Assembly (NCBI RefSeq): GCF_024582695.1
Contig: NZ_CP102081.1
Location: 1 to 64,000 of the forward strand
From: Mycoplasma sp. 1578d
Lineage (GTDB): Bacteria; Bacillota_I; Bacilli_A; Mycoplasmatales; Metamycoplasmataceae
Direction: 5' to 3'
Length of the DNA: 64,000 bases
In this document: one piece after another, positions 1 through 64,000 of the stretch
How positions within the stretch are numbered: position 1 is the first letter of the stretch
Layout: each line of letters opens with the position of its first letter
Translations under genes and position numbers: made by a program
Notes under the pieces: model-generated
What the model saw: only the letters and a program-made list of their open reading frames with translations
What the model was told of the DNA's origin: nothing
Database searches by the model: none

Positions 1-27
1 TTTTTTTGAAAAAATGAAAGTTATTAA

Positions 28-1302
28 ATGTGAAAAAAACACATTATTTTTAGTAATTTATCATTAGAAAAGTATTATCTAGATAAATATAAAAACGAAT
101 GAACTCAAGCTCTAGATTCGTCAGTTAAAGATATTTTAGGTAATGAATATGTATGAGACTTTATTAACACAAATTTAGAAGACCATAAAAAGCACATTGA
201 AGAAATAAAAGTTAATCAAAAAAGAATTAAAGAATCAATTAAAATTCAGATTCAAAACGAAGAAATTAATACTCATTTTACTTTTGAAAATTATATTCAA
301 AGCGAATTTAATCAAGAAGCATTAGAAATTTTTAAAAAAATTGTTTATGAAGATACTGGTGTAAATATTTTATATTTATCTGGAAAATCAGGACTTGGAA
401 AAACACATTTACTTTCAGCTTTAATTAATGAATTTAAGGCTTATAAAAAATCAAATACTTGTATTTATATTAGTCCATTTAACTTTTCTACTTATATTTC
501 AAATTTAATCAAAGAAAACGATCAAGATAAGATTTCTAAAATTCTTAAATATTATTCAAACGTTCATTTAATTGTTTTTGATGATTTTCAAATTTTTGCT
601 GAAGGTAAAAAAATAGCTACTAAGAATTTTTTATTTAATGTTATTGATAAGCGTATGATGTTAAATAAGCTCACTGTATTTGCTTCAGAATTTGAAATTA
701 AAGACATTACTCCTCTTTTTGAAGAACGCTTAATTACTCGCTTGCGTTCAGGAATTCAAACAAAAATCCAAAAGCCAAATAAAAATGATTTTCGCAAGGT
801 TTTTACTGAAATCTTAAACAAAGAAGAGGGATTAAACATTAATTTATTTGACGAAAAAAGCGTAAATTTTATTATTAATGGTCATTCGGACTCAATTCGG
901 GGTCTGATTGGGGCTATTAGCAAATTAAAATTTTATAAAAAAGAAATTCTAAATTCTGATTATGTCTTTAATGTTGTTAAAAACGCCTTTAAAGACTTTG
1001 TGGCTCCTAATAAAAAAATTACGCCAGAAGAAATTATTGAGCGAGTATGCAAATATTACCAAATTCATTCTAGAGAAATTTATTCTAAAACTAGAAGAAG
1101 TAATGTTGTTATTGCTCGTCACATGATAATTAATTTAATAAAAATTATTTTAGATTATTCTTCAACTAAAATTGGTCAAATACTTAATAAAGATCATAGT
1201 ACTATTTTAAATGCATTTAAAAAGTTTGAAACGCAAATAAAAGCAGATTCTTCAGTTAAAAGAACAATTGAAACTTTAAAGTTAGAAATAGAAAATAATT
1301 AG
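28..1302 (+). CDS. dnaA: Chromosomal replication initiator protein DnaA
   Basis: DnaA binds DnaA boxes at the origin and opens the duplex. Read with UGA = Trp the gene gives 424 aa, somewhat short for the family (about 450-470). The AAA+ Walker A motif GKSGLGKTHL is at residues 119-128. The Walker B equivalent is LIVFDDFQIF, where most DnaA proteins have DD followed by IQ. The C-terminal DNA-binding domain carries the signature DHST at residues 389-392, preceded by IGQILNK. The N-terminal 100 residues are divergent, as is usual for domains I-II. The start at 28 follows an in-frame TAA at 25-27, so the frame cannot extend further upstream. No clear Shine-Dalgarno is visible, but only 27 upstream bases are available. 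dnaN follows after the probable origin. Confidence 0.95.
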
Positions 1303-1435
1303 CAAGTTATCCACAGGAATACTTTATTAAAAAATGCATTTTTGACAATAAAATATGGTTAAAAAATAAGTTTTTATTAATTATCCACTTATTCACACAA
1401 TATTATATTAATATATATTAATTCAAGGAGTTTTT
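1303..1435. other. oriC: Probable chromosomal origin (oriC), dnaA-dnaN intergenic region
   Basis: The 133-base gap between dnaA and dnaN holds TTATCCACA at 1307-1315, an exact DnaA-box consensus. TTATCCACT (1381-1389) and TTATTCACA (1389-1397) share one base and lie next to a run of almost pure A/T at 1398-1424, a plausible unwinding element. Box clusters around dnaA are the standard origin layout in mollicutes. The region upstream of dnaA, which often carries a second cluster, lies outside the window. Confidence 0.8.
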
Positions 1436-2551
1436 ATGAAATTCACAATACTAAAAAATAAAATCGAACCAATTGTAGAATTTTTGAGTTTGTATATTGA
1501 TGCTTCAGATTCGTTTATGCCTTTTAGGTGCCTATTCTTTAATATAAATTCTGATTTTTTAACTATAACAGCACAATCAGCAACTATTTCAGCTCGTAAA
1601 AAAATTGATATTGAACAAAATAACATAAATCTAGAAGAGGTTGGAAAAGTTTTAATTAATGCATCTATACTTAAAAATATTATTAAGAAATTTAATAAAT
1701 ATGTAACTTTTAAAGTTAATGAAAATTCAATTGATATTTATGAAGGAACCACTAAATTTACTTTAACTAAAATTGATATTCATCAATATCCTCAAATTGA
1801 TTTCAATAATCAAGATAATCGAACTGAGGTTAATTCAGCTCAACTTGAAAAAACTATCAATAATGCATCTATAGCCGCTAGTATTTCAAATGATAAACTT
1901 AACGCACTAGTTTATAAATGTATTAACGTAAGTAGCGATGGTGCTAATAGTATTCGTTTCGTATCAACAGATTCTTATCGATTAAGTACTGAAAGCATTA
2001 AGGTTTCTAAACCCGTTGAAATCAATTTAACAATTGATGCTCGGAATTTAAAGAGAATTGTTACCAAAGACGCTGATAGAAAAGTATTTATGTTTTTTAA
2101 TCAAGGTAAATTCGGAATTTCATATACTGATACAGTAGTTCAAACATTAACCACTAATTTAAACTATATGGATATTTGAAACTTGTTTAATTTTGATGTT
2201 TCTCGAACAATTAAAATTGAAAAACAAGAATTTTTAAAATTAATTAGCAAAGCATTGTTTTATTCATCAGAAAAATCAAGAAGATTACAATTTACATTTA
2301 ATCAAAATGAAGTTAAAGTAGTTTATGAAGTTCCTGAAATCGGAATTGGAGAAGCACAAACTTCCAATTACACTTTAGAAGGACCAAATATAGAAATTGA
2401 TCTTGATTTTCAATATATAAAGGATGCTATTTCGGTTTTAGAAAATGGAATTATAAACATATTTATTAGCAAAAAAGAAGATCGTTTATTACTCATTTCA
2501 GAAAATAATAATTATAATAAGCAATTAATAACTCCATTAAGAAGAATTTAG
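1436..2551 (+). CDS. dnaN: DNA polymerase III subunit beta (sliding clamp)
   Basis: DnaN is the ring-shaped clamp that tethers the replicative polymerase to DNA. The frame gives 371 aa, the normal length, with an in-frame UGA(Trp) near codon 248 in the sequence MDIWNLF. The C-terminal end, KQLITPLRRI, resembles the usual clamp ending with its conserved PxR element. An AAGGAG Shine-Dalgarno at 1425-1430 sits five bases before the ATG and fixes the start. The gene follows the origin directly, the standard dnaA-oriC-dnaN order. Confidence 0.95.
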
Positions 2552-2559
2552 GTGATAAG

Positions 2560-2775
2560 ATGATAGTAAAAATTAAAGGCGACTCAATTAAGTTAAGTCA
2601 ATTTCTCAAAAAGATCCACGAAACTCAAACCGGCGGACAAGCAAAATATTTTGTTAAAAATAATTCAATTAAAATTAATGGTGAAACCCCGCAAGGAAGA
2701 TCTTCTAAAATAAAACCTGGCGATATTGTCTGAGTTAATGATACATTGATTAAAGTTGTTGCAGAAGAAGAGTAA
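2560..2775 (+). CDS. yaaA: S4-domain RNA-binding protein (YaaA/RlbA type)
   Basis: This 71-aa protein is essentially one S4 RNA-binding domain. The core TGGQAKYFVKNNSIKINGE is followed by PQGRSSKIKPGD, the pattern of the small S4 protein encoded just after dnaN in many Firmicutes (B. subtilis yaaA). The ATG at 2560 follows the dnaN stop by eight bases, with a GGTGAT ribosome-binding site between them, so it probably shares the dnaN transcript. One UGA is read as Trp. The family is thought to act in ribosome assembly, but its exact role is uncertain. The assignment rests on motif and gene position. Confidence 0.85.
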
Positions 2776-2819
2776 ATTTTAGCCATTTTTTTCAATTTAT
2801 ATTAAATTTTTAAATTTAA

Positions 2820-2825
2820 TATAAT
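2820..2825 (+). promoter_or_regulatory. -10 box (TATAAT) for the recD-pth-tilS run
   Basis: TATAAT lies eleven bases before the recD ATG at 2837 in the 61-base gap after the S4 gene. The leader would be only about four bases. No good -35 hexamer is apparent. Confidence 0.45.
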
Positions 2826-2836
2826 ATAAAAATATT

Positions 2837-5056
2837 ATGAATTCAGAAAAATTAAGAGGGAATTTTACCAAGTTTATTAAAGGCGATAGAAATTCAAGTT
2901 GAGCTTTATTAACTTTTAAACCTGAAAATGGTGGTAAGGTGATAGTTTTATACGCACGAAATAATATTCCTCTTTTGTACGTACAATATGAAATAACTTT
3001 TAGAGATAATTCTAAAGGTGTTAGTGCTAATAAAATGCTAGAATCTTTTATTCCTATTGCAGTTAATAAAGAAATAAAATGAGAAGAATATTTTTGTAAA
3101 GTTTCGCATATTGGTAAAACTACAGCTCAAAAAATAAATAATAAATGATCAAAAGAGATTTTTAATTTAATTAAAGATGTTGATACTAATCAAAGAGAAT
3201 TAAGAGAAATATTAAGTGATAAACAAATCAATGCTTTTGTAGAATATTATAAAGAAAACACAATTCAAATTGAATCTTTTTTGAATCTTAATTCACAAGA
3301 TCAAATTAATGATCAAAAGTTTTTTTATTTATACAATATGGAGCTTTTTTATCAAAAAGTTTTAGCTTTAATACAGCCTTCAGTTCCGCTTTTAGAGTAT
3401 TTTAAACTCAAATCTCCGTATGTTTTATATTTAATACACGAAATGGATCTCAAAGAGGTAGATCGTTTTGCTCTTTCACTTGATACTTTTTATAAAAATA
3501 CCCAAAACCAGAACAGCATACAGCGTTTTGAAGCTTATGTTGATTTTTTATTAAAAGATCAAGAAAATAATAATTCAACTTTAATTAATATTGTTGATAT
3601 AGCCAAAAATATTAGTGAAATTTTAAATCTGAAAAAAGAAGAAGTGATTGAAAAATTTAAATATTTAATTTCTCGAAAGAAAGTATATTTTAGACAAATT
3701 GGAGATATTTCGTATCTAACTAGAAATACTACATACGAAAACGAAAAGTTTATTATTGAAAAACTTAAAGAAATAAACGCTAAAGACCCAATGGAGTTAA
3801 ATAGCAATATTTGTGAAGAGTTTAATATCTTAAGCAATGAACAAAAAAATGCTTTTTTAAATTTTTTAAATTTTAATATTTCAGTAGTTTCAGGCGGACC
3901 AGGAACAGGTAAAAGTTATTTGATTAAGTTTATTAATAAAATATTAAAACAAAATGGTTTAAAAAATCTTAGAGATTATTTTATAATTACTCCTACAGGT
4001 CGTGCAAGTAGTAGTATTTCGCTCAAAATCAACGAACAATGTAGAACAATCCACAGTATGCTTAAAATTGATAAGAATGAACGTGGAATTGATGATGAAA
4101 CACTGAAAAATTTAGCTCATGTCAAAGTAGTTATTATTGATGAATTTTCAATGGTTAATATTAATATTTTTTCTAAATTACTATATGCATGCTCAAATTT
4201 AGAGAAAATTATTTTAATTGGAGATGTTGAACAATTACCTGCCATTGGCCCAGGGAATTTACTTGAAGAAATAATTGATTTTGAATTAGCGAATATTACT
4301 TATTTAGAAAAGAATTTTCGTACTGAATTTAAAGAAATTGTTGAACATTTTAACGCAATTAAATATAACCAATTACCAGTATTTAAGGATAAAGTGGTTG
4401 ATCTTTTTCAATTTAATACTAATAATTATTTAGATGAAATTACTAAATTATATTTAAACGAGGTTAAAAAATATGATTTAGATAATGTTATTTTACTTAC
4501 ACCTTCATATAAAGGTGGTTTAGGGATTGTTAAACTTAATAACCACATCCAAAAACAACTCAATGATAATGGTGAAATTATTTATACTATTAAAAAATTT
4601 GATACTGAAATTAACTTTAAAATTAATGATCGAGTAATTCAACTCGAAAACCGGATTAATGATGATGTTTATAACGGGGATATTGGTTATATTAAAAAAT
4701 TACTTATCAGCCCGAATAAAAAAGTTAAATTCATTGTTGTTGAATTTAAAAAGAATAATAACGTGATTAATGTTAAATATTCTGAAGAAGAATTTAAAAA
4801 ACAAATTAATTTAGCTTATGCAATCACTATTCATAAATTTCAAGGTTCAGAAATTGATAGTGTTATTTTTGCTATTAATCCACAATATAAATTTATGATT
4901 ACGAAAAAATTAGTTTATACAGCCACATCTCGTGCGATTAAACATTTAAGCATTGTTACCACACCAAATTGCGATTATTTAGAATTATTAACTCAAAACA
5001 GTAGCAATAAAAGAACTATATCAACCAATTTTAAATACATTTTACAAGGAGAATAA
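2837..5056 (+). CDS. recD: RecD-like ATP-dependent DNA helicase
   Basis: This 739-aa protein is a superfamily 1B helicase of the RecD/RecD2 type, which unwinds DNA 5' to 3'. Walker A GGPGTGKSY starts at residue 353. Walker B is VVIIDEFSM near residue 434. HKFQGSE and YTATSRA near the C-terminus are motifs of the UvrD-like C-terminal domain. The first 340 residues are the usual RecD2 N-terminal region. RecD2 proteins work without RecBC, which mollicutes generally lack. Four UGA codons in the first third are read as Trp; reading them as stops would wrongly place the start near 3281. The stop overlaps the pth start as TAATG. Confidence 0.9.
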
Positions 5057-5619
5057 TGAAATTAATTGTTGGATTAGGCAATCCTGGAATTGAGTATAAA
5101 TATACTCGACATAATGCCGGTTTTTTAGTTATTGATCGTATATGCGAAAAACTCAAAATCAGTTTGAATAAAAATAAATTTAATGGTGAATTCATTAAAT
5201 TAGATAATGTTGTAATCGCAAAGCCAATGACTTATATGAACAATTCTGGCGAGTTTGTATCGCAATTAGCTAATTATTATAATATTAATTCTGATGACAT
5301 TTTAATTATTCATGATGAAAAAGATTTCCCGCTTGGAAAATCGAGTATTAAAGTTGGTGGCAGTGGCGGGAGCCACAATGGCGTATTAAGTGTAATTGAT
5401 AAACTTAAAAACACTGATTTTAAACGAATGAAAATTGGGATTATGACTCCGTTTAAAGGTGAGTTAAAAAGCTTTGTATTAGGTAAATTCACTGAAGAGC
5501 AATTTTATATTTTAGATAATGTTATTGAAGTAGCTGCTGAAGCATGTATTTCGTATATGCAAAATGATATTTATACAATTATGAATAAATTTAATCAAAA
5601 TAAAAATGAAGTTAAATAA
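5056..5619 (+). CDS. pth: Peptidyl-tRNA hydrolase
   Basis: Pth frees tRNA from peptidyl-tRNA that drops off the ribosome. The 187-aa sequence has the N-terminal signature GLGNPGIEY, then TRHNAG with the catalytic His at residue 19. PMTYMNNSGE and the HDEKDFPLGK segment (residues 86-95, containing the Asp that assists catalysis) follow. The length is normal. The ATG shares a base with the recD stop (TAATG). The 3' end overlaps tilS by 14 bases, so recD, pth and tilS look co-transcribed and coupled. Confidence 0.95.
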   Translation: MKLIVGLGNPGIEYKYTRHNAGFLVIDRICEKLKISLNKNKFNGEFIKLDNVVIAKPMTYMNNSGEFVSQLANYYNINSDDILIIHDEKDFPLGKSSIKVGGSGGSHNGVLSVIDKLKNTDFKRMKIGIMTPFKGELKSFVLGKFTEEQFYILDNVIEVAAEACISYMQNDIYTIMNKFNQNKNEVK

Positions 5620-6478
5620 AAAAATTATCATTGCTGTTTCAGGCGGCCCTGACAGCATGTTTTTATTAAATAAATATAAACATAAAAATCCAATTGTAGC
5701 TTTTGTTAACTACAATCAAAGGACAGATTCATCAAAAGATCAGCAAATTGTTGAAGAATATTGTGAAAAATACCATCTTGTTTTAGAAAAATTAATTTTA
5801 CAAAAAGAAGATTATCAAAAGGGTAATTTTCAAAAATGAGCACGTGATATAAGATATGATTTTTTTGTTGAAATTTCAAAAAAATATGGAATTAATTTCT
5901 TATTAACCGCTCATCATAAAGATGATTTTTTAGAAACTTGTTTATTTCAAACTCAAAAACAAAAAATAGTTAATTATTGAGGAATTAAAAAATATTCTAA
6001 ATTTAAAAATTTAAATATTTATCGTCCTTTAATTTTTAAATTAAATAAAAAATCAATTCTTAAATTTAATATTAAAAATAATATTCAATTTGCTAATGAT
6101 TATACAAACGAAATTCCAAAATATAAACGGAATCAAATTCGATTAGAATTAAAAAATAAAAATTTATTGTATAAAGAATTTTTAATCACAAAATACAGGT
6201 TAAAAAATATATTTTTAATTTTTAAAAAGTATTCTATTAACAAGCAAATAAAGATTTGAAAAAATAATAATTATTCACAAGAGACATTTAAATTTATTAA
6301 AAAACAAAAACAAGTTCTCTATTTTTTAATAAACGAAAATTTTGACGATATTAAACTTTCTAACTCAAAATTACAATCTATTATTGATTTTATAAAATCA
6401 AAAAATAGAACTAGTGTTTATAAATTATCATCAGTAAGATATTTAAAAAAAATAAAGGGAAAAGTTATCTTTAATTAA
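5606..6478 (+). CDS. tilS: tRNA(Ile)-lysidine synthetase
   Basis: TilS converts C34 of tRNA-Ile(CAU) to lysidine so that AUA codons are read as Ile, an essential task in this AUA-rich genome. The 290-aa protein has the PP-loop SGGPDS at residues 12-17 and the downstream motif LLTAHHKDDFLET. The C-terminal RNA-binding part is short, as in other mollicutes. Three in-frame UGA codons are read as Trp. Codon use is extremely AT-rich, and Lys/Asn/Ile runs dominate the C-terminal half. It overlaps pth by 14 bases. Confidence 0.9.
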
Positions 6479-6526
6479 GTTAAAAGTACGTTTATGCTAT
6501 CGCTGAAAAAATCACATAAAAAAGTT

Positions 6527-6532
6527 TATAAT
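6527..6532 (+). promoter_or_regulatory. -10 box (TATAAT) upstream of ftsH
   Basis: TATAAT sits 32 bases before the ftsH TTG start in the tilS-ftsH gap. It is the best promoter-like element there. No convincing -35 box was seen. Confidence 0.4.
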
Positions 6533-6564
6533 TTTATTTATCTATTATAGAGAAAGGGGAATCT

Positions 6565-8673
6565 TTGCAAAATAACAAAAAGAGAAAAATTATTACTATA
6601 GCAATTATCGCTATTTTCTTGGCTATTGCTATTGGTTTAATAATTTTTTATATTACTAGTTTAAGTTCAAGACCAAATGAATGAAGTCTTAATGAATTAG
6701 ATAAAAATATTAAACTTGCTGCCGCAAGTAGAAGTGATGATACATATTTTAAGGAAATTACAACCAATCCTTTTTCAAACACAATTACAGGTGTTTTTGT
6801 AGATCAAGGAAGTTCTAAATCTTTTATTACTTTCGGTAATAAAAATGATTTAACAGCTATTACAGGAGAAACAAAAGTTTTCCCTGATAGTATTTTTTAT
6901 GGTAATTTTAAAAATGCACAAAACGAAATAATAGCTGTTGTTGGAAAAGCCCAATCTGTTGAAACTCCAAGACAAAATATTTTCGTTCAATTATTAATTT
7001 CAATGATTCCTTGAATCTTGATTATTATAATTTCATTCTTTATTTTTAGATCATTAAACAGAAGTATTTCAGGGCAATCAGGTGCATTTGGACAAGACAA
7101 AAGTCCTGCACAATTAATTAAATCAGATAAGAAATTCACTGACATTGCCGGAAACAAAGAACCAATTGAAGAAATTAAAGAAATTGTTGATTATCTAAAG
7201 AATCCTAAGAAATATGAAGAAGCAGGAGCAAGAATGCCAAGAGGAATTCTACTCGGAGGACCTCCAGGTACAGGAAAAACCTTATTAGCTAAAGCAACTG
7301 CTGGAGAAGCCTCAGTTCCTTTCTACTTTGTATCAGCATCTAATTTTGTTGAGTTATTTGTTGGTATGGGAGCTAAAAGAGTTCGTCAAGTAATTAATGA
7401 AGCAAGAAAACATTCACCCGCAATTATCTTTATCGATGAGCTTGATGCTATTGGACGTACTCGTGGAAGCGGGATAGGCGGTGGACACGACGAACGTGAG
7501 CAAACTTTAAACCAACTTTTAGTTGAAATGGATGGAATTAAGGAAAATTCAGGATTATTATTTGTCGCTGCAACCAACAGAACTGACATTTTAGACCCTG
7601 CTCTTACACGTCCAGGACGTTTTGATAGAATTATTACTGTTGGACTCCCTGACGTTAAAGAAAGAGAAGAAATTTTAAAATTACACGCTAAAGGTAAAAG
7701 ATTTGATAAATCAATTAGCTTTGAAAAATTAGCTCGTAGAACCCCAGGTTTTAGTGGAGCTCAAATTGAGAACGTAATTAATGAATCTGTTTTACTTTCT
7801 GTGCGTGAAAATAGTAGTGTTATTACTACTGAAATTATTGATGAAGCAATTGACAGAGTTATGTCAGGTCCAGCCAAAAAATCAAGAACTATTACCAAAG
7901 AAGAATTAACTTTAGTTGCTTATCACGAAGCTGGACACGCAGTGGTTGGAATTAAAATTCCAGGCGGAAATAAAGTTCAAAAAATCACTATTATTCCTCG
8001 TGGAAATGCTGGTGGATATAACTTGATGATGCCTGAAAATGAAAAGTATAATTATACTAAACAAGAACTTTTAGCAACCATTGCAAGTTTTATGGGTGGT
8101 CGTTCTGCTGAAGAAATTAAATATGGAAGCAAACATATTACCACTGGTGCAAGTGATGATATTAAAAAAGCAACCTCAATTGCTCGTAGAATGGTGGTTG
8201 AGTTTGGGATGTCAGATCTTGGACCTATTAAATACCATGATGAAGAAGGAAATCCGTTCCTTGGAAAAACTTTAGCAAATGGTGGAGGAATTTCAAACCA
8301 GGTTAGTCACGAAATTGATCTTGAAGTGCGTAAAATCATTTTCCACGCTAAAGATTTAGCAACTAAAATCATTAATGAAAACCTTGAGTTATTAGAATTG
8401 ATTAAAACTTTATTACTCGAACAAGAAACCATTATTGCTGAAGAGATTGAATATATCGCTAAACACATGGCTCTTCCACCTAAAAAACAAGCAAACAAAA
8501 AACAAAATGAAGACAATTTAGAATTAGATAGTTTAATTAATTTAGTTCAAAATGAAGATAAAAATTCATCAACTAATACAAACGAAAAGACAAATCATTC
8601 TGAAGTTAAATCTCAAAAAGAACAAGCACAAGAAGCTGAATTAATTGTAGAAAGTAAAGAAGACTCTAATTAA
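6565..8673 (+). CDS. ftsH: ATP-dependent zinc metalloprotease FtsH
   Basis: FtsH is a membrane-anchored AAA+ protease that degrades misfolded membrane and cytosolic proteins. The frame gives 702 aa. A TM segment lies at about residues 9-31, an extracytoplasmic region follows, and a second TM at about 143-162 begins near the last in-frame UGA(Trp). Walker [10 protein letters not shown] is at 231-239. The zinc site HEAGH is at 454-458. The C-terminal tail is acidic. The start is TTG at 6565, supported by AAGGGGA just upstream; the next ATG at the end of the extracytoplasmic part would lose TM1. A hairpin terminator separates it from convergent ldh. Confidence 0.95.
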
Positions 8674-8712
8674 AGAGTTTTCTTTTTATATAAATTCAAT
8701 GTGTTAAAAAGA

Positions 8713-8739
8713 AAAACGCATCTTTAAAAGGTGCGTTTT
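8713..8739. terminator. Bidirectional terminator between ftsH and ldh
   Basis: AAAACGCA (8713-8720) pairs with TGCGTTTT (8732-8739), and the stem extends inward with CTTT/AAAG pairs. A- and T-runs flank it on both sides. It lies between two convergent genes and can serve both. Confidence 0.85.
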
Positions 8740-8759
8740 GATTATTTAATAACTATGAT

Positions 8760-9707
8760 TTATTTAAATCCTAATTCTTTAAGAACTATTTCTGTATTTG
8801 TAGAAATAACTTCTGCTGATTTCGTTAATTTTTCATGTTCTTTTTCGCTCAATTTAGCTTCAAGAACTTTTTCAATTCCGTTTTTACCTAAAACACATGG
8901 TGTTCCAAAAACAATATCTTTAATTCCATATTGTCCTTGTAATAAAGCTCCAACTGGAAGAATAGCCTTTGTATCGTAAAGAACTTGTTTTAGAATGTTA
9001 GCAATACCATTTCCAATTCCATAGTATGTAGCACCCTTAGTTTCGATAATTCTGTAAGCTCTTTCTCTAACGTCTTGTTCAACTTGTTTCAATTCTTCTT
9101 CTACATTACCTGTTGAGAATTTTTCTAATTTAAATCCAGCGATTCTAGCTGATGAGATTACTGATACTGAAGAATCTCCATGTTCACCAATAACGTATGC
9201 TTGAACATCGTGTGATGAAACTCCATATTGTTGAGCAATAGCAAATTTAAGTCTTGATGTATCAAGAATAGTTCCTGATCCAATGATTTTGTTTTTCTCG
9301 AATCCGGTTGCATGGTGGTATACAGCAGTCATAATGTCAACAGGGTTTGAAGCAATAAGTGTAATTCCTTTAAATCCTGATTCTTTGACTGATGTACCAA
9401 TGCTTTTCATAATTTGAGCATTTGAGCTAAGTAATTGTAATCTTGTTTCACCTACTTTTTGTGGTCTTCCAGCTGAAATGAAGATAAAGTCATAGTCTTT
9501 TAAGTCTTCATAACTTGCTTTAACAACTTTTACATTAATTGGTGCATTACCAATTGAATCTTGTAAATCAAGAACGTTTCCTTTTTGTAGTTTTTCATTT
9601 ACGTCAATAATACCGAATTCACTACCAAGCCCTTGATTGAAGCAAGCATACATAAAGCTCATTCCGACTTGTCCTGAACCAATAATTGCAATTTTTAGAT
9701 TTTTCAT
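8760..9707 (-). CDS. ldh: L-lactate dehydrogenase
   Basis: LDH reduces pyruvate to L-lactate and regenerates NAD+ for glycolysis. The 315-aa sequence starts with the Rossmann motif GSGQVG (residues 10-15). AGRPQKVGETRL carries Gln83, the residue that marks lactate rather than malate dehydrogenases, and the mobile-loop Arg89. LDTSRLKF carries the substrate Arg152. EHGDS contains the catalytic His176. The ATG is preceded by a GAAAGGG ribosome-binding site on the minus strand. It is a single-gene unit facing ftsH, with its promoter in the divergent gap 9708-9890. Confidence 0.95.
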   Translation of the reverse strand: MKNLKIAIIGSGQVGMSFMYACFNQGLGSEFGIIDVNEKLQKGNVLDLQDSIGNAPINVKVVKASYEDLKDYDFIFISAGRPQKVGETRLQLLSSNAQIMKSIGTSVKESGFKGITLIASNPVDIMTAVYHHATGFEKNKIIGSGTILDTSRLKFAIAQQYGVSSHDVQAYVIGEHGDSSVSVISSARIAGFKLEKFSTGNVEEELKQVEQDVRERAYRIIETKGATYYGIGNGIANILKQVLYDTKAILPVGALLQGQYGIKDIVFGTPCVLGKNGIEKVLEAKLSEKEHEKLTKSAEVISTNTEIVLKELGFK

Positions 9708-9890
9708 AGTTTGTACCCTTTCATAACTATATTGTTATAATTTAATTCTAATATGTTAATAAGTATTACCGTATTTTTTTCACAAAAAATCTAGGAAATG
9801 TGGAAATTTTTTCAAAAAGCGTTATAATTTATATTTACTTTTTAATTGTTTTTGCTATAAAATAAGTAAAGACAATTTAAGGAGGTTAAA

Positions 9891-12800
9891 ATGTGAAATT
9901 TATTCAAAGAAGTTTTTCGTTCTCTTAAAAAGAATAAAGTAACCTTAATAGGTCTCACTATTTTAATTTTTCTTTCTTCAGGAATTTTTACTTTATTTCA
10001 TGATATGAGCAAAGTGATGAAAGTTCAATATAATAAATATAAAACCCTTTCAAATGGACATGATTTAACTGTAGATTTAAATATTCCATCTTCAGGCACT
10101 TTTTTTAATGATGGTTATTATATTAATGGCCTTACTCAAGCTAACGGAGGAATTTATTATGATAAGCCCATTAACTACATTTCAGGTTCATACAGTTTAA
10201 GCCGAAATATTATTGTTACTGAGTTAATAAATGACAATTATATTTTGTTATCTAATTTTATTGGGCAAAATAGCGAGTTTTCAAATAAATACATTCGCAA
10301 AAATGATTTTATTAAATTTTATAATTCTCTTTTAGACCCTAATTTTTCACAACAAGGAATTATTTTAGATTATTCAGGTTCGAATAAACATTTTAAGATT
10401 AATCAAAATTATTCATTTAATACTTATACTAAAAATGGAAATGATTTTGAAATCTATAAAGTTGAATTAAAACCTAATAAAAATGTTAATTTTATCTTTG
10501 ATAAAAATTATAAAATTTCAAATTTACTCAATTTAGAAAAAAGTGATAATAAAATTTATTTTTCACAATTACCAGTACTATACGTTAATTTAAAAACCAA
10601 TCAACTCACTTTTGATTTTGTTAAAGGAAAACATTGAGAAGAGCAAGAACAATCTTATAAAATATTTGGAAATAAATTAGCTCGATTATTTGGTCTTGTT
10701 GCATTAAATGATAATGAATTTGTTTTTGTGCGTGATAATTTGATTAATTCAGTTTTAGTTAATTTTCCTACTGATGAAACTAATTTACAAGAACATTACA
10801 ATACTAATTTAAATCAAACTTTTACATACAATCAATTATTTGGAAACGAAAATGCATCTATTGATGTTTCTCGTTCCTTCACATTTCAAGAAAATAAAGA
10901 TTATTTAATTCCAAATAAATGAGCCGCAATAGAAAATGAAAAAACTTTTTATCAAAGAAAGTTATATACCACTACTTATGATGCAGAAAATAAGGATAAA
11001 TGAAAAGGATCGTATAAAACTTTTATTTCAAATATCTTTGATGGTAATGATGAAAAATTAAAAACTAAATATAGTAGATTTGCATATTGAGACAAAAATA
11101 TTGAACGTTTTGTCACTTATTTTGATGCCAATGGAAATCCACAAAAAAATCAATCTTTAATTAATAGTTCCACATTAACTATTTCAATGGAAGATGTTAA
11201 TAAAATTAAACTACAATTAGCTCCAAAAAGTGAACAACCAGAAAAAGTTAATTTAGCTAATTTTATAACCAATCAAGAACAAACTATTGCACAAATTGAA
11301 GGTTTTGAACAAGTTGATAGCGAAGAATATAAAATCTTAACTTCAAAACTATATAAAGAAAATCTCATTAAAACTATTCGAGAAGGAGCTTTATCCATTA
11401 CTAAGAAAAATATTACTGATAAAGTAATTGAATTAGTTGATAAAGATAAAAATAATGTTGGTTTAAGACAAACTACAACTGTTGATTCAGTTGATGATCA
11501 AGGTAAAAAAACTGTTTTACACTTTGTTAATATTGGAAATAACCAAAATCTAGTTAACGGAGTTGAACTTAATGTTGATAAATTGATTAATGAAAGTACT
11601 CATAAAACCGCCTTAACTCAAATATCAACTTCGATTGATAGTTTCTTTAAAACTAAACAAATTAACTCATTTATTGCTAAAGAAATTTTAAATAATTCCA
11701 AAGGAAATATTAGTCCTCTTCCTGAATATTTAATTCCAGATTATAGTTATAATACCGTCATCTATACAGATAAAAATAATGGTATTTCATCAACATTTAA
11801 AGCTAAGAAAACTTATCGTTTAACTAATTTAATTAAAGACGAAAATTCTAATTTATTAAATAATTTTAATGGTTATGGTGTAGCGATAACCAATGATTAT
11901 AAAAACTTTATTTTACTTAAAGCGATTAATAATGATGACGGAACCTTTTCGCACTGAGTTAATGTTTCGCTTAAAGAAAATATAAATGGAATTTTAACTA
12001 CTGAGCAACTTTATCAATACATGCTTAGTCAAAATTGAACCTTACGTTTAAGTTATGTTAATCCAAACGGTTGAGGAAGAATTGATCCACAATTTCCAAA
12101 CATTGTATCACTTCCATTTTATTATAGAGGACCAAAATTTGATATTTTACAAGAAGCTTTAAACAAAAATTCATTAGCTTTAGCACTTGAGTATATTCAA
12201 AAAACACTATATGATTCAGATTTAATTAAAAAAGGTTTTATTTCCAAAGAAGAAATTTATGCTTTTATTGAAGGAGCAAATTACGCGATTAATCAAAATG
12301 ATTTTGCACGAATTTTTTCTTCAGGAAACATTAATTTAATTATTGTTCCTAAAATGGCTTTAGATTTAGTCTATAGTTTATCACACAATCCAAAAGGTGA
12401 TTTTTTATCAAGGATTCTGGATTCAGTTTTAAAACATTTAATCACTATTTTAGAGGAAAAAGGCACTTTAGAACAGCAAAAAGCTTATTTAAAAACTCAA
12501 ATAGAGAATATTTATTCATTTACTAATGGACTTTTTGCTCTTGATTTAAATAAAATAATTGATCCAGTTAGTTTACTTGATTTTATTAAGGATCCCAAAG
12601 TCTTTTTACAAGCCTTAAGAGATATTATTTCAGGATTTGATTTTCGAACTTTTTCAGATAAAGTTAATGAATTCTTTAAAAAAGATTACAACAAAAAAGA
12701 GTTAAGAGACGGCGTTGAAAGAGAAAGAAAAATCAGTATTACTGAAATAATGGTTTGATTATTCGAAAGTTCAAATCAGAGTATTTTTAAAAATGCTGTT

Positions 12801-15800
12801 TATAAAATTTTAGATAATTTTAATACAAAAGCATTATTTGAATCGCCAAGTGGAATTAAAGCTCTTTTAAAATCGTTTATACCATCAGGTGATGCAAATA
12901 TTAATGAAATTATTGAAAAAATAAATAATGTTAATAATCCACCAGATAAAAAATATTCTAACTTTATCGATGGAATAAAATTTTTTATAAATTCATTTGA
13001 TTTAAATATCTTTTTAAAAACATTATCTCAAAATATCAAATTAAGTAATTTTGATCAAACATCACCTGTGATTAATAAAATTACCGGTCAAAATGAACTA
13101 GTTACTAAATATTATTTTGCTGGATCAGTCAATAATATTGATATTTATTATTCGTTCTTTAAATCATTTTTCAATGTTCCTAGTGCTGATAAAATTTTTA
13201 AAGAACAAATTATCAAAATGCTTAATTTATCAAGTAAAGGAACTTCGATTAAAATTTCAGATAAAAAATTCTTTAATGTTCCCACAAATGATAATGAAAA
13301 ATTAGGATTTTTTGATTTATTAAACCTTAATTTTCAAGAATCAAGCAATTCATTAAGAATAATTGATCCAGTTCTTAATTCAATTAAAAACTTAAATGAA
13401 TTAAAATACGATTCTTTAACTCAAGAACAAAAAGATGTTTTAGTTTCATTTTTAGGTTTAAAAGTTGATCAAAATCTTAATAAAGAAGAGCTTAAATCCT
13501 TTATTGAAAAATGAGAATCAATTCTTAGTTTATTAAAATTAAATACAACAGATTTAAAATATAAAAATAATTTAAGTATCGGATCACTTGCTTATTTCTT
13601 TAAAAACTATAACAATAATTTTAATTCAGCTCCTTTATATGGATTAATTAAAAAACTAATTGATCAAATATTAGCCAATAACCCATTAGATCAATACTCA
13701 TATTCAAAATACGGTTTACCTCTATTTCGTGAATGATGAATCTTATATAAAGAATTAGCAAACGTTTCACATGAACGAAGAATTGAATTTTTAAACAAGT
13801 GATTAGAATTAGCTAATTCAAAAGAAGTAATTGATTCGTTTAATAATTTTGATTTATTTAAACCTAGTTCGCAAAATATTGCTTTAGCCAAAGAAACTAA
13901 TTTTGGAATTTCACGATCACTAGCTAATCCAAATAAAATGAAAGATTTATTCTTTGATAAAGAAAGTGATCAATACAAAAATCCAAAATTAAATGAATTA
14001 ATACAACAATATCCAGAATTTATAGATACAATTAAAAAACATGAGTTTGGTTGAACGGTTGCTTTTTCACAAATAGCAGCTTCAAATATGTATTTTGATT
14101 TAAGTGTATCTTCAATTGATGGTGTTCCATTAAAATACCATGCACTTCAATCAGTTGTTATTGACAACTTTATTAATGGATTTTTAAACAATTCATTAAT
14201 CAAAGAAAATGTTAATAATATTGACAAAATTTTTAATTCATTAACAACCTTTTCAATTTCCTCAATCGGAATTCCTGATGTAGTACTTAATCCATTGTTA
14301 ATTAGCTTTTATCCACAACTTTTGGTTTGATATTTAACAAATACTGATGATATTGATTTCTCATTATCAGAAAATATTAACTTAGCTTACTTTATAAAAA
14401 GTAAACTAATTAACTTTGAAGAAATTGCAAAATTACCAATTGATCAGTTTAAAAAATGAATTGAAAATTTTGCTATTGAAAGAACATATAACTCAACTAT
14501 TGAAAGTGATTTCACCTTTGCAATTGCTATTGATGATGATTTCTTTACTTGATGAAAGAAAAATCAAGATTATATAGATGGCAAATATAATGTTTTTGGC
14601 ATTAATTTAGTTAATTTTATTATTGCGTCAATGGATGCAATCACTGCACCAATTGTTCAAAATAATTTCTTAACCTTTAGTCAAAGTTCTTCATATGTAG
14701 TTAAAGCAAATTATGCTTGATTAGCTAAAAATAATAAGAAAATTTATACTGGATCAATTCCGCAAAATCCAACTTTAGTTCAAGACTTAATTAATAAACT
14801 AGACAAAGATTTTTTAATTGAGGTTAATGGCTCAAAATTCATTATTGTTGGAGATGATAGTTCATTTGATTATTTATATCCAGTTATTGATGAAAACAAC
14901 TTACAAGTTGATACTCAAAATCAAGCCATTTTATACGTTAATGATAAAGGTTTTTCAAGAATTAGATATTCATACATTGGAAATACTCTTAAAGAATATT
15001 TAGTAGTAAAAAAACCAAACAATGCAGATTTAAAAGAATTGAAATCTCAAATCGATGAAACTATTCGCACCACAATTGATAACCCAAATAGAACAAATTG
15101 AACTTATTCAACTAGTGATTTAGACGGGCTAAATCCTGAACGATCAATAAGAATTTCAGCTATTGAAAAAATTATTAAATCTGTTTCAGCAATCTCGTTT
15201 CAATTATCATTTTTAATGATCTTTATTGTTTCAATTTCAATCATTTTTATTATTAAAAGATATGTATCAAACAAAAATAAAGTGCTTGGAATTTTAATTG
15301 CTCAAGGATATACTCAAATGCAAATTGCACTTTCAATGACAGCGTTTGCATTTATTACTTCATTAGTTGGTGGAATTTCAGGATACTTATTAGGATTTAT
15401 TAATCAAGCTTTAGGACTAAAAATTATTTCTGCGTATTGAACTATTCCAATTGAAACACTTTCGTTCTCATTTACTTCATTTGCATTAACGGTTATTCTT
15501 CCAATGTTTGGAATGTCGTTATTAATTTTCATTATTACTATTTATTCACTCAGATGAAAAGCGATTGAATTAATGGGTGGAATTGCTGATTTATCAATCG
15601 GAAATCTACAACAAAGATATCAGAAATTATTTAGTAAAAATAATATTAAAACCAAGTTTTCAGCTTCATTAATTTTCAATAGTTTTTGAAAATTATCAGC
15701 CTTTGGATTTAGTATTATTCTCACAAGTATTGCAACAATTTTCCAATTTTCAACTCTAGGAGTATTTGAAAAATCAATTAATAAAACGTACCAAAATCGT

Positions 15801-17729
15801 GATTATTCATATAAATTAGATCTCATTACTCCAACCATTCAAGGTGGAGCATTAATGCCATTTGATAATGATGTGAAAAATAATTTATATGTTCCAATCG
15901 GAAATATTTCTGAGTTTAATCAAACTCAAAGTTCATATTTCCAAGTTGGACATTCAAACGCAATTAATATTGACGGTAAAAATGGGGATCCAAATGAGTT
16001 TGATGCACACGTGATTACTCAATTCTCTGTTAACCTTAAAATTGATGCAAATGTTTCACTAGATCCATGAACTTTGATTTATAATAATCTACCTGATTCG
16101 GTAAAAGCTAGAATTAATAAATTAAGAAATCAAATTGCTTTATTACTTGAAAAAACACAATCATTTGTTGTCTTTAACAAAGATAATACATTAAACCTTA
16201 AAGAAACAGCCAAAAGTAAAAAAGATTTCTTCCATTATGTTCCGAATATTCAAAACCCTGTAGATGGTAAATTCTATTATTTAAAATGAAATGAAGTTGA
16301 AAATCAATATGAAGATTTTGTGATTACTACTTCAAAATTTAGAGATGAATATCATGATTTTTTAGTTAATGCATATGCTAAAATTCCAAACGGAAGTGCA
16401 ATAAATGATTATTTTGTTTCATTTTTTGGAATTTACTTTAACGATAAAAATGATGAACCATATACTTATGTTGATTCAAATTATAAAAATAGTCAAATTC
16501 GTCTTTATGGTTATATGCCAAACAGCACTCAACTTAAGTTAATTGATGAAAAAGGGATTAATTTACTCAAATTACTTAATGATAATTTTGAACAAAATAA
16601 AGAATTGCTCAATGAACCAATTCCGCTGGTAATTAATAATGTGGTTAAAGACAAATACAAACTTTCAATCGGAAGCCAAATTTCTATTCCAGTACTTAAT
16701 ACCACTGATCGTTATGAAGAAAAAATTAATGCAAAACTCAATGGCTTGACGTATATTGAAAATCCAAAAACATATACTTTTAAAGTCATTGGAATTAATC
16801 CAACCTTTATCAATAATGAGTTTATTATTCCTAAAAAAGCAGCCGATAAAATTACAGGATTAGACAAATTAAAAAATAATCCTAAATATGGGCCATTTAA
16901 TGGAATTTTATCAAAAGATAAAATTCCACAACAATTACTTAATTCAGCAACAGTTTATTCATATTCAGGTTATGCTGGTGCTTTACAAAGTTTTGATACA
17001 AAATCATCAACTTTAGTCGATAAACAAAATATTTATGATGCTTTATTCGCAAGTAAAGCAACAAGTCCTAATGTGCCTTCAGAAGGATTGTTTAAAAAAT
17101 GAGGATGAAGTGATGCAAAAATCGCCAAGTTTATAGATCCAAACTTTGATTCTAAAAACGCAAATGCACAAAAAATACAAGAAGTGTATGATAAAGGGAG
17201 AGCTTCTCCAGATGCTGCAATTGGAAAATTTGCTGAAATTTTTGACAATGTAGCTTATGTAGCGGCGGCTCAAGGATTAGATTCAAAAGATATTGAAGTC
17301 GGATTTACCACTACAATTGCTAAAACGGTACAAATTATAGTGACTTTTATTACCTTGCTAACCTTTATTGTGTCAATGATTATTCTAGTGATCGTATCAA
17401 CTATTTTAATTAACGAAAACGAAAAGAATATTGCTATTTGAACAATTCTAGGATATTCACAAAAAGAAAAAGTTCGAATGTTCTTTGGAATCTATGTTCC
17501 GTTTATTCTTATTTCGATCTTATTATCAATTCCAATTACGTATGGATTAATTACTTTCTTTAGTGGATTTTTAACAAATGCGGCTTCAATTGCCATTCCA
17601 CTAACTCTTTCACTATTTAGTGTTGGATTAACCTTTATTGTAATTTTTGTGGTATTTATGATTACTTCAATTATTTCGTGAAGAAATATTAATAAAATTA
17701 AAGCTATTGACTTATTGAAAGGTAAATAA
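9891..17729 (+). CDS. Giant FtsX-type ABC transporter permease
   Basis: This uninterrupted frame (UGA = Trp throughout) encodes 2612 aa, by far the largest protein here. One TM segment lies at about residues 17-36. It is followed by a 1720-residue predicted extracellular region, then a cluster of TM helices at about 1765-1890. Another TM follows at about 1925-1950, then a second extracellular region of about 520 residues, and a last TM cluster at about 2477-2600. This is the duplicated TM-ectodomain-3TM architecture of MacB/FtsX-family (type VII) permeases. The start is set by AAGGAGG ahead of ATG. The stop overlaps the ATPase start (TAATG). Large permeases of this kind occur in other mycoplasmas; I recall MG468 of M. 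genitalium as a likely relative. The substrate is unknown. The ectodomain is rich in Asn, Lys, Phe and Ile, with no motif I recognise. Confidence 0.88.
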
Positions 17730-18685
17730 TGTTTTTTAAAAAGAAACCAGAACCCACAATTAATGAGCAAAGCAAAGAAAATGAAGACATTGTTCAAATC
17801 ACTAAGAAAAATACAAATATCAAAATAAACAAGAAAAATGTTTTTGATATTTTAGACGGTGATAGTGAAAATAATAACTTTATTGTCGATCATTCGATTG
17901 CTCGTAAATTAACTCGTGCTACTAACACCAAACGACAAAAGGATGAGTTTAAAAACTTAAAAAATAGTCCTAATGCCATTATTGAAGTTAAAGACGTAAG
18001 TAAATATTATTTATCAGGAACTAATATTACAAGAGTATTAAAAAATATTTCATTAACCGTAAATCGTGGAGAATTCATTATGATTTATGGTAAATCCGGC
18101 GGCGGGAAGAGTACTTTATTAAACTTAATTAGTGGACTTGATCGTCCTTCAAAAGGACATGTAATTGTTTGTGATGTTAATTTACCTTATTTAAGCGATA
18201 ATCAATTAACATTATTTAGAAGAGAGCACATTAGCTTTATTTTTCAAAACTATAATTTATTGCAAAATTTATCGGCTTATGACAATGTTGAAACAGGTGC
18301 TTATTTACAAAAAGATAAAGACAAGAAAATTGATATAGATCAATTATTCAGTGACTTTGATATGGATGATGTCAAATATAAATTTCCATCACAAATGTCA
18401 GGAGGTCAACAACAAAGAGTTTCAATTTTAAGAGCTTTAGCTAAAAATACTGAAATTATTTTTGCTGACGAACCTACTGGAGCTCTTGATGATAAAACCT
18501 CAGAAATTGTTTTAAGTTATTTATATGATATTAACAAAAAGCTCAATACAACCATAGTCATGGTTACTCATAATCCTTCAATTGCCCCAATTGCTGATCG
18601 AGTTGTTCATGTTGCTCATGGAAAAATTACAAAAATACTAACTAACAAAAATACTAAACATCCTAAGGATATAAAAATTGATTAG
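17729..18685 (+). CDS. ABC transporter ATP-binding protein (LolD/MacB type)
   Basis: This 318-aa ATPase powers the neighbouring giant permease. The Walker A motif is GKSGGGKST, the ABC signature is MSGGQQQR, and Walker B with its switch is IIFADEPTGALDD. An H-loop His follows in MVTHNPS. The DEPTGALD form is typical of the MacB/LolD/FtsE branch. An 85-residue N-terminal extension, rich in Lys, Asn and Glu, precedes the domain and is not part of the standard fold. The first base of its ATG is the last base of the permease stop. A long hairpin follows. Confidence 0.95.
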   Translation: MFFKKKPEPTINEQSKENEDIVQITKKNTNIKINKKNVFDILDGDSENNNFIVDHSIARKLTRATNTKRQKDEFKNLKNSPNAIIEVKDVSKYYLSGTNITRVLKNISLTVNRGEFIMIYGKSGGGKSTLLNLISGLDRPSKGHVIVCDVNLPYLSDNQLTLFRREHISFIFQNYNLLQNLSAYDNVETGAYLQKDKDKKIDIDQLFSDFDMDDVKYKFPSQMSGGQQQRVSILRALAKNTEIIFADEPTGALDDKTSEIVLSYLYDINKKLNTTIVMVTHNPSIAPIADRVVHVAHGKITKILTNKNTKHPKDIKID

Positions 18686-18711
18686 TAGATAAATAACAAA
18701 AAGAAATTTCA

Positions 18712-18800
18712 AATTTAAAAACCACAATTTCTAATATGTAATCCAAAAGCTAATAACAATATTAACTTAATTGGCTCATATTAATTGTGGTTTTTAAATT
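18712..18800. repeat. Long imperfect inverted repeat, possible terminator
   Basis: An 18-base arm at 18712-18729 (AATTTAAAAACCACAATT) is exactly inverted at 18783-18800. TAATATG (18732-18738) and CATATTA (18777-18783) extend the pairing inward, and CCAA/TTGG can pair further in, making a hairpin about 89 bases long. The 3' arm ends in GTGGTTTTT, so it may terminate the ABC operon. It is much longer than other terminators here. The rest of the 282-base gap 18686-18967 holds only AT-rich DNA and the trmL promoter. Confidence 0.7.
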
Positions 18801-18955
18801 GAATTTATTATTCTCCTCAATGTTTTAAAATTCATTCTTCTACGATATTTTTTTAATTGAGAAACTCCTTTAAAAGGAACTTATAAATAATCCCAATTAT
18901 TTTTATTTTTTAGTAAATGAAAAACATTCATATATTTATGAAAACACAAATGTTA

Positions 18956-18961
18956 TATAAT
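18956..18961 (+). promoter_or_regulatory. -10 box of trmL; leaderless start likely
   Basis: TATAAT is separated from the trmL ATG (18968) by only six bases. Transcription starting at the usual distance would begin at the ATG itself, so the mRNA would have no leader. No Shine-Dalgarno is present. Confidence 0.55.
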
Positions 18962-18967
18962 TAAAAA

Positions 18968-19504
18968 ATGCTAAATGTTGTTTTATATCAACCAGAAATT
19001 TGTCCAAATACAGGAAATATTATTCGCACATGTTTTGCGATTAAAGCTAAATTACATATCATTAAACCGCTTGGATTTGACTTGCACCCAAAATGATTAA
19101 GAAGATATGGAGCAGGGAGAATGCTTTCAGATATTCAACACGAAGTACACGCTAATTATCAAGATTTTTATAATAAATATAAAGATAAAAATATCTTTTA
19201 TATTACAAGATATGGACTTAAAACTTATTCAGATGTAGATTATCAAACTGAATTTAACAATAATAAAGAATTATGAATTATGTTCGGTCGTGAATCGACT
19301 GGAATTGACAAAGAAATTTTGAAAAATAATATTGAGAATTGTTTAAGAATTCCAATGGTCGATGCAATGAGATCAATTAATTTAGCAAATTGTGTAAGTA
19401 TTGTTGGTTTTGAAATCATGAGACAGCTTGATTTTAAAGATTTGTCAAAATTTGAAATCGAAAAAGGGAAATATTTTCTAATTAATGGACATAATCAAAA
19501 GTAA
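18968..19504 (+). CDS. trmL: tRNA (cytidine/uridine 34-2'-O)-methyltransferase TrmL
   Basis: TrmL is a SPOUT-class enzyme that methylates the ribose of the wobble base of tRNA-Leu. The 178-aa length and [20 protein letters not shown] at the N-terminus are typical of the YibK/TrmL group. So are FGRESTGI and [19 protein letters not shown], which form the knot and the AdoMet site. Two UGA codons are read as Trp. The 3' end overlaps the next methyltransferase gene by 20 bases. Confidence 0.9.
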
Positions 19505-20210
19505 AAATAATCCAAAAGTCAAGCAATTAGTAAGATTAAAACACAAAAAATATCGGAATCAAGAGCAAAGTTTTTTGATCGAAGGATATCATTTGGTTGA
19601 AGAAGCGTTAAAACATAATTTAGTAAATGAAATTATCGAAGAGCATCAATCTGCAAGATATAAGAATTCAATTTTAGTGTCACGTGAAATTATTGAACAT
19701 TTATCTTTTACTCAAAATCCACAAAATATAGTGGCAAAATGTAAATTTATTCAACCTAAAAAGGAAATAAACAAAATTTTAGTTTTAAATAATTTACAAG
19801 ATCCAGGCAATATTGGAACTATTTTAAGACTAGCAAAAGCATTTGACATTGATAGTGTAGCCATTGAAAATTTTGATTTTTATAACGATAAAATAATTCG
19901 TTCATCTCAAGGTGCTTTGTTTGACTTGAATGTTTTTAAAATTAACAATTCTGTTGATTTTTTAATTAATTTAAAAAATCAAGGATTTACAATCTATTCA
20001 ACAGTTTTAAATCAAAATGCACAAAAATTGCAACAAGTTAACTTTAAAAATTCTAAAATAGCCATTGTTTTAGGAAACGAAGGACAAGGAATATCAAAAC
20101 AAGTTCAAGATGTTTGTGATATTTCTGTTTATATACCAATAGCGTTTGAAAGCTTAAATGTAGCATGTTGTGCCGCTATTGTTTTGAACAAAATTTATAA
20201 TAAAGGATAA
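19485..20210 (+). CDS. TrmH/SpoU-family RNA 2'-O-ribose methyltransferase
   Basis: This 241-aa SPOUT methyltransferase modifies a ribose in rRNA or tRNA. The N-terminal substrate-binding part begins with [13 protein letters not shown], typical of the 23S rRNA branch (RlmB/TsnR-like). The catalytic domain has LNNLQDPGNIGTILR (motif 1), LGNEGQGI (motif 2) and IPIAFESLNVACCAAIVL (motif 3; the usual Ser-Leu-Asn is present). The exact target nucleotide cannot be deduced. It overlaps trmL, so two ribose methylases are expressed together. Confidence 0.88.
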   Translation: MDIIKSKNNPKVKQLVRLKHKKYRNQEQSFLIEGYHLVEEALKHNLVNEIIEEHQSARYKNSILVSREIIEHLSFTQNPQNIVAKCKFIQPKKEINKILVLNNLQDPGNIGTILRLAKAFDIDSVAIENFDFYNDKIIRSSQGALFDLNVFKINNSVDFLINLKNQGFTIYSTVLNQNAQKLQQVNFKNSKIAIVLGNEGQGISKQVQDVCDISVYIPIAFESLNVACCAAIVLNKIYNKG

Positions 20211-20212
20211 AG

Positions 20213-20470
20213 ATGGACAGAATAAATAAACTTATTGAAAAGATTGAAAACACCTCATTTCATTTATCACTTAAAGGATATAAAAGAGAAGAAGTTGATT
20301 TATTATTAAGTGAAATAGTCACTAACTTGAAAAACCAAATTATTGAAATTAATACAATTAACTTTAAAATCAAGGAATATAGTAAACAACTTGAGCAAGC
20401 TCTTGCAGAAAAAGAAGAATTTAAGTATGAACTTGAAAGATTAAAATCAGAACTGAGAAGAGATGAATAA
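20213..20470 (+). CDS. Small DivIVA/GpsB-like coiled-coil protein
   Basis: This 85-aa protein resembles the N-terminal domain of DivIVA/GpsB. FHLSLKGYKREEVDLLLSEI matches the lipid-binding DivIVA pattern (F, GY, EVD, L spacing), and residues 40-80 form a coiled coil rich in Glu and Lys. DivIVA-type proteins sense curved membrane and organise division or wall synthesis. In a wall-less cell the job is unclear. It starts two bases after the methyltransferase stop and overlaps rbgA by eight bases. Confidence 0.7.
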   Translation: MDRINKLIEKIENTSFHLSLKGYKREEVDLLLSEIVTNLKNQIIEINTINFKIKEYSKQLEQALAEKEEFKYELERLKSELRRDE

Positions 20471-21320
20471 AGACAAAATTAATGATAACTATAATTCTGT
20501 TATTCAATGATTCCCCGGTCATATGGCTAAAGGAATGAAAGAAATAAAAGAATCAGCCAATTTAGCTGATCTTTTTATCGTTGTTCTTGATGCTCGTTGT
20601 CCAATTAGTTCATATAATGAAGAGTTTGATCACATATCACCACAAAAACCAAGGTTATTTATAATAACAAAGAGCGATTTAATGGATAAAACTAAAAAAG
20701 ATAAAATTAATAATCGATTTAAGGGTTCGAGAGTTTTATGGTTAGATTTGAGAAAAAAATCATCAAAACAAGTGATTTTAAATGCCGTCAAAAGCATAAT
20801 GAAAGATAAAATTGCTAAAGACAAAGCTAAAGGATTACTTAAATCACGCTTAAAATCCTTTGTTGTAGGTATTCCTAATTGTGGTAAAAGTACTTTAATT
20901 AACTTAGTTTCATCAAAGGCAAGTCTTAAAGTTGCTAATTATCCAGGAGTTACAAGAACAAAGCAGTGAGTGGTTAATGGTGAATTTTTATTTATGGACA
21001 CGCCCGGAATCTTATTGCCCAAATTTGAAGATCAAGAAGCTGCTATTAAATTAATTACAATTGGTTCGATTAAAGTTGAAAACTTTTTTTTAGAAACGCT
21101 CGCTTTTCAAATATATGGCCTAATTTCTAAATATTATCCCGACAAGATTCAGATACTTGGTCTAATTCCTTGTTTTGAAAATGCACAAATTTACGGACAA
21201 TTAGTTGAATATGCATTTAAACAATCTTTATTAATTACTAAAGGCCAACCTGATTTAAATAAAGCCTATACCCAATTTATTAACTGAGCTAGAAATTTAA
21301 TAGGAGTTACTTATGATTAA
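20463..21320 (+). CDS. rbgA: Ribosome biogenesis GTPase A
   Basis: RbgA is a circularly permuted GTPase needed for late 50S assembly. In 285 aa the motifs appear in permuted order: G4 TKSD (69-72), G1 GIPNCGKST (136-144), then G3 DTPG (179-182). The N-terminal QWFPGHMAKG is a hallmark of the family. UGA is read as Trp at three positions, including that N-terminal motif. The start overlaps the DivIVA-like gene, and a strong terminator follows the stop. Confidence 0.95.
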
Positions 21321-21344
21321 AAAAAGATCACAAGATCTTTTTTT
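21321..21344 (+). terminator. Terminator after rbgA
   Basis: AAAAAGATC (21321-21329) pairs with GATCTTTTT (21334-21342) around a four-base loop, and the T-run continues. It begins right at the rbgA stop codon. Confidence 0.9.
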
Positions 21345-21431
21345 AATTTTTTTTAAATTAGCAATACAATATATTGCTCTTTATCCATTTATTGATTCTT
21401 ATACAATTTAAGCGTGTATAATTATACAGAC

Positions 21432-22238
21432 ATGAAAAAACCTAAAATTATTTTTATTGACTTAGATGATACATCTCTTGATGCTAAAACTAAAGGCAAA
21501 AAACATTTTAGTAAAGAAAATATTAATGCTATTAAGCAAGTTAATAAAAAAATTCCAATTGTAATTTCTACCGGAAGACCGAATAATCAAAACACTCGAA
21601 AAATTTTACAAGAAGCAGATTTAGACACATTTATCGCTTGAAATGGTGCTCAAATTGTAACTAATGACAATCAGATTCAAAGTTTTCAAATGAAAAGAAA
21701 AGTAGTTCAAGAACTCTTTGACCAAATTTATATCGAAAAGGTTTCGGTTATTTTTAATTCCGATCCCAAACGAATGGGTTTTGTACGGAACAAATTCTTT
21801 AGGTTTATTTTAAAATTAGGACATAATTCAGCCCGTCCTTATTCAGATTTTAGAAATGATTTTATTGCTTATAAAGCCTTAATTTGGGACCCTTCAAAAC
21901 GTAAATTAGCAAAATTAGCTAAAAAATGAAGTTTAATGTTTGCTGGAGACTTAACAATTTCACTTAGTGGAAATAAAAATAATTTCCTTGAAATTACTGC
22001 GTTTAATGTTTCTAAAGGGTCAGCAGAAAAGCGTTTGTGTGAACAATTAGGAATTAATCCCAAAGATGCCATTCATATTGGCGATTCAATGAATGATGCT
22101 TCAACTAAACACATTGTTGGCAAAGTTGTAGCAATGAAAAATTCAGTTGAAGGATACAAAAAGATTGCAGATGAAGTTTTACCATATTCATACAAAAATG
22201 GGGGAATTGCAAAATATTTATCACAATTTATCAAATAA
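21432..22238 (+). CDS. Cof-type HAD-superfamily hydrolase
   Basis: This 268-aa protein belongs to the Cof/YbiV subgroup of HAD phosphatases, which act on sugar phosphates, phosphorylated cofactors and nucleotides. Motif I is FIDLDDTSLD, so the usual DxDGT is DxDDT here. Motif II is IVISTGRP. The C-terminal motif IV is HIGDSMNDAS. The nucleophile and acid Asp are kept. A TATAAT at 21417-21422 lies nine bases upstream of the ATG, so the leader is at most a few bases. An upstream in-frame GTG at 21414 is less likely because it overlaps that box. A second Cof protein is at 37864. Confidence 0.88.
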
Positions 22239-22259
22239 AAAAGTGCTTAGCACTTTTTT
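22237..22259. terminator. Bidirectional terminator
   Basis: AAAAAAGTGC (22237-22246) pairs with GCACTTTTTT (22250-22259) around TTA. It lies between the HAD hydrolase and the convergent TM2 gene. Confidence 0.88.
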
Positions 22260-22260
22260 A

Positions 22261-22473
22261 TTATCATCTTTTAATCATAAGTCATTGTTCGTCTTTCATT
22301 GTTCCAGTAATGGCTAAAATTAAATCAATCAGAATTCAAATACCCAAAAATGAAACAGTTGATAATTTTAAAATTCCTAGAAGAACTCTTCCTGCATAAA
22401 AGCGATCAATTCAAAAAACTCCTAAGAATAATGAAAGAATAATCAAAGTTGTTCTGCTTTTTGTGCTTATCAT
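22261..22473 (-). CDS. TM2-domain membrane protein
   Basis: This 70-aa gene is easy to miss because three UGA(Trp) codons break it. Read in full it is a TM2 domain: FLGVFWIDRFYAGRVLLGIL, then a turn and FLGIWILIDLILAITG, with two membrane helices. The pattern G-x-F/W-G-x-D-R-F-Y-x-G-x-x-x-x-G is characteristic. The function of bacterial TM2 proteins is unknown. The gene lies leftward, 57 bases downstream of parE, in the same direction, and ends at the shared terminator. Confidence 0.85.
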
Positions 22474-22530
22474 TTATTTTTTCTTTATCTTTTTGTTTAT
22501 AGAAAATTTAGACAAAAATGTAGTATAAAT

Positions 22531-24459
22531 CTAAATTTTTTGAATTTTCTCTAAAAAATCGTCATCATTTGTAAAGTCGATATTTTTATCAATTCAGTTT
22601 TTTCTGGATTGTGGATTTTCTCCCATTAAAGCACTAACTCTCCGTTCAGCAAGTGAAGCATCTTCAATTGTGGCACGAATTAAAGTACGGGTTTCAGGGT
22701 TCATAGTTGTTTCTCATAATTGATCGGCATTCATTTCACCAAGTCCTTTGTATCGCTGAATTTCAATGTTAGATTTAGATGCTTGCATAATTTCACTTAA
22801 TTCATCATCATCTCATGCATACTGATATTTTTTAGTTGTTTTATTAGTAATTTTATACAAAGGTGGAAGTGCAAAATAAACCCTTCCATCTTCAATTAAC
22901 GGCTTCATTAAACGATAGAAAAAAGTGAGTAAAAGGATTTGGATGTGTGATCCATCTGTATCAGCATCAGTCATAATAATGACTTTACCATATTGAGCTT
23001 TGGAAAGATCAAAATCTTTTCCAAAACCTGCACCAATTGTGTTAATAATGGTTCCAATTTCAGTGTTTTTTAAAATTTCTAAAAGTTTAGATTTTTCACA
23101 ATTAATCACCTTACCACGAAGTGGCAAAATGGCCTGATATTGACGATTTCTTCCGCTTTTAGCACTACCCCCAGCTGAATCTCCCTCGACCAAAAACAAT
23201 TCTTTTTCTTCTGGTTTTTTGCTTGTTGCTGGTGTTAGTTTATCGCTAAGGATAGTTTTTTCTTTTAAAACATTTTTACTTTTACGTGCTTCTAATCTGC
23301 GTTTACGTTCTTCCTGTCGAATTTCAAATGCACGTTTAATTTTGTCTAAAACTTTTTTAGCAACTTGTTTGTTTTCGGCGATTCATAATTCTAAATGTTT
23401 AGAAACAATTTCTTCAACAACAGATTTAGCATCAGGAGTTCCTAATTTATCTTTGGTTTGTCCAACAAATTCAAGAATTTTTTCAGGAATTTTAAGTGAT
23501 AATATAACACTTAATCCTTCACGAATATCATCTCCATCAAATGAATTTTTTCCTTTTAAAACATTTTCTTTGTTTGCGAATTCGTTAAAAACTTTAGTGA
23601 AAGCAGTTTTTAAACCAGTTTCATGAGTTCCGCCATCACGAGTTTTAACATTATTAACAAAGCTTAAACAAAAATCATTATATGAATCAGTTCATTGGAA
23701 CGCAAACTCAACTTCAATATCTCTTTTTTGATCTGAAAAATAAGCTACTGGAGTAGTTGATTCTTTGGAATCATTTAAAAATTCTAAAAAAGCTTTTAAA
23801 CCATTTTGATATTCGTATTCTTCGTAAAAACCTGTGTTTTCGTCAGTTAATTTAATTCTTAAACCTGAAATTAAAAATGAACTTTCTTTTAAACGCTCGC
23901 TAATTGTATTCACGTTTAATTTTGAATTTTTAAAAAGTTTGTAATCTGGTCAAAATTGAACAATAGTTCCGTTGTGTTTTGATGTTCCAATTTCTTTAGT
24001 TCGGGTAATAATTTTATCTTGTTCAAATTCAGTTAAATATTGTAAACCATTTCGAGATACAATTACGCTCAATTTTGTTGATAAAGCATTGACCACACTA
24101 GAACCAACTCCATGTAAACCACCAGAAGTTTTATAAGCACCTTCTTGAAATTTTCCTCCAGCGTGAAGCTCAGTAAAGACTAATTCCACAGCAGTTCTAT
24201 TTTCTCCCTTAACTTTATCTACAGGAATCCCGCGACCGTTATCACTAATCACAACTGAATAATCTTTTTTCAAGGTAACCGAAATTTCATTAGCATAACC
24301 TGCTAACGCTTCATCAATTGAGTTATCCACAATTTCTCAAACTAGATGATGTAAACCATTTACATCAGTTCCTCCAATGTACATTCCTGGTCGTTTTCGA
24401 ACTGCTTGGAGTCCTTTTAGTTGTTGTATATCGCTGGCTGTATATTCGTTCTTAATCAT
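22531..24459 (-). CDS. parE: DNA topoisomerase IV subunit B
   Basis: ParE is the ATPase subunit of topoisomerase IV, which separates daughter chromosomes. The frame gives 642 aa with several UGA(Trp) codons. It begins [19 protein letters not shown]. The GHKL ATPase motifs are DNSIDEA, DNGRGIP and [14 protein letters not shown]. The Toprim part has [10 protein letters not shown] and [12 protein letters not shown] prefer ParE to GyrB because [25 protein letters not shown] and [11 protein letters not shown] fit ParE, and because the ParC-type partner is also in this window. parC lies 27 kb away, not next door. A TATAAT seven bases before the ATG suggests a leaderless mRNA. Confidence 0.9.
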
Positions 24460-24466
24460 TAAAATA

Positions 24467-24472
24467 ATTATA
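24467..24472 (-). promoter_or_regulatory. -10 box of parE; leaderless start likely
   Basis: On the minus strand TATAAT is followed after seven bases by the parE ATG. There is no room for a Shine-Dalgarno. Confidence 0.55.
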
Positions 24473-24600
24473 ATGTGTTAATAATAAAAAAAGCAAATAA
24501 ATGCTGATAAACTGAACAATAAAAATTTATCTTTTTTTCAAAATCTAGTAAAATTATTTTGATACCCATAGTTATACATAGTATAGTTAGGAAACAAATT

Positions 24601-24798
24601 ATGATCAAAAAAACAAAAAAAAGTACAAAACGAAAAATTCTGATTGCATTCCTTATAGTATTAATTATTTTGTTTCTTGCTACTGTTGCAGTTTGCTGTG
24701 CCTACATTGGTGATTTCTTAGTATATAAAGATACAGCTGATGATGGCAAATTGTTAACATATGCACAAAGAACTAGCGGAATTTTTGGTATTTGATAA
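24601..24798 (+). CDS. Small single-pass membrane protein
   Basis: I do not recognise this 65-aa protein. It has a Lys-rich N-terminus (residues 1-12), one strong TM helix at about residues 13-36 containing two adjacent Cys, and a short polar tail ending in FGIW. The last Trp is a UGA just before TAA. ATG at 24601 has TAGGAA upstream and is followed by a good terminator, which supports a real gene. The basic-in topology would place the tail outside the cell. Confidence 0.6.
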
Positions 24799-24823
24799 TT
24801 AAAATTTTTCAAATTAATAATTT

Positions 24824-24851
24824 AAAAATACAGATTTATTTCTGTATTTTT
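24824..24851 (+). terminator. Terminator after the small membrane protein gene
   Basis: AAAAATACAGA (24824-24834) pairs exactly with TCTGTATTTTT (24841-24851). Confidence 0.88.
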
Positions 24852-24880
24852 ATAATTCTTTTTGAATTTAAAACAAACAA

Positions 24881-24902
24881 AAAATCAGGAAAACCTGATT
24901 TT
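24881..24902 (-). terminator. Terminator of the rplK-rplA operon
   Basis: AAAATCAGG (24881-24889) pairs with CCTGATTTT (24894-24902) around AAAA. It overlaps the last bases of the rplA stop codon and is followed leftward by a T-rich run on the minus strand. Confidence 0.85.
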
Positions 24903-25596
24903 ATCTATCTAATTTAATTTTAACACTTGGACCCATTGATGCTGATACTGTTAAATTTAACATATATGTTCCTTTAACGGCGGCAGGTTTAAGTTTTTTA
25001 ATTAAATTAATTAATGTTTTAGCGTTTTCAACAAGATGCTCAGTTGGCATACTTGCTTTTCCGATAAGAGAGTGAACAATTCCGGCTTTATCGGTACGAT
25101 AATTAGCTTTCCCTTTTTTAAGTTCTTCAACAGCTTTTTCAGGTGTTGGAGTTACAGTACCAGTTTTAGGGTTTGGCATAAGTCCTTTAGGACCAAGTTT
25201 TTTCCCATATTTACCAAGAAGAGGCATCATTGTGGGGTCAGCAACCATAACATCAAAATCAAAATCATCTTCTTTAATTTTTTGTTCAAGAGCTTGACCG
25301 TCAACGACAATATCAGCTCCAGCCTCTTTAGCAAGTTTTTGTTTTTCAGGGTTGTTTGTAGCAACAAGTACTTTTACGGTTTTACCAGTTCCATTAGGAA
25401 GTAAAACAGCCCCACGAAGTTGCTGATCAGCTTTACGTACATCAAGGTTTAAGTTAAATGCAAGGTCAATTGAAGCGTCAAATTTAGCGTAAGAAGTTTT
25501 TTTAGCAAGTTCAATAGCTTGATCTAATTCGTAAGCAATATTGCGATCAAATGATTCACGAGCTGCTTTTAAGTTTTTTGATAATCTTTTAGCCAT
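24901..25596 (-). CDS. rplA: 50S ribosomal protein L1
   Basis: L1 forms the mobile L1 stalk of the large subunit and helps eject deacylated tRNA. The protein is 231 aa, the normal size. GKYGKKLGPKGLMPNPKTGTV is close to the family signature, and the C-terminus NLTVSASMGPSVKI is typical. The ATG shares a base with the rplK stop (TAATG) and has AAGGAGA upstream inside rplK. In many bacteria L1 represses its own operon by binding the leader mRNA; a candidate site lies upstream of rplK. Confidence 0.97.
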   Translation of the reverse strand: MAKRLSKNLKAARESFDRNIAYELDQAIELAKKTSYAKFDASIDLAFNLNLDVRKADQQLRGAVLLPNGTGKTVKVLVATNNPEKQKLAKEAGADIVVDGQALEQKIKEDDFDFDVMVADPTMMPLLGKYGKKLGPKGLMPNPKTGTVTPTPEKAVEELKKGKANYRTDKAGIVHSLIGKASMPTEHLVENAKTLINLIKKLKPAAVKGTYMLNLTVSASMGPSVKIKLDR

Positions 25597-26189
25597 TAGT
25601 TGTCTCCTTGAGTTTCTGATGAAGTTTCTTCTTTGACTAATTCAACATTAATTGCTTGACCTTTAGTTTGGACAAGGTCTTGAGCAGCTGCATTTAATGA
25701 TTCTTCTCTTGCTTTTGCAAGAGCATCAGCTTTAGCTTTTTGTTTAGCTTGTGCTTTGGCTTTAGCAACATCGTCTCATCCTTCGATTAAAACGCCCATC
25801 TGTCTTGCTGTTCCGGCGATAATTGCCATAGCTGATTCAACATCATCAGTGTTAAGATCTGGAAGCTTATATTCAGCAATTGCTTTTAAATCTTCTAGTT
25901 TAATTGTTGCGACGATTTGTGTTTTTGATTTTTGTGAACCAGATGAAATTTTAGCAGCTTGCTTAATTTTGTATGAAGCAGGGGCTGTAAAAAGTTTAAA
26001 ATCAAATGATTTATCTTTGTACACTGTGATAAGTACAGGAACTGGTTCATCACCACGATCTCTAGTAGCATCGTTAAATGCTTTGGTAAATTCTGGCATA
26101 TTTACACCAACTCCAGCAAGAGCAGGACCTGGTTTAGCTTTTCCGGCAGGAAATTGCAATTTAGCTTTTTTAAGAATTTCTTTTGCCAT
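25596..26189 (-). CDS. rplK: 50S ribosomal protein L11 with C-terminal extension
   Basis: L11 sits at the GTPase-associated centre and binds the 23S rRNA thiostrepton loop. Residues 1-137 match normal L11: KLQFPAGKAKPGPALAGVG and the C-terminal RNA-binding part ending TARQMGVLIEG. Then a UGA(Trp) leads into a further 59 residues, rich in Ala, Lys, Gln and Glu and likely helical. The total is 197 aa against about 141 in most bacteria. Reading UGA as stop would hide this tail. rplA follows with a one-base overlap, the conserved rplK-rplA pair. Confidence 0.93.
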
Positions 26190-26211
26190 TTGTGTGTATC
26201 CTTTCGATATT

Positions 26212-26239
26212 GTGGTCTAGCGATAAAAATATCTCCCAC
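26212..26239 (-). promoter_or_regulatory. Candidate ribosomal protein L1 binding site in the rplK leader
   Basis: On the minus-strand RNA, GUGG (5') pairs with CCAC (3'). Inside, GA faces GCUAGA as an asymmetric internal loop, followed by a GAUA/UAUC stem with a U-rich loop. This mirrors the L1 site in 23S rRNA and in the E. coli L11 leader, with conserved GGGAG on the 5' side and GACC on the 3' side. It lies 22 bases before the rplK ATG, where bound L1 could block translation. Seen as sequence and pairing; the function is inferred. Confidence 0.65.
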
Positions 26240-26245
26240 TAGCAG

Positions 26246-26266
26246 AGGCAATAAGATATATTGCCT
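26246..26266 (-). promoter_or_regulatory. Upstream hairpin in the rplK leader
   Basis: AGGCAATA (26246-26253) pairs with TATTGCCT (26259-26266) around a five-base loop, just 5' of the candidate L1 site on the RNA. No T-run follows, so it is not a simple terminator. Confidence 0.5.
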
Positions 26267-26402
26267 TTTAATTATAAATTAAAAATTATAAATCCAAAAC
26301 AAAAAAGAAAGCATATAATTTTTGAGTTGTTTGTCAACAAATTTAGCTAAAAATCACTTTTTTCGCTTGATAATATAAGCCAGCAAAAAGGAGCTTTTCT
26401 GC

Positions 26403-26408
26403 TATAAT
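26403..26408 (+). promoter_or_regulatory. Extended -10 box (TGCTATAAT) upstream of P80
   Basis: TATAAT is preceded by TGC, the extended -10 form, which also occurs before rpmH (58919-58924). It would give a leader of about 42 bases ending in AGGAG before the P80 ATG. Confidence 0.5.
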
Positions 26409-26456
26409 TAGAACAAAACTATTTTAAGTATGTTTACTTTCTTATTTAGGAGAAAA

Positions 26457-28577
26457 ATGGCCAAAAGACAAAAATCGTTTTTCGAGAAACTTTCAGAAAT
26501 TAATGCAAAACACGAAGAAAAAAAAGCAAGTACAAAATCACAAAAACGAAAAAAATGAATGTTCATTACTCTTGGGCTTTTAGGAGCAGCAGTAATCACT
26601 TCAATTAGCGTTCCACTAGGAATTAGTGTTAATAAAGTTAATTATGTTGAGCCACTTTCAGATGATACTGTATTATTTAAATATGATAATTCTGGTAAAA
26701 AACAAGACTTAACAGTTGGACAAACTTTAGAACTAATCAAAGGAACCGATGATAAAACTACTCAAAAAATAGATCAACTTTATAAAGAAGCTGTTCTTTT
26801 TTGATACAACAAAGAAGTTGAAGCCTCAAAAGAGTACCAAAGAATTTGAAATTTATCACTTTATAATGGCGAAGCACAAAGAAATGATATTGCACTAAAA
26901 AGTTTTTCTGATATTAACAAGGATAATGAAAATAAATTAAAAGATCTAAAAAACCAAATCATTGCAGTTTATGGATTTAAAAACTGACAAAAACAATTTT
27001 CCGAAGAATTAAGTAAAAAAGAAGAGTATGGAAAAAGTGCAACTGAAGAAGAAGCACTTGAATTTTTAAATTTTAAAGTGATTGAAAGCGAAGCATTAAG
27101 ACACTATAAAATTAAGCTTGATAAAAATGTTGCTTTAAGAGAAATCGAAAGAGTAGCAAGTATAGATATTCCTAAAGTTGACCAAAATGGGCAAGTGGTT
27201 GCTCAAAACGGATCTCAAGTAGTTTTAATTAAAAAAGGCGAAAAAATATTTAATTATTTCATTGCACAAGATGCTAACAATGTTAAAGAAGCTAATTACG
27301 CGGTTTCAAAAACTGATAATACAAGAATTGCAACAATTACTACTGAATCATATATTAACCAGTTTAAGTCAATTAAACCACTTATTGAGAAGTATTTTTC
27401 ATTGAATAAACTCATTTTACCTACAATTTATAAATTACCAGGAAAAATTAATGCAAATCTTTCATTAGAATGACAATTTGACAAAAAAGACAAAGAAGCC
27501 TTAATCAATCTTGCAAAATATACAATTTTTAGCAAAGATAATTCATTTGAAATTAAATCAAATATTGATGTACTTAAAAGTTTTAAAGAAGCTAAAAATT
27601 ACTTTATTCCAACTTCAGGAGAAAGCGTTCAAGATCTTAATAAATCAAGATCAGAAACTCAAAGTTTATTAGATGTTTTAACAGTTGATACCACTAATTT
27701 AGGATCGGCTGGAGTAACTACTTTTGCATCAGAATTATCAAAAAATATACCTTTAGTAGTCAGTCTTAAAACTGATAATTTACCAAGTATTTCATTAAGT
27801 GATCTCTTTACACCTGCATTTTCAAGTGATATAAAAAATAACATCCAAACACAATTGGACGAGATAAAAAAAATTACTAATAAAAATCAAGCTATTGCCA
27901 AATTGGATTCACTAAATAGATATATTGATTCATTATTTAATAATTTAAGCGATGCAGAATTTGCAAATATAATCAAAGAACAATTTAATAAACACATCAA
28001 CTTACAAGTTAACAATGAAAATCTTTATTCATTTGCATATAATTTATCAGACCTACCAGGGGCTAAATTAATCGTTGATCCAAAAGGGACATATCTTGTT
28101 AGAAATGAAGTCATTGACAAATTAGATTTATTATTTACATATTTACAAAATGATTTATCTTCAATTGCTAATGGGAATAGTTCATTCTTTAAAATTGAAG
28201 ACGCTTTAAACAAAGTATGAACTAAAAATGTTGTCCTTGCAGATACTCTTAATAACAAAGAATTTCAAGATTATTTATTAACTAAAACCAACAAATTCAG
28301 CGATAATAAGCAAAAATATACTCAAGATGATATTAATACACTGAAAGCCGAAAATAATTCAATTTTAGAAGGGATCCACGACCAAAACAAAACTGATTTA
28401 ATTTCAACTCTTTCAAAATGACTCGATGAAAAATTAAGTGGAAATAGCTACAATTATGTGGTTGACCAAGGTTCTATTAAGAGAGTAATTAATCATAACC
28501 CATTTGAAACAGCAAACAAAAATGCATTAGATGAATTAACATCTTTTGTCGAAGAAATTACTAAAGGAGCTCAATAA
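26457..28577 (+). CDS. P80-like membrane protein of the HinT locus
   Basis: This 706-aa protein (about 80 kDa) has a charged cytoplasmic N-terminus of 34 residues, one TM helix at about 35-57 and a large extracellular domain rich in Asn, Lys and Leu. It lacks a lipobox. Its size, topology and place directly before a P60-like lipoprotein and hinT match the M. hominis P80-P60-HinT locus, where P60 and P80 form a membrane complex that contacts cytosolic HinT. The start is supported by AGGAG. Many UGA codons are read as Trp. The stop overlaps the P60 start (TAATG). The molecular function is unknown; the family assignment rests mainly on context. Confidence 0.8.
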
Positions 28578-29806
28578 TGAAAAGAAGAAATTTGTTAAAA
28601 CTGATTTTTTCTTCAGTGATTTTAGGATCGAGCACTAGTTTTACTGTTTCATGTGGAGCCACTGTTAATACTGAAGCTAGAAGTAAACAAGAAAATGAAT
28701 TTAAAAATGCTAATTTAGAAAAAATAGCCGAAGGATTCTGGTTAAAAGCAACTTTATCAAAACTCTATTCTATTAGTGAAAGCACACTTTTAGCCAATTC
28801 AACTTTTTTAAATCAAACTTATAGTGCTTATAGAACTTACTTAAATAATTTACAAATTAGTGATCCATTTGTTTTATATAAATCATTAACTAAGTGAAAA
28901 AATGAAGCTTTATTTAATGAAAACGAACTTAAAATTTTAAATGACAAATCAAATGATTTATTTTTAGCTAACTCAACTCCTACATTAGAGCAATTTAAAG
29001 TTTTATTTAACAAAAATAAAACTGATGTTGAATTTAATATCAATAGACTTTTATTGGTTAAAAAATACTTTGAAATTAGTTCTGAAAATGATTTGAAAAT
29101 TGTCAATAAAGACTCATATGATGCTAATAAAGAAAAATATGATCTAACTCAATTTAACTTAATTGATTATGTTTTAAAAACAAAAATCGCACAGATTTGA
29201 AAATATACATCAGATACTGCTAATGATATTTTCTCAAATGTTAGTCGAACTATTAGCAATATAAAAGACTATAATGATCTACTCAAGAATAAAAAAGAAG
29301 CTTTAAAGGTAGCGACATCAGATTTACTATTTAACAATGGTGATTTTGAAAAAAGTTTAGGCGGATATGAGGGATTAAGCTCTTCGTTAAACGATTATTT
29401 TCTTAATACAGGAATCACATTTTTACTAGAACAAAATAATTCATCTAATTTATCAGGATTTTATGATTTAACCAATAATAAATTAGTAAGTGTTGATAAT
29501 AAAGGGCAATTAAGCGAAACCATTAAGGTTACTAATGATAATAAAAAAATTAAAGTCACATACTTAAATGTGATCGCACCAATTGCAAAAACAGTAACTC
29601 AAGGAGTTAAAGAAGTTAAAATTCTAAGTTTTGATAAAACCCCATATTTTGCCAAATTTGATACACTCAAAATTTATTTGGCTATTTTTGGTGGAGAAAA
29701 TATCTATAAAACCGCTAAAAAAGCGTTTATAGATTTAGGAAATAAAATTTCGTTAGAAAACGATATTATTAAAGATAAATTAAAAGGTTTGGATTTTATT
29801 AAATAA
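28577..29806 (+). CDS. P60-like surface lipoprotein of the HinT locus
   Basis: This 409-aa prolipoprotein has a short basic N-terminus, a hydrophobic stretch and the lipobox FTVSC with the lipidated Cys at residue 26. The mature domain is helical and rich in Asn, Lys and Leu, without a known catalytic motif. Translation is coupled to P80 by TAATG. In M. hominis the homologous P60 complexes with P80 at the cell surface. UGA is read as Trp at two places. A gap of 134 bases with its own promoter-like DNA separates it from hinT. Confidence 0.8.
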
Positions 29807-29940
29807 TAAACAAAAATAAAAATATTATTAATTTTTCAGATAAGTACATATATTTGGTTAATATTTTACTGATAAAAACCAGATTTAATAAAAATCACTA
29901 AGAAAATGGTATCATTAAAGAAAATTGAAAGGATTAAATT

Positions 29941-30306
29941 TTGTCAAATAGAAGCGTTTTTTCAAAAATTATAGCCAGAGAAATTCCTGCGGAATTTTTA
30001 TATGAAGATGATGTAGTCGTTGCAATTAAAGATGCATTTCCATGTCGAAAAGGGCACTTTTTAGTTATTCCTCGTTCAGAAGAACAAAACATGTTACTTA
30101 ATGACGAAAAAACTTACTTACATGCAATGAAAGTTGCTAGAAAACTAGCACAAGAATTAGTGGTTGACAAAGGAATTGGAAGCTTTAAATTAATTGTTAA
30201 TACCGGTGAAAATTCTGGACAAACTGTCTTCCACACTCACATTCACATTATTCCATTTGAAGAAAAATTTGATGCTCAAAAAAACAGATTTATGTGCTAT
30301 AATTAA
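29941..30306 (+). CDS. hinT: Histidine-triad nucleotide-binding protein HinT
   Basis: HinT-type HIT proteins hydrolyse purine nucleoside phosphoramidates. The 121-aa protein has the triad HTHIH at residues 98-102 followed by IIPF, and the N-terminal FSKIIAREIPAEFLYEDD typical of the family. The start is TTG at 29941, with AAAGGA upstream. The position after P80 and P60 matches M. hominis, where HinT binds those membrane proteins. Confidence 0.93.
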   Translation: MSNRSVFSKIIAREIPAEFLYEDDVVVAIKDAFPCRKGHFLVIPRSEEQNMLLNDEKTYLHAMKVARKLAQELVVDKGIGSFKLIVNTGENSGQTVFHTHIHIIPFEEKFDAQKNRFMCYN

Positions 30307-30368
30307 GGTATCTTCAAATTATATATAAGAAGTTGCTGACGCAACTTTTTGTGTTTTTAAGGGGCAAT

Positions 30369-30800
30369 ATGGATTATTTAAAAGTTTTGAAAGAACAATT
30401 TAACGACCAGATTTTATCAGCAAAAGTTAGTGAAGAATCTTTTGGTAAAACGCTAAAAATTGAAGTGAATGCAAGCGATTTAGATTTAGTAGTTCAATAT
30501 ACTCGAGATATTGAAAGTTATTTAGAGCAAATTAATGCCTATCCAAGTGACCTCAACATTGAAGTGCTTTCTAAAGGAGAAGATTTAAATTTAAATTTAG
30601 CAAATTTAAATCTTTATCTTGATAAAATGGTTAAACTTAATTTTATTCAGCCGGTTGAAAAGGAACAAACAATGATCGGTAAAATAATCCAAGCTGATCC
30701 ACAATCAATTCTTCTACAGTGAAATCAAAAAGGAAGAATTAGAAAGATCAAAATGCAAATATCAAATATTAAAAATGGGGAAATTTATATTAAATTTTAG
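30369..30800 (+). CDS. rimP: Ribosome maturation factor RimP
   Basis: RimP acts in 30S subunit assembly. The 143-aa protein is divergent but has the expected layout: an N-terminal alpha/beta part with LNIEVLSKGEDL in place of the usual EVSSPG segment, and a C-terminal Sm-like beta barrel. Its position directly before nusA-ylxR-infB is the conserved order. ATG at 30369 has AAGGGG upstream; an in-frame ATG at 30333 has no such site. One UGA is read as Trp. Confidence 0.82.
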
Positions 30801-30809
30801 GAGTTATAA

Positions 30810-32453
30810 ATGGCAAAAAAAACTACATTCGAATTAACTGTCAATCACAAATGATATTTAATTGCTACAGGATATGCTAATAAACACCAAATTTCGCTTC
30901 CGGAAGTTTTGGAAATTTTTTCGTTTGAAACAACTAAAGCAATCAATAAAGATATTGATCCAGAAGCACAAATTGTTTTCACTTTAGACGAGAAAAACGA
31001 AGAAGTAATAATTAGTAATATTAATGGTGAAGTAGTTGAAAATGATTTTATTTTTGAAGATACTAAAGAGGCTTTAGATATTCAAAGAATTAGTTTTATT
31101 CCGCTTGCACAAGCCCGTAAAATCAATCCAAAAGTATCTGAAGGTGATAATTTTGCAATTTTATTTGATTTTGAAATCATTCCTGATAAGACTAAAGTAG
31201 CAATTAAAAATGGTTTTTATCAAAATTTCAAAATCACTGAAAAACAAAAAATTTATCAACGTTATTTACCGCTTGTTGGAAATAAACTTAAAGCTGAAGT
31301 GCTATCAAGAAATTCAAACGGATCATATAACTTACGTTTTGAAGATGGGGTTACAGCCTTTTTACCAGCTTCAAAAGTGAATAAATCTTTAGATATGAAT
31401 TTAGGATCATATTTAGATGTGTATTTAGAACATGTTAATCCAGAAAATAGATTAAGCATTTGTGAAGTCACTACTGATTCACCAAATCGAATTAGAGATC
31501 TTGTTTTAAACGAAATTCCTGAAATTCAAGAAGGATTACTTCAAATTGTTAAGATCGAAAGAAATCCAGGTGTTCGTACTAAGATCTCGTTAAAAGCAAC
31601 AGAAAGCTCAACAGGATTTGATCCATTTGGAAGTATTTTTGGAGAAGGTGCAAAGCGCATTCTTGCTATTTCACAAAAATTAAATGGTGAAAAAATTGAA
31701 ATTATTAAATATTCAACAAACATTTATGAATATATCAAAAATGCTCTTTCTCCAGCTAAAGTTTTAGATGTAGTAGAAGATAAGAAAACATTTTATGCTA
31801 TTGTTGATCAAGAAGAAATGAAAAACGCTATTGGTAAAGGTGGATCTAATATTGATTTAGCGATTAAAATTACTAATTCTAAAATTAAAATTTTAACCGT
31901 TGAAGAAGCTCATGAAAAAGAAATTGACTTTAATCCAAATCGCTTTTATGAAAAACATGAATTTGTTAGATCGACAAAACAAAATCCAAGAGATTCAAAA
32001 AGAAATAGATACTTTGAAGGCATTGAAATTAATATGAGCGAATTTTCTGATGATGTGGCTCAATTTAATGAAAATCAAAAAAATAATTCAAGTTTTTTTG
32101 GAACTAGCCAAAATAAACCAAAAAGCACAAATAACAAGCCAAAAACACTTGTAGAATCTGAATTAGATGATTTATTTAGTGAAGAAGCTCTTAGTTTTGA
32201 TTTAGAGAATGACAATGATTATGATTTTGTTGATCAAATTGAATTTGGGGATTTTGATGATAAAGAACAATTAGAAGAAAGCGAAAATACCACCGATCCA
32301 AACAGTGAAAAACCAGTTGTTAAAGCTTATAAAAACGCTAAAGTTGAATTAAAAGATTTCAAGGTAGATAGCGATTTAGCTAATTATGGACTTGATTTAA
32401 ATCTAAATATTGATCTTAGTGGTTTTGAAGATGAATGAGAAAAGAAAAAATAA
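30810..32453 (+). CDS. nusA: Transcription termination/antitermination protein NusA
   Basis: NusA binds RNA polymerase and nascent RNA and controls pausing, termination and antitermination. The 547-aa protein has an N-terminal polymerase-binding domain, an S1 domain (about 150-210) and KH domains with AIGKGGSNIDLA near residue 340. A long acidic C-terminal tail replaces the acidic repeats of enterobacteria and looks disordered. GGAG precedes the ATG by five bases. The last four codons follow a UGA(Trp). The 3' end overlaps ylxR by 23 bases. Confidence 0.93.
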
Positions 32454-32736
32454 TAATTACACTCGAAAATGTATTGTCACAGGTCAGATTTTACCTGTTG
32501 AACAATTAACACGCTTTTCTCTTCGAAAAGAAAAACAAGAAATATTTCTTGATTTTGACAAAAATTTAAAAGGTCGTGGAGCATATTTTCAATTTTCTTT
32601 AGATAATTGAGAAAAGCTTAAAAAAAGCAAAGCTTTAAATAGAGTTTTTAGGTTTAATGTTTCAAATGATAATTATTTGAAAATAGAACAAGAACTGTTG
32701 GAGGTACTGAATGAACAAAAAAAACAACAGAATTAG
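32431..32736 (+). CDS. ylxR: YlxR/RnpM family RNA-binding protein
   Basis: This 101-aa protein has RKCIVTGQ near its start and GRGAYF, the two marks of YlxR, recently shown in other bacteria to bind RNase P RNA (RnpM). It lies between nusA and infB as in most Firmicutes. The gene is embedded at both ends: 23 bases overlap nusA and 26 bases overlap infB. One UGA is read as Trp. Confidence 0.88.
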
Positions 32737-34513
32737 TAATGTGCATGATGTTAAAGAACAATTAGTAACAACTAAAACTGAATTAAAAAATGGTGTATTC
32801 ACATTTACAGGAAGAATGAGTATAGTTGACTTTGCCAATAAAGTTAAGAAAAATCCAAACGATATTATCAAGCGTTTCTTTATGCAAGGGAAAGCCAGAA
32901 CACTTAACTATATTTTAGAAGAAGAAGAAATTGCCGAACTTTGCTTGGAATATGGATTTGACTTTAGTAAAGAAACAAATGTAGATGCAACTAATTTCCT
33001 TGATGAAGTTAGTTTCATTGATAAAGAAGAAGATTTAATTAAAAGAGCACCAATTATCACTGTTATGGGGCACGTTGACCACGGTAAAACGACATTAATT
33101 GACAAAATTAGAAATTCAAATATTGTCGGGTTTGAAAATAGTGGAATTACCCAACATACTGGAGCTTATCAAATTGAACACAAAGGAAATAAGATCACCT
33201 TTATTGATACTCCAGGTCATGAAGCCTTTACTCAAATGCGTGCTCGGGGTGCTAAAGTTACTGATATTGTTATTTTAGTTGTTGCCGCTGATGATGGAGT
33301 TATGCCACAAACTAAAGAGGCAATTAGTCATGCTAAAGCCGCTCGAGTACCGATAATTGTGTTTGTAAATAAAATGGACAAACCAAATAAAGATTTAGAT
33401 CGCATCAAGGGTGAGTTAGCTGAAAATGAAGTGGTTATCGAAGAATATGGTGGAGATACCCAAATTGTTTATGGATCAGCTTTAAATGGACAAGGACTTG
33501 ATGATTTGTTTGATCAAATTATGCTTTTAACTGAAATTTTAGATTTAAAAGCTAATCCAAAGCGTTATCCAATTGGAACTGTAATTGAATCACGTGTGGA
33601 TAAAGGTGTTGGAGCTGTATCAACAATTATTGTTGAAAACGGAACTCTTTATAAAGGTGATTTTATCGTTGCAGGTTCAAAATACGGAAGAATTCGGATG
33701 TTATTAGATTCACACAAACAACCAACAGATAAAGTTGAACCAGGGGCTCCAGCCATTGTTTCAGGTCTTAATTATGCTCCTGATGCTGGCGATAAATTTA
33801 TTGGGTTAAATGATGAAAAGTTTGCTAAAAAACTTGCTGAACAAAAAGCCGCTCATGATAAGTTGAGTGCATTAAGTTCAAAAGCAAACACTGATATGCT
33901 TGATGGTAAGAAAGTGTTTAATGTCATCATTAAATCTGATGTACACGGAACTAGTGAAGCGATCAAAAGTCAAATTAACCATTTAGAAAATGATGAAGCA
34001 ATTATTCGCGTAATCTCTGCAGGTGCAGGAAATGTGAATGGAAGTGATTTATTACTTGCTAAAGCTTCAAATGCAATTATCTTTGTTTTTAATCTTAAAC
34101 CAGCTCCTCCGATTAAACAATCAGCCAATAACCAAGGAATTACCATTGTTAATCACGATGTTATTTACAAAATTATTGAAGATTGCCAAAGCTTGCTCGA
34201 TTCGGAAAAAACTCCAGTTTATGAAGAGCAAAAAATTGGTGAAGCTCACATTATTAAAGTGTTCTTTTATTCAAAAGTTGGAAAAATTGCTGGTTGCATT
34301 CAAGACAGTGGGATGGTACTAGCCGGAAGCAAAGTTAAAGTTTATCGCAAAGGAAAATTAATTCACGAAGGTGTTTTAGAAACCTTAAGACGTGAACTTA
34401 ATGATGTAAAAGAAGTTCTCAAAGGAAAAGACTTTGGTTGTCATATCAAAGACTACAATGACATTGAGGAAGATGACGTTCTAGAGTTTTATCAAGATGT
34501 TAGAATTAATTAA
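32711..34513 (+). CDS. infB: Translation initiation factor IF-2
   Basis: IF-2 is the GTPase that brings initiator tRNA to the ribosome. The 600-aa form lacks the long N-terminal extension of enterobacteria, as usual in mollicutes. G1 GHVDHGKT is at residues 120-127, followed by DTPGHEAF (G3) and NKMDKP (G4). C-terminal domains II-IV are complete, ending with [20 protein letters not shown] upstream of the ATG supports the start inside ylxR. Confidence 0.97.
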
Positions 34514-34533
34514 TTTTTTATTAAAGGTGTAAA

Positions 34534-35043
34534 ATGGAACTAAAAAAATTTATCAAAGATGTTAAAGATTTTCCAAAAGAAGGAATTATCTTTAAAGACA
34601 TTTCTCCACTACTTGCTAATGGAGAAGCTCTTAATTTTGCTATTCAAGAAATAGCAAAACATTGTCAAGATGCTGATATTATTGTCGGACCTGATGCTAG
34701 AGGATTTTTATTTGGGACTCCTACAGCAGCATTTTTAAAAAAACCATTTATTATGGTTCGTAAACCAAAAAAACTACCTGGAGAAGTAGTTTCAATTAGC
34801 TATGATCTTGAATACGGATCAAACGTATTAGAATTGCAAAAAGGATTTGTTAAACCAGGACAAAAAGCCGTTATTGTTGATGATGTTCTTGCAACTGGCG
34901 GGACCACAAAAGCAATTATCCAATTATTAAAAAATCAGGGTGCTGATGTTAAAAAAGTTATTGTTCTCTTAGAACTCACTTTCCTTAATGGACGTGAATT
35001 ACTAGAAAAAGAAACCGAAGTTATTTCACTGATTAAAGTTTAA
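34534..35043 (+). CDS. apt: Adenine phosphoribosyltransferase
   Basis: Apt makes AMP from adenine and PRPP, a salvage route needed because mycoplasmas lack de novo purine synthesis. The 169-aa protein has the PRPP loop VIVDDVLATGGTTKA and GPDARGFLFG, both typical. AAAGGTG precedes the ATG. The stop overlaps the first ChrA gene (TAATG). Confidence 0.96.
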   Translation: MELKKFIKDVKDFPKEGIIFKDISPLLANGEALNFAIQEIAKHCQDADIIVGPDARGFLFGTPTAAFLKKPFIMVRKPKKLPGEVVSISYDLEYGSNVLELQKGFVKPGQKAVIVDDVLATGGTTKAIIQLLKNQGADVKKVIVLLELTFLNGRELLEKETEVISLIKV

Positions 35044-35666
35044 TGGACAAATCTCACGACATAACAAAACCATCCATTTGGAAATTGGTTTTGTTTGTTT
35101 TAAAAATAACTTTTTTAGGATTTGGTGGCGGAAATGCCATGCTCCCAATTATTAAAAGTGAAGCCGTTGAGAAAAAAAGGTGATTAACAAACGCAGAATT
35201 TGATGAAATGGTTGTAATTAGCAATATGCTTCCCGGGCCTTCAACAACACAATGTTTATCTTATGTTGTGCGAAAATTCTATAATATATGAGTAACTTAT
35301 TTATTAGTGCTCATTGCCGCACTTCCTCATATTTTATTTGCATTTTTAATCTTATTGATCTTAACTTATATTCCAAGACAATATATTTATGTAATTGGTG
35401 CCTGTGCCTTAATGCCAGTTATTGCTGGAGTGGTACTGATTGGATATAGATACGTTAAGAGAAGTCAAAACACACTTAAATTACCTGTTTGATTGTTAAT
35501 TGCAATAGCCTCAACTGCTTACTGTTTATTTATCCCTTTTCCTTATAATTTACCTATTTTTACTTTTGGCATTTTATTTATTTGCACCTTTATTTATACT
35601 TTGATTGTGATGTATAAGCACAAAAAACGAAATAAAATGACTAAAAACTTAGGAGAACAAAAATAA
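35043..35666 (+). CDS. chrA: ChrA-family transporter, first half
   Basis: This 207-aa membrane protein has one CHR (chromate transporter) domain. LGFGGGNAMLPI in the first helix and SNMLPGPSTTQ after the second match the FGGG and PGP motifs. About five TM helices are predicted. It is a short-chain ChrA: the usual two-domain protein is split into this gene and the next, which start with a shared base (TAATG). The physiological substrate in mycoplasmas is not known; chromate or another oxyanion is a family-based guess. Confidence 0.82.
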
Positions 35667-36409
35667 TGATCACAGCTTCATTAATAATTGTTTCTTTATT
35701 TTTAATTGCAGCTTTATCACTAACAGTTTTTGGTGGTGGAGCATTATTTATGCCTGTTTTTGAGTTTTTATGAAAATTCCTTGACTCAACTTTCGGGACA
35801 AATTTTGAAGATAAAATTAATTCATTTTTTGCTGCAGCTAACGCAACACCCGGAATTTTAGCGCCAAAATTTGCTGTATATACTGGATATATGCTTGGTG
35901 GAGATGATTGATTATACATTTTTATTTTTATTATATTAAGCTACTTTGTATTCATGTTTCCAGCAATTTCGCTCTTGTTAATTTTCCGAAAGATTATTCG
36001 CAAGAACAAAAACAAGTTATTTGTAAAAACATTCTTTAACTTCATGTTCCCTGTACTCATTGGAGTTATGATTTCGCTTGCTATTTCATTGTTTTTAAAA
36101 ATTACTTTTCCGTTTTTTAAATTCAATTCAAGTAAAGCATATATTAGCACTGTTAGCACTGAATTACCATATGGCATGATTTGTAATAGTGAAAAACCAG
36201 ATAAGGAATTAACGCCAGCTATGTTTTTTAGTGGTTGAAGGTTAATTTTACTGATAATTTATAGTACGATATCGATAACAATTTTTATTATCTTAATAAA
36301 GAGAGGGTGCCCAATTATCTATTTAATTTTTTCAAATATAATTATTGGGTTAATTATATTTGCACCTTGATTAGTGCATGAGTGTCCTGAAACCTTACCA
36401 ACAGTATAA
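35666..36409 (+). CDS. chrA: ChrA-family transporter, second half
   Basis: This 247-aa protein is the partner CHR domain. TVFGGGALFMPVF and AANATPGILAPKF are diverged versions of the FGGG and PGP motifs, and about six TM helices are predicted. A hydrophilic insert of about 35 residues sits before the last two helices. It directly overlaps the first half and is followed by a strong bidirectional terminator. Short ChrA pairs are known to act together as heterodimers. Confidence 0.8.
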
Positions 36410-36433
36410 AAAAATAGCTCACGCTATTTTTTT
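36408..36433. terminator. Bidirectional terminator between chrA and frr
   Basis: AAAAAAATAGC pairs with GCTATTTTTTT around TCAC at the junction of two convergent units. Confidence 0.9.
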
Positions 36434-36437
36434 GTTT

Positions 36438-36989
36438 TTATATCTTAAGAATTTGCTCTTCTTTTTCCTTAGTGAGTGCGTTAATTTTTTCAATTTGTTT
36501 ATCAACAAATGATTGAACTTGATCTAAGTAGTTTTTTTGCATATCTTCAGATAATTCATCATCAGCTTTAATTTGTTTATTGATTTCTTGGCGAGCGTTC
36601 CGGACACCAACTTTGGCTTGTTCAGAAAATTTGCTTAAACTTTTAATAATTTCGTTTTTGCGTTGAGTTGTAAGTACAGGGAAATTTAATCTAACTTGAT
36701 GTCCTTCATCAATAGGTGTAACCCCTAAATTCGCGTTCATAAGAGCTTTATTCACCTCTTTTACCGAAGTAATGTCATAAGGTTTAATTAATAATTGTTG
36801 CGCTTCAGGAACACTAATATTTGCTAATTCTTCTAAAGGTGTTGGAGTTCCGTAATATTCAACTCTAATTCCTTTAACAATTTGTGGGTTAGCTCTCCCA
36901 GTTGAAATCTTAGACATTTCAAAGCGATAGTGATGAATTGCTTTCTCACATTTTTCTTCTAAATCTAATAAATATAAGCCAATTTCCAT
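36438..36989 (-). CDS. frr: Ribosome recycling factor
   Basis: RRF splits post-termination ribosomes with EF-G. The 183-aa protein has the typical STGRANPQIVKGIRVEYYGTPTPL segment and LNFPVLTTQRKNEI. Its ATG shares a base with the pyrH stop (TAATG), the widely conserved pyrH-frr pair. Confidence 0.97.
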   Translation of the reverse strand: MEIGLYLLDLEEKCEKAIHHYRFEMSKISTGRANPQIVKGIRVEYYGTPTPLEELANISVPEAQQLLIKPYDITSVKEVNKALMNANLGVTPIDEGHQVRLNFPVLTTQRKNEIIKSLSKFSEQAKVGVRNARQEINKQIKADDELSEDMQKNYLDQVQSFVDKQIEKINALTKEKEEQILKI

Positions 36990-37705
36990 TATTTAGTCAC
37001 CTCTGTGTGAAGAATTTTGTTTTGCAACACTTTAATAATTGAATCTTTTTCAAGTAAATTAAATACAATTAAGTTAATGTTATTTTCTCTAGCCATACTT
37101 GTGGCTGTAAGATCCATTACTTGTAATTTTCTTTCGAGAATTTGATCGTATGTTATGGTTGGAAAATGTTTTGCATTTGGGTTTTTTCTTGGATCACTAT
37201 CGTAAATTCCGTCAACCTTGTTTTTCCCCATTAAGATTACTTCAGCACCAATTTCAGATGCATAAAGTGTAGCGGCTGTATCTGTAGTAAAAAATGGACG
37301 TCCAGTTCCACCGACAAAAATGACTACTTCACCATCTTCAAGATATTTAATAGTTTTTTCATTAATGTAATTCTCAGCAACTTTAGGGTCAATGTTAATT
37401 GAACTTTGAATTCGTGCTTTTAAACCGACTTTTTCAAATCCACTTTGAAGAGCTAAACCATTCATAATAGTTGCTAACATCCCAATGTAATCAGCTCGAT
37501 TTCTTGGAATTCCGTTTTTTTCAGCTGAAGTCCCTCTTCAAAAGTTTCCTCCGCCAATAACTACTGATATTTGAATACCTTGTTCATTAATATACTTTAA
37601 TTGTTTTGCGATATCAGCGACTAATTCATAGTCAATTGCCAGATTTTTTTCTTTATTTGAAAAACCTTCTCCAGAAAGTTTTAATAATATTCTTTTGTAT
37701 TTCAT
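36989..37705 (-). CDS. pyrH: UMP kinase
   Basis: PyrH phosphorylates UMP to UDP. The 238-aa protein starts KRILLKLSGEGF and has VIGGGNFWRG, VFVGGTGRPFFTTDTAA (written here from within the family pattern) and VDGIYDSDP. Three UGA/Trp positions were read through or checked in the N-terminal third. GGAG precedes the ATG at 37705 on the minus strand. frr is translationally coupled. Confidence 0.95.
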
Positions 37706-37863
37706 TAATTCTCCGAAACATAAATTAACTTACTCTTATTATATTTTAAAATAGCACTTTTAAAATAATATTCTTAATAAAGCTAATTTAATAATCTTTT
37801 GATTAGCTAAATTACATATTATACGTAAAAATGTTATAATTATGTCTCCAGAAAGGTAAAAAA

Positions 37864-38763
37864 ATGACAAAAGAAAAATACCTATTCGCTATTGATTTAG
37901 ACGGGACTACATTGCTTTCAAGTTCTACTGGTGAAATTCACGACCTCACTGTTAATGCAATTAAAAGAGCGATCAAAGAAGGACACATTGTTTGTATTTT
38001 AACAGGTAGACCTTGAAGAAGCACACAAATGATTTATGAAGAACTAGGACTCGATACAGTTGTAGGGAACTATAACGGAGCTCATATTCATCATCCCAAA
38101 GATGACAGCTTTATTCCTCATGTTAAATATTTAAATTTAAATGAGGCATTATATATTTTAGGTGATGAAGTAGTTACTAAAGAAATTAGTAATATTGCAA
38201 TTGAAGGGCCCGATTGAGTTCAATTACAGCATCGAGATGAAGATCTTGAAAAAGTTTTCGGTTTTTCTTCAACTTCTAAATTAAAAATTGGATTAGATTT
38301 TCATAAAATTCCTTTAATGCCAACAGGAGTTATTTTTGACGTTAAACCTACAACTGAGGTTGAAAAATTAAGAAGATATTTAAAAGCTAGATACAGCGAT
38401 TTAGCTGAATTTTCGTACTGATCAAAAGGTGAAGGTCTAACTCCTGTCTTTGATATGACTAATATAACTACAAATAAAGGTAAGGCTCTTAGCATGCTGA
38501 TTCGTTATTATGATATCAAAGTTGAAAACACCATTGCTATTGGTGATGGATTTAATGATGTACCAATGTTTAAAATTGCTAATATTTCTGTAGCCATGGG
38601 AAATGCAACTAAAGAAGTTAAAAAACATGCCACTATTAAAATTTCTAAAATTAATAAACAAGGTGGAGTCGGTTACTATATTAACAAATTCTTAGATAAT
38701 CCACTTGAAGAAATTGCTAAAAGCAATAAAGTTAAACAAAAAAGAGATGAAAACTGAGAATAA
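37864..38763 (+). CDS. Cof-type HAD-superfamily hydrolase
   Basis: This 299-aa HAD phosphatase has a standard motif I, AIDLDGTTL, motif II ILTGRP and motif IV IGDGFNDVPMF. It is longer than the Cof protein at 21432 and keeps the canonical DxDGT. AAAGG lies seven bases before the ATG. The stop overlaps rnhC (TAATG). The substrate cannot be told from sequence. Confidence 0.9.
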
Positions 38764-39467
38764 TGAAGTATATTGAATTAGTTGACAAAAAACAAATTAA
38801 AGAGCTGGAAATAATTGGAATTGACGAAACAGGAGTTTCTGATTATTTTACTCCTTTGATTGCTTGCGCATTCTATTTACCGCGAAAATTGTACGCATGA
38901 GCCAAATCAATAGGAGTTGAGGATTCAAAGAAACTTTCTAAAAGCAAAATTATTCAAATTGGAAACGAATTAAAAAATAACAATCAATTAGCTTATTCAG
39001 TTTATCGTTTAAAACAAAGTACTTACAATAAACTTAACCAAAAATATAATACTAACGAACTGAAATTTTTCACTCATATGGGTGCCTTAAATAATTTAAA
39101 TAAAAAAATATCTTTTACAGCTAAAAATGTATTGATTGATAAATATTCCACCACTAAATCAATCCTTAAATATCACAATACTTTTTTTGTTTTTGACAAT
39201 TGAACTAACATTGAAGAAAAAGAAATAGATGTTTATTTAACTACCAAAGCCGAAAGTATTAGTTTATCAGTGGCCTGTGCGTCAATTATGGCACGTTATG
39301 AATTGATAAATTATATGGAGCAACAAAATAAGGAATGAAACTTTAGTTTTCCGTTGGGTGCAGGAACTAAAACCCAAGAATATGTTTATAAATTTGCTCA
39401 AATATTTGGCGAAGATAAACTCAACCAAGTGTGCAAAACCAATATGAAATTATCAATACGAGCATAA
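38763..39467 (+). CDS. rnhC: Ribonuclease HIII
   Basis: This 234-aa type 2 RNase H removes RNA from RNA-DNA hybrids. IIGIDETGVSDYF gives the catalytic Asp21-Glu22; the family norm is DEVGTGDYFGP, so the flanking residues have drifted. VEDSKKLS and CASIMARYELI follow. FPLGAG resembles the HIII-type PxGAG element, which is why I choose HIII over HII. The HIII N-terminal TBP-like domain is missing or very short. Several UGA codons are read as Trp. It is coupled to the upstream HAD gene. Confidence 0.8.
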
Positions 39468-39524
39468 TCTAAAATATTATTACTTATCAAATCGCTAATT
39501 TTGTGGTAAAATATTTTTACCAAT

Positions 39525-39600
39525 GCCGTCATAGCTCAGCAGGCAGAGCACTTCCATGGTAAGGAAGGGGTCGCTGGTTCAAGTCCAGTTGATGGCACCA
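39525..39600 (+). tRNA. trnT: tRNA-Thr (anticodon GGU)
   Basis: A full cloverleaf folds. The acceptor GCCGUCA pairs with UGAUGGC. The anticodon stem CUUCC/GGAAG encloses AUGGUAA with anticodon GGU. The T-arm holds GGUUCAAGUCC. CCA is encoded at 39598-39600. TAAAAT at 39507-39512 is a plausible -10 box. Confidence 0.95.
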
Positions 39601-39615
39601 TTTCATTTATTGTCC

Positions 39616-39644
39616 AAAAAACAACCATTGATTGGTTGTTTTTT
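39616..39644. terminator. Terminator after tRNA-Thr
   Basis: AAAAAACAACCA (39616-39627) pairs with TGGTTGTTTTTT (39633-39644). It also overlaps the stop of the convergent leftward gene and can serve both directions. Confidence 0.9.
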
Positions 39645-40191
39645 ATCTTTCTTTTTTAAAGTAATCATGAATTGGGAGAAAAAGATTATCATTAACCTTG
39701 ATTACATCATAATATTTTAAATTAACATTTTTAATTTCTTTAATTTCAAGAGTTTGGTTTTGAAATGTAAGTCAACATAAATTGTCGATATTGTTAGTTT
39801 GTAGTTTAGATAATAATTGATCAAATAAATAAGGTTGATTGCTTTTTGAAATTAGTTTAATTTGCTTTTTAATTTTGGACGAATTGATAATTTTACTATT
39901 TGAATGAATAATCAGATTTAATTCGATTTCTTTTTGATCAATAATAATTTTAGGAAGTGGATTATTATCAAGGTTTTGTGTTACATATTTGATTTGATAA
40001 TGATCGCAAGCGACAAGCTTAATAAAATCTTGTAAATATAAGTTAATTGATAGTTTGTCAAAATTATCATTATCTTTAAGAATATTGCAATAAGTTGAAT
40101 AGTTTAACGAATAAACAAAGCCAATTTCTTTAGCAATTTGGTTAAATTTATTTAAAAGAGTTATCGCTTGATTTTTAGATATGTTTTGCAT
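39643..40191 (-). CDS. Hypothetical protein, weak LicD-like resemblance
   Basis: I do not recognise this 182-aa protein with confidence. The first 50 residues (LLNKFNQIAKEIGFVYSLNY, then DKLSINLYLQDF) and the last (LFLPIHDYFKKE) loosely recall LicD-type nucleotidyl/phosphocholine transferases. The GT and DDxD residues expected there are absent, so any enzyme activity is doubtful. There is no signal peptide or TM helix. One UGA(Trp) at 39772 must be read through to reach the stop. It ends inside the tRNA-Thr terminator. Confidence 0.55.
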
Positions 40192-40218
40192 AAACAGCCT
40201 TATTAATTTAAATTTTAC

Positions 40219-41130
40219 TTATTTTTGGAAGTAATTTTTAAGTTCTTTAACAATATTCTTTTCTCACATTGAATGACCGGCTTTATCAACAAAAATTAAT
40301 TGAGTGTTAGGATGACTTTTAGCGAGTAATCATGCACCAATTGGTCTTGTATCAATGTCTTGGCGACCGTGAATAATAGTAATTGGTACGTGAGCAAAAA
40401 GATGGACATTATTTAAAATATAATTATCTTCTGGGAAAAAGCAATTATTCATAAAATAAAAAACTTCCATAATCGAAATTTGTTTATCAAAGATAGGATC
40501 AGGAAGAAAATCTTGATCTCTTTTTTCAATACTTACAAGAGCATCTTCTCAATGAGAAAATTCTTGATATCCTTGTTTTTTTAAATTCAAAGAATAATCA
40601 CCTGTAAATAAATTAAAGTATTTTGAGATATTATTTCATCCAGGAATATCTTTAACAAAAGAGCTGAATCTTTCGTATTCTTGAGGATAAAAATCAGAAG
40701 CGCCCTTTTGATATAAAAAATCAATATCTTCCTGACGTCCTAAAAAGACACCTCTGAGAAGCATTTTAGATACATTTTGTGGGTATTTAATTGAATAAAC
40801 TAGTGCTAAAGTTGTACCTCAACTTCCTCCAAAAAGCATTATTTTATCTAAATTTAATTTTTGTCTAATTAATTCTATATCTTCCACTAAATAAAAGGTA
40901 TCGTTTTCTCTTAATTCGGCAAAAGGCAGACTTTTATTTGTCCCTCTTTGATCAATTAAAACCATAAAATATTTATTCAAAGGAATTAAATCTTGTAATT
41001 TTTTAACATTAAAACTACCGCCTGGACCACCATGAATTACAAAAATAGGCTCATTTTTTGAATCTCCAAAAGTTTGATAATGCACTTTGTGTAGCCCAGC
41101 GTCTAAGAAAAAAGAGTTTGAATTATTCAT
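40219..41130 (-). CDS. pip: Proline iminopeptidase (alpha/beta hydrolase)
   Basis: Pip removes N-terminal proline from peptides. The 303-aa protein has HGGPGG (oxyanion hole, 34-39), DQRGTNKS and the nucleophile elbow GGSWG with Ser103. The Asp in HGRQD and the His in AGHSMWE complete the triad. UGA is read as Trp several times, including in the nucleophile elbow, so the protein cannot be made under the standard code. TAAAAT lies seven bases before the ATG (leaderless). It is the first of a peptidase group with pepP and two leucyl aminopeptidases. Confidence 0.93.
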
Positions 41131-41157
41131 ATAAGATATTTTACTTTTTTATAATAA

Positions 41158-41180
41158 AAAACAACGCCTTACGTTGTTTT
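41158..41180 (-). terminator. Terminator after pepP
   Basis: AAAACAACG (41158-41166) pairs with CGTTGTTTT (41172-41180), followed on the minus strand by a T-run. Confidence 0.85.
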
Positions 41181-41190
41181 GACATTTAAA

Positions 41191-42234
41191 TTATTTTTCG
41201 TTTGGTCTTGAAAAGACGTACCTTCCTGTTTCAGTGACTAGAACATCATCTTCAATTCTAGCCCCACCAATTCCTTCTAAATAAATTCCAGGTTCAACAG
41301 TGATAATCATTCCAGGTTCAAGAATATGATCTGAACGAGATGAAACACTTGGAAATTCGTGTACATCAATTCCTAAACCATGTCCTGTTCCGTGTAAAAA
41401 GTAATCCCCATAACCTTTTGAAGTAATGTAATCACGACAAATTTTATCAATTTCGCTAGCTTTAATTCCGGGTTTCACGCTTTTTCTTCCTAAATAAGAA
41501 GCTTCTTCAACGATTTGTAAAATTTCTAGCATTTTAGGATTTGCTTTACTTTTATCCCCTAAAATTGTGGTTCTTGTAATGTCTGCTGTATATCCTTTGT
41601 ATAAAGCCCCAAAGTCCACTTTAAGCAATGAATTATTTTCAATTAGTTTATCAGTAGGGTGATGGTGTGGTTCGGCAGATGAAGCCCCTGAAGCAATAAT
41701 TTCATCAAAACCTTCTTTATCAGCACCATGTTTTTTCATTAAAAAGTTAAGCATAGCAGCTGCTTGTTTTTCAGTCATACCTGGTTTAACTCATTTAATA
41801 AATTCATCATATGCACTTAAGGTAATATCAATTACTTTTTGCATTTTTTCAATTTCTTCATGACTTTTAACAATTCTTAAATCTTGTGCATCAATTCAAT
41901 GAACTTTTTCAGGCTTAACTAAGTTCATAATTCTGTTTTCTCAATTTTTAACAAGATAATTATTTTCTAAAACAATTGATTTAAATTTTTTCTTGTTAAA
42001 TCATTTTTGCAATACAGTCCCAGTCATTAAAACAACTTCCACATTTTTCGAGTGTTTTTGGCAGTATTCAATATAGCGAGAATCAACAAATAGTGTTGCC
42101 TTATCTTTTTCAATTACAATCAATCCATCAGTTGTTTGAACACCTGCGTATCATAATCTAGTTTGTGGTGCTTCTGAAATCAAAGCATCAACTTGTAATG
42201 TTTGAAACATTTTATCTAATCTTTTTCTATCCAC
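41191..42234 (-). CDS. pepP: Xaa-Pro aminopeptidase (M24 family)
   Basis: This metallopeptidase removes the residue before a proline. The 347-aa protein has a creatinase-like N-terminal domain and the pita-bread domain with its metal ligands. These are Asp in KVDFGA, Asp in YTADITRT, His in HGTGHGLGI, Glu in VEPGIYL and Glu in GARIEDD. The start is GTG at 42234, with AAAGGA upstream; the next ATG is well inside the N-terminal domain. Several UGA codons are read as Trp. Confidence 0.92.
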
Positions 42235-42261
42235 GATTTTCCTTTGTTTATTTCTTTTTAA

Positions 42262-42283
42262 AAAAAGCACAATTTTGTGCTTT
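42262..42283 (-). terminator. Terminator after the first leucyl aminopeptidase
   Basis: AAAGCACA (42264-42271) pairs with TGTGCTTT (42276-42283), with a run of T on the minus-strand exit side. Confidence 0.8.
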
Positions 42284-42297
42284 CAAAAATTTAATTA

Positions 42298-43677
42298 TTA
42301 TTTTTTTGAATTTAAAGCTAATTCAATAAGTGTTCTAACCATTACACCAGTAGGTTTTGGTCCAATGTTAGCTGTTCCAGCAATATCAAGGTGAACATAT
42401 TCAACATCTTCAGTAAATTCTTTTAAGAACATAGCTGCTGAAGAGCTTCCTCCACCTGCACCACTAAGATCAGTGTTTTTAAGGTCGGCCACTTCAGATT
42501 TTTTAATTTCTTTAGCAAAAGCCTCATCTAAAGGCATTCTTCATACTTGTTCTTTTGCTGTTTTAGCTGCAGCTTTAATCTCTTCTCAAGCTTCGTCACT
42601 TGTTGATCAAACTCCTGTGTATGTATGTCCTAATGAAACTAAAATAGCTCCAGTTAATGTTGCTACATCTACAAGTCTGGTTGCTTTAAGGTTTCTTACA
42701 GCATATGTTAACCCATCAGCCATGACAAGTCTTCCTTCAGCATCAGTGTTATTAATTTCAACAGTTTTACCATTCATTGAAGTCCATACTGAATCTGGAA
42801 GCGAAGCATCTCCGTTAATTCTGTTATCAGTAATGCACATAATAGCCGCTACATTTGTTTTTGGTTTTAATTGAGCAATTGCTTTTAACGCACTAGCAAC
42901 AATTACTGACCCTGACATGTCAAATTTCATATCAAGCATTGAACGACTTGGTTTAAGTGAATAACCACCTGAGTCAAAAGTAATTCCTTTACCCACATAA
43001 ACAGTTTTTTCGTTTGATTCTGGATTTCCGTTGTATTCAATTACAACTACTCTTGGTTCATATACACTTCCACGGTTAACCGAAAGTAAAAGCCCCATTT
43101 TATGTTCTTGAATTTCTTTTTTATTCAAAACAGTAACTTTTAAATTATCGTATTGTTTTAAATCTTTTTCAATTACATCAGCAAGAAATTCAGAGTTCAA
43201 AATATTTGGTGGTGTAATTTGCAAGTTTCTAGCAAAGTTAACTGCTTCAGTTACAATTGCATATTTTTCAAAAACTTTTTTATATGAATCTTCGTTAGCG
43301 TACATTAATAGTGAAGTTTTGAATTCAGGCTCTTTTTTACCTGTTTTAGCATTGTAAAGGTCTGCCTTATAATAGTTATGTGCTAAACTAAATGCTTTAA
43401 CTAAACATGGCTCGCATACTTTTCCTTTGATAAAGGTGTCTAAGGCAATTTGAACATCTCTACGTTGTGAAGCAAAAAAGTTTTTAGCAAAGTCATATAC
43501 TACGTCAAATTTATAATCTTTTTCTTCTCCTAAATAAACAAGAGCTTCGTTTTTATCTAAGTATTCGGTTACAACTCCATTTTTTTCAATTAAAGTTGAT
43601 GGATATTCATCCCCTTTAAAAACAGCTTTTAACAACAAGTCATTATTTCTTTCTTTATCAATTTGTTGAATTTTCAT
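42298..43677 (-). CDS. pepA: M17 leucyl aminopeptidase (copy 1)
   Basis: This two-zinc aminopeptidase frees N-terminal residues from peptides taken up by the cell. The 459-aa sequence has GKGITFDSGGYSLKP, DMSGS and the signature NNTDAEGRLVMADGL. The catalytic Lys and Arg and the metal-binding Asp and Glu are in their expected places. It is transcribed together with, or just after, a paralogue at 43738. The two share long blocks of identical DNA although their N-terminal halves differ. Confidence 0.93.
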
Positions 43678-43737
43678 TATTATTCCTTTCTGACTTTATA
43701 CTGGTTATATATATTTTACCTTTTTGAAAATTAAACG

Positions 43738-45093
43738 TTATAAGTTTTTAGCAAATTCAATCAGTGTCGAAACCAAAACACCTTGTGGTTCCCCATTAAT
43801 ATCAGCAGTGCCTGCAACATCACAATGGATAAAATCTACATCCTTAACAAATTCTTTTAAGAACATAGCCGCTTGTGAAGAATCTTGTTTTACTTTTGAA
43901 CTTCAGTTCATTAAATCAGCTACTTTTGATGACTTATTTCCTTTGTCAAAATCTTTATGCATTGGCATTCTTCAAACTTTTTCTTTCGCTCGATGAGCTG
44001 ATTTTAAAAATATTTCAACCTTATGATCAGATTGGCTAAAAATTCCAGTGTATATATTTGATAGCGAAGTTAAAATAGCTCCTGTTAGAGTTGCTACACT
44101 CACAATTGTTGTGGATTTTAGTATATCTGCAGCATAATAAAGACCATCAGCAAGAACTAATCTACCTTCAGCATCTGTATCAGCAACTTCAACTCATTTT
44201 CCACTCATTGATTGATATACGTTTTCTGGAAGCGAAGCATCTCCGTTAATTCTATTATCAGTAATACACATAATTGCTGAAACGTTTTTTGGTAGTTTTA
44301 ATTGAGCAATTGCTTTGACTGCATAAGCAGCAATCACAGAACCAGACATATCATATTTCATTCCTTCCATATGATATCCTTTAGTATTAACACCACCAGT
44401 ATCAAAAGTAATTCCTTTACCCACATAAACAGTTTTTTCGTTTGATTCTGGATTTCCGTTGTATTCAATTATTACAACTCTAGGTTCGTGTGTACTTCCT
44501 TTATTGACTGAAAGCAATAAACCCATATTAAGTTGTTTAATTTCTTTTTTAGTTAAAACTTTAATTTTTAAGTTTTCAATTCCTGAGAAATCTGAAGCGA
44601 CAAAAGACGCAAGCATCTCGCTGTTGAGAAAATTTTCCGGTGTAATTTGCAAGTTTCTTGTTGATGTAATTGCATTAGCAATAATGGTTAATTCTTGTAA
44701 ATAAGGATCGTTTTTGTTTTGCACTAGAAGAGAAATTTGTTTTTCTTGATCATGTTCTTTTAATTTATGTGTTTTTTTAAATAATTTAGCGCTCCCAAAT
44801 TCAATTGATAAAAGTGCTAAGCGCAAAGCTTCTTTCTCAGAAAATTGTGGATATAAAGAAGATACTTGTAACACATAATTGCGATTAATTTTACTTGGAA
44901 GTTCTCTTAATAATTCTTCAACTTGGTAATATGAAGAATACCCTTTTTCTATAAATAAATATGCACAATTATTTGCTAAATCTTCAGTAATAAAACCGTG
45001 TTTTTTGCTCACCAATTCTGGGTGAGCGTGATGTTCAAACACAACTTTTAGAACTATCTGTTGTTGACTTAATTTTTCTTGGATTTTAATCAT
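43738..45093 (-). CDS. M17 leucyl aminopeptidase (copy 2)
   Basis: This 451-aa paralogue of copy 1 keeps GKGITFDTGG, MSGS and VADTDAEGRLVLADGL, so the metal site is intact. NNTDAEGR of copy 1 is ADTDAEGR here. The N-terminal half is strongly diverged. One UGA(Trp) follows MSGK. The start directly abuts the yigZ stop, and a 60-base gap separates it from copy 1. A division of labour by substrate is an inference. Confidence 0.92.
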
Positions 45094-45477
45094 TTATACC
45101 TCTTTTGTATTATCTTTAATGAATAATTCTAGTGAAAGCTTTGCACTTTCACGATATGCTCGAGTGAGACCACCTGCACCTAATTTGATTCCTCCAAAAT
45201 ATCTCACAGTAACTACAAGTATATTATTAAGTTTTTTAACTTTTAATAACTCATAAATTGGTCTTCCAGCAGTATTTTTCGGTTCTCCATCATCACTAAA
45301 ACCGGCATTTTCAGTTCCGTTTTCTAAAAATAAATAAGCATGACAAATATGACGAGCTTTTTTATGTTCTTTAGCAACTTTTTCCAGAAAATTTTTAACT
45401 TCATTTTTTGAAGAAATGCGAAAAATATATGAATAAAAAGAAGATTTCTTTACTAAAAGTTCACTCTCATAATTCAT
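45094..45477 (-). CDS. yigZ: YigZ/IMPACT family protein
   Basis: This 127-aa protein has the UPF0029 signature. SFYSYIFRI is followed by KARHICHAYLF, FSDDGEPKNTAGRPI and VTVRYFGGIKLGAGGLTRAY. Only the N-terminal IMPACT domain is present; the C-terminal domain found in many homologues is missing. The biochemical role is not settled. TATAAT six bases before the ATG suggests a leaderless mRNA. Confidence 0.9.
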   Translation of the reverse strand: MNYESELLVKKSSFYSYIFRISSKNEVKNFLEKVAKEHKKARHICHAYLFLENGTENAGFSDDGEPKNTAGRPIYELLKVKKLNNILVVTVRYFGGIKLGAGGLTRAYRESAKLSLELFIKDNTKEV

Positions 45478-45578
45478 ATTAATATTATAGTTATTTTATG
45501 GAATATTCCACAATTGTTCCATTTTAATAATAAACATTAAATAATGTTATTATTTATTTAAATACATGAGGTGATTAA

Positions 45579-47060
45579 ATGAGCAAAAAATTAGAAATTG
45601 AAATTAAAAATGCTGAAAAATTACAATTTATTATTAAAAATGACGGTCAAGCTGGCGATTATATTGACCTGCGTGATATTTTAAATAAAGATTTTACTAA
45701 TATTCATTCTTTTAAATCTGAATTAGTTGAAAAACTTAAACAAATGTACAAAGAAGATTTTTTAACTGAATATGAAAATAGAAAAAAACAAGAACAAGCA
45801 ATACATGAAAAACTACTCCAAGAGAAATTCAATAGTGATTTAGAAAATCAAAAGCTCAAAGCAATTCAAGAAGTTAAAAACGAGTTTAACCAAAAATTGA
45901 GCGAAAAAGAACAACAATTAACTCAATTAAAAGCTGATCTAGAAATTGAAAAGAGAAATATTAATATATTTAAAGACAACTTTAAACTTGAGTTAGAAAA
46001 TAGAAAGAACCAAGAATTTCAAAAACTAGAACAAGAATATAACAAGAGTTTAATTCAAAAAGATCAAGAATTTATTAAATTAAAAAGCGAATTAGAAAAT
46101 GAGAGAAAAAATTCTCAAGAGCAAATTAATCTTATTGTCGAAAATAAAGTGGGAATAGCTAAAAACAATTTAATTGAAGAATATAAAGAAAAGCTTAATA
46201 CAGAATTAAAAGATAAAGAAATCCAAATTTCTTCACTTGAACGGCAATTAAATGATTATTCGAAAATGTCAACTAAAATGATTGGTGAAGATTTAGAAAA
46301 TAAAGTTGAAGATCGTCTTAGAGAAATGTTTGGTACTTTTAAAGAATTTGTAAAGTTTGGAAAAATCACAAAAGCTAAATCTAACAAGGATTCTGATGAA
46401 ACTTCATTAGACGGAAAGAAAACTAAAGCTGATTTTTATGTTGAATTTTTAAGCAAAGAAACTCGAGAATCAATAGGTAAAGTTATTATTGAGTGTAAAT
46501 CTCAAGAAGCAGAAAAAGGAACCACTAAAAACTCAGATCACTTTAAAAAACTAGAAAAAGATAGATATAAAGAAAATGCACATTTTGCATTATTAGTAAC
46601 TAATTTAGAATCTAAAAAAGAATTTTTTGTTTATACACCTGATGAAGATGATTATCAACAAATACTTGTATTAAGATTTCCATTTTTAGGAGCTGTTCTT
46701 TCACTGCTTTATTCATATTTTGAAAAACTAGAAAGAAGCAAAATAAGTGAAGAATCAGTCCAAAATGCCAAAGAATTTTTTATAGGAATTGAAAACATCA
46801 AAAAAATGTTTATTGAGTCTCTTAAAGGGTTGAGATGCAGACAGGAAGAAATTTTTAAAACTATATCAAACCTAAGAGCACAAACAGATAAACTGGAAGA
46901 TCTTATTGATAAAATGATTAGAATAGATCTTAAAAAAATTCATAAAAGTTTAACATCTCAACAACAGCTTCCTTCAGAATATTTACCTTCTAATTCTGTC
47001 AAATTAATTGATGAAGAAGATGAAATCATTGAATTATCATACGAAAAACTTATTGATTAA
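45579..47060 (+). CDS. DUF2130 coiled-coil protein
   Basis: This 493-aa protein has a short N-terminal part and a coiled coil at about residues 60-235 (repeated E, K, Q, L heptads). A DUF2130 domain follows at about 245-400, with DFYVEFL, IIECKSQ and HFALLVTNLE. The D...E-x-K spacing resembles restriction-endonuclease-like nuclease folds, so a DNA-related role is possible but unproven. A second coiled coil follows. GAGGTGA precedes the ATG. The 3' end overlaps the convergent rsmA by 11 bases. Confidence 0.85.
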   Translation: MSKKLEIEIKNAEKLQFIIKNDGQAGDYIDLRDILNKDFTNIHSFKSELVEKLKQMYKEDFLTEYENRKKQEQAIHEKLLQEKFNSDLENQKLKAIQEVKNEFNQKLSEKEQQLTQLKADLEIEKRNINIFKDNFKLELENRKNQEFQKLEQEYNKSLIQKDQEFIKLKSELENERKNSQEQINLIVENKVGIAKNNLIEEYKEKLNTELKDKEIQISSLERQLNDYSKMSTKMIGEDLENKVEDRLREMFGTFKEFVKFGKITKAKSNKDSDETSLDGKKTKADFYVEFLSKETRESIGKVIIECKSQEAEKGTTKNSDHFKKLEKDRYKENAHFALLVTNLESKKEFFVYTPDEDDYQQILVLRFPFLGAVLSLLYSYFEKLERSKISEESVQNAKEFFIGIENIKKMFIESLKGLRCRQEEIFKTISNLRAQTDKLEDLIDKMIRIDLKKIHKSLTSQQQLPSEYLPSNSVKLIDEEDEIIELSYEKLID

Positions 47061-47838
47061 TTTCTTGGTTTAATTTTTCAAATATTTGAACAATTTGATT
47101 GATATCTAGTTGCTGAATTCGCACATTTTCCGGCAGGTTTAATTGTTGAAAAACATTTAAAATATACTCTTTAATATACACTTTTGATAAAGCAAATAAT
47201 AGTTTTTTTCTTCGATTCGCAAAACAAGTTTTAAAAAAATCTTTAATTTGTTGTCATTGAATTTGTGATATATCTTGTCTAAAAACAAGTGAAACAACCG
47301 CTGAATCTACGCTTGGTGTAGGAGAAAAAGATGACGCTTTAACAATAAATTCATTTTTCACATTTGCTAAATATTGACAAGAAATAGACAATTTAGAATA
47401 TTCAGGTGTATTTTTTTGAGCTGACATTCTTAACGCAACTTCTTTTTGTACCATTAATAAAACACCTTTAAATTGATTTTTATAATCAAAAATTTTAAAT
47501 AATATATCAGTAGTAATGTAATAAGGAATATTAGCGATAATATAGGCATTTTGAAATTGACTTAAATTTGCTTGTAAAAAATCTTGATTAATGATTTTTA
47601 AATTTGGTTCATTTTGAAATTGTTTGTTTAAAACAGCAACCATATCTGGATCGATTTCATAGCAAGTAACCTTACTTGCTTTTTTAATTAATTCTTTTGT
47701 TAAAGCACCCCTTCCAGGTCCAATTTCTAAAACATGACTATTTTCAAAATTAAAAACACCAACAATTTTGTTGATGATATTTTGATCTTTTAAAAAATTT
47801 TGACCAAAGCGTTTCTTTGCATATATTACTTTTTTCAT
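47050..47838 (-). CDS. rsmA: 16S rRNA dimethyladenosine transferase
   Basis: RsmA (KsgA) dimethylates the two adjacent adenosines near the 3' end of 16S rRNA. The 262-aa sequence has KKRFGQNFL, EIGPGRGALT (AdoMet site) and NIPYYIT (catalytic motif IV). The C-terminal helical part follows a UGA(Trp) at 47254. tatD lies immediately upstream with one base between the tatD stop and the rsmA ATG. Confidence 0.95.
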
Positions 47839-47839
47839 A

Positions 47840-48631
47840 TTATTTTAGTTTGAATAACTCTCTTAGATTTTGATTTACACGATTAACAAACTTATCCATA
47901 CCAACTTTTTTTAATCCAGCAATATAATAAGCAACAAAAAGAACTGTGTTTGGTTCATTTGTTTGTCCTGTGTATGGATGCACACGTAAATACGGAGAAT
48001 CTGTTTCAGTTAATATTTTATTTATTGGTAAATATTCAACTACTTCTCTTGTATCACTAGCACTGCCATAAGTTACTATTCCACTAAATGAAAAATAGCA
48101 ATCTAATTTTTCAAACTTTTTAGCTCAATCTAAATTACCAGCAAAAGTATGAAGCATTGCTTTAACCTTATATTTTTCAAGAATGTTAAATACATCTTCA
48201 TATGCCTTTCATGATCCTTTTTTATCACGAATGTGTACAATTACTGGCAAATTATGTTCTTTGGCAATTATCACTTGTTCTTCAAAAGCTTGTTTTTGAA
48301 GTTCATGTGAAGCAACGTTATCATAAAAATAATCAAGACCAATTTCACCAATTGCGACAATATCATTTTTTAATAATGGTTTAATTAATTCAATATCACT
48401 TATATTGTGTAAATCTTCTGGATGAATACCCACTGCAGGCTTAATTATTGAATGTTTTTTAGCTAATTCAAGTACCTTATAATTTTCTTCCCTATGACCA
48501 CCATTAACAATCATAAATTCAATATTATGAACTTGAGCTTGAGCAATAATTTCATCAATCACTCAATCTGGATAATATTTATTTGTTAAGTGGTTATGAG
48601 CATCAACAAACTTGTTTTTCTTTTTTGACAT
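47840..48631 (-). CDS. tatD: TatD-family DNase/hydrolase
   Basis: This 263-aa metal-dependent hydrolase starts FVDAHNHLT, the HxH metal motif. It continues with VGIHPEDL, AIGEIGLDYFYD, PVIVHIRD and ETDSPYL. Members act as 3'-5' DNA exonucleases, and the group next to rsmA is the usual bacterial arrangement. UGA is Trp at several sites, including two early ones that hide the true start. One base separates its ATG from the mnmE stop. Confidence 0.93.
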
Positions 48632-48632
48632 A

Positions 48633-49985
48633 TTATTTTCCCAAACAAAAGCTTTTAAACATCACGTCTAAAAGATCTTCTTTATTGACATTTCCCTTGA
48701 TATTTTGTAGGGATTCTCAAGCATCATATAAATCAACAATAATTACATCAAAGGTCATTCCAGCCTCAATAGTTTCAATAGCATTTCCAATGCTACCTAG
48801 CGCTTGCTTAATTAATGAAATTTGACGTGTATTTGAAAGGATCCTTTCGTCTAACACGTTAATATTATCAAAGTGTTTTATCAATTCATTTTCAAGCTGC
48901 TCGATTTGATTATTTTTTGCTGAAATAGAAACTGCTTGCTCATTAATTGGAATATTTAAGTCAGATTTATTAATAACTTTAACATAAGTTTTGTTGTATT
49001 TTTGAGCTTCTTGGTAGATAAGTTCGTCAAATTGATTGTTTTCTTGGGTTGGATCAAAAACATGGATAACTAAGTCAGCTTTTTGAATTTGTTCAAACGA
49101 TTTAGCAATTCCAATTGCTTCTACAGTTTCTTTAGATTCTCTAATACCAGCTGTATCAACTAATTTAAAAAGCATTCCTTGAATTTGATAAGAAGCTTCA
49201 ATTGTGTCTCGAGTAGTGCCAGCAATATCGGTGACAATTGCTTTATCTTCTGAAAGTAAAGCGTTTAAAATACTGCTTTTTCCAACGTTAGGCTTACCAA
49301 CAAGAGCAACCTTAACACCTTCAAAAATGTATCGAGCACTTTCTGATAAAGTTACAATTTCTTGTAACTGGACTTTTAGTTTGTTTAAACTATCAAGCAT
49401 AATTTTATCATCAATATTTTCTAAATCTAAATATTCAGGATAATCAATATTAACTTCACTAAGCCCAATTAAGTATGAGATATCTGCAATGAATTTATCG
49501 ATTAATCCGCTGGTTTTACCGGTAAATTTGTTAATTGAGGCCTTTGTTTGTAATGTGGTTTGAGCAAAAATAAGTTCATGAATTGCTTCAGCCTTAACTA
49601 AATCAATTTTTCCATTTAAAAAAGCTCTTCGAGTAAACTCGCCTCTTTCAGCAAGACGAGCACCATTTTTTAATAATGTTTCAAGAACTTGATTTGTTGT
49701 TACTATTCCACCGTGACAATTAATTTCAATAAGAGGTTCCCCACAATAGTTGTTGTAAATAATTTGACCATTTTTTTCTTTGCCGACAAATCACATTATC
49801 AAAACTTCATCGATCATTTCAGACCCGTCAAAAATAAAACCATAAGTAATTTCATGGTCTTTTCCCTGTTTACCTTTAAAAATCTTAGAAACAATTTCAA
49901 CAGCATCTGGTCCAGCCACACGAACTATGGAAATAGGTTGGTTTACATAAGAACCAGAAGAAATAGCGGCAATGTTATCATACAT
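48633..49985 (-). CDS. mnmE: tRNA modification GTPase MnmE
   Basis: MnmE with MnmG adds the cmnm5 group to wobble U34 of certain tRNAs. The 450-aa protein has the folate-binding N-terminal domain, including EINCHGG and [13 protein letters not shown]. The inserted G domain has GKPNVGKSS, the G2 region IAGTTRD, DTAG and NKSD. The family's terminal FCxGK is present as FCLGK with Cys447. The ATG has only a TAAAAT nine bases before it, so the leader is very short. Confidence 0.95.
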
Positions 49986-50046
49986 ATAATTAAAATTTTA
50001 CATTTTAAAAAAATAAACTAATTTATTTTGTTAAAATTCCAATTGT

Positions 50047-50742
50047 ATGTTAGATACAGCGATAGAATTTTTTGCGTGGTTCACGATTGTTTTTACTATA
50101 TCACTATCAATTCCACAGCTAGTAAAATTATTAAGAGAAAAGAAAACAGGGAAGGTTAATTTTTATTCATTTTGGATTCTTCATATCGGAATCTTAATGT
50201 GAACGCTTTTTGGTGTCTTTAGCGATATAAGTGCACCGTTTAAATTACGAAACGTAGTTATTGCCGATGGTGTTTCATTAATTATCAACGGAGTTATGAC
50301 TTACTTACTTTATCATTTTTATGAATTTAAAAATGATGCATTAAAAAAGAGACTTTTAGCATTTGCAGGAGTTTTAGTAACCTGAATTATTGGAATTGCA
50401 TTTATTAGTCTTTACTTTTCTGACTCAACATTCAGAATAACAGCAAATGAAGCAACTGTTTTTGGATTAATTGCACCTACATTCACAACTTTTGCTTTTT
50501 CTCCACAACTTTACACATCAATTAAAACTAAAAATTGAAAAGGTATTTCACCAATGCTCTTTATTCTATTTGAAACAAACAACTTTTGTTGAGTTGTCTT
50601 CTGAATATTATCAATTGTTAAATATGGATCAAACCCAGATTTAATTGGTGGTCTAATCTGACAAGTTGTTTCATTACTTTTATATGCATACCAATTAACA
50701 ATGGTTATTAAATATAATTATTTTAAAACTCAAATAGCTTAA
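50047..50742 (+). CDS. PQ-loop repeat membrane protein
   Basis: This 231-aa gene is hidden by six UGA(Trp) codons. It has seven predicted TM helices and two PQ-loop repeats. The first is SLSIPQLVKLLREKKTGKV followed by SFWILHIG. The second is FAFSPQLYTSIKTKNWKGIS followed by FETNNFCWV. This two-repeat layout is that of SWEET/PQ-loop transporters, which move sugars, amino acids or lysosomal solutes in other organisms. The substrate is unknown. TAAAAT nine bases before the ATG is its likely promoter. A long terminator follows. Confidence 0.83.
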
Positions 50743-50748
50743 TATTTC

Positions 50749-50806
50749 AAAAAGAACTTAAAAATAATTACTTACTAAGTTTTGTAACTTTTTTAAGTTC
50801 TTTTTT
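50749..50806 (+). terminator. Terminator after the PQ-loop gene
   Basis: AAAAAGAACTTAAAAA (50749-50764) pairs with TTTTTAAGTTCTTTTT (50790-50805). The 25-base loop contains its own small TTAC/GTAA stem. Confidence 0.8.
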
Positions 50807-50857
50807 GTTTTGTTAATCAAATCATTAGCATTCATTTATCTATTTTTACTTTTATAG

Positions 50858-50863
50858 TATAAT
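50858..50863 (+). promoter_or_regulatory. -10 box of tRNA-His
   Basis: TATAAT lies eleven bases before the tRNA-His 5' end. Confidence 0.55.
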
Positions 50864-50874
50864 ATTTTACGTCT

Positions 50875-50951
50875 GGCAAATGTGGTGAAGCGGTTAACAC
50901 AGCGGGTTGTGGTCCCGTCATGCGCGAGTTCGAATCTCGTCATTTGCCCCA
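50875..50951 (+). tRNA. trnH: tRNA-His (anticodon GUG)
   Basis: The acceptor GCAAAUG pairs with CAUUUGC. G at 50875 is the extra G-1 that pairs with discriminator C73 (50948), a feature unique to tRNA-His. The anticodon loop UUGUGGU carries GUG. The T-arm is GCGAG-UUCGAAU-CUCGU. CCA is encoded at 50949-50951. Confidence 0.95.
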
Positions 50952-50957
50952 TTTAAT

Positions 50958-50982
50958 AAAAACAACCCTAAAGGTTGTTTTT
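50958..50982. terminator. Bidirectional terminator of tRNA-His and parC
   Basis: AAAAACAACC (50958-50967) pairs with GGTTGTTTTT (50973-50982). It lies between tRNA-His and the convergent parC, whose stop it overlaps. Confidence 0.88.
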
Positions 50983-53575
50983 ATTTTTTAATTTTATTAA
51001 GTGTTTCATTTACTTTAGCGAGGAGCTTATCTAAATCATTTTCTAAATGATCTAGATTATCTTCAGTTAGACGAAATTCTTTTTGTTCTTGCTCAAGTGT
51101 TTCTGGAGCAAATAATTCTTGTGTATTAGTTTGAAGACTAACACTTTGATAATTCTTTTTAATGCGAACTTTGTATAAATCCGGAAGAGTAATTTCAATT
51201 AAATCAGGGTTAGCTTGTGAGAATGAGTATTTTTTAATTGGGTCTAAAAAAGTGTTTCCGTGAATATTTTTAATTAATAGCATATCTTTTTCTCGAGTTG
51301 GATAAATATCAGAAATTTTAAACACAGTATTTTTAATTTGATCTTTAAAAATAGCTTTTCCTTTAATGTTTTTAGGAACAAAAGGAATTTTTTTGCTACG
51401 CATTTTCTTTAAAAAGCCATCATCAGTGATAAAAGTAATTACATCATCACTGGCGGCAATAGTGAAATTATTTACTGTATCGCTAAGCGATAAATAAATT
51501 CCTTTATTTCCTTTTGCTTTAGTCCCATAAAGTCCTAAATCATTTTCAGAGTATTTACTTGATAAACCGCTGTGAGTAATGATAATAATATCTTTAGTTC
51601 CATTACTTAAGCAAGCATTCACCACTATATCACCTTGAGCTAGAATAATGGCTGTATAAGTTTTATTTAAGCGTGATACTTGAAATTGTTTTAAAGGAGT
51701 CTTTTTAAACATTCCGTCTTTAGTTCCTAAAACTACAAAAATATTAGCATCTCAATCAGAAACTTCTATGATTGAAACAATTTCTTCATTTGGTTTAGTA
51801 TCGACAAAATCAGTCAAGTGCATTCCTAGATCTTTTCACTTACATTCAAGGATTTGATAAATCGGAATAATAGCATAATTACCTAAATTTGTAATAATTA
51901 AAAATTGATTTAAAGTATTAGCTTTTTCATAATGAATTAAATAATCTTCTTCTTTGAGGACATAATTAGCAAAGTCATTAGCATCAGCCACACGTTGAGA
52001 AATTCGTTTTAAATACCCATGTTTTGAAATTCCAATGATAACTTCTTCTGATTTGATTAAGTCAGTTTTTTGGTAGTTAAATTCATATTCAGTTTCAAGA
52101 ATGGTAGTTTTTCTTGGAGTAGCAAATTCTTTTTTAATTTCGAGTAATTGATTAATAATAAATTTATTAAAGTCTTTTTCATTTTCAAGTAAATTAGAAA
52201 TTTTTGCAATTTGTTCTTCAAGCTCTGTTTTTTCTTGTAAAAAGGCTTCTTTATCAGTTTTACTCAAACGATAAAGTTTCATTTCGGCAATAGCATTAGC
52301 CTGATTGTATGTAAGATTAAAATTATCAATCAAGGCTTGAACAACTCCTGCTTTTGAACCTTCGGCTTTTCGAATGACGGCAATTACTGCATCAGTGATC
52401 TCGCTAACTTTAATAAATCCAAGGACCAATTCTAAACGAAGTTGATTTTTAGTGAGATCATATTGTAAAGTTTTGGTCTTAATATCTTTAACTTGGGTAA
52501 TGTAACTATCAATTAACAGAGTTAAATTAGCTGTAACAGGTGAGCTGTTTAAAATAACTGTATTATTGTAGTTATAAAAAACTTGGAGACTGGTTTTTTG
52601 GTATAAATAGGAAATGATACTATTCTCATTAGCATCAGGTTCAAGAGTGATTAAAATACTAATTCCGTTACGATCTGATTGATCTTTGACTTCAATAAAA
52701 CCATCAATTTGTTCATTTGAAGCTAGATTTTCAATCTCATAAACTAATGAAGATTTAACGACTCCAAAAGGAATTTGAGTAATTTCAATAAATTTATTTT
52801 TTCCTTTTTCAAAGACGTTGTATCGGCTAAATAAACGAATTTTTTCTTTATTATTTTTTCCTGTGTCAAGAGCTTCTAAAATTCCTTTATTACCATGAAT
52901 AATTCCACCAGTTGGGAAATCTGGACCTAATACAATTTGTGATAATTCATTAAAAGTTAAGCTTGGTTTTTTGATTTTAGCAATACTTGCATCAATAATT
53001 TCGCCTAAATTATGAGGTGGCATTTCTGTGGCCATACCAATAGCAATTCCTTTTGTACCATTAACTAATAAGTTTGGTAAAATGCTTGGAAGTACTTCGG
53101 GTTCAATTTCTGAATCGTCAAAGTTAGGAGTAAAATTCACAGTGTTCTTTTTAATATCACCCAAAATATAATTAGCAACTTTGGCCATTTTGACTTCAGT
53201 ATAACGCATAGCAGCGGCTGGATCATCATCAATTGAACCAACATTTCCGTGCATATCTAAAAGTGGAATGTTCATTTTTCATCATTGAGACATATTGACC
53301 ATAGCTTCATATACCGATGAATCCCCGTGAGGATGATATTTACCAATAACATCTCCCACGATACGAGCTGATTTTTTGTATGTTTTATCATTGGTTAAAC
53401 CCAATGAATTCATAGCGAACAAAATTCTTCTTTGCACTGGCTTAAGCCCATCTCGCACATCTGGAAGAGCACGTTGCTGAATAACGTATTTTGAATATCG
53501 ACCAAATCCCTTTTCTAACAATTTATCAACAGAATTTTGAATAATTTTTTCTAGTTTTTTATTGATATTGCTCAT
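50981..53575 (-). CDS. parC: DNA topoisomerase IV subunit A
   Basis: ParC cuts and rejoins DNA in topoisomerase IV. The 864-aa protein has [43 protein letters not shown] and the catalytic Tyr125 in AAMRYTE. At the positions that change in quinolone resistance it has the sensitive-type residues Ser86 and Glu90. ParC rather than GyrA is favoured by [11 protein letters not shown] and by the diverged C-terminal domain without a GyrA box. UGA is Trp at several sites, two of them adjacent (WWKMN). parE is at 22531-24459. Confidence 0.92.
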
Positions 53576-53900
53576 ATGTATTTTAATTTTACTTTAAAGA
53601 TTTAAAAAACAAAAGCATTCAGAGAATGCTTGAGTATTTAATTTAAACTAATCATTGAATATTTGAGACTTGGTCATTGTCTAAATATTGACTTTAATAG
53701 TCTTTGGGTTAATGATGATTTTTGTTCTAAATTTTGTTGTTTTGAAGAAAACTTTTAATGATAAATTCAATTTATGAGTGGTTATTCTACATTACTGATA
53801 ATAAATTTGGGAACTATTTGCATTATTTTTGTCAAGGAAAATAGTTAAATAAGATTTATTCTTTTTTATCTTTTTAATATATTCATTAAATTTATTTTGC
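53576..53900. other. 325-base gap between parC and the lipoprotein cluster
   Basis: AAGCATTC (53613-53620) pairs with GAATGCTT (53624-53631). On the minus strand it is followed by TTGTTTTTT, so it is a terminator for the leftward lipoprotein genes. The remainder is AT-rich. A short minus-strand frame at 53792-53992 overlaps the end of the lipoprotein gene and does not look real. Confidence 0.6.
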
Positions 53901-54911
53901 TTACATATTGTTTTGTTGGTTTTTAGTAGTTTGATTATTATCGCTTTCTGTATTATCTTCTTGCTCATCTTCTGAATTATCAGCTTGATCACTTAATTTT
54001 AAATCAACTAAATAAGTTTGCCCGTTTAGTACATATTGCACGACAACATAACCGTCTTTAACAATAATTGGTTTAAGAACTTTGTTCTTATATTCAAAAG
54101 TTTCACCAAAAACTTTTATTGATTTAGTTGTACTTTTACCATCTGACTTTAATCCAGATAATTCAGGTGTATTGGCTGGAACGGTTAAAATTGCTTTATT
54201 TGATCCATATTGATTAAACGAATTTGTTGAAGGATGGAAATACAAATTAATATATTCTTTTTCAGAATTGTCAAGAGCATCAATGAGAGCGTTTTCATCA
54301 GCTATTTTGAACTCAATTTGATTTTTTGGCTCTGAATTTGAATCAGCGTTCTCTTGCTTTGTTGGTTCGTGTAGAGGAGTGGTTCGTGTAGCTCTTTCTT
54401 TTTCTTTTGTTAAATTATCATCTTGTTTTATTCCTTTTTCTTCCTTAATTTCAGCTATTGTTTTTTCGATATTGTTTTTAAGAGATCTAACATTCTTCTT
54501 AATTTGATCTGCAGTTACTGAAAAACCTTCTTTTGGGAATTGTGTGGATGTGAGAATAGATAATAATTCTTCAAGTTTCTTTTCATCTTTAGCTTTAATT
54601 TCCTTAGAAACAAGAGTGGTGAAATTTTTAGGGAAATATCTATAATAAGATTCGTGTAATTGTGTTCGTTCTTCATTAGTTAATACTTTTTTATTTAAAA
54701 AAGAAACAAGTGCTTGGAAATATTTTTTTAAATTTTCTTTTGAAGTATCTGGATTTTCGTATTTTTTAATTGATTCAACTGATTCGACAGTAGCATCAGA
54801 TTCTTTTTTATTTGAATTATCTACAGATTGAGTATTTGAGCAAGATAATGACACAGCTAGCGGAACTGTGGTGGTTGTTAAAATAGTTAGTGTTTTAAAA
54901 ATTTTCTTCAT
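53901..54911 (-). CDS. Paralogous lipoprotein 1 (long form)
   Basis: This 336-aa prolipoprotein has the lipobox VSLSC with Cys24. AAGGA six bases before the ATG at 54911 fixes the start; an upstream in-frame ATG at 54926 has none. After a Ser/Glu-rich linker comes the shared domain of this cluster: SIKKYENPDTSKENLKKYF, then a helical region to about residue 150. Only this member adds a charged linker and a C-terminal beta-rich domain (about 200-310), with TVPANTPELSGL and VVVQYVLNGQTYLVDL, ending in an acidic Gln/Asn tail. No known function. Confidence 0.82.
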   Translation of the reverse strand: MKKIFKTLTILTTTTVPLAVSLSCSNTQSVDNSNKKESDATVESVESIKKYENPDTSKENLKKYFQALVSFLNKKVLTNEERTQLHESYYRYFPKNFTTLVSKEIKAKDEKKLEELLSILTSTQFPKEGFSVTADQIKKNVRSLKNNIEKTIAEIKEEKGIKQDDNLTKEKERATRTTPLHEPTKQENADSNSEPKNQIEFKIADENALIDALDNSEKEYINLYFHPSTNSFNQYGSNKAILTVPANTPELSGLKSDGKSTTKSIKVFGETFEYKNKVLKPIIVKDGYVVVQYVLNGQTYLVDLKLSDQADNSEDEQEDNTESDNNQTTKNQQNNM

Positions 54912-55068
54912 ATATTCCTTAAACATTTTTTAATATTTTTTTAGTCTATAAAATTTTTTGTTAGGATTATTAATCTTTATTCAAACCCTTACAAAAAGTG
55001 AATTATTTTCATTAAATGATATTGACTTTTTAATTATATTTATATTGTCAAAAGCAATCAAGAAAAAA

Positions 55069-55092
55069 GCAATTTTATTTGAATAAAATTGC
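55069..55092 (-). terminator. Terminator after paralogous lipoprotein 2
   Basis: GCAATTTTATT (55069-55079) pairs with AATAAAATTGC (55082-55092). TTTTTTCT follows on the minus strand. A second inverted repeat, AACCTTTTTAA/TTAAAAAGGTT (55138-55148 and 55167-55177), lies closer to the gene. Confidence 0.75.
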
Positions 55093-55183
55093 AAATATTT
55101 TTACATAAATTGAAAAGAATATAATAATTTAATATAAACCTTTTTAAGTTAGATTTATTCTCTAAATTAAAAAGGTTATTTAT

Positions 55184-55702
55184 TTAATTTCCTCTTGGAG
55201 ACTTATTTTCTTTTTCAACTTGATTTCCGGCTTGAATTATAGTGATTCTTTGATCAACTAAATTCTTTAAATCTTTTAAAGTTTTTATTAATTTCGGTTT
55301 AATTTGTGGCGAAATATCTTCCAATATATCAGACATATCAGAAAAATTTAAAATATTTTCGAGCTTTTTAAGTTGAACAGTACTTTTAGTTTTAAAGTCT
55401 TTTTCAATTATTTCATTAACGCTAGGTATAAAGTATTTATCAATCGATTTTTGTAGTTCTTTGACTTTTTGCTCATGCAAAGAGCTGTTTGTTGATAATT
55501 GAATAAAACCTTGCAAATATTTTCTTAAATTTTCTGGTGAAGGATTTGGGATTTCATAATTTTTGATTGAGTTATTGTTTGATGGCACTTGTGTGTCCGG
55601 ATTTTTTGTTTTTTCATTTGGTTTATTCGCACATGAAAAAACCATACTTACAGGAATAACTGTAGTAAATGTGAGTGTTAATAGTTTATAAATTGTTTTC
55701 AT
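55184..55702 (-). CDS. Paralogous lipoprotein 2
   Basis: This 172-aa prolipoprotein has the lipobox SMVFSC with Cys24. The mature part carries a Pro/Asn-rich linker, then SIKNYEIPNPSPENLRKYL and a helical domain similar to the neighbours on both sides. The end is polar. It has no enzyme motif. The three genes of the cluster are separately spaced, each with its own downstream hairpin, so they may be expressed independently. Confidence 0.82.
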   Translation of the reverse strand: MKTIYKLLTLTFTTVIPVSMVFSCANKPNEKTKNPDTQVPSNNNSIKNYEIPNPSPENLRKYLQGFIQLSTNSSLHEQKVKELQKSIDKYFIPSVNEIIEKDFKTKSTVQLKKLENILNFSDMSDILEDISPQIKPKLIKTLKDLKNLVDQRITIIQAGNQVEKENKSPRGN

Positions 55703-55794
55703 AATTGCCCTAACAAGTTCTTTTTTATCGTATATAAAAGGTCTTTTTTGAAATTAATTTATCTAATTATATTGCTATTAAAAAGTTATCTAGT

Positions 55795-55833
55795 AAAATT
55801 GAATTTTTCAAATTTACTAAAAACTTCAATTTT
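55795..55833 (-). terminator. Possible terminator after paralogous lipoprotein 3
   Basis: AAAATTGAA (55795-55803) is inverted as TTCAATTTT (55825-55833), with a 21-base loop. It is weaker than other terminators here. Confidence 0.5.
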
Positions 55834-55852
55834 ATCCAGAAAAGTTAATTAT

Positions 55853-56284
55853 TTAGTTTTTTCCTTCAAGCAAAGAAATTGAATTGTTAAGTAAACTAAT
55901 ATTTTGATTAATTTTTATTTCAATTAAATTTTTTGACAATTCAGGTGCATTAGAAGGAATTTGTATTGTTTTAAAAATGTCCAAGATGCTCTTAAGTTTA
56001 TTAATATCTCTAGTGTTTATTGCTTTTGTAATATCATTAGCAAGGAATTTAGCAAAATAAGCATCATATGATCGATCCAGTTCTTCTCTTTTTTGGAACG
56101 ACAAGTTTTCTTGAGTTAAAAGTCTTATATATGCATTTAAATATCTTTTTAAATCATTTGTTGAAGGATTTGGTTTTTCGTAATCTTTAATTGAATTACT
56201 TTCTTGTTCTTGACAAGATAAAACAAGAAAAGTAGGGGTTGTGATAACCGATAAAATAGTGAATGATCTCAATAACTTCTTCAT
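55853..56284 (-). CDS. Paralogous lipoprotein 3 (short form)
   Basis: This 143-aa prolipoprotein has the lipobox LVLSC with Cys24. It starts its shared domain almost at once: SIKDYEKPNPSTNDLKRYL, then RREELDRSYDAYFAKF-like helical segments. It is the minimal member of the cluster, with no C-terminal addition and almost no linker. AAGGAAT lies before the ATG. No function can be assigned. Confidence 0.82.
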   Translation of the reverse strand: MKKLLRSFTILSVITTPTFLVLSCQEQESNSIKDYEKPNPSTNDLKRYLNAYIRLLTQENLSFQKREELDRSYDAYFAKFLANDITKAINTRDINKLKSILDIFKTIQIPSNAPELSKNLIEIKINQNISLLNNSISLLEGKN

Positions 56285-56669
56285 ATAAATTCCTTATCAT
56301 GTTGATTTGCTTATGTTTTTATGTTAAATAAAAACTTAATTTTTGAACTTTTTCTCTCTCATTGATATTTTTTGACAATTTTTTAGAGATAATAAATTAA
56401 ATTTATTTTTTTTATATGCTAAATAGGTGGAAATTATTAATTTTTTAGTTCTTATTATTTACAAATTATATTTTATTAAGATTTCTTATTTAATAAAAAG
56501 CAAAAATTCTTAAAAAATATGATTATTTTCTTAGATTAAGATCGTTTTATAATGGATAAAAAGGCTTGTAAAAATATTTTTATCCACAAAATAAAGCTTT
56601 TTAGTTAATAATTTGTCTAAAGTCTATATAATTAACTATATAAATTACTGATAATTTTAAGGAGACAAT
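56285..56669. other. 385-base divergent gap with a DnaA box before hup
   Basis: This stretch separates leftward lipoprotein 3 from rightward hup. TTATCCACA at 56580-56588 is a perfect DnaA box. TATATAAT near 56624-56631 is the probable hup -10 element. I see no small gene. The rest is AT-rich. Confidence 0.65.
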
Positions 56670-56969
56670 ATGACCAAAAAAGAATTTATTGCCGCAGTTG
56701 CAGAAAAAATTGAAGTTACTCCTAAAGAAGTGGATAAAGTTTTTGATGCAATGGTTTTTGTTTTGAAAGAACAATTAATCACTGAAGACAAAATTCAATT
56801 ATCACAATTAGGCATTTTCTCTACAGCCATTAAACGTCCACGTAAAATTTATAATAAATTTTCTAAAGAAGAACAAGAAAGCGATGTTAAATTTGTAGAC
56901 ATCCCACAAAGACGTGTTATTAAATACAAACCATCAAAATACTTACGTGAATTAATCGACTTTAACTAG
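56670..56969 (+). CDS. hup: HU-family DNA-binding protein
   Basis: HU bends and wraps DNA non-specifically. The 99-aa protein begins MTKKEFIAAVAEKIEVT and has LSQLGIFSTAIKRPRKIYN in place of the usual LxGFGxF arm region. The DNA-binding arm is RPRKIYNKFSKEEQ, and the C-terminus VIKYKPSKYLRELI is typical. It is diverged from standard HU, so a paralogue such as the mollicute HU-like group is possible. AAGGAG precedes the ATG. The 3' end overlaps the convergent recU by four bases. Confidence 0.88.
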   Translation: MTKKEFIAAVAEKIEVTPKEVDKVFDAMVFVLKEQLITEDKIQLSQLGIFSTAIKRPRKIYNKFSKEEQESDVKFVDIPQRRVIKYKPSKYLRELIDFN

Positions 56970-57451
56970 TCAATAAAATTTAAATAACCAGGAAATTCTA
57001 AGGTTAGTTCTTTAGAATTGTCTTTTAATCAACTGATATTCACCGATTTTACGTTATCAAAGGCCTTTTGTAATGCATCAAAAGGTATTTTAAAAAATAA
57101 ATTGTAATTAGACATATATAAAATCACAAACGCAACCCCATTCAATTTATTTATTTGCGATAAGTATAAAAATTGGTGTTCTTTAATCTGGTTTAGATAA
57201 AAATAATCTCCTTCACAAGTTTTGGCTTCAAAGCAAATGAAGCGACCCTTTGAATTTATTCCAATATAATCAACAGTACTCTTACCAATAATTTGGACTG
57301 AATAAGCTTTTAATTTATTATGGGCTCTTTCAATAGTTCTAAATTTGTATGGTAAGAGTTTCTTTTCGATAAAAGCAATTTGATTAATGGCTAAGAATTC
57401 AATCGTGTTATTGATAATTTCTTCAAGCAACATTCCTTTGTTTTTGTTCAT
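56966..57451 (-). CDS. recU: Holliday junction resolvase RecU
   Basis: RecU cuts Holliday junctions in Firmicutes and mollicutes. The 161-aa protein has NKGMLLEEIINNTIEFL at the start and STVDYIGINSKGRFICFEAKT, which contains the catalytic D...ExK. IKEHQFLYLSQI and GVAFVILYM follow. One UGA(Trp) near the end hides the last 20 residues. The N-terminal arm is shorter than in B. subtilis. Confidence 0.88.
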
Positions 57452-57481
57452 ATCTTAGTAATAAGATTTTTGCATAAAAAT

Positions 57482-57507
57482 AAAAAAATAAAGCAAAAGC
57501 TTTATTT
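57482..57507 (-). terminator. Terminator after serS
   Basis: AAATAAAGC pairs with GCTTTATTT around AAAA, overlapping the serS stop. A run of T follows on the minus strand. Confidence 0.85.
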
Positions 57508-58767
57508 AATTATATTCATACCCATGTAAGGAATTAGAACTTGCGGAACAGAAATGGTATTATCTTCATTTTGATAAATTTCCAGAATGGCCGCAATAAC
57601 ACGATCTACAGCTAGAGCTGATCCATTCATTGTATGGGCATATTGGGTTGAACCTTGATCGTCTTTATAGCGAATCATAGCTCTTCGAGCTTGAAAATCG
57701 CCCATATAACTCACCGAAGAAACCTCACGATAACGTTGTTCACTTGGTAACCATAATTCTAAGTCAATAGTTTTTCTTGATCCAAATCCCATATCCCCAG
57801 TACATAAAAGCAATTCACGATATGGAATTTGTAACTGTTCAAGCACGTCTTTTGCGTCTTCTAGCATTAAATTAAATTCTTTTATAGCATCTTGAGCAGT
57901 GGTAATTTTAACTAATTCAACTTTTTTGAATTGATGTTGACGAATAATTCCTTTAGTATCCTTGCCTGAACTACCAGCTTCACTTCTAAAACATTCTGTG
58001 TATGCAGTTACTTTAAACGGGTTGCTTAAATCAACAATTTCATTATTATAATAATTGGTTAAGGTCACTTCAGCAGTAGGAATTAAATAAAAATCATCCT
58101 TATTTAATTTGAATAAATCATCTTCAAATTTTGGCAATTGACCAGTTCCGTATAAGGCTTTAGATTTCACTAAAACAGGAGTTGTTAATTCACTATATCC
58201 CTTTGAATTGTGTAGATCCAGCATAAAAGAAATTAATGCACGGACAAGTTTAGCACCTGCATTTTTATACATAATAAAGCGTGATCCCGAGAGTTTAACA
58301 GCTCGTTCAATATCTAAAATATCTAATTTTTTAGCTATTTCATAATGCGGTAACTTTTGTTTAACTAATCCACGACCTAAATTTGCATGTTCGGACAAAA
58401 TTACATTATCTTGCTCATCTTTCCCAAAGGGAATTTCATCAAGAGGCAGATTTGGAATTTCAAGTGCTAATTTTTGAATTTGTTCATTTAAAGAATCTAC
58501 TTGTTGATTTAGTAAGGTCTCTTTCTCTTTAATTTGAGCAATTATTGTTTTTAATTCTGCCAATTTTTCAGGGTTATTTTTGTATTTTCCAAAATCTTTT
58601 GATAACTTACCAAGTTCAGCTTTTTGGCTCTGAGCTTGAAACATTAGGCTTCCGCGTTTTTTCGCTAATTCTAAATATTGATCAAAAATCGAAAGATTAA
58701 AACCTCTTTTTTTAAGTAATTCTCTAGTTTTTTCAGGGTTCTTTAACACATATTTTATATCTAACAT
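57502..58767 (-). CDS. serS: Seryl-tRNA synthetase
   Basis: SerRS charges tRNA-Ser. The 421-aa class II enzyme has the long N-terminal coiled-coil arm (about residues 25-110). Motif 2 includes TECFRSEAGSSGKDTKGIIRQ (shown in part). The C-terminal motif 3 region is HTMNGSALAVDRVIAAILE. No UGA codon interrupts it. No T-box leader is seen upstream. Confidence 0.96.
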   Translation of the reverse strand: MLDIKYVLKNPEKTRELLKKRGFNLSIFDQYLELAKKRGSLMFQAQSQKAELGKLSKDFGKYKNNPEKLAELKTIIAQIKEKETLLNQQVDSLNEQIQKLALEIPNLPLDEIPFGKDEQDNVILSEHANLGRGLVKQKLPHYEIAKKLDILDIERAVKLSGSRFIMYKNAGAKLVRALISFMLDLHNSKGYSELTTPVLVKSKALYGTGQLPKFEDDLFKLNKDDFYLIPTAEVTLTNYYNNEIVDLSNPFKVTAYTECFRSEAGSSGKDTKGIIRQHQFKKVELVKITTAQDAIKEFNLMLEDAKDVLEQLQIPYRELLLCTGDMGFGSRKTIDLELWLPSEQRYREVSSVSYMGDFQARRAMIRYKDDQGSTQYAHTMNGSALAVDRVIAAILEIYQNEDNTISVPQVLIPYMGMNIIK

Positions 58768-58918
58768 ATAGCCTCATTTTGTGATTAAAATTATACACTT
58801 TTTGTTTTAAAATTAAAGCAAAAGTATCACTATACAAGATAATTTATGGACTTTTATCAGCGAAAAATGAGCAAAAAAGTAGTTAAAATATCTATAAAGG
58901 CTTTTTTGACCTATTTGC

Positions 58919-58924
58919 TATAAT
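58919..58924 (+). promoter_or_regulatory. Extended -10 box of the rpmH-rnpA-yidC operon
   Basis: TTTGCTATAAT matches an extended -10 element and lies 38 bases before the rpmH ATG. TTGACC at 58906-58911 is too close to act as its -35 box. Confidence 0.5.
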
Positions 58925-58962
58925 ATATATACGTCTATTTTATGTATTAATAAGGAGGAATT

Positions 58963-59109
58963 ATGAGCAAGAGAACATACCAGCCAAACAAACGTAAACA
59001 CGCTAAAGTTCATGGTTTTAGAGCTAGAATGAAAACAGCAAATGGTAGAAAAGTATTAGCTCGAAGAAGAGCTAAAGGTAGAAAATATTTAACAGTTTCA
59101 GATAAATAA
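58963..59109 (+). CDS. rpmH: 50S ribosomal protein L34
   Basis: This 48-aa basic protein, too short to stand out, matches L34: [29 protein letters not shown] and [17 protein letters not shown] precedes the ATG. rnpA begins five bases after its stop. L34 usually sits next to dnaA; here it is 58 kb away. Confidence 0.97.
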
Positions 59110-59114
59110 TTAAA

Positions 59115-59447
59115 ATGAAAAAAGAAAATCGACTAAAGAAAAATTGAGAGTTCAATGAAATCATGGCACTCAAGCAACAATTTTTGAATAAATATATCAT
59201 TGTTTATTATCAAAAATCAGATTTTTTAAAAGTTGGTTTAACAGTCCCGAAAAAATTTGCTATCGCAGTAAAACGGAACTATTATAAAAGACAATTAAGG
59301 GCTATTTTACAAAATATTTCTATTCAAGAATTTAAATATAAATTTGTAATTATAGTTCGCAAAGAATTTTTAAGTGCATCCTTTCAAGACAAAGAAAGAG
59401 CGATTAAAGATTTATTCGAAAAGTTTAAAAATGGAAAGATCAGATAA
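59115..59447 (+). CDS. rnpA: Ribonuclease P protein component
   Basis: RnpA binds RNase P RNA and helps it cut tRNA precursors. The 110-aa protein starts with KENRLKKNWEF, read through one UGA(Trp). It contains VGLTVPKKFAIAVKRNYYKRQLR, which covers the RNR motif (shown here split: VGLTVPKK, AVKRNYYKRQLR). An in-frame ATG at 59163 would remove the conserved N-terminal strand. It overlaps yidC by 17 bases. Confidence 0.92.
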
Positions 59448-61488
59448 ATTTAATTATTTTTTACAAAATAAAGATCCTGGCGAAAGAAGAAAAAAACTCC
59501 TTAAAAGAAGTTGAAAATGACTCAAAATTATTACAGTTATAATTGTTTTAGGATTCACATTAACAGGGTGTATTCAGTCATTTGTAATTAAGCAATCAAC
59601 CAATGTCGGAGCTGGACTTGAATTTACTAGTTCAAAAGATAAAATAGGACCTAAAGTTACAGTTCTCGAAGAACAAAAAGAAACTTTAGAATTACCTTCT
59701 TCAGGCGAAAATTCTGAAACAACCAAAATAAATATCAATACCTATAAACAAAATACCAACGCAAACCCATATATTTCAAATCAAACAGTTTTAGATCAAG
59801 TTAAAAAACAATTAAACGGACAAGACGGAGAAAAGGGTTATTTCGGAAGAGATAATACTTATTCATCAGGTATTGTTTTAAATAAAGATAAAGATACTAT
59901 TTATCATAATCAAAACAATAATTATTTAGTCGCTGCAATTAGTGCTCGAAGTGATATTAAACGTGAATTACCTGACTATAATTTTGTTAATGAAATTAAA
60001 GATATTTACTTTTTTAATTTTTATAGTAAAGAAAATAACAAAATAGAATTTTTAAAATATCTTAAACCAAATAAATCAGAATCTGAAAAAACAGAACTCA
60101 CATCTAATGCAAAAGATGCAATTAATAATGGAGTTATTTCTGTTGGATGAGTTTCTGGTTTATCAAAACTTGATCCATACACTGAGACCAAAATTTCGAG
60201 CATAAACGGTGAGAACAAATTTGAACAGCAAGAAAAACTTTTAATCAAAAAGTTTAATAGAGATGTTCTTCAAATGTTTTACAATAAAACTTTTGCTCCT
60301 GATTCAGATTTTGTTAAACAATTAGGAAAAGATCCTTCTTTATTCTTAAAAGAAAAAATTGATCAAGCACAAATTAATGCACAAGCTAAAAAACCAGTTT
60401 TATTTACCTTAACTCCAAAACAAGAAGTTTTAATTCAAGAATACATTAAATTAATGGGTTCGTGATTTTCACAAACTGGTTATACTTTACAAGATAAAAC
60501 TGCGTTTGATCCAAAAGAAGAAGCTCAAAATTCGGACCAAAATGCCAAAGCTACAAGTGCAAATTCTAACGAAAACAAAACAGCTGAAAAACCACAAGAT
60601 CCAAGAACATATTTATACGACCAAAATCTAATTCAAATTGATAATAATGTAAATCGACTTACATTTCAAGATCCATTACCTTTACTAAATATTTCTACAT
60701 GAGGTAAGGCTTGAAAATATGGTCCATTTTATGGGATCTTTGTTTATCCAACTTCGGCAGTTATCAATGCACTTTCTGAATGAATTGGAATTTTAAATGG
60801 CTGAGGAACTATTATTGTTATCTTCCTTGTGACTTTTATTATTAGAGGAGCAGTATTTGCTTTAACCTTTAAATCAACAGCTAAAATGTCTGTACAAGAA
60901 GAATTAAAAAGCAAAAGAGCTATTATTGAAGCTAAATATGCAGATTTTGAGAATAATAAAGCAATGAAAGCTCGAAAAGCTCAAGAACTCCAAGCATTAA
61001 ATAAAAAGTATAACATTTCCTTTTTAGATACTATTGGTGCTCAAATTTTAACTTTACCAATCTTTATTACAATGTGAAGGGCAATTCAAATTATTCCTTC
61101 AATTAAATCAACTGAATGATTAGGAATTAATTTCAGTTCAACATCATATACTAAAGTTGGTGAAGGAGAATTTATTTACTTATTAGTGCTGGTAATTGCA
61201 GTATTAATTCAATTAATTTCTTCAGTACTTCCGATGTTATTGAACAAGAAAAGATATAAAGAAAGAACTTCGCTCAAAGAGCAACAAGCACTCAAAAAAC
61301 AAGAAAGAACACAAAGAATTATGATCATTGTGTTTACTGTGTTTGTTATTCTCTTTTCAGCAGGGGTGCAAATTTATTGAATTTTCACCGGATTATTTAC
61401 AATCATTCAAACGCTAGTGATGTGAAGAGTTAAGAAAACACAATGATTTAAAGATCGTTTCTCATTAAAAGCACTGGCAAGGCAATAA
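59431..61488 (+). CDS. yidC: Membrane protein insertase YidC
   Basis: YidC inserts membrane proteins. The 685-aa protein has a basic N-terminus, then a TM stretch ending in TLTGC, which looks like a lipobox as in many Firmicute YidC proteins. A domain of about 370 residues follows, rich in Lys, Asn and Gln. The Oxa1-type insertase core occupies about 440-670, with IRGAVFALTFKS carrying the conserved Arg in its hydrophobic groove. The large insert is much longer than in Firmicute homologues. The start is inside rnpA. Many UGA codons are read as Trp. Confidence 0.92.
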
Positions 61489-61511
61489 AAAATAACCGCA
61501 AGGTTATTTTT
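61488..61511 (+). terminator. Terminator of the rpmH-rnpA-yidC operon
   Basis: AAAAATAACC (61488-61497) pairs with GGTTATTTTT (61502-61511) around GCAA. Confidence 0.9.
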
Positions 61512-61537
61512 GTTTCTTTAAAAAAACAAATAAAAAA

Positions 61538-61640
61538 ACAGCAACCCCCTATTTTTGCATCTCTGCTATCTTCGGCACTAACGGGCTTAACTACTGAGTT
61601 CGGAATGGGTTCAGGTGATCCCCGTTGCTATAATCACTGT
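61538..61640 (-). rRNA. rrf: 5S ribosomal RNA
   Basis: On the minus strand the sequence contains GAACCCATTCCGAACTCAGT and GTTAAGCC, the conserved loop B-C region of 5S rRNA. Helix I forms between ACAGUGAU at the 5' end and GUUGCUGU at the 3' end. The length is about 103 nt, usual for mollicutes. TATAAT at 61647-61652 on the minus strand is seven bases before the predicted 5' end. No 16S or 23S gene is nearby, so it is an isolated 5S gene. Confidence 0.92.
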
Positions 61641-61646
61641 TTTATA

Positions 61647-61652
61647 ATTATA
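61647..61652 (-). promoter_or_regulatory. -10 box of 5S rRNA
   Basis: TATAAT on the minus strand ends seven bases from the inferred 5S 5' end. Confidence 0.6.
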
Positions 61653-61745
61653 ACAGAAAAAAGTGTTTCATAAACATTTTTTCAAAATTTATTTTACCGA
61701 TATTAGTATAATTTAAATATAACTATTTAAAAGAAAAGAACAAGT

Positions 61746-62387
61746 ATGGAACGAGAATTTAAAAATTTAAAAGTAGGACAAATAATTAATGTCCAAGGTT
61801 ATAAATTTAATGGATTTTTATATCGTCAATGAAATTCAGCTAAAGTTATTTTTAATAATTCTAGACACATTGTGCTATTCTTGCACAGAACCAAAGTTAG
61901 CGATTATAACAAAAAGATTAATTATTGAAGATACAGCGAAAACGCGTTATGGTTTTTTCCTAAAAATTCATATTTTAATGCAATTTTATTGCTTAAAAGA
62001 AATTCTAAGATTTATCATTATATAAATTTGGCTTCTAAACCTGTTTTTGAAGATGAGACTATTAAATTTATTGATTTTGATCTAGATATTAAATGTTATC
62101 CAGGCAAAGATATTCAGCTTGTTGATAGAGACGAATTCTTAAAAAATAGTGTTCTGATGAAATATCCTGTTCAATTTAAAAAAACTGTTTTTGACGAAAT
62201 AACCCGTGTTTTTGAATTATATGCCAATTATAAATATTTCTTTAACCCACAAATTCTCGGATATTATGTTGACATTCTTTACAAAGACAAATTAATCGAA
62301 AAAAAGTTTTATGATAATTTCATCAAAACAAACGTTCAAGAATATAGTGATGAGTTCAGTATGTTTTCAGATTTAATGAAAAAATAA
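61746..62387 (+). CDS. DUF402 protein
   Basis: This 213-aa protein has the DUF402 fold signature. WRYSENALWFFPKNSYFNAI and YYINLASKPVFEDETIKFIDFDLDI (in part: YINLASKP, FIDFDLDIKCYP) match, as does QLVDRDEFLKN. Related B. subtilis proteins hydrolyse nucleoside di- or triphosphates; the Asp-rich stretch FIDFDLD fits the metal site. Two UGA(Trp) codons near the N-terminus hide the start; ATG 61746 restores the family's first strands. Confidence 0.85.
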
Positions 62388-62402
62388 AAGCATTTAAAAT
62401 AC

Positions 62403-62436
62403 AAAAGAACAGGAAAATTAACATCCTGTCCTTTTC
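62403..62436 (+). terminator. Terminator after the DUF402 gene
   Basis: AACAGGA (62408-62414) pairs with TCCTGT (62424-62429) within flanking AAAAG/CTTTT, followed by TTTCTTT. Confidence 0.75.
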
Positions 62437-62570
62437 TTTATAATCTTTAATAATTTGTTGCAATAATAATAAAAAATAATAAACAAAGCCTGAATTAAGT
62501 GAATTTACATACCTTAACATAAACATGTGTGCAAGCTGTTTTTCTCAATTTATTGCATTTTTCAGTTTGC

Positions 62571-62591
62571 TTTTTTTTTTTTTTTTTTTTT
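62571..62591 (+). repeat. Homopolymer of 21 T before a lipoprotein gene
   Basis: Twenty-one consecutive T residues follow TTTGC and end eight bases before TATAAC (62600-62605), a probable -10 box. It lies in a 292-base gap upstream of the lipoprotein gene at 62680. Homopolymers at this place control phase-variable lipoproteins in other mycoplasmas (vlp, vsp systems). Confidence 0.9.
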
Positions 62592-62599
62592 GTAAATTG

Positions 62600-62605
62600 T
62601 ATAAC
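62600..62605 (+). promoter_or_regulatory. Probable -10 box of the terminal lipoprotein gene
   Basis: TATAAC is the best -10 candidate. Any -35 element would fall inside the T tract, or in TTGCTT (62568-62573) ahead of it, which is now 26 bases away. Confidence 0.45.
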
Positions 62606-62679
62606 TTAATATACTTAAAGAGATATGAATTTTCTTTTAAGTTTTTAAGGGACTATTAAATAGATTTAAAAGGAGAAAA

Positions 62680-64000
62680 ATGAAAAGAAAAGCAAAAAGA
62701 TTAATATCTACATTTTCAATTACTGCACCATTGTTAACATTAATCACTACATCTTGTTCAATTAGTATTTTTCCAAGTAAAAGCTACTTAGAAAGTATGA
62801 GATACAAAACACCTTATTTTATCGATTTAATTAGAATGGAACAACAAGATCAAGGAATAAAAACTAATAATAGTATTATCTTTGATCAATTTGTTGAAAG
62901 CTTATATGAAAAAGCTTTATCTTGAGACCGAAAAGACCAAGAGAAAAGAACAGAAAACTATAGAAAATACATCAGATACGATTTTTTAAAAGATAACAAA
63001 CAATTAATAAAGTCAGTTGAAGATTTTTCAAGTCATATTATTAATAAAATTAATTCATTATATGAAGATCTTAAACTTCCTAAAACTCTTTCTGATGAAC
63101 AAATTAAAAAAATCTTTGAATCTGATTTTTTAAACGGACAAAGTATTGAAAATATCTTAAAAAACAGTAATATTTTAATTTTGCAATCAAATGATGATCG
63201 CTCCCCTATTGGTTTGAGCTATTCTCTTAAAGAACAAAAACAAAATCATATAAATATTTTACGAATCAACCCATGGATAATTAAGCAAACTGGTGGTTAT
63301 CTCCAATCAACTGATCTTAGATCTGAAAAACCTGTTTTTAGTGTTATTTTACTTTCAAAAAATCAAGACTTCAAAATTAAATATACAACTAAATCAGAAA
63401 ACAATCAATTATTAAGTGATTTATATTATAAATATGGTTACAAAGCAGACCAATTTTATGATTGATATTTTGGGCCAGATATCTCGCAAGCAATAAATAA
63501 AATACAAAACGAACAAGGAATTTTGTATAAGGAAAATTTACTTTTAAATAATTTAACTGATGAATCTTTAAGTGATTTACCCTTAAATTCTAAGGTATAT
63601 ACTATAAAAACCACTAATGATTTTAATGAATTCATTACTAGTACAATTCAACAAGTTGCTCAAAAACTTAAAACCTCTTTAACTAAAGAACAAGTAATTG
63701 ATAATTTTGAAAAAAATTATTTAAATGGTCAAAAATTAGAAAACGTACTAAAAGGTTCTGATATTCTCGTGCAACGAGCAATTGAAAAACCAAGCATGTT
63801 GTCATTAAACGACCCCGATCAATTGGTTAAATTAGCTAGTTCTAATTCATCAAAAATACAATTAGCTTTTATTAATGAAAGAGAATTTAATTTTAATTTA
63901 ACAGGCAAATCTCAATCACCTGATAAAAAATCAATGGTTTTTTATCAGGTTCTAACAGTTCCAAAAGGGGCTCAAGTAGAGATTAAAGATAAATTAAACT
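62680..64000 (+). CDS. Lipoprotein with an internal duplication (3' end beyond window)
   Basis: The first 440 residues of a prolipoprotein are present; the frame is open to the end of the window. The lipobox is ITTSC with Cys26. AGGAG lies before the ATG. Two segments resemble each other, about residues 114-232 and 313-440. Each has a helical part (FLNGQSIENILKNSNIL against YLNGQKLENVLKGSDIL) followed by a strand-rich part. I know no function. The poly-T tract upstream suggests variable expression. Confidence 0.85.

What the first reader, a model, noticed from the sequence alone, without database searches (positions are those of the whole stretch)
62571..62605. Poly-T tract as a candidate phase-variation switch for a surface lipoprotein
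A 21-T run sits between TTGCTT and TATAAC, just ahead of a lipoprotein gene. At present the spacing between those two boxes is 26 bases, about nine more than an active sigma-70 promoter needs. Loss or gain of T by slippage would change it. Mycoplasma vlp/vsp genes use a poly-A tract in the same way. No other homopolymer of this length was seen in the window.
Basis: partly seen in the sequence, partly recalled or inferred. Interest (0 to 1): 0.72.

Follow-up and report, generated by a model that had tools for sequence, protein, structure and literature searches.

The report
Poly-T promoter tract before surface lipoprotein
A run of 21 T's sits just upstream of the start signal of a mycoplasma surface-lipoprotein gene, and the same layout precedes many surface-protein genes in related species, including the operon for the antibody-cutting MIB-MIP system, so it is most likely a slippage-prone expression switch of an already known type.

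Summary
T21 lies at 62571-62591, 8 nt before TATAAC and 88 nt before the ATG of a 461-aa lipoprotein. The 893.5-kb genome has only three A/T runs of 12 or more: this one, T18 before a MIP-MIB (antibody protease) operon, and T16 in a terminator before a glucose-PTS gene. The spacing is 27 nt, not 26.

In the same GTDB genus (61 species), 124 tracts of T>=16 were examined. 59 of the 85 with a gene start just downstream precede signal-peptide proteins. -10-like hexamers peak 6-11 nt after the tract (z about 4). Related copies with near-identical flanks usually differ in T length. In six species, MIP-MIB operons keep T18-19, then 8-10 nt, then TATAAT, although upstream flanks are mostly unrelated.

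Best reading: a slippage-variable promoter of the maa2/vlp kind; maa2 of M. arthritidis (poly-T upstream of -10) is a closer precedent than vlp. Length variation within this species and any effect on expression are untested, and the vpma T-tract of M. agalactiae was reported not to switch.

New member of a known kind; the conserved tract at MIB-MIP is the most interesting extension.

The parts
62571..62591 (+). T21 homopolymer, the candidate variable tract
   Evidence: Read directly; one of three A/T runs >=12 in the genome
62600..62605 (+). Putative -10 hexamer TATAAC, 8 nt after the tract
   Evidence: Same 8-nt gap as at the MIP promoter of this genome and four related species; -10-like hexamers peak 6-11 nt after tracts genus-wide
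62551..62570 (+).
   Evidence: Pairs with GCAAGCTG at 62531-62538, 24-nt loop, shuffle p 0.007; not a general partner of such tracts
62531..62538 (+). 5' arm of the weak dyad (GCAAGCTG)
62680..64000 (+). Lipoprotein gene (461 aa, ends at genome position 64065, beyond the window), orphan copy of a family usually paired with S8 subtilases
   Evidence: ORF with lipobox TTSC at residue 26; homologs in the genome and in G050, G065; no Pfam/NCBIfam match
62409..62439 (+). Inverted repeat ACAGGA/TCCTGT plus T-rich tail, likely terminator of the preceding DUF402/NtdP-like gene (61746-62387)
   Evidence: Read directly; the scan did not call it because its T-run is interrupted; gene identified

Best explanation
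The T21 tract is part of the promoter of the orphan lipoprotein gene at 62680. It occupies roughly -21 to -41 relative to the start site, directly upstream of the -10 (TATAAC). DNA-polymerase slippage changes its length by one or a few T's, which changes the spacing and helical phase between the -10 and upstream RNA-polymerase contacts, so subpopulations express the lipoprotein at different levels (ON/OFF or graded). Shown here: tract, -10 spacing, lipoprotein target, rarity in the genome, recurrence of the layout at surface genes in the genus, and length differences between homologous copies. Inferred: that the length changes within this species, that TATAAC is the -10 used, and that length controls transcription.
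For: Two of the genome's three long T-tracts lie exactly 8 nt before a -10 and before a lipoprotein gene. Genus-wide, 59 of 85 tract-linked genes carry a signal peptide against 4 of 44 window genes. -10-like hexamers are enriched only 6-11 nt after the tract: 17 vs 6.9, z 4.1. 47 of 61 pairs of homologous tracts with similar flanks differ in T number. Six species keep T18-19 plus 8-10 nt plus TATAAT before MIP-MIB while upstream flanks are mostly unrelated. Same position as maa2, and spacer indels switch vlp, maa2 and vmm (PMC2268961).
Against: No within-species length variation or expression data. The vpma T-tract immediately upstream of its -10 did not switch in M. agalactiae (PMC2268961). 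MIP tracts are T18 in five of six assemblies, which looks more like a preferred length than free switching. Most T>=16 tracts in the unbiased set have no strong -10 at 6-11 nt (82 of 99). The paralogs of this lipoprotein have no tract.
Confidence: 0.6

Rival explanations
1. Fixed promoter element: the T-tract works as a stiff or bent upstream element in a constitutive promoter. Its length drifts but does not matter for expression, as reported for vpma.
For: vpma T-tract shows no ON/OFF role (PMC2268961); MIP tracts cluster tightly at T18-19 across species.
Against: Lengths differ between homologous copies with near-identical flanks. A stiff element would not need a pure homopolymer, the sequence most prone to slippage. 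maa2 and vlp switch with such tracts (PMC2268961).
Confidence: 0.22
2. Intrinsic-terminator U-tract: the dyad GCAAGCTG/CAGTTTGC plus T21 stops transcription coming from upstream, and the promoter lies just after it.
For: Dyad directly before the tract, shuffle p 0.007; the T16 tract before the PTS gene is of this kind, also in G050; 15 of 99 genus tracts follow a same-strand stop within 80 nt.
Against: The preceding gene ends 184 nt earlier and has its own inverted repeat at 62409-62429. The loop is 24 nt. Hairpins are not a general partner (16 of 99 at p<=0.05). A U-tract of 6-8 suffices, so 21 T's are not explained.
Confidence: 0.1
3. Neutral slippage product or assembly error: the run grew by chance in AT-rich intergenic DNA, or its length is miscounted.
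For: Homopolymers are error-prone in assemblies; the genome is 72% AT.
Against: No A/T run of 12-15 exists in the whole genome. All three long runs lie upstream of genes and two are exactly 8 nt before a -10. Recurrence at MIB-MIP operon heads is far above random placement (5 of 24 vs 0.055; random placement includes coding DNA).
Confidence: 0.08

Closest known systems
Mycoplasma arthritidis maa2 poly(T) switch (Washburn et al. 1998, cited in PMC2268961)
   Same: Poly-T directly upstream of a -10, in front of a surface lipoprotein gene; expression state correlates with T number (poly-T detail from my own knowledge of the paper; that spacer indels switch maa2 is in PMC2268961)
   Different: Different species and lipoprotein family; switching measured there, not here
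M. hyorhinis vlp poly-A promoter switch (Citti and Wise 1995, cited in PMC2268961)
   Same: Homopolymer in the -35/-10 spacer of lipoprotein promoters
   Different: Poly-A on the coding strand (own knowledge), tandem gene family with one tract each; here a single orphan gene and poly-T
M. agalactiae vpma promoter T-tract (PMC2268961)
   Same: T homopolymer immediately upstream of the -10 of a lipoprotein promoter
   Different: Found not to switch; variation there comes from Xer1 recombination
M. hominis vmp poly-T (PMC524362)
   Same: T16 located 77 bp upstream of the ATG of a surface-protein gene
   Different: Function not tested; there the tract also marks the 5' border of an insertion islet
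Helicobacter pylori sabA T-tract rheostat (PMC4081817)
   Same: T-tract length changes promoter output through helical phasing, with maxima about 10 bp apart
   Different: That tract is adjacent to the -35 and acts with UP-like elements; here it lies directly upstream of the -10, over the -35 region

Membership tests
maa2/vlp-type homopolymer promoter switch | Long homopolymer directly upstream of a -10 | tested here: met
   T21, 8 nt, TATAAC; -10 peak at 6-11 nt genus-wide
maa2/vlp-type homopolymer promoter switch | Drives a surface lipoprotein gene on the same strand | tested here: met
   ORF 62680 with signal peptide and lipobox
maa2/vlp-type homopolymer promoter switch | Tract length varies between clones of one strain | not testable with these tools
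   No second strain or reads; only homologous copies in relatives differ
maa2/vlp-type homopolymer promoter switch | Expression depends on tract length | not testable with these tools
   Needs RNA or protein data
vlp/vmp-like multigene family with one tract per copy | Each paralog has its own homopolymer promoter | tested here: not met
   Paralogs at 538203, 77809, 81622 and 73977 have no tract
Intrinsic terminator | Compact G+C-rich hairpin followed by a T-run, downstream of a same-strand gene | tested here: inconclusive
   8-pair dyad with 24-nt loop; terminator scan finds none; preceding gene ends 184 nt upstream
H. pylori sabA-type rheostat | Output oscillates with tract length at helical periodicity | not testable with these tools
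   Needs a reporter series

The most novel reading that the evidence does not exclude
The same poly-T/-10 element is a conserved phase-variation control of the MIB-MIP antibody-capture and cleavage operon. In six species of the genus T18-19, then 8-10 nt, then TATAAT is kept while upstream flanks are mostly unrelated, so these mycoplasmas would switch antibody cleavage on and off as a contingency locus together with variable lipoproteins.
Probability: 0.4. Interest if true: 0.7.

Novelty: new member of a known kind. Interest (0 to 1): 0.48.

Why it matters
If true, long T-tracts are a quick genomic marker of contingency promoters in this genus and its order, and the list of likely phase-variable genes includes the MIB-MIP antibody-cleavage system. 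In the passages I read from a 2021 review of anti-immunoglobulin strategies (PMC8593674) and a 2026 MIB-MIP study (PMC12994834), control of MIB-MIP by phase variation is not mentioned. Population heterogeneity in antibody cleavage would bear on how these chronic colonisers of animals persist.

Tried and rejected
Genome-contig scans for named relatives of the lipoprotein and of MIP found nothing, so no species is named and no second strain was obtained. AlphaFold of the lipoprotein alone gave pLDDT 33 and was discarded. A hairpin as a general partner of the tract was tested and rejected (16 of 99 non-redundant tracts at p<=0.05, about 5 expected). Exact TATAAT alone is only weakly enriched in the unbiased set (11 vs 4.9); the weighted -10 score gives the clear peak. 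Washburn 1998 and Czurda 2017 are not held. The phage collection gave no match.

Full report
Observation. The window (28% GC, TGA read as Trp) is bases 1-64000 of an 893,515-bp single-contig mycoplasma genome. At 62571-62591 there is a run of 21 T, then GTAAATTG, then TATAAC (62600-62605), and 74 nt later the ATG (62680) of a gene with a clear lipoprotein signal (MKRKAKRLISTFSITAPLLTLITTSC). The gene runs past the window end to 64065, 461 aa. No other run in the window exceeds 8. In the whole genome only five A/T runs reach 9, and three reach 12 or more: T21 here, T16 at 282633-282648 (minus) and T18 at 690907-690924 (minus).

The two other tracts. The T18 tract lies on the coding strand before a lipoprotein identified as MIP, the Ig-specific serine endopeptidase (NF045842, E 3e-179; Pfam DUF31). 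It is followed by the immunoglobulin-blocking protein MIB (TIGR04526, E 8e-145). Its -10, TATAAT, begins exactly 8 nt after the tract, as at site 1. The T16 tract is different: it is the tail of a terminator-like hairpin (TGGAAATTATTCCA) a few nt after the stop codon of the preceding gene, and well upstream of the -10 of a glucose-PTS EIICBA gene. The G050 ortholog has the same arrangement with T18.

MIP-MIB operons in relatives. Six species of the genus carry a T18-19 tract before MIP, followed by 8 nt (five species) or 10 nt (one) and TATAAT: G000 T18, G050 T19, G051 T18, G064 T18, G072 T18, G016 T18. In each, MIP is followed by MIB. The 40 nt upstream of the tracts are 23-60% identical between species (14 of 15 pairs at or below 47%), and MIP of these species is 42-67% identical to the G000 protein. 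The tract and its distance to the -10 are thus the best-conserved part of the promoter. G044 has T16 before its MIB-first operon and G013 has T18 before a MIB-like start. In 14 genomes with complete tract lists, 5 of 24 operon heads have a same-strand tract within 600 nt upstream of the profile match; random positions give 0.055 (random positions include coding DNA, so this overstates the contrast). Not all operons carry it: MIP-first operons in G008, G004 and one copy each in G072 and G024 have no T-tract, and DUF31 pairs without a MIB downstream have none either.

Genus-wide picture. 53 of 61 genomes hold T>=16 tracts. I fetched 124 of them, taken from the genomes in listing order, and oriented them by the T strand. 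85 have a same-strand gene start 10-130 nt downstream; 59 of these encode a signal-peptide protein by a simple hydrophobicity rule. The same rule of 44 genes in the window. On the A side 22 of 53 pass, many of them short spurious frames. Both orientations occur but the T side dominates. In the non-redundant set (99), -10-like hexamers are enriched only at 6-11 nt after the tract (17 vs 6.9, z 4.1). The base before the run is G or C in 84% (83 of 99) against 43% for T6-8 runs. Among homologous tracts with similar flanks, 47 of 61 pairs differ in T number, for example T19/T17/T18 in three tandem copies of G047 and T16 to T20 in the family of G043. The pattern T12, N6-12, TATAAT occurs in 23 of 61 genomes of the genus and is several-fold commoner than its reversed control. 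The layout also occurs in other genera of the order (26 of 99 genomes, 11 genera).

The gene behind site 1. It belongs to a lipoprotein family with four other loci in the genome (73977, broken; 77809; 81622; 538203) and members in G050 and G065. It has no Pfam or NCBIfam match. Most members are the second gene of a subtilase (S8)-lipoprotein pair with overlapping stop and start. The window gene is an orphan copy with its own promoter. The other paralogs have no tract, and neither do the G050 and G065 members examined.

Mechanism. With a -10 at 62600 the tract covers about -21 to -41, the -35 region. A length change would shift upstream contacts in distance and helical phase. PMC2268961 states that indels between -35 and -10 turn vlp, maa2 and vmm ON or OFF, and that vpma has a T-tract immediately upstream of its -10 which did not cause switching. 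PMC4081817 shows a graded, about 10-bp periodic effect of T-tract length in H. pylori. PMC524362 records T16 upstream of vmp genes of M. hominis. The observed lengths (mostly 16-20 within the T>=16 set) make a required loss of nine T's unlikely; changes of one to three T's near the present length are the likelier switch. Whether the present T21 is ON or OFF cannot be told.

Limits. No strain comparison, reads or RNA data were available. The species could not be named. Tract lengths are as assembled. The literature search covers only open-licence papers, so absence of a report on MIB-MIP tracts is weak evidence of novelty.

Noticed in passing
G000 684-698 kb (L033), T18 at 690907-690924 minus: MIP-MIB operon of the same genome has T18, 8 nt, TATAAT; the layout recurs in six species of the genus and may make antibody cleavage phase-variable. 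A 13-bp dyad lies directly upstream of this tract in G000 only.
   Followed up: yes
G000 276-290 kb (L032), T16 at 282633-282648 minus; G050 L205: Terminator hairpin with an unusually long T-run (T16; T18 in G050) between a small gene and a glucose-PTS EIICBA gene, kept in two species.
   Followed up: partly
G000 71.7-83 kb (L029), G050 465-476.8 kb (L131), G065 (L097, L103): Tandem S8 subtilase plus lipoprotein gene pairs with overlapping stop and start codons, one G000 pair broken by frameshifts; the lipoprotein family has no Pfam or NCBIfam name and is found well above threshold only in three species of the genus.
   Followed up: partly
G043 540-559 kb (L137), G047 101-109 kb (L138), G051 129-136.5 kb (L136): Tandem surface-protein gene families in which each copy has its own T16-20 tract, resembling vlp families.
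   Followed up: partly
G052 (L218, L219, L222, L227): Extremely long T-runs of 35-51 in one genome, some upstream of lipoprotein genes.
   Followed up: no
window 61536-61641 minus: 5S rRNA gene with no other rRNA match in the window.
   Followed up: no
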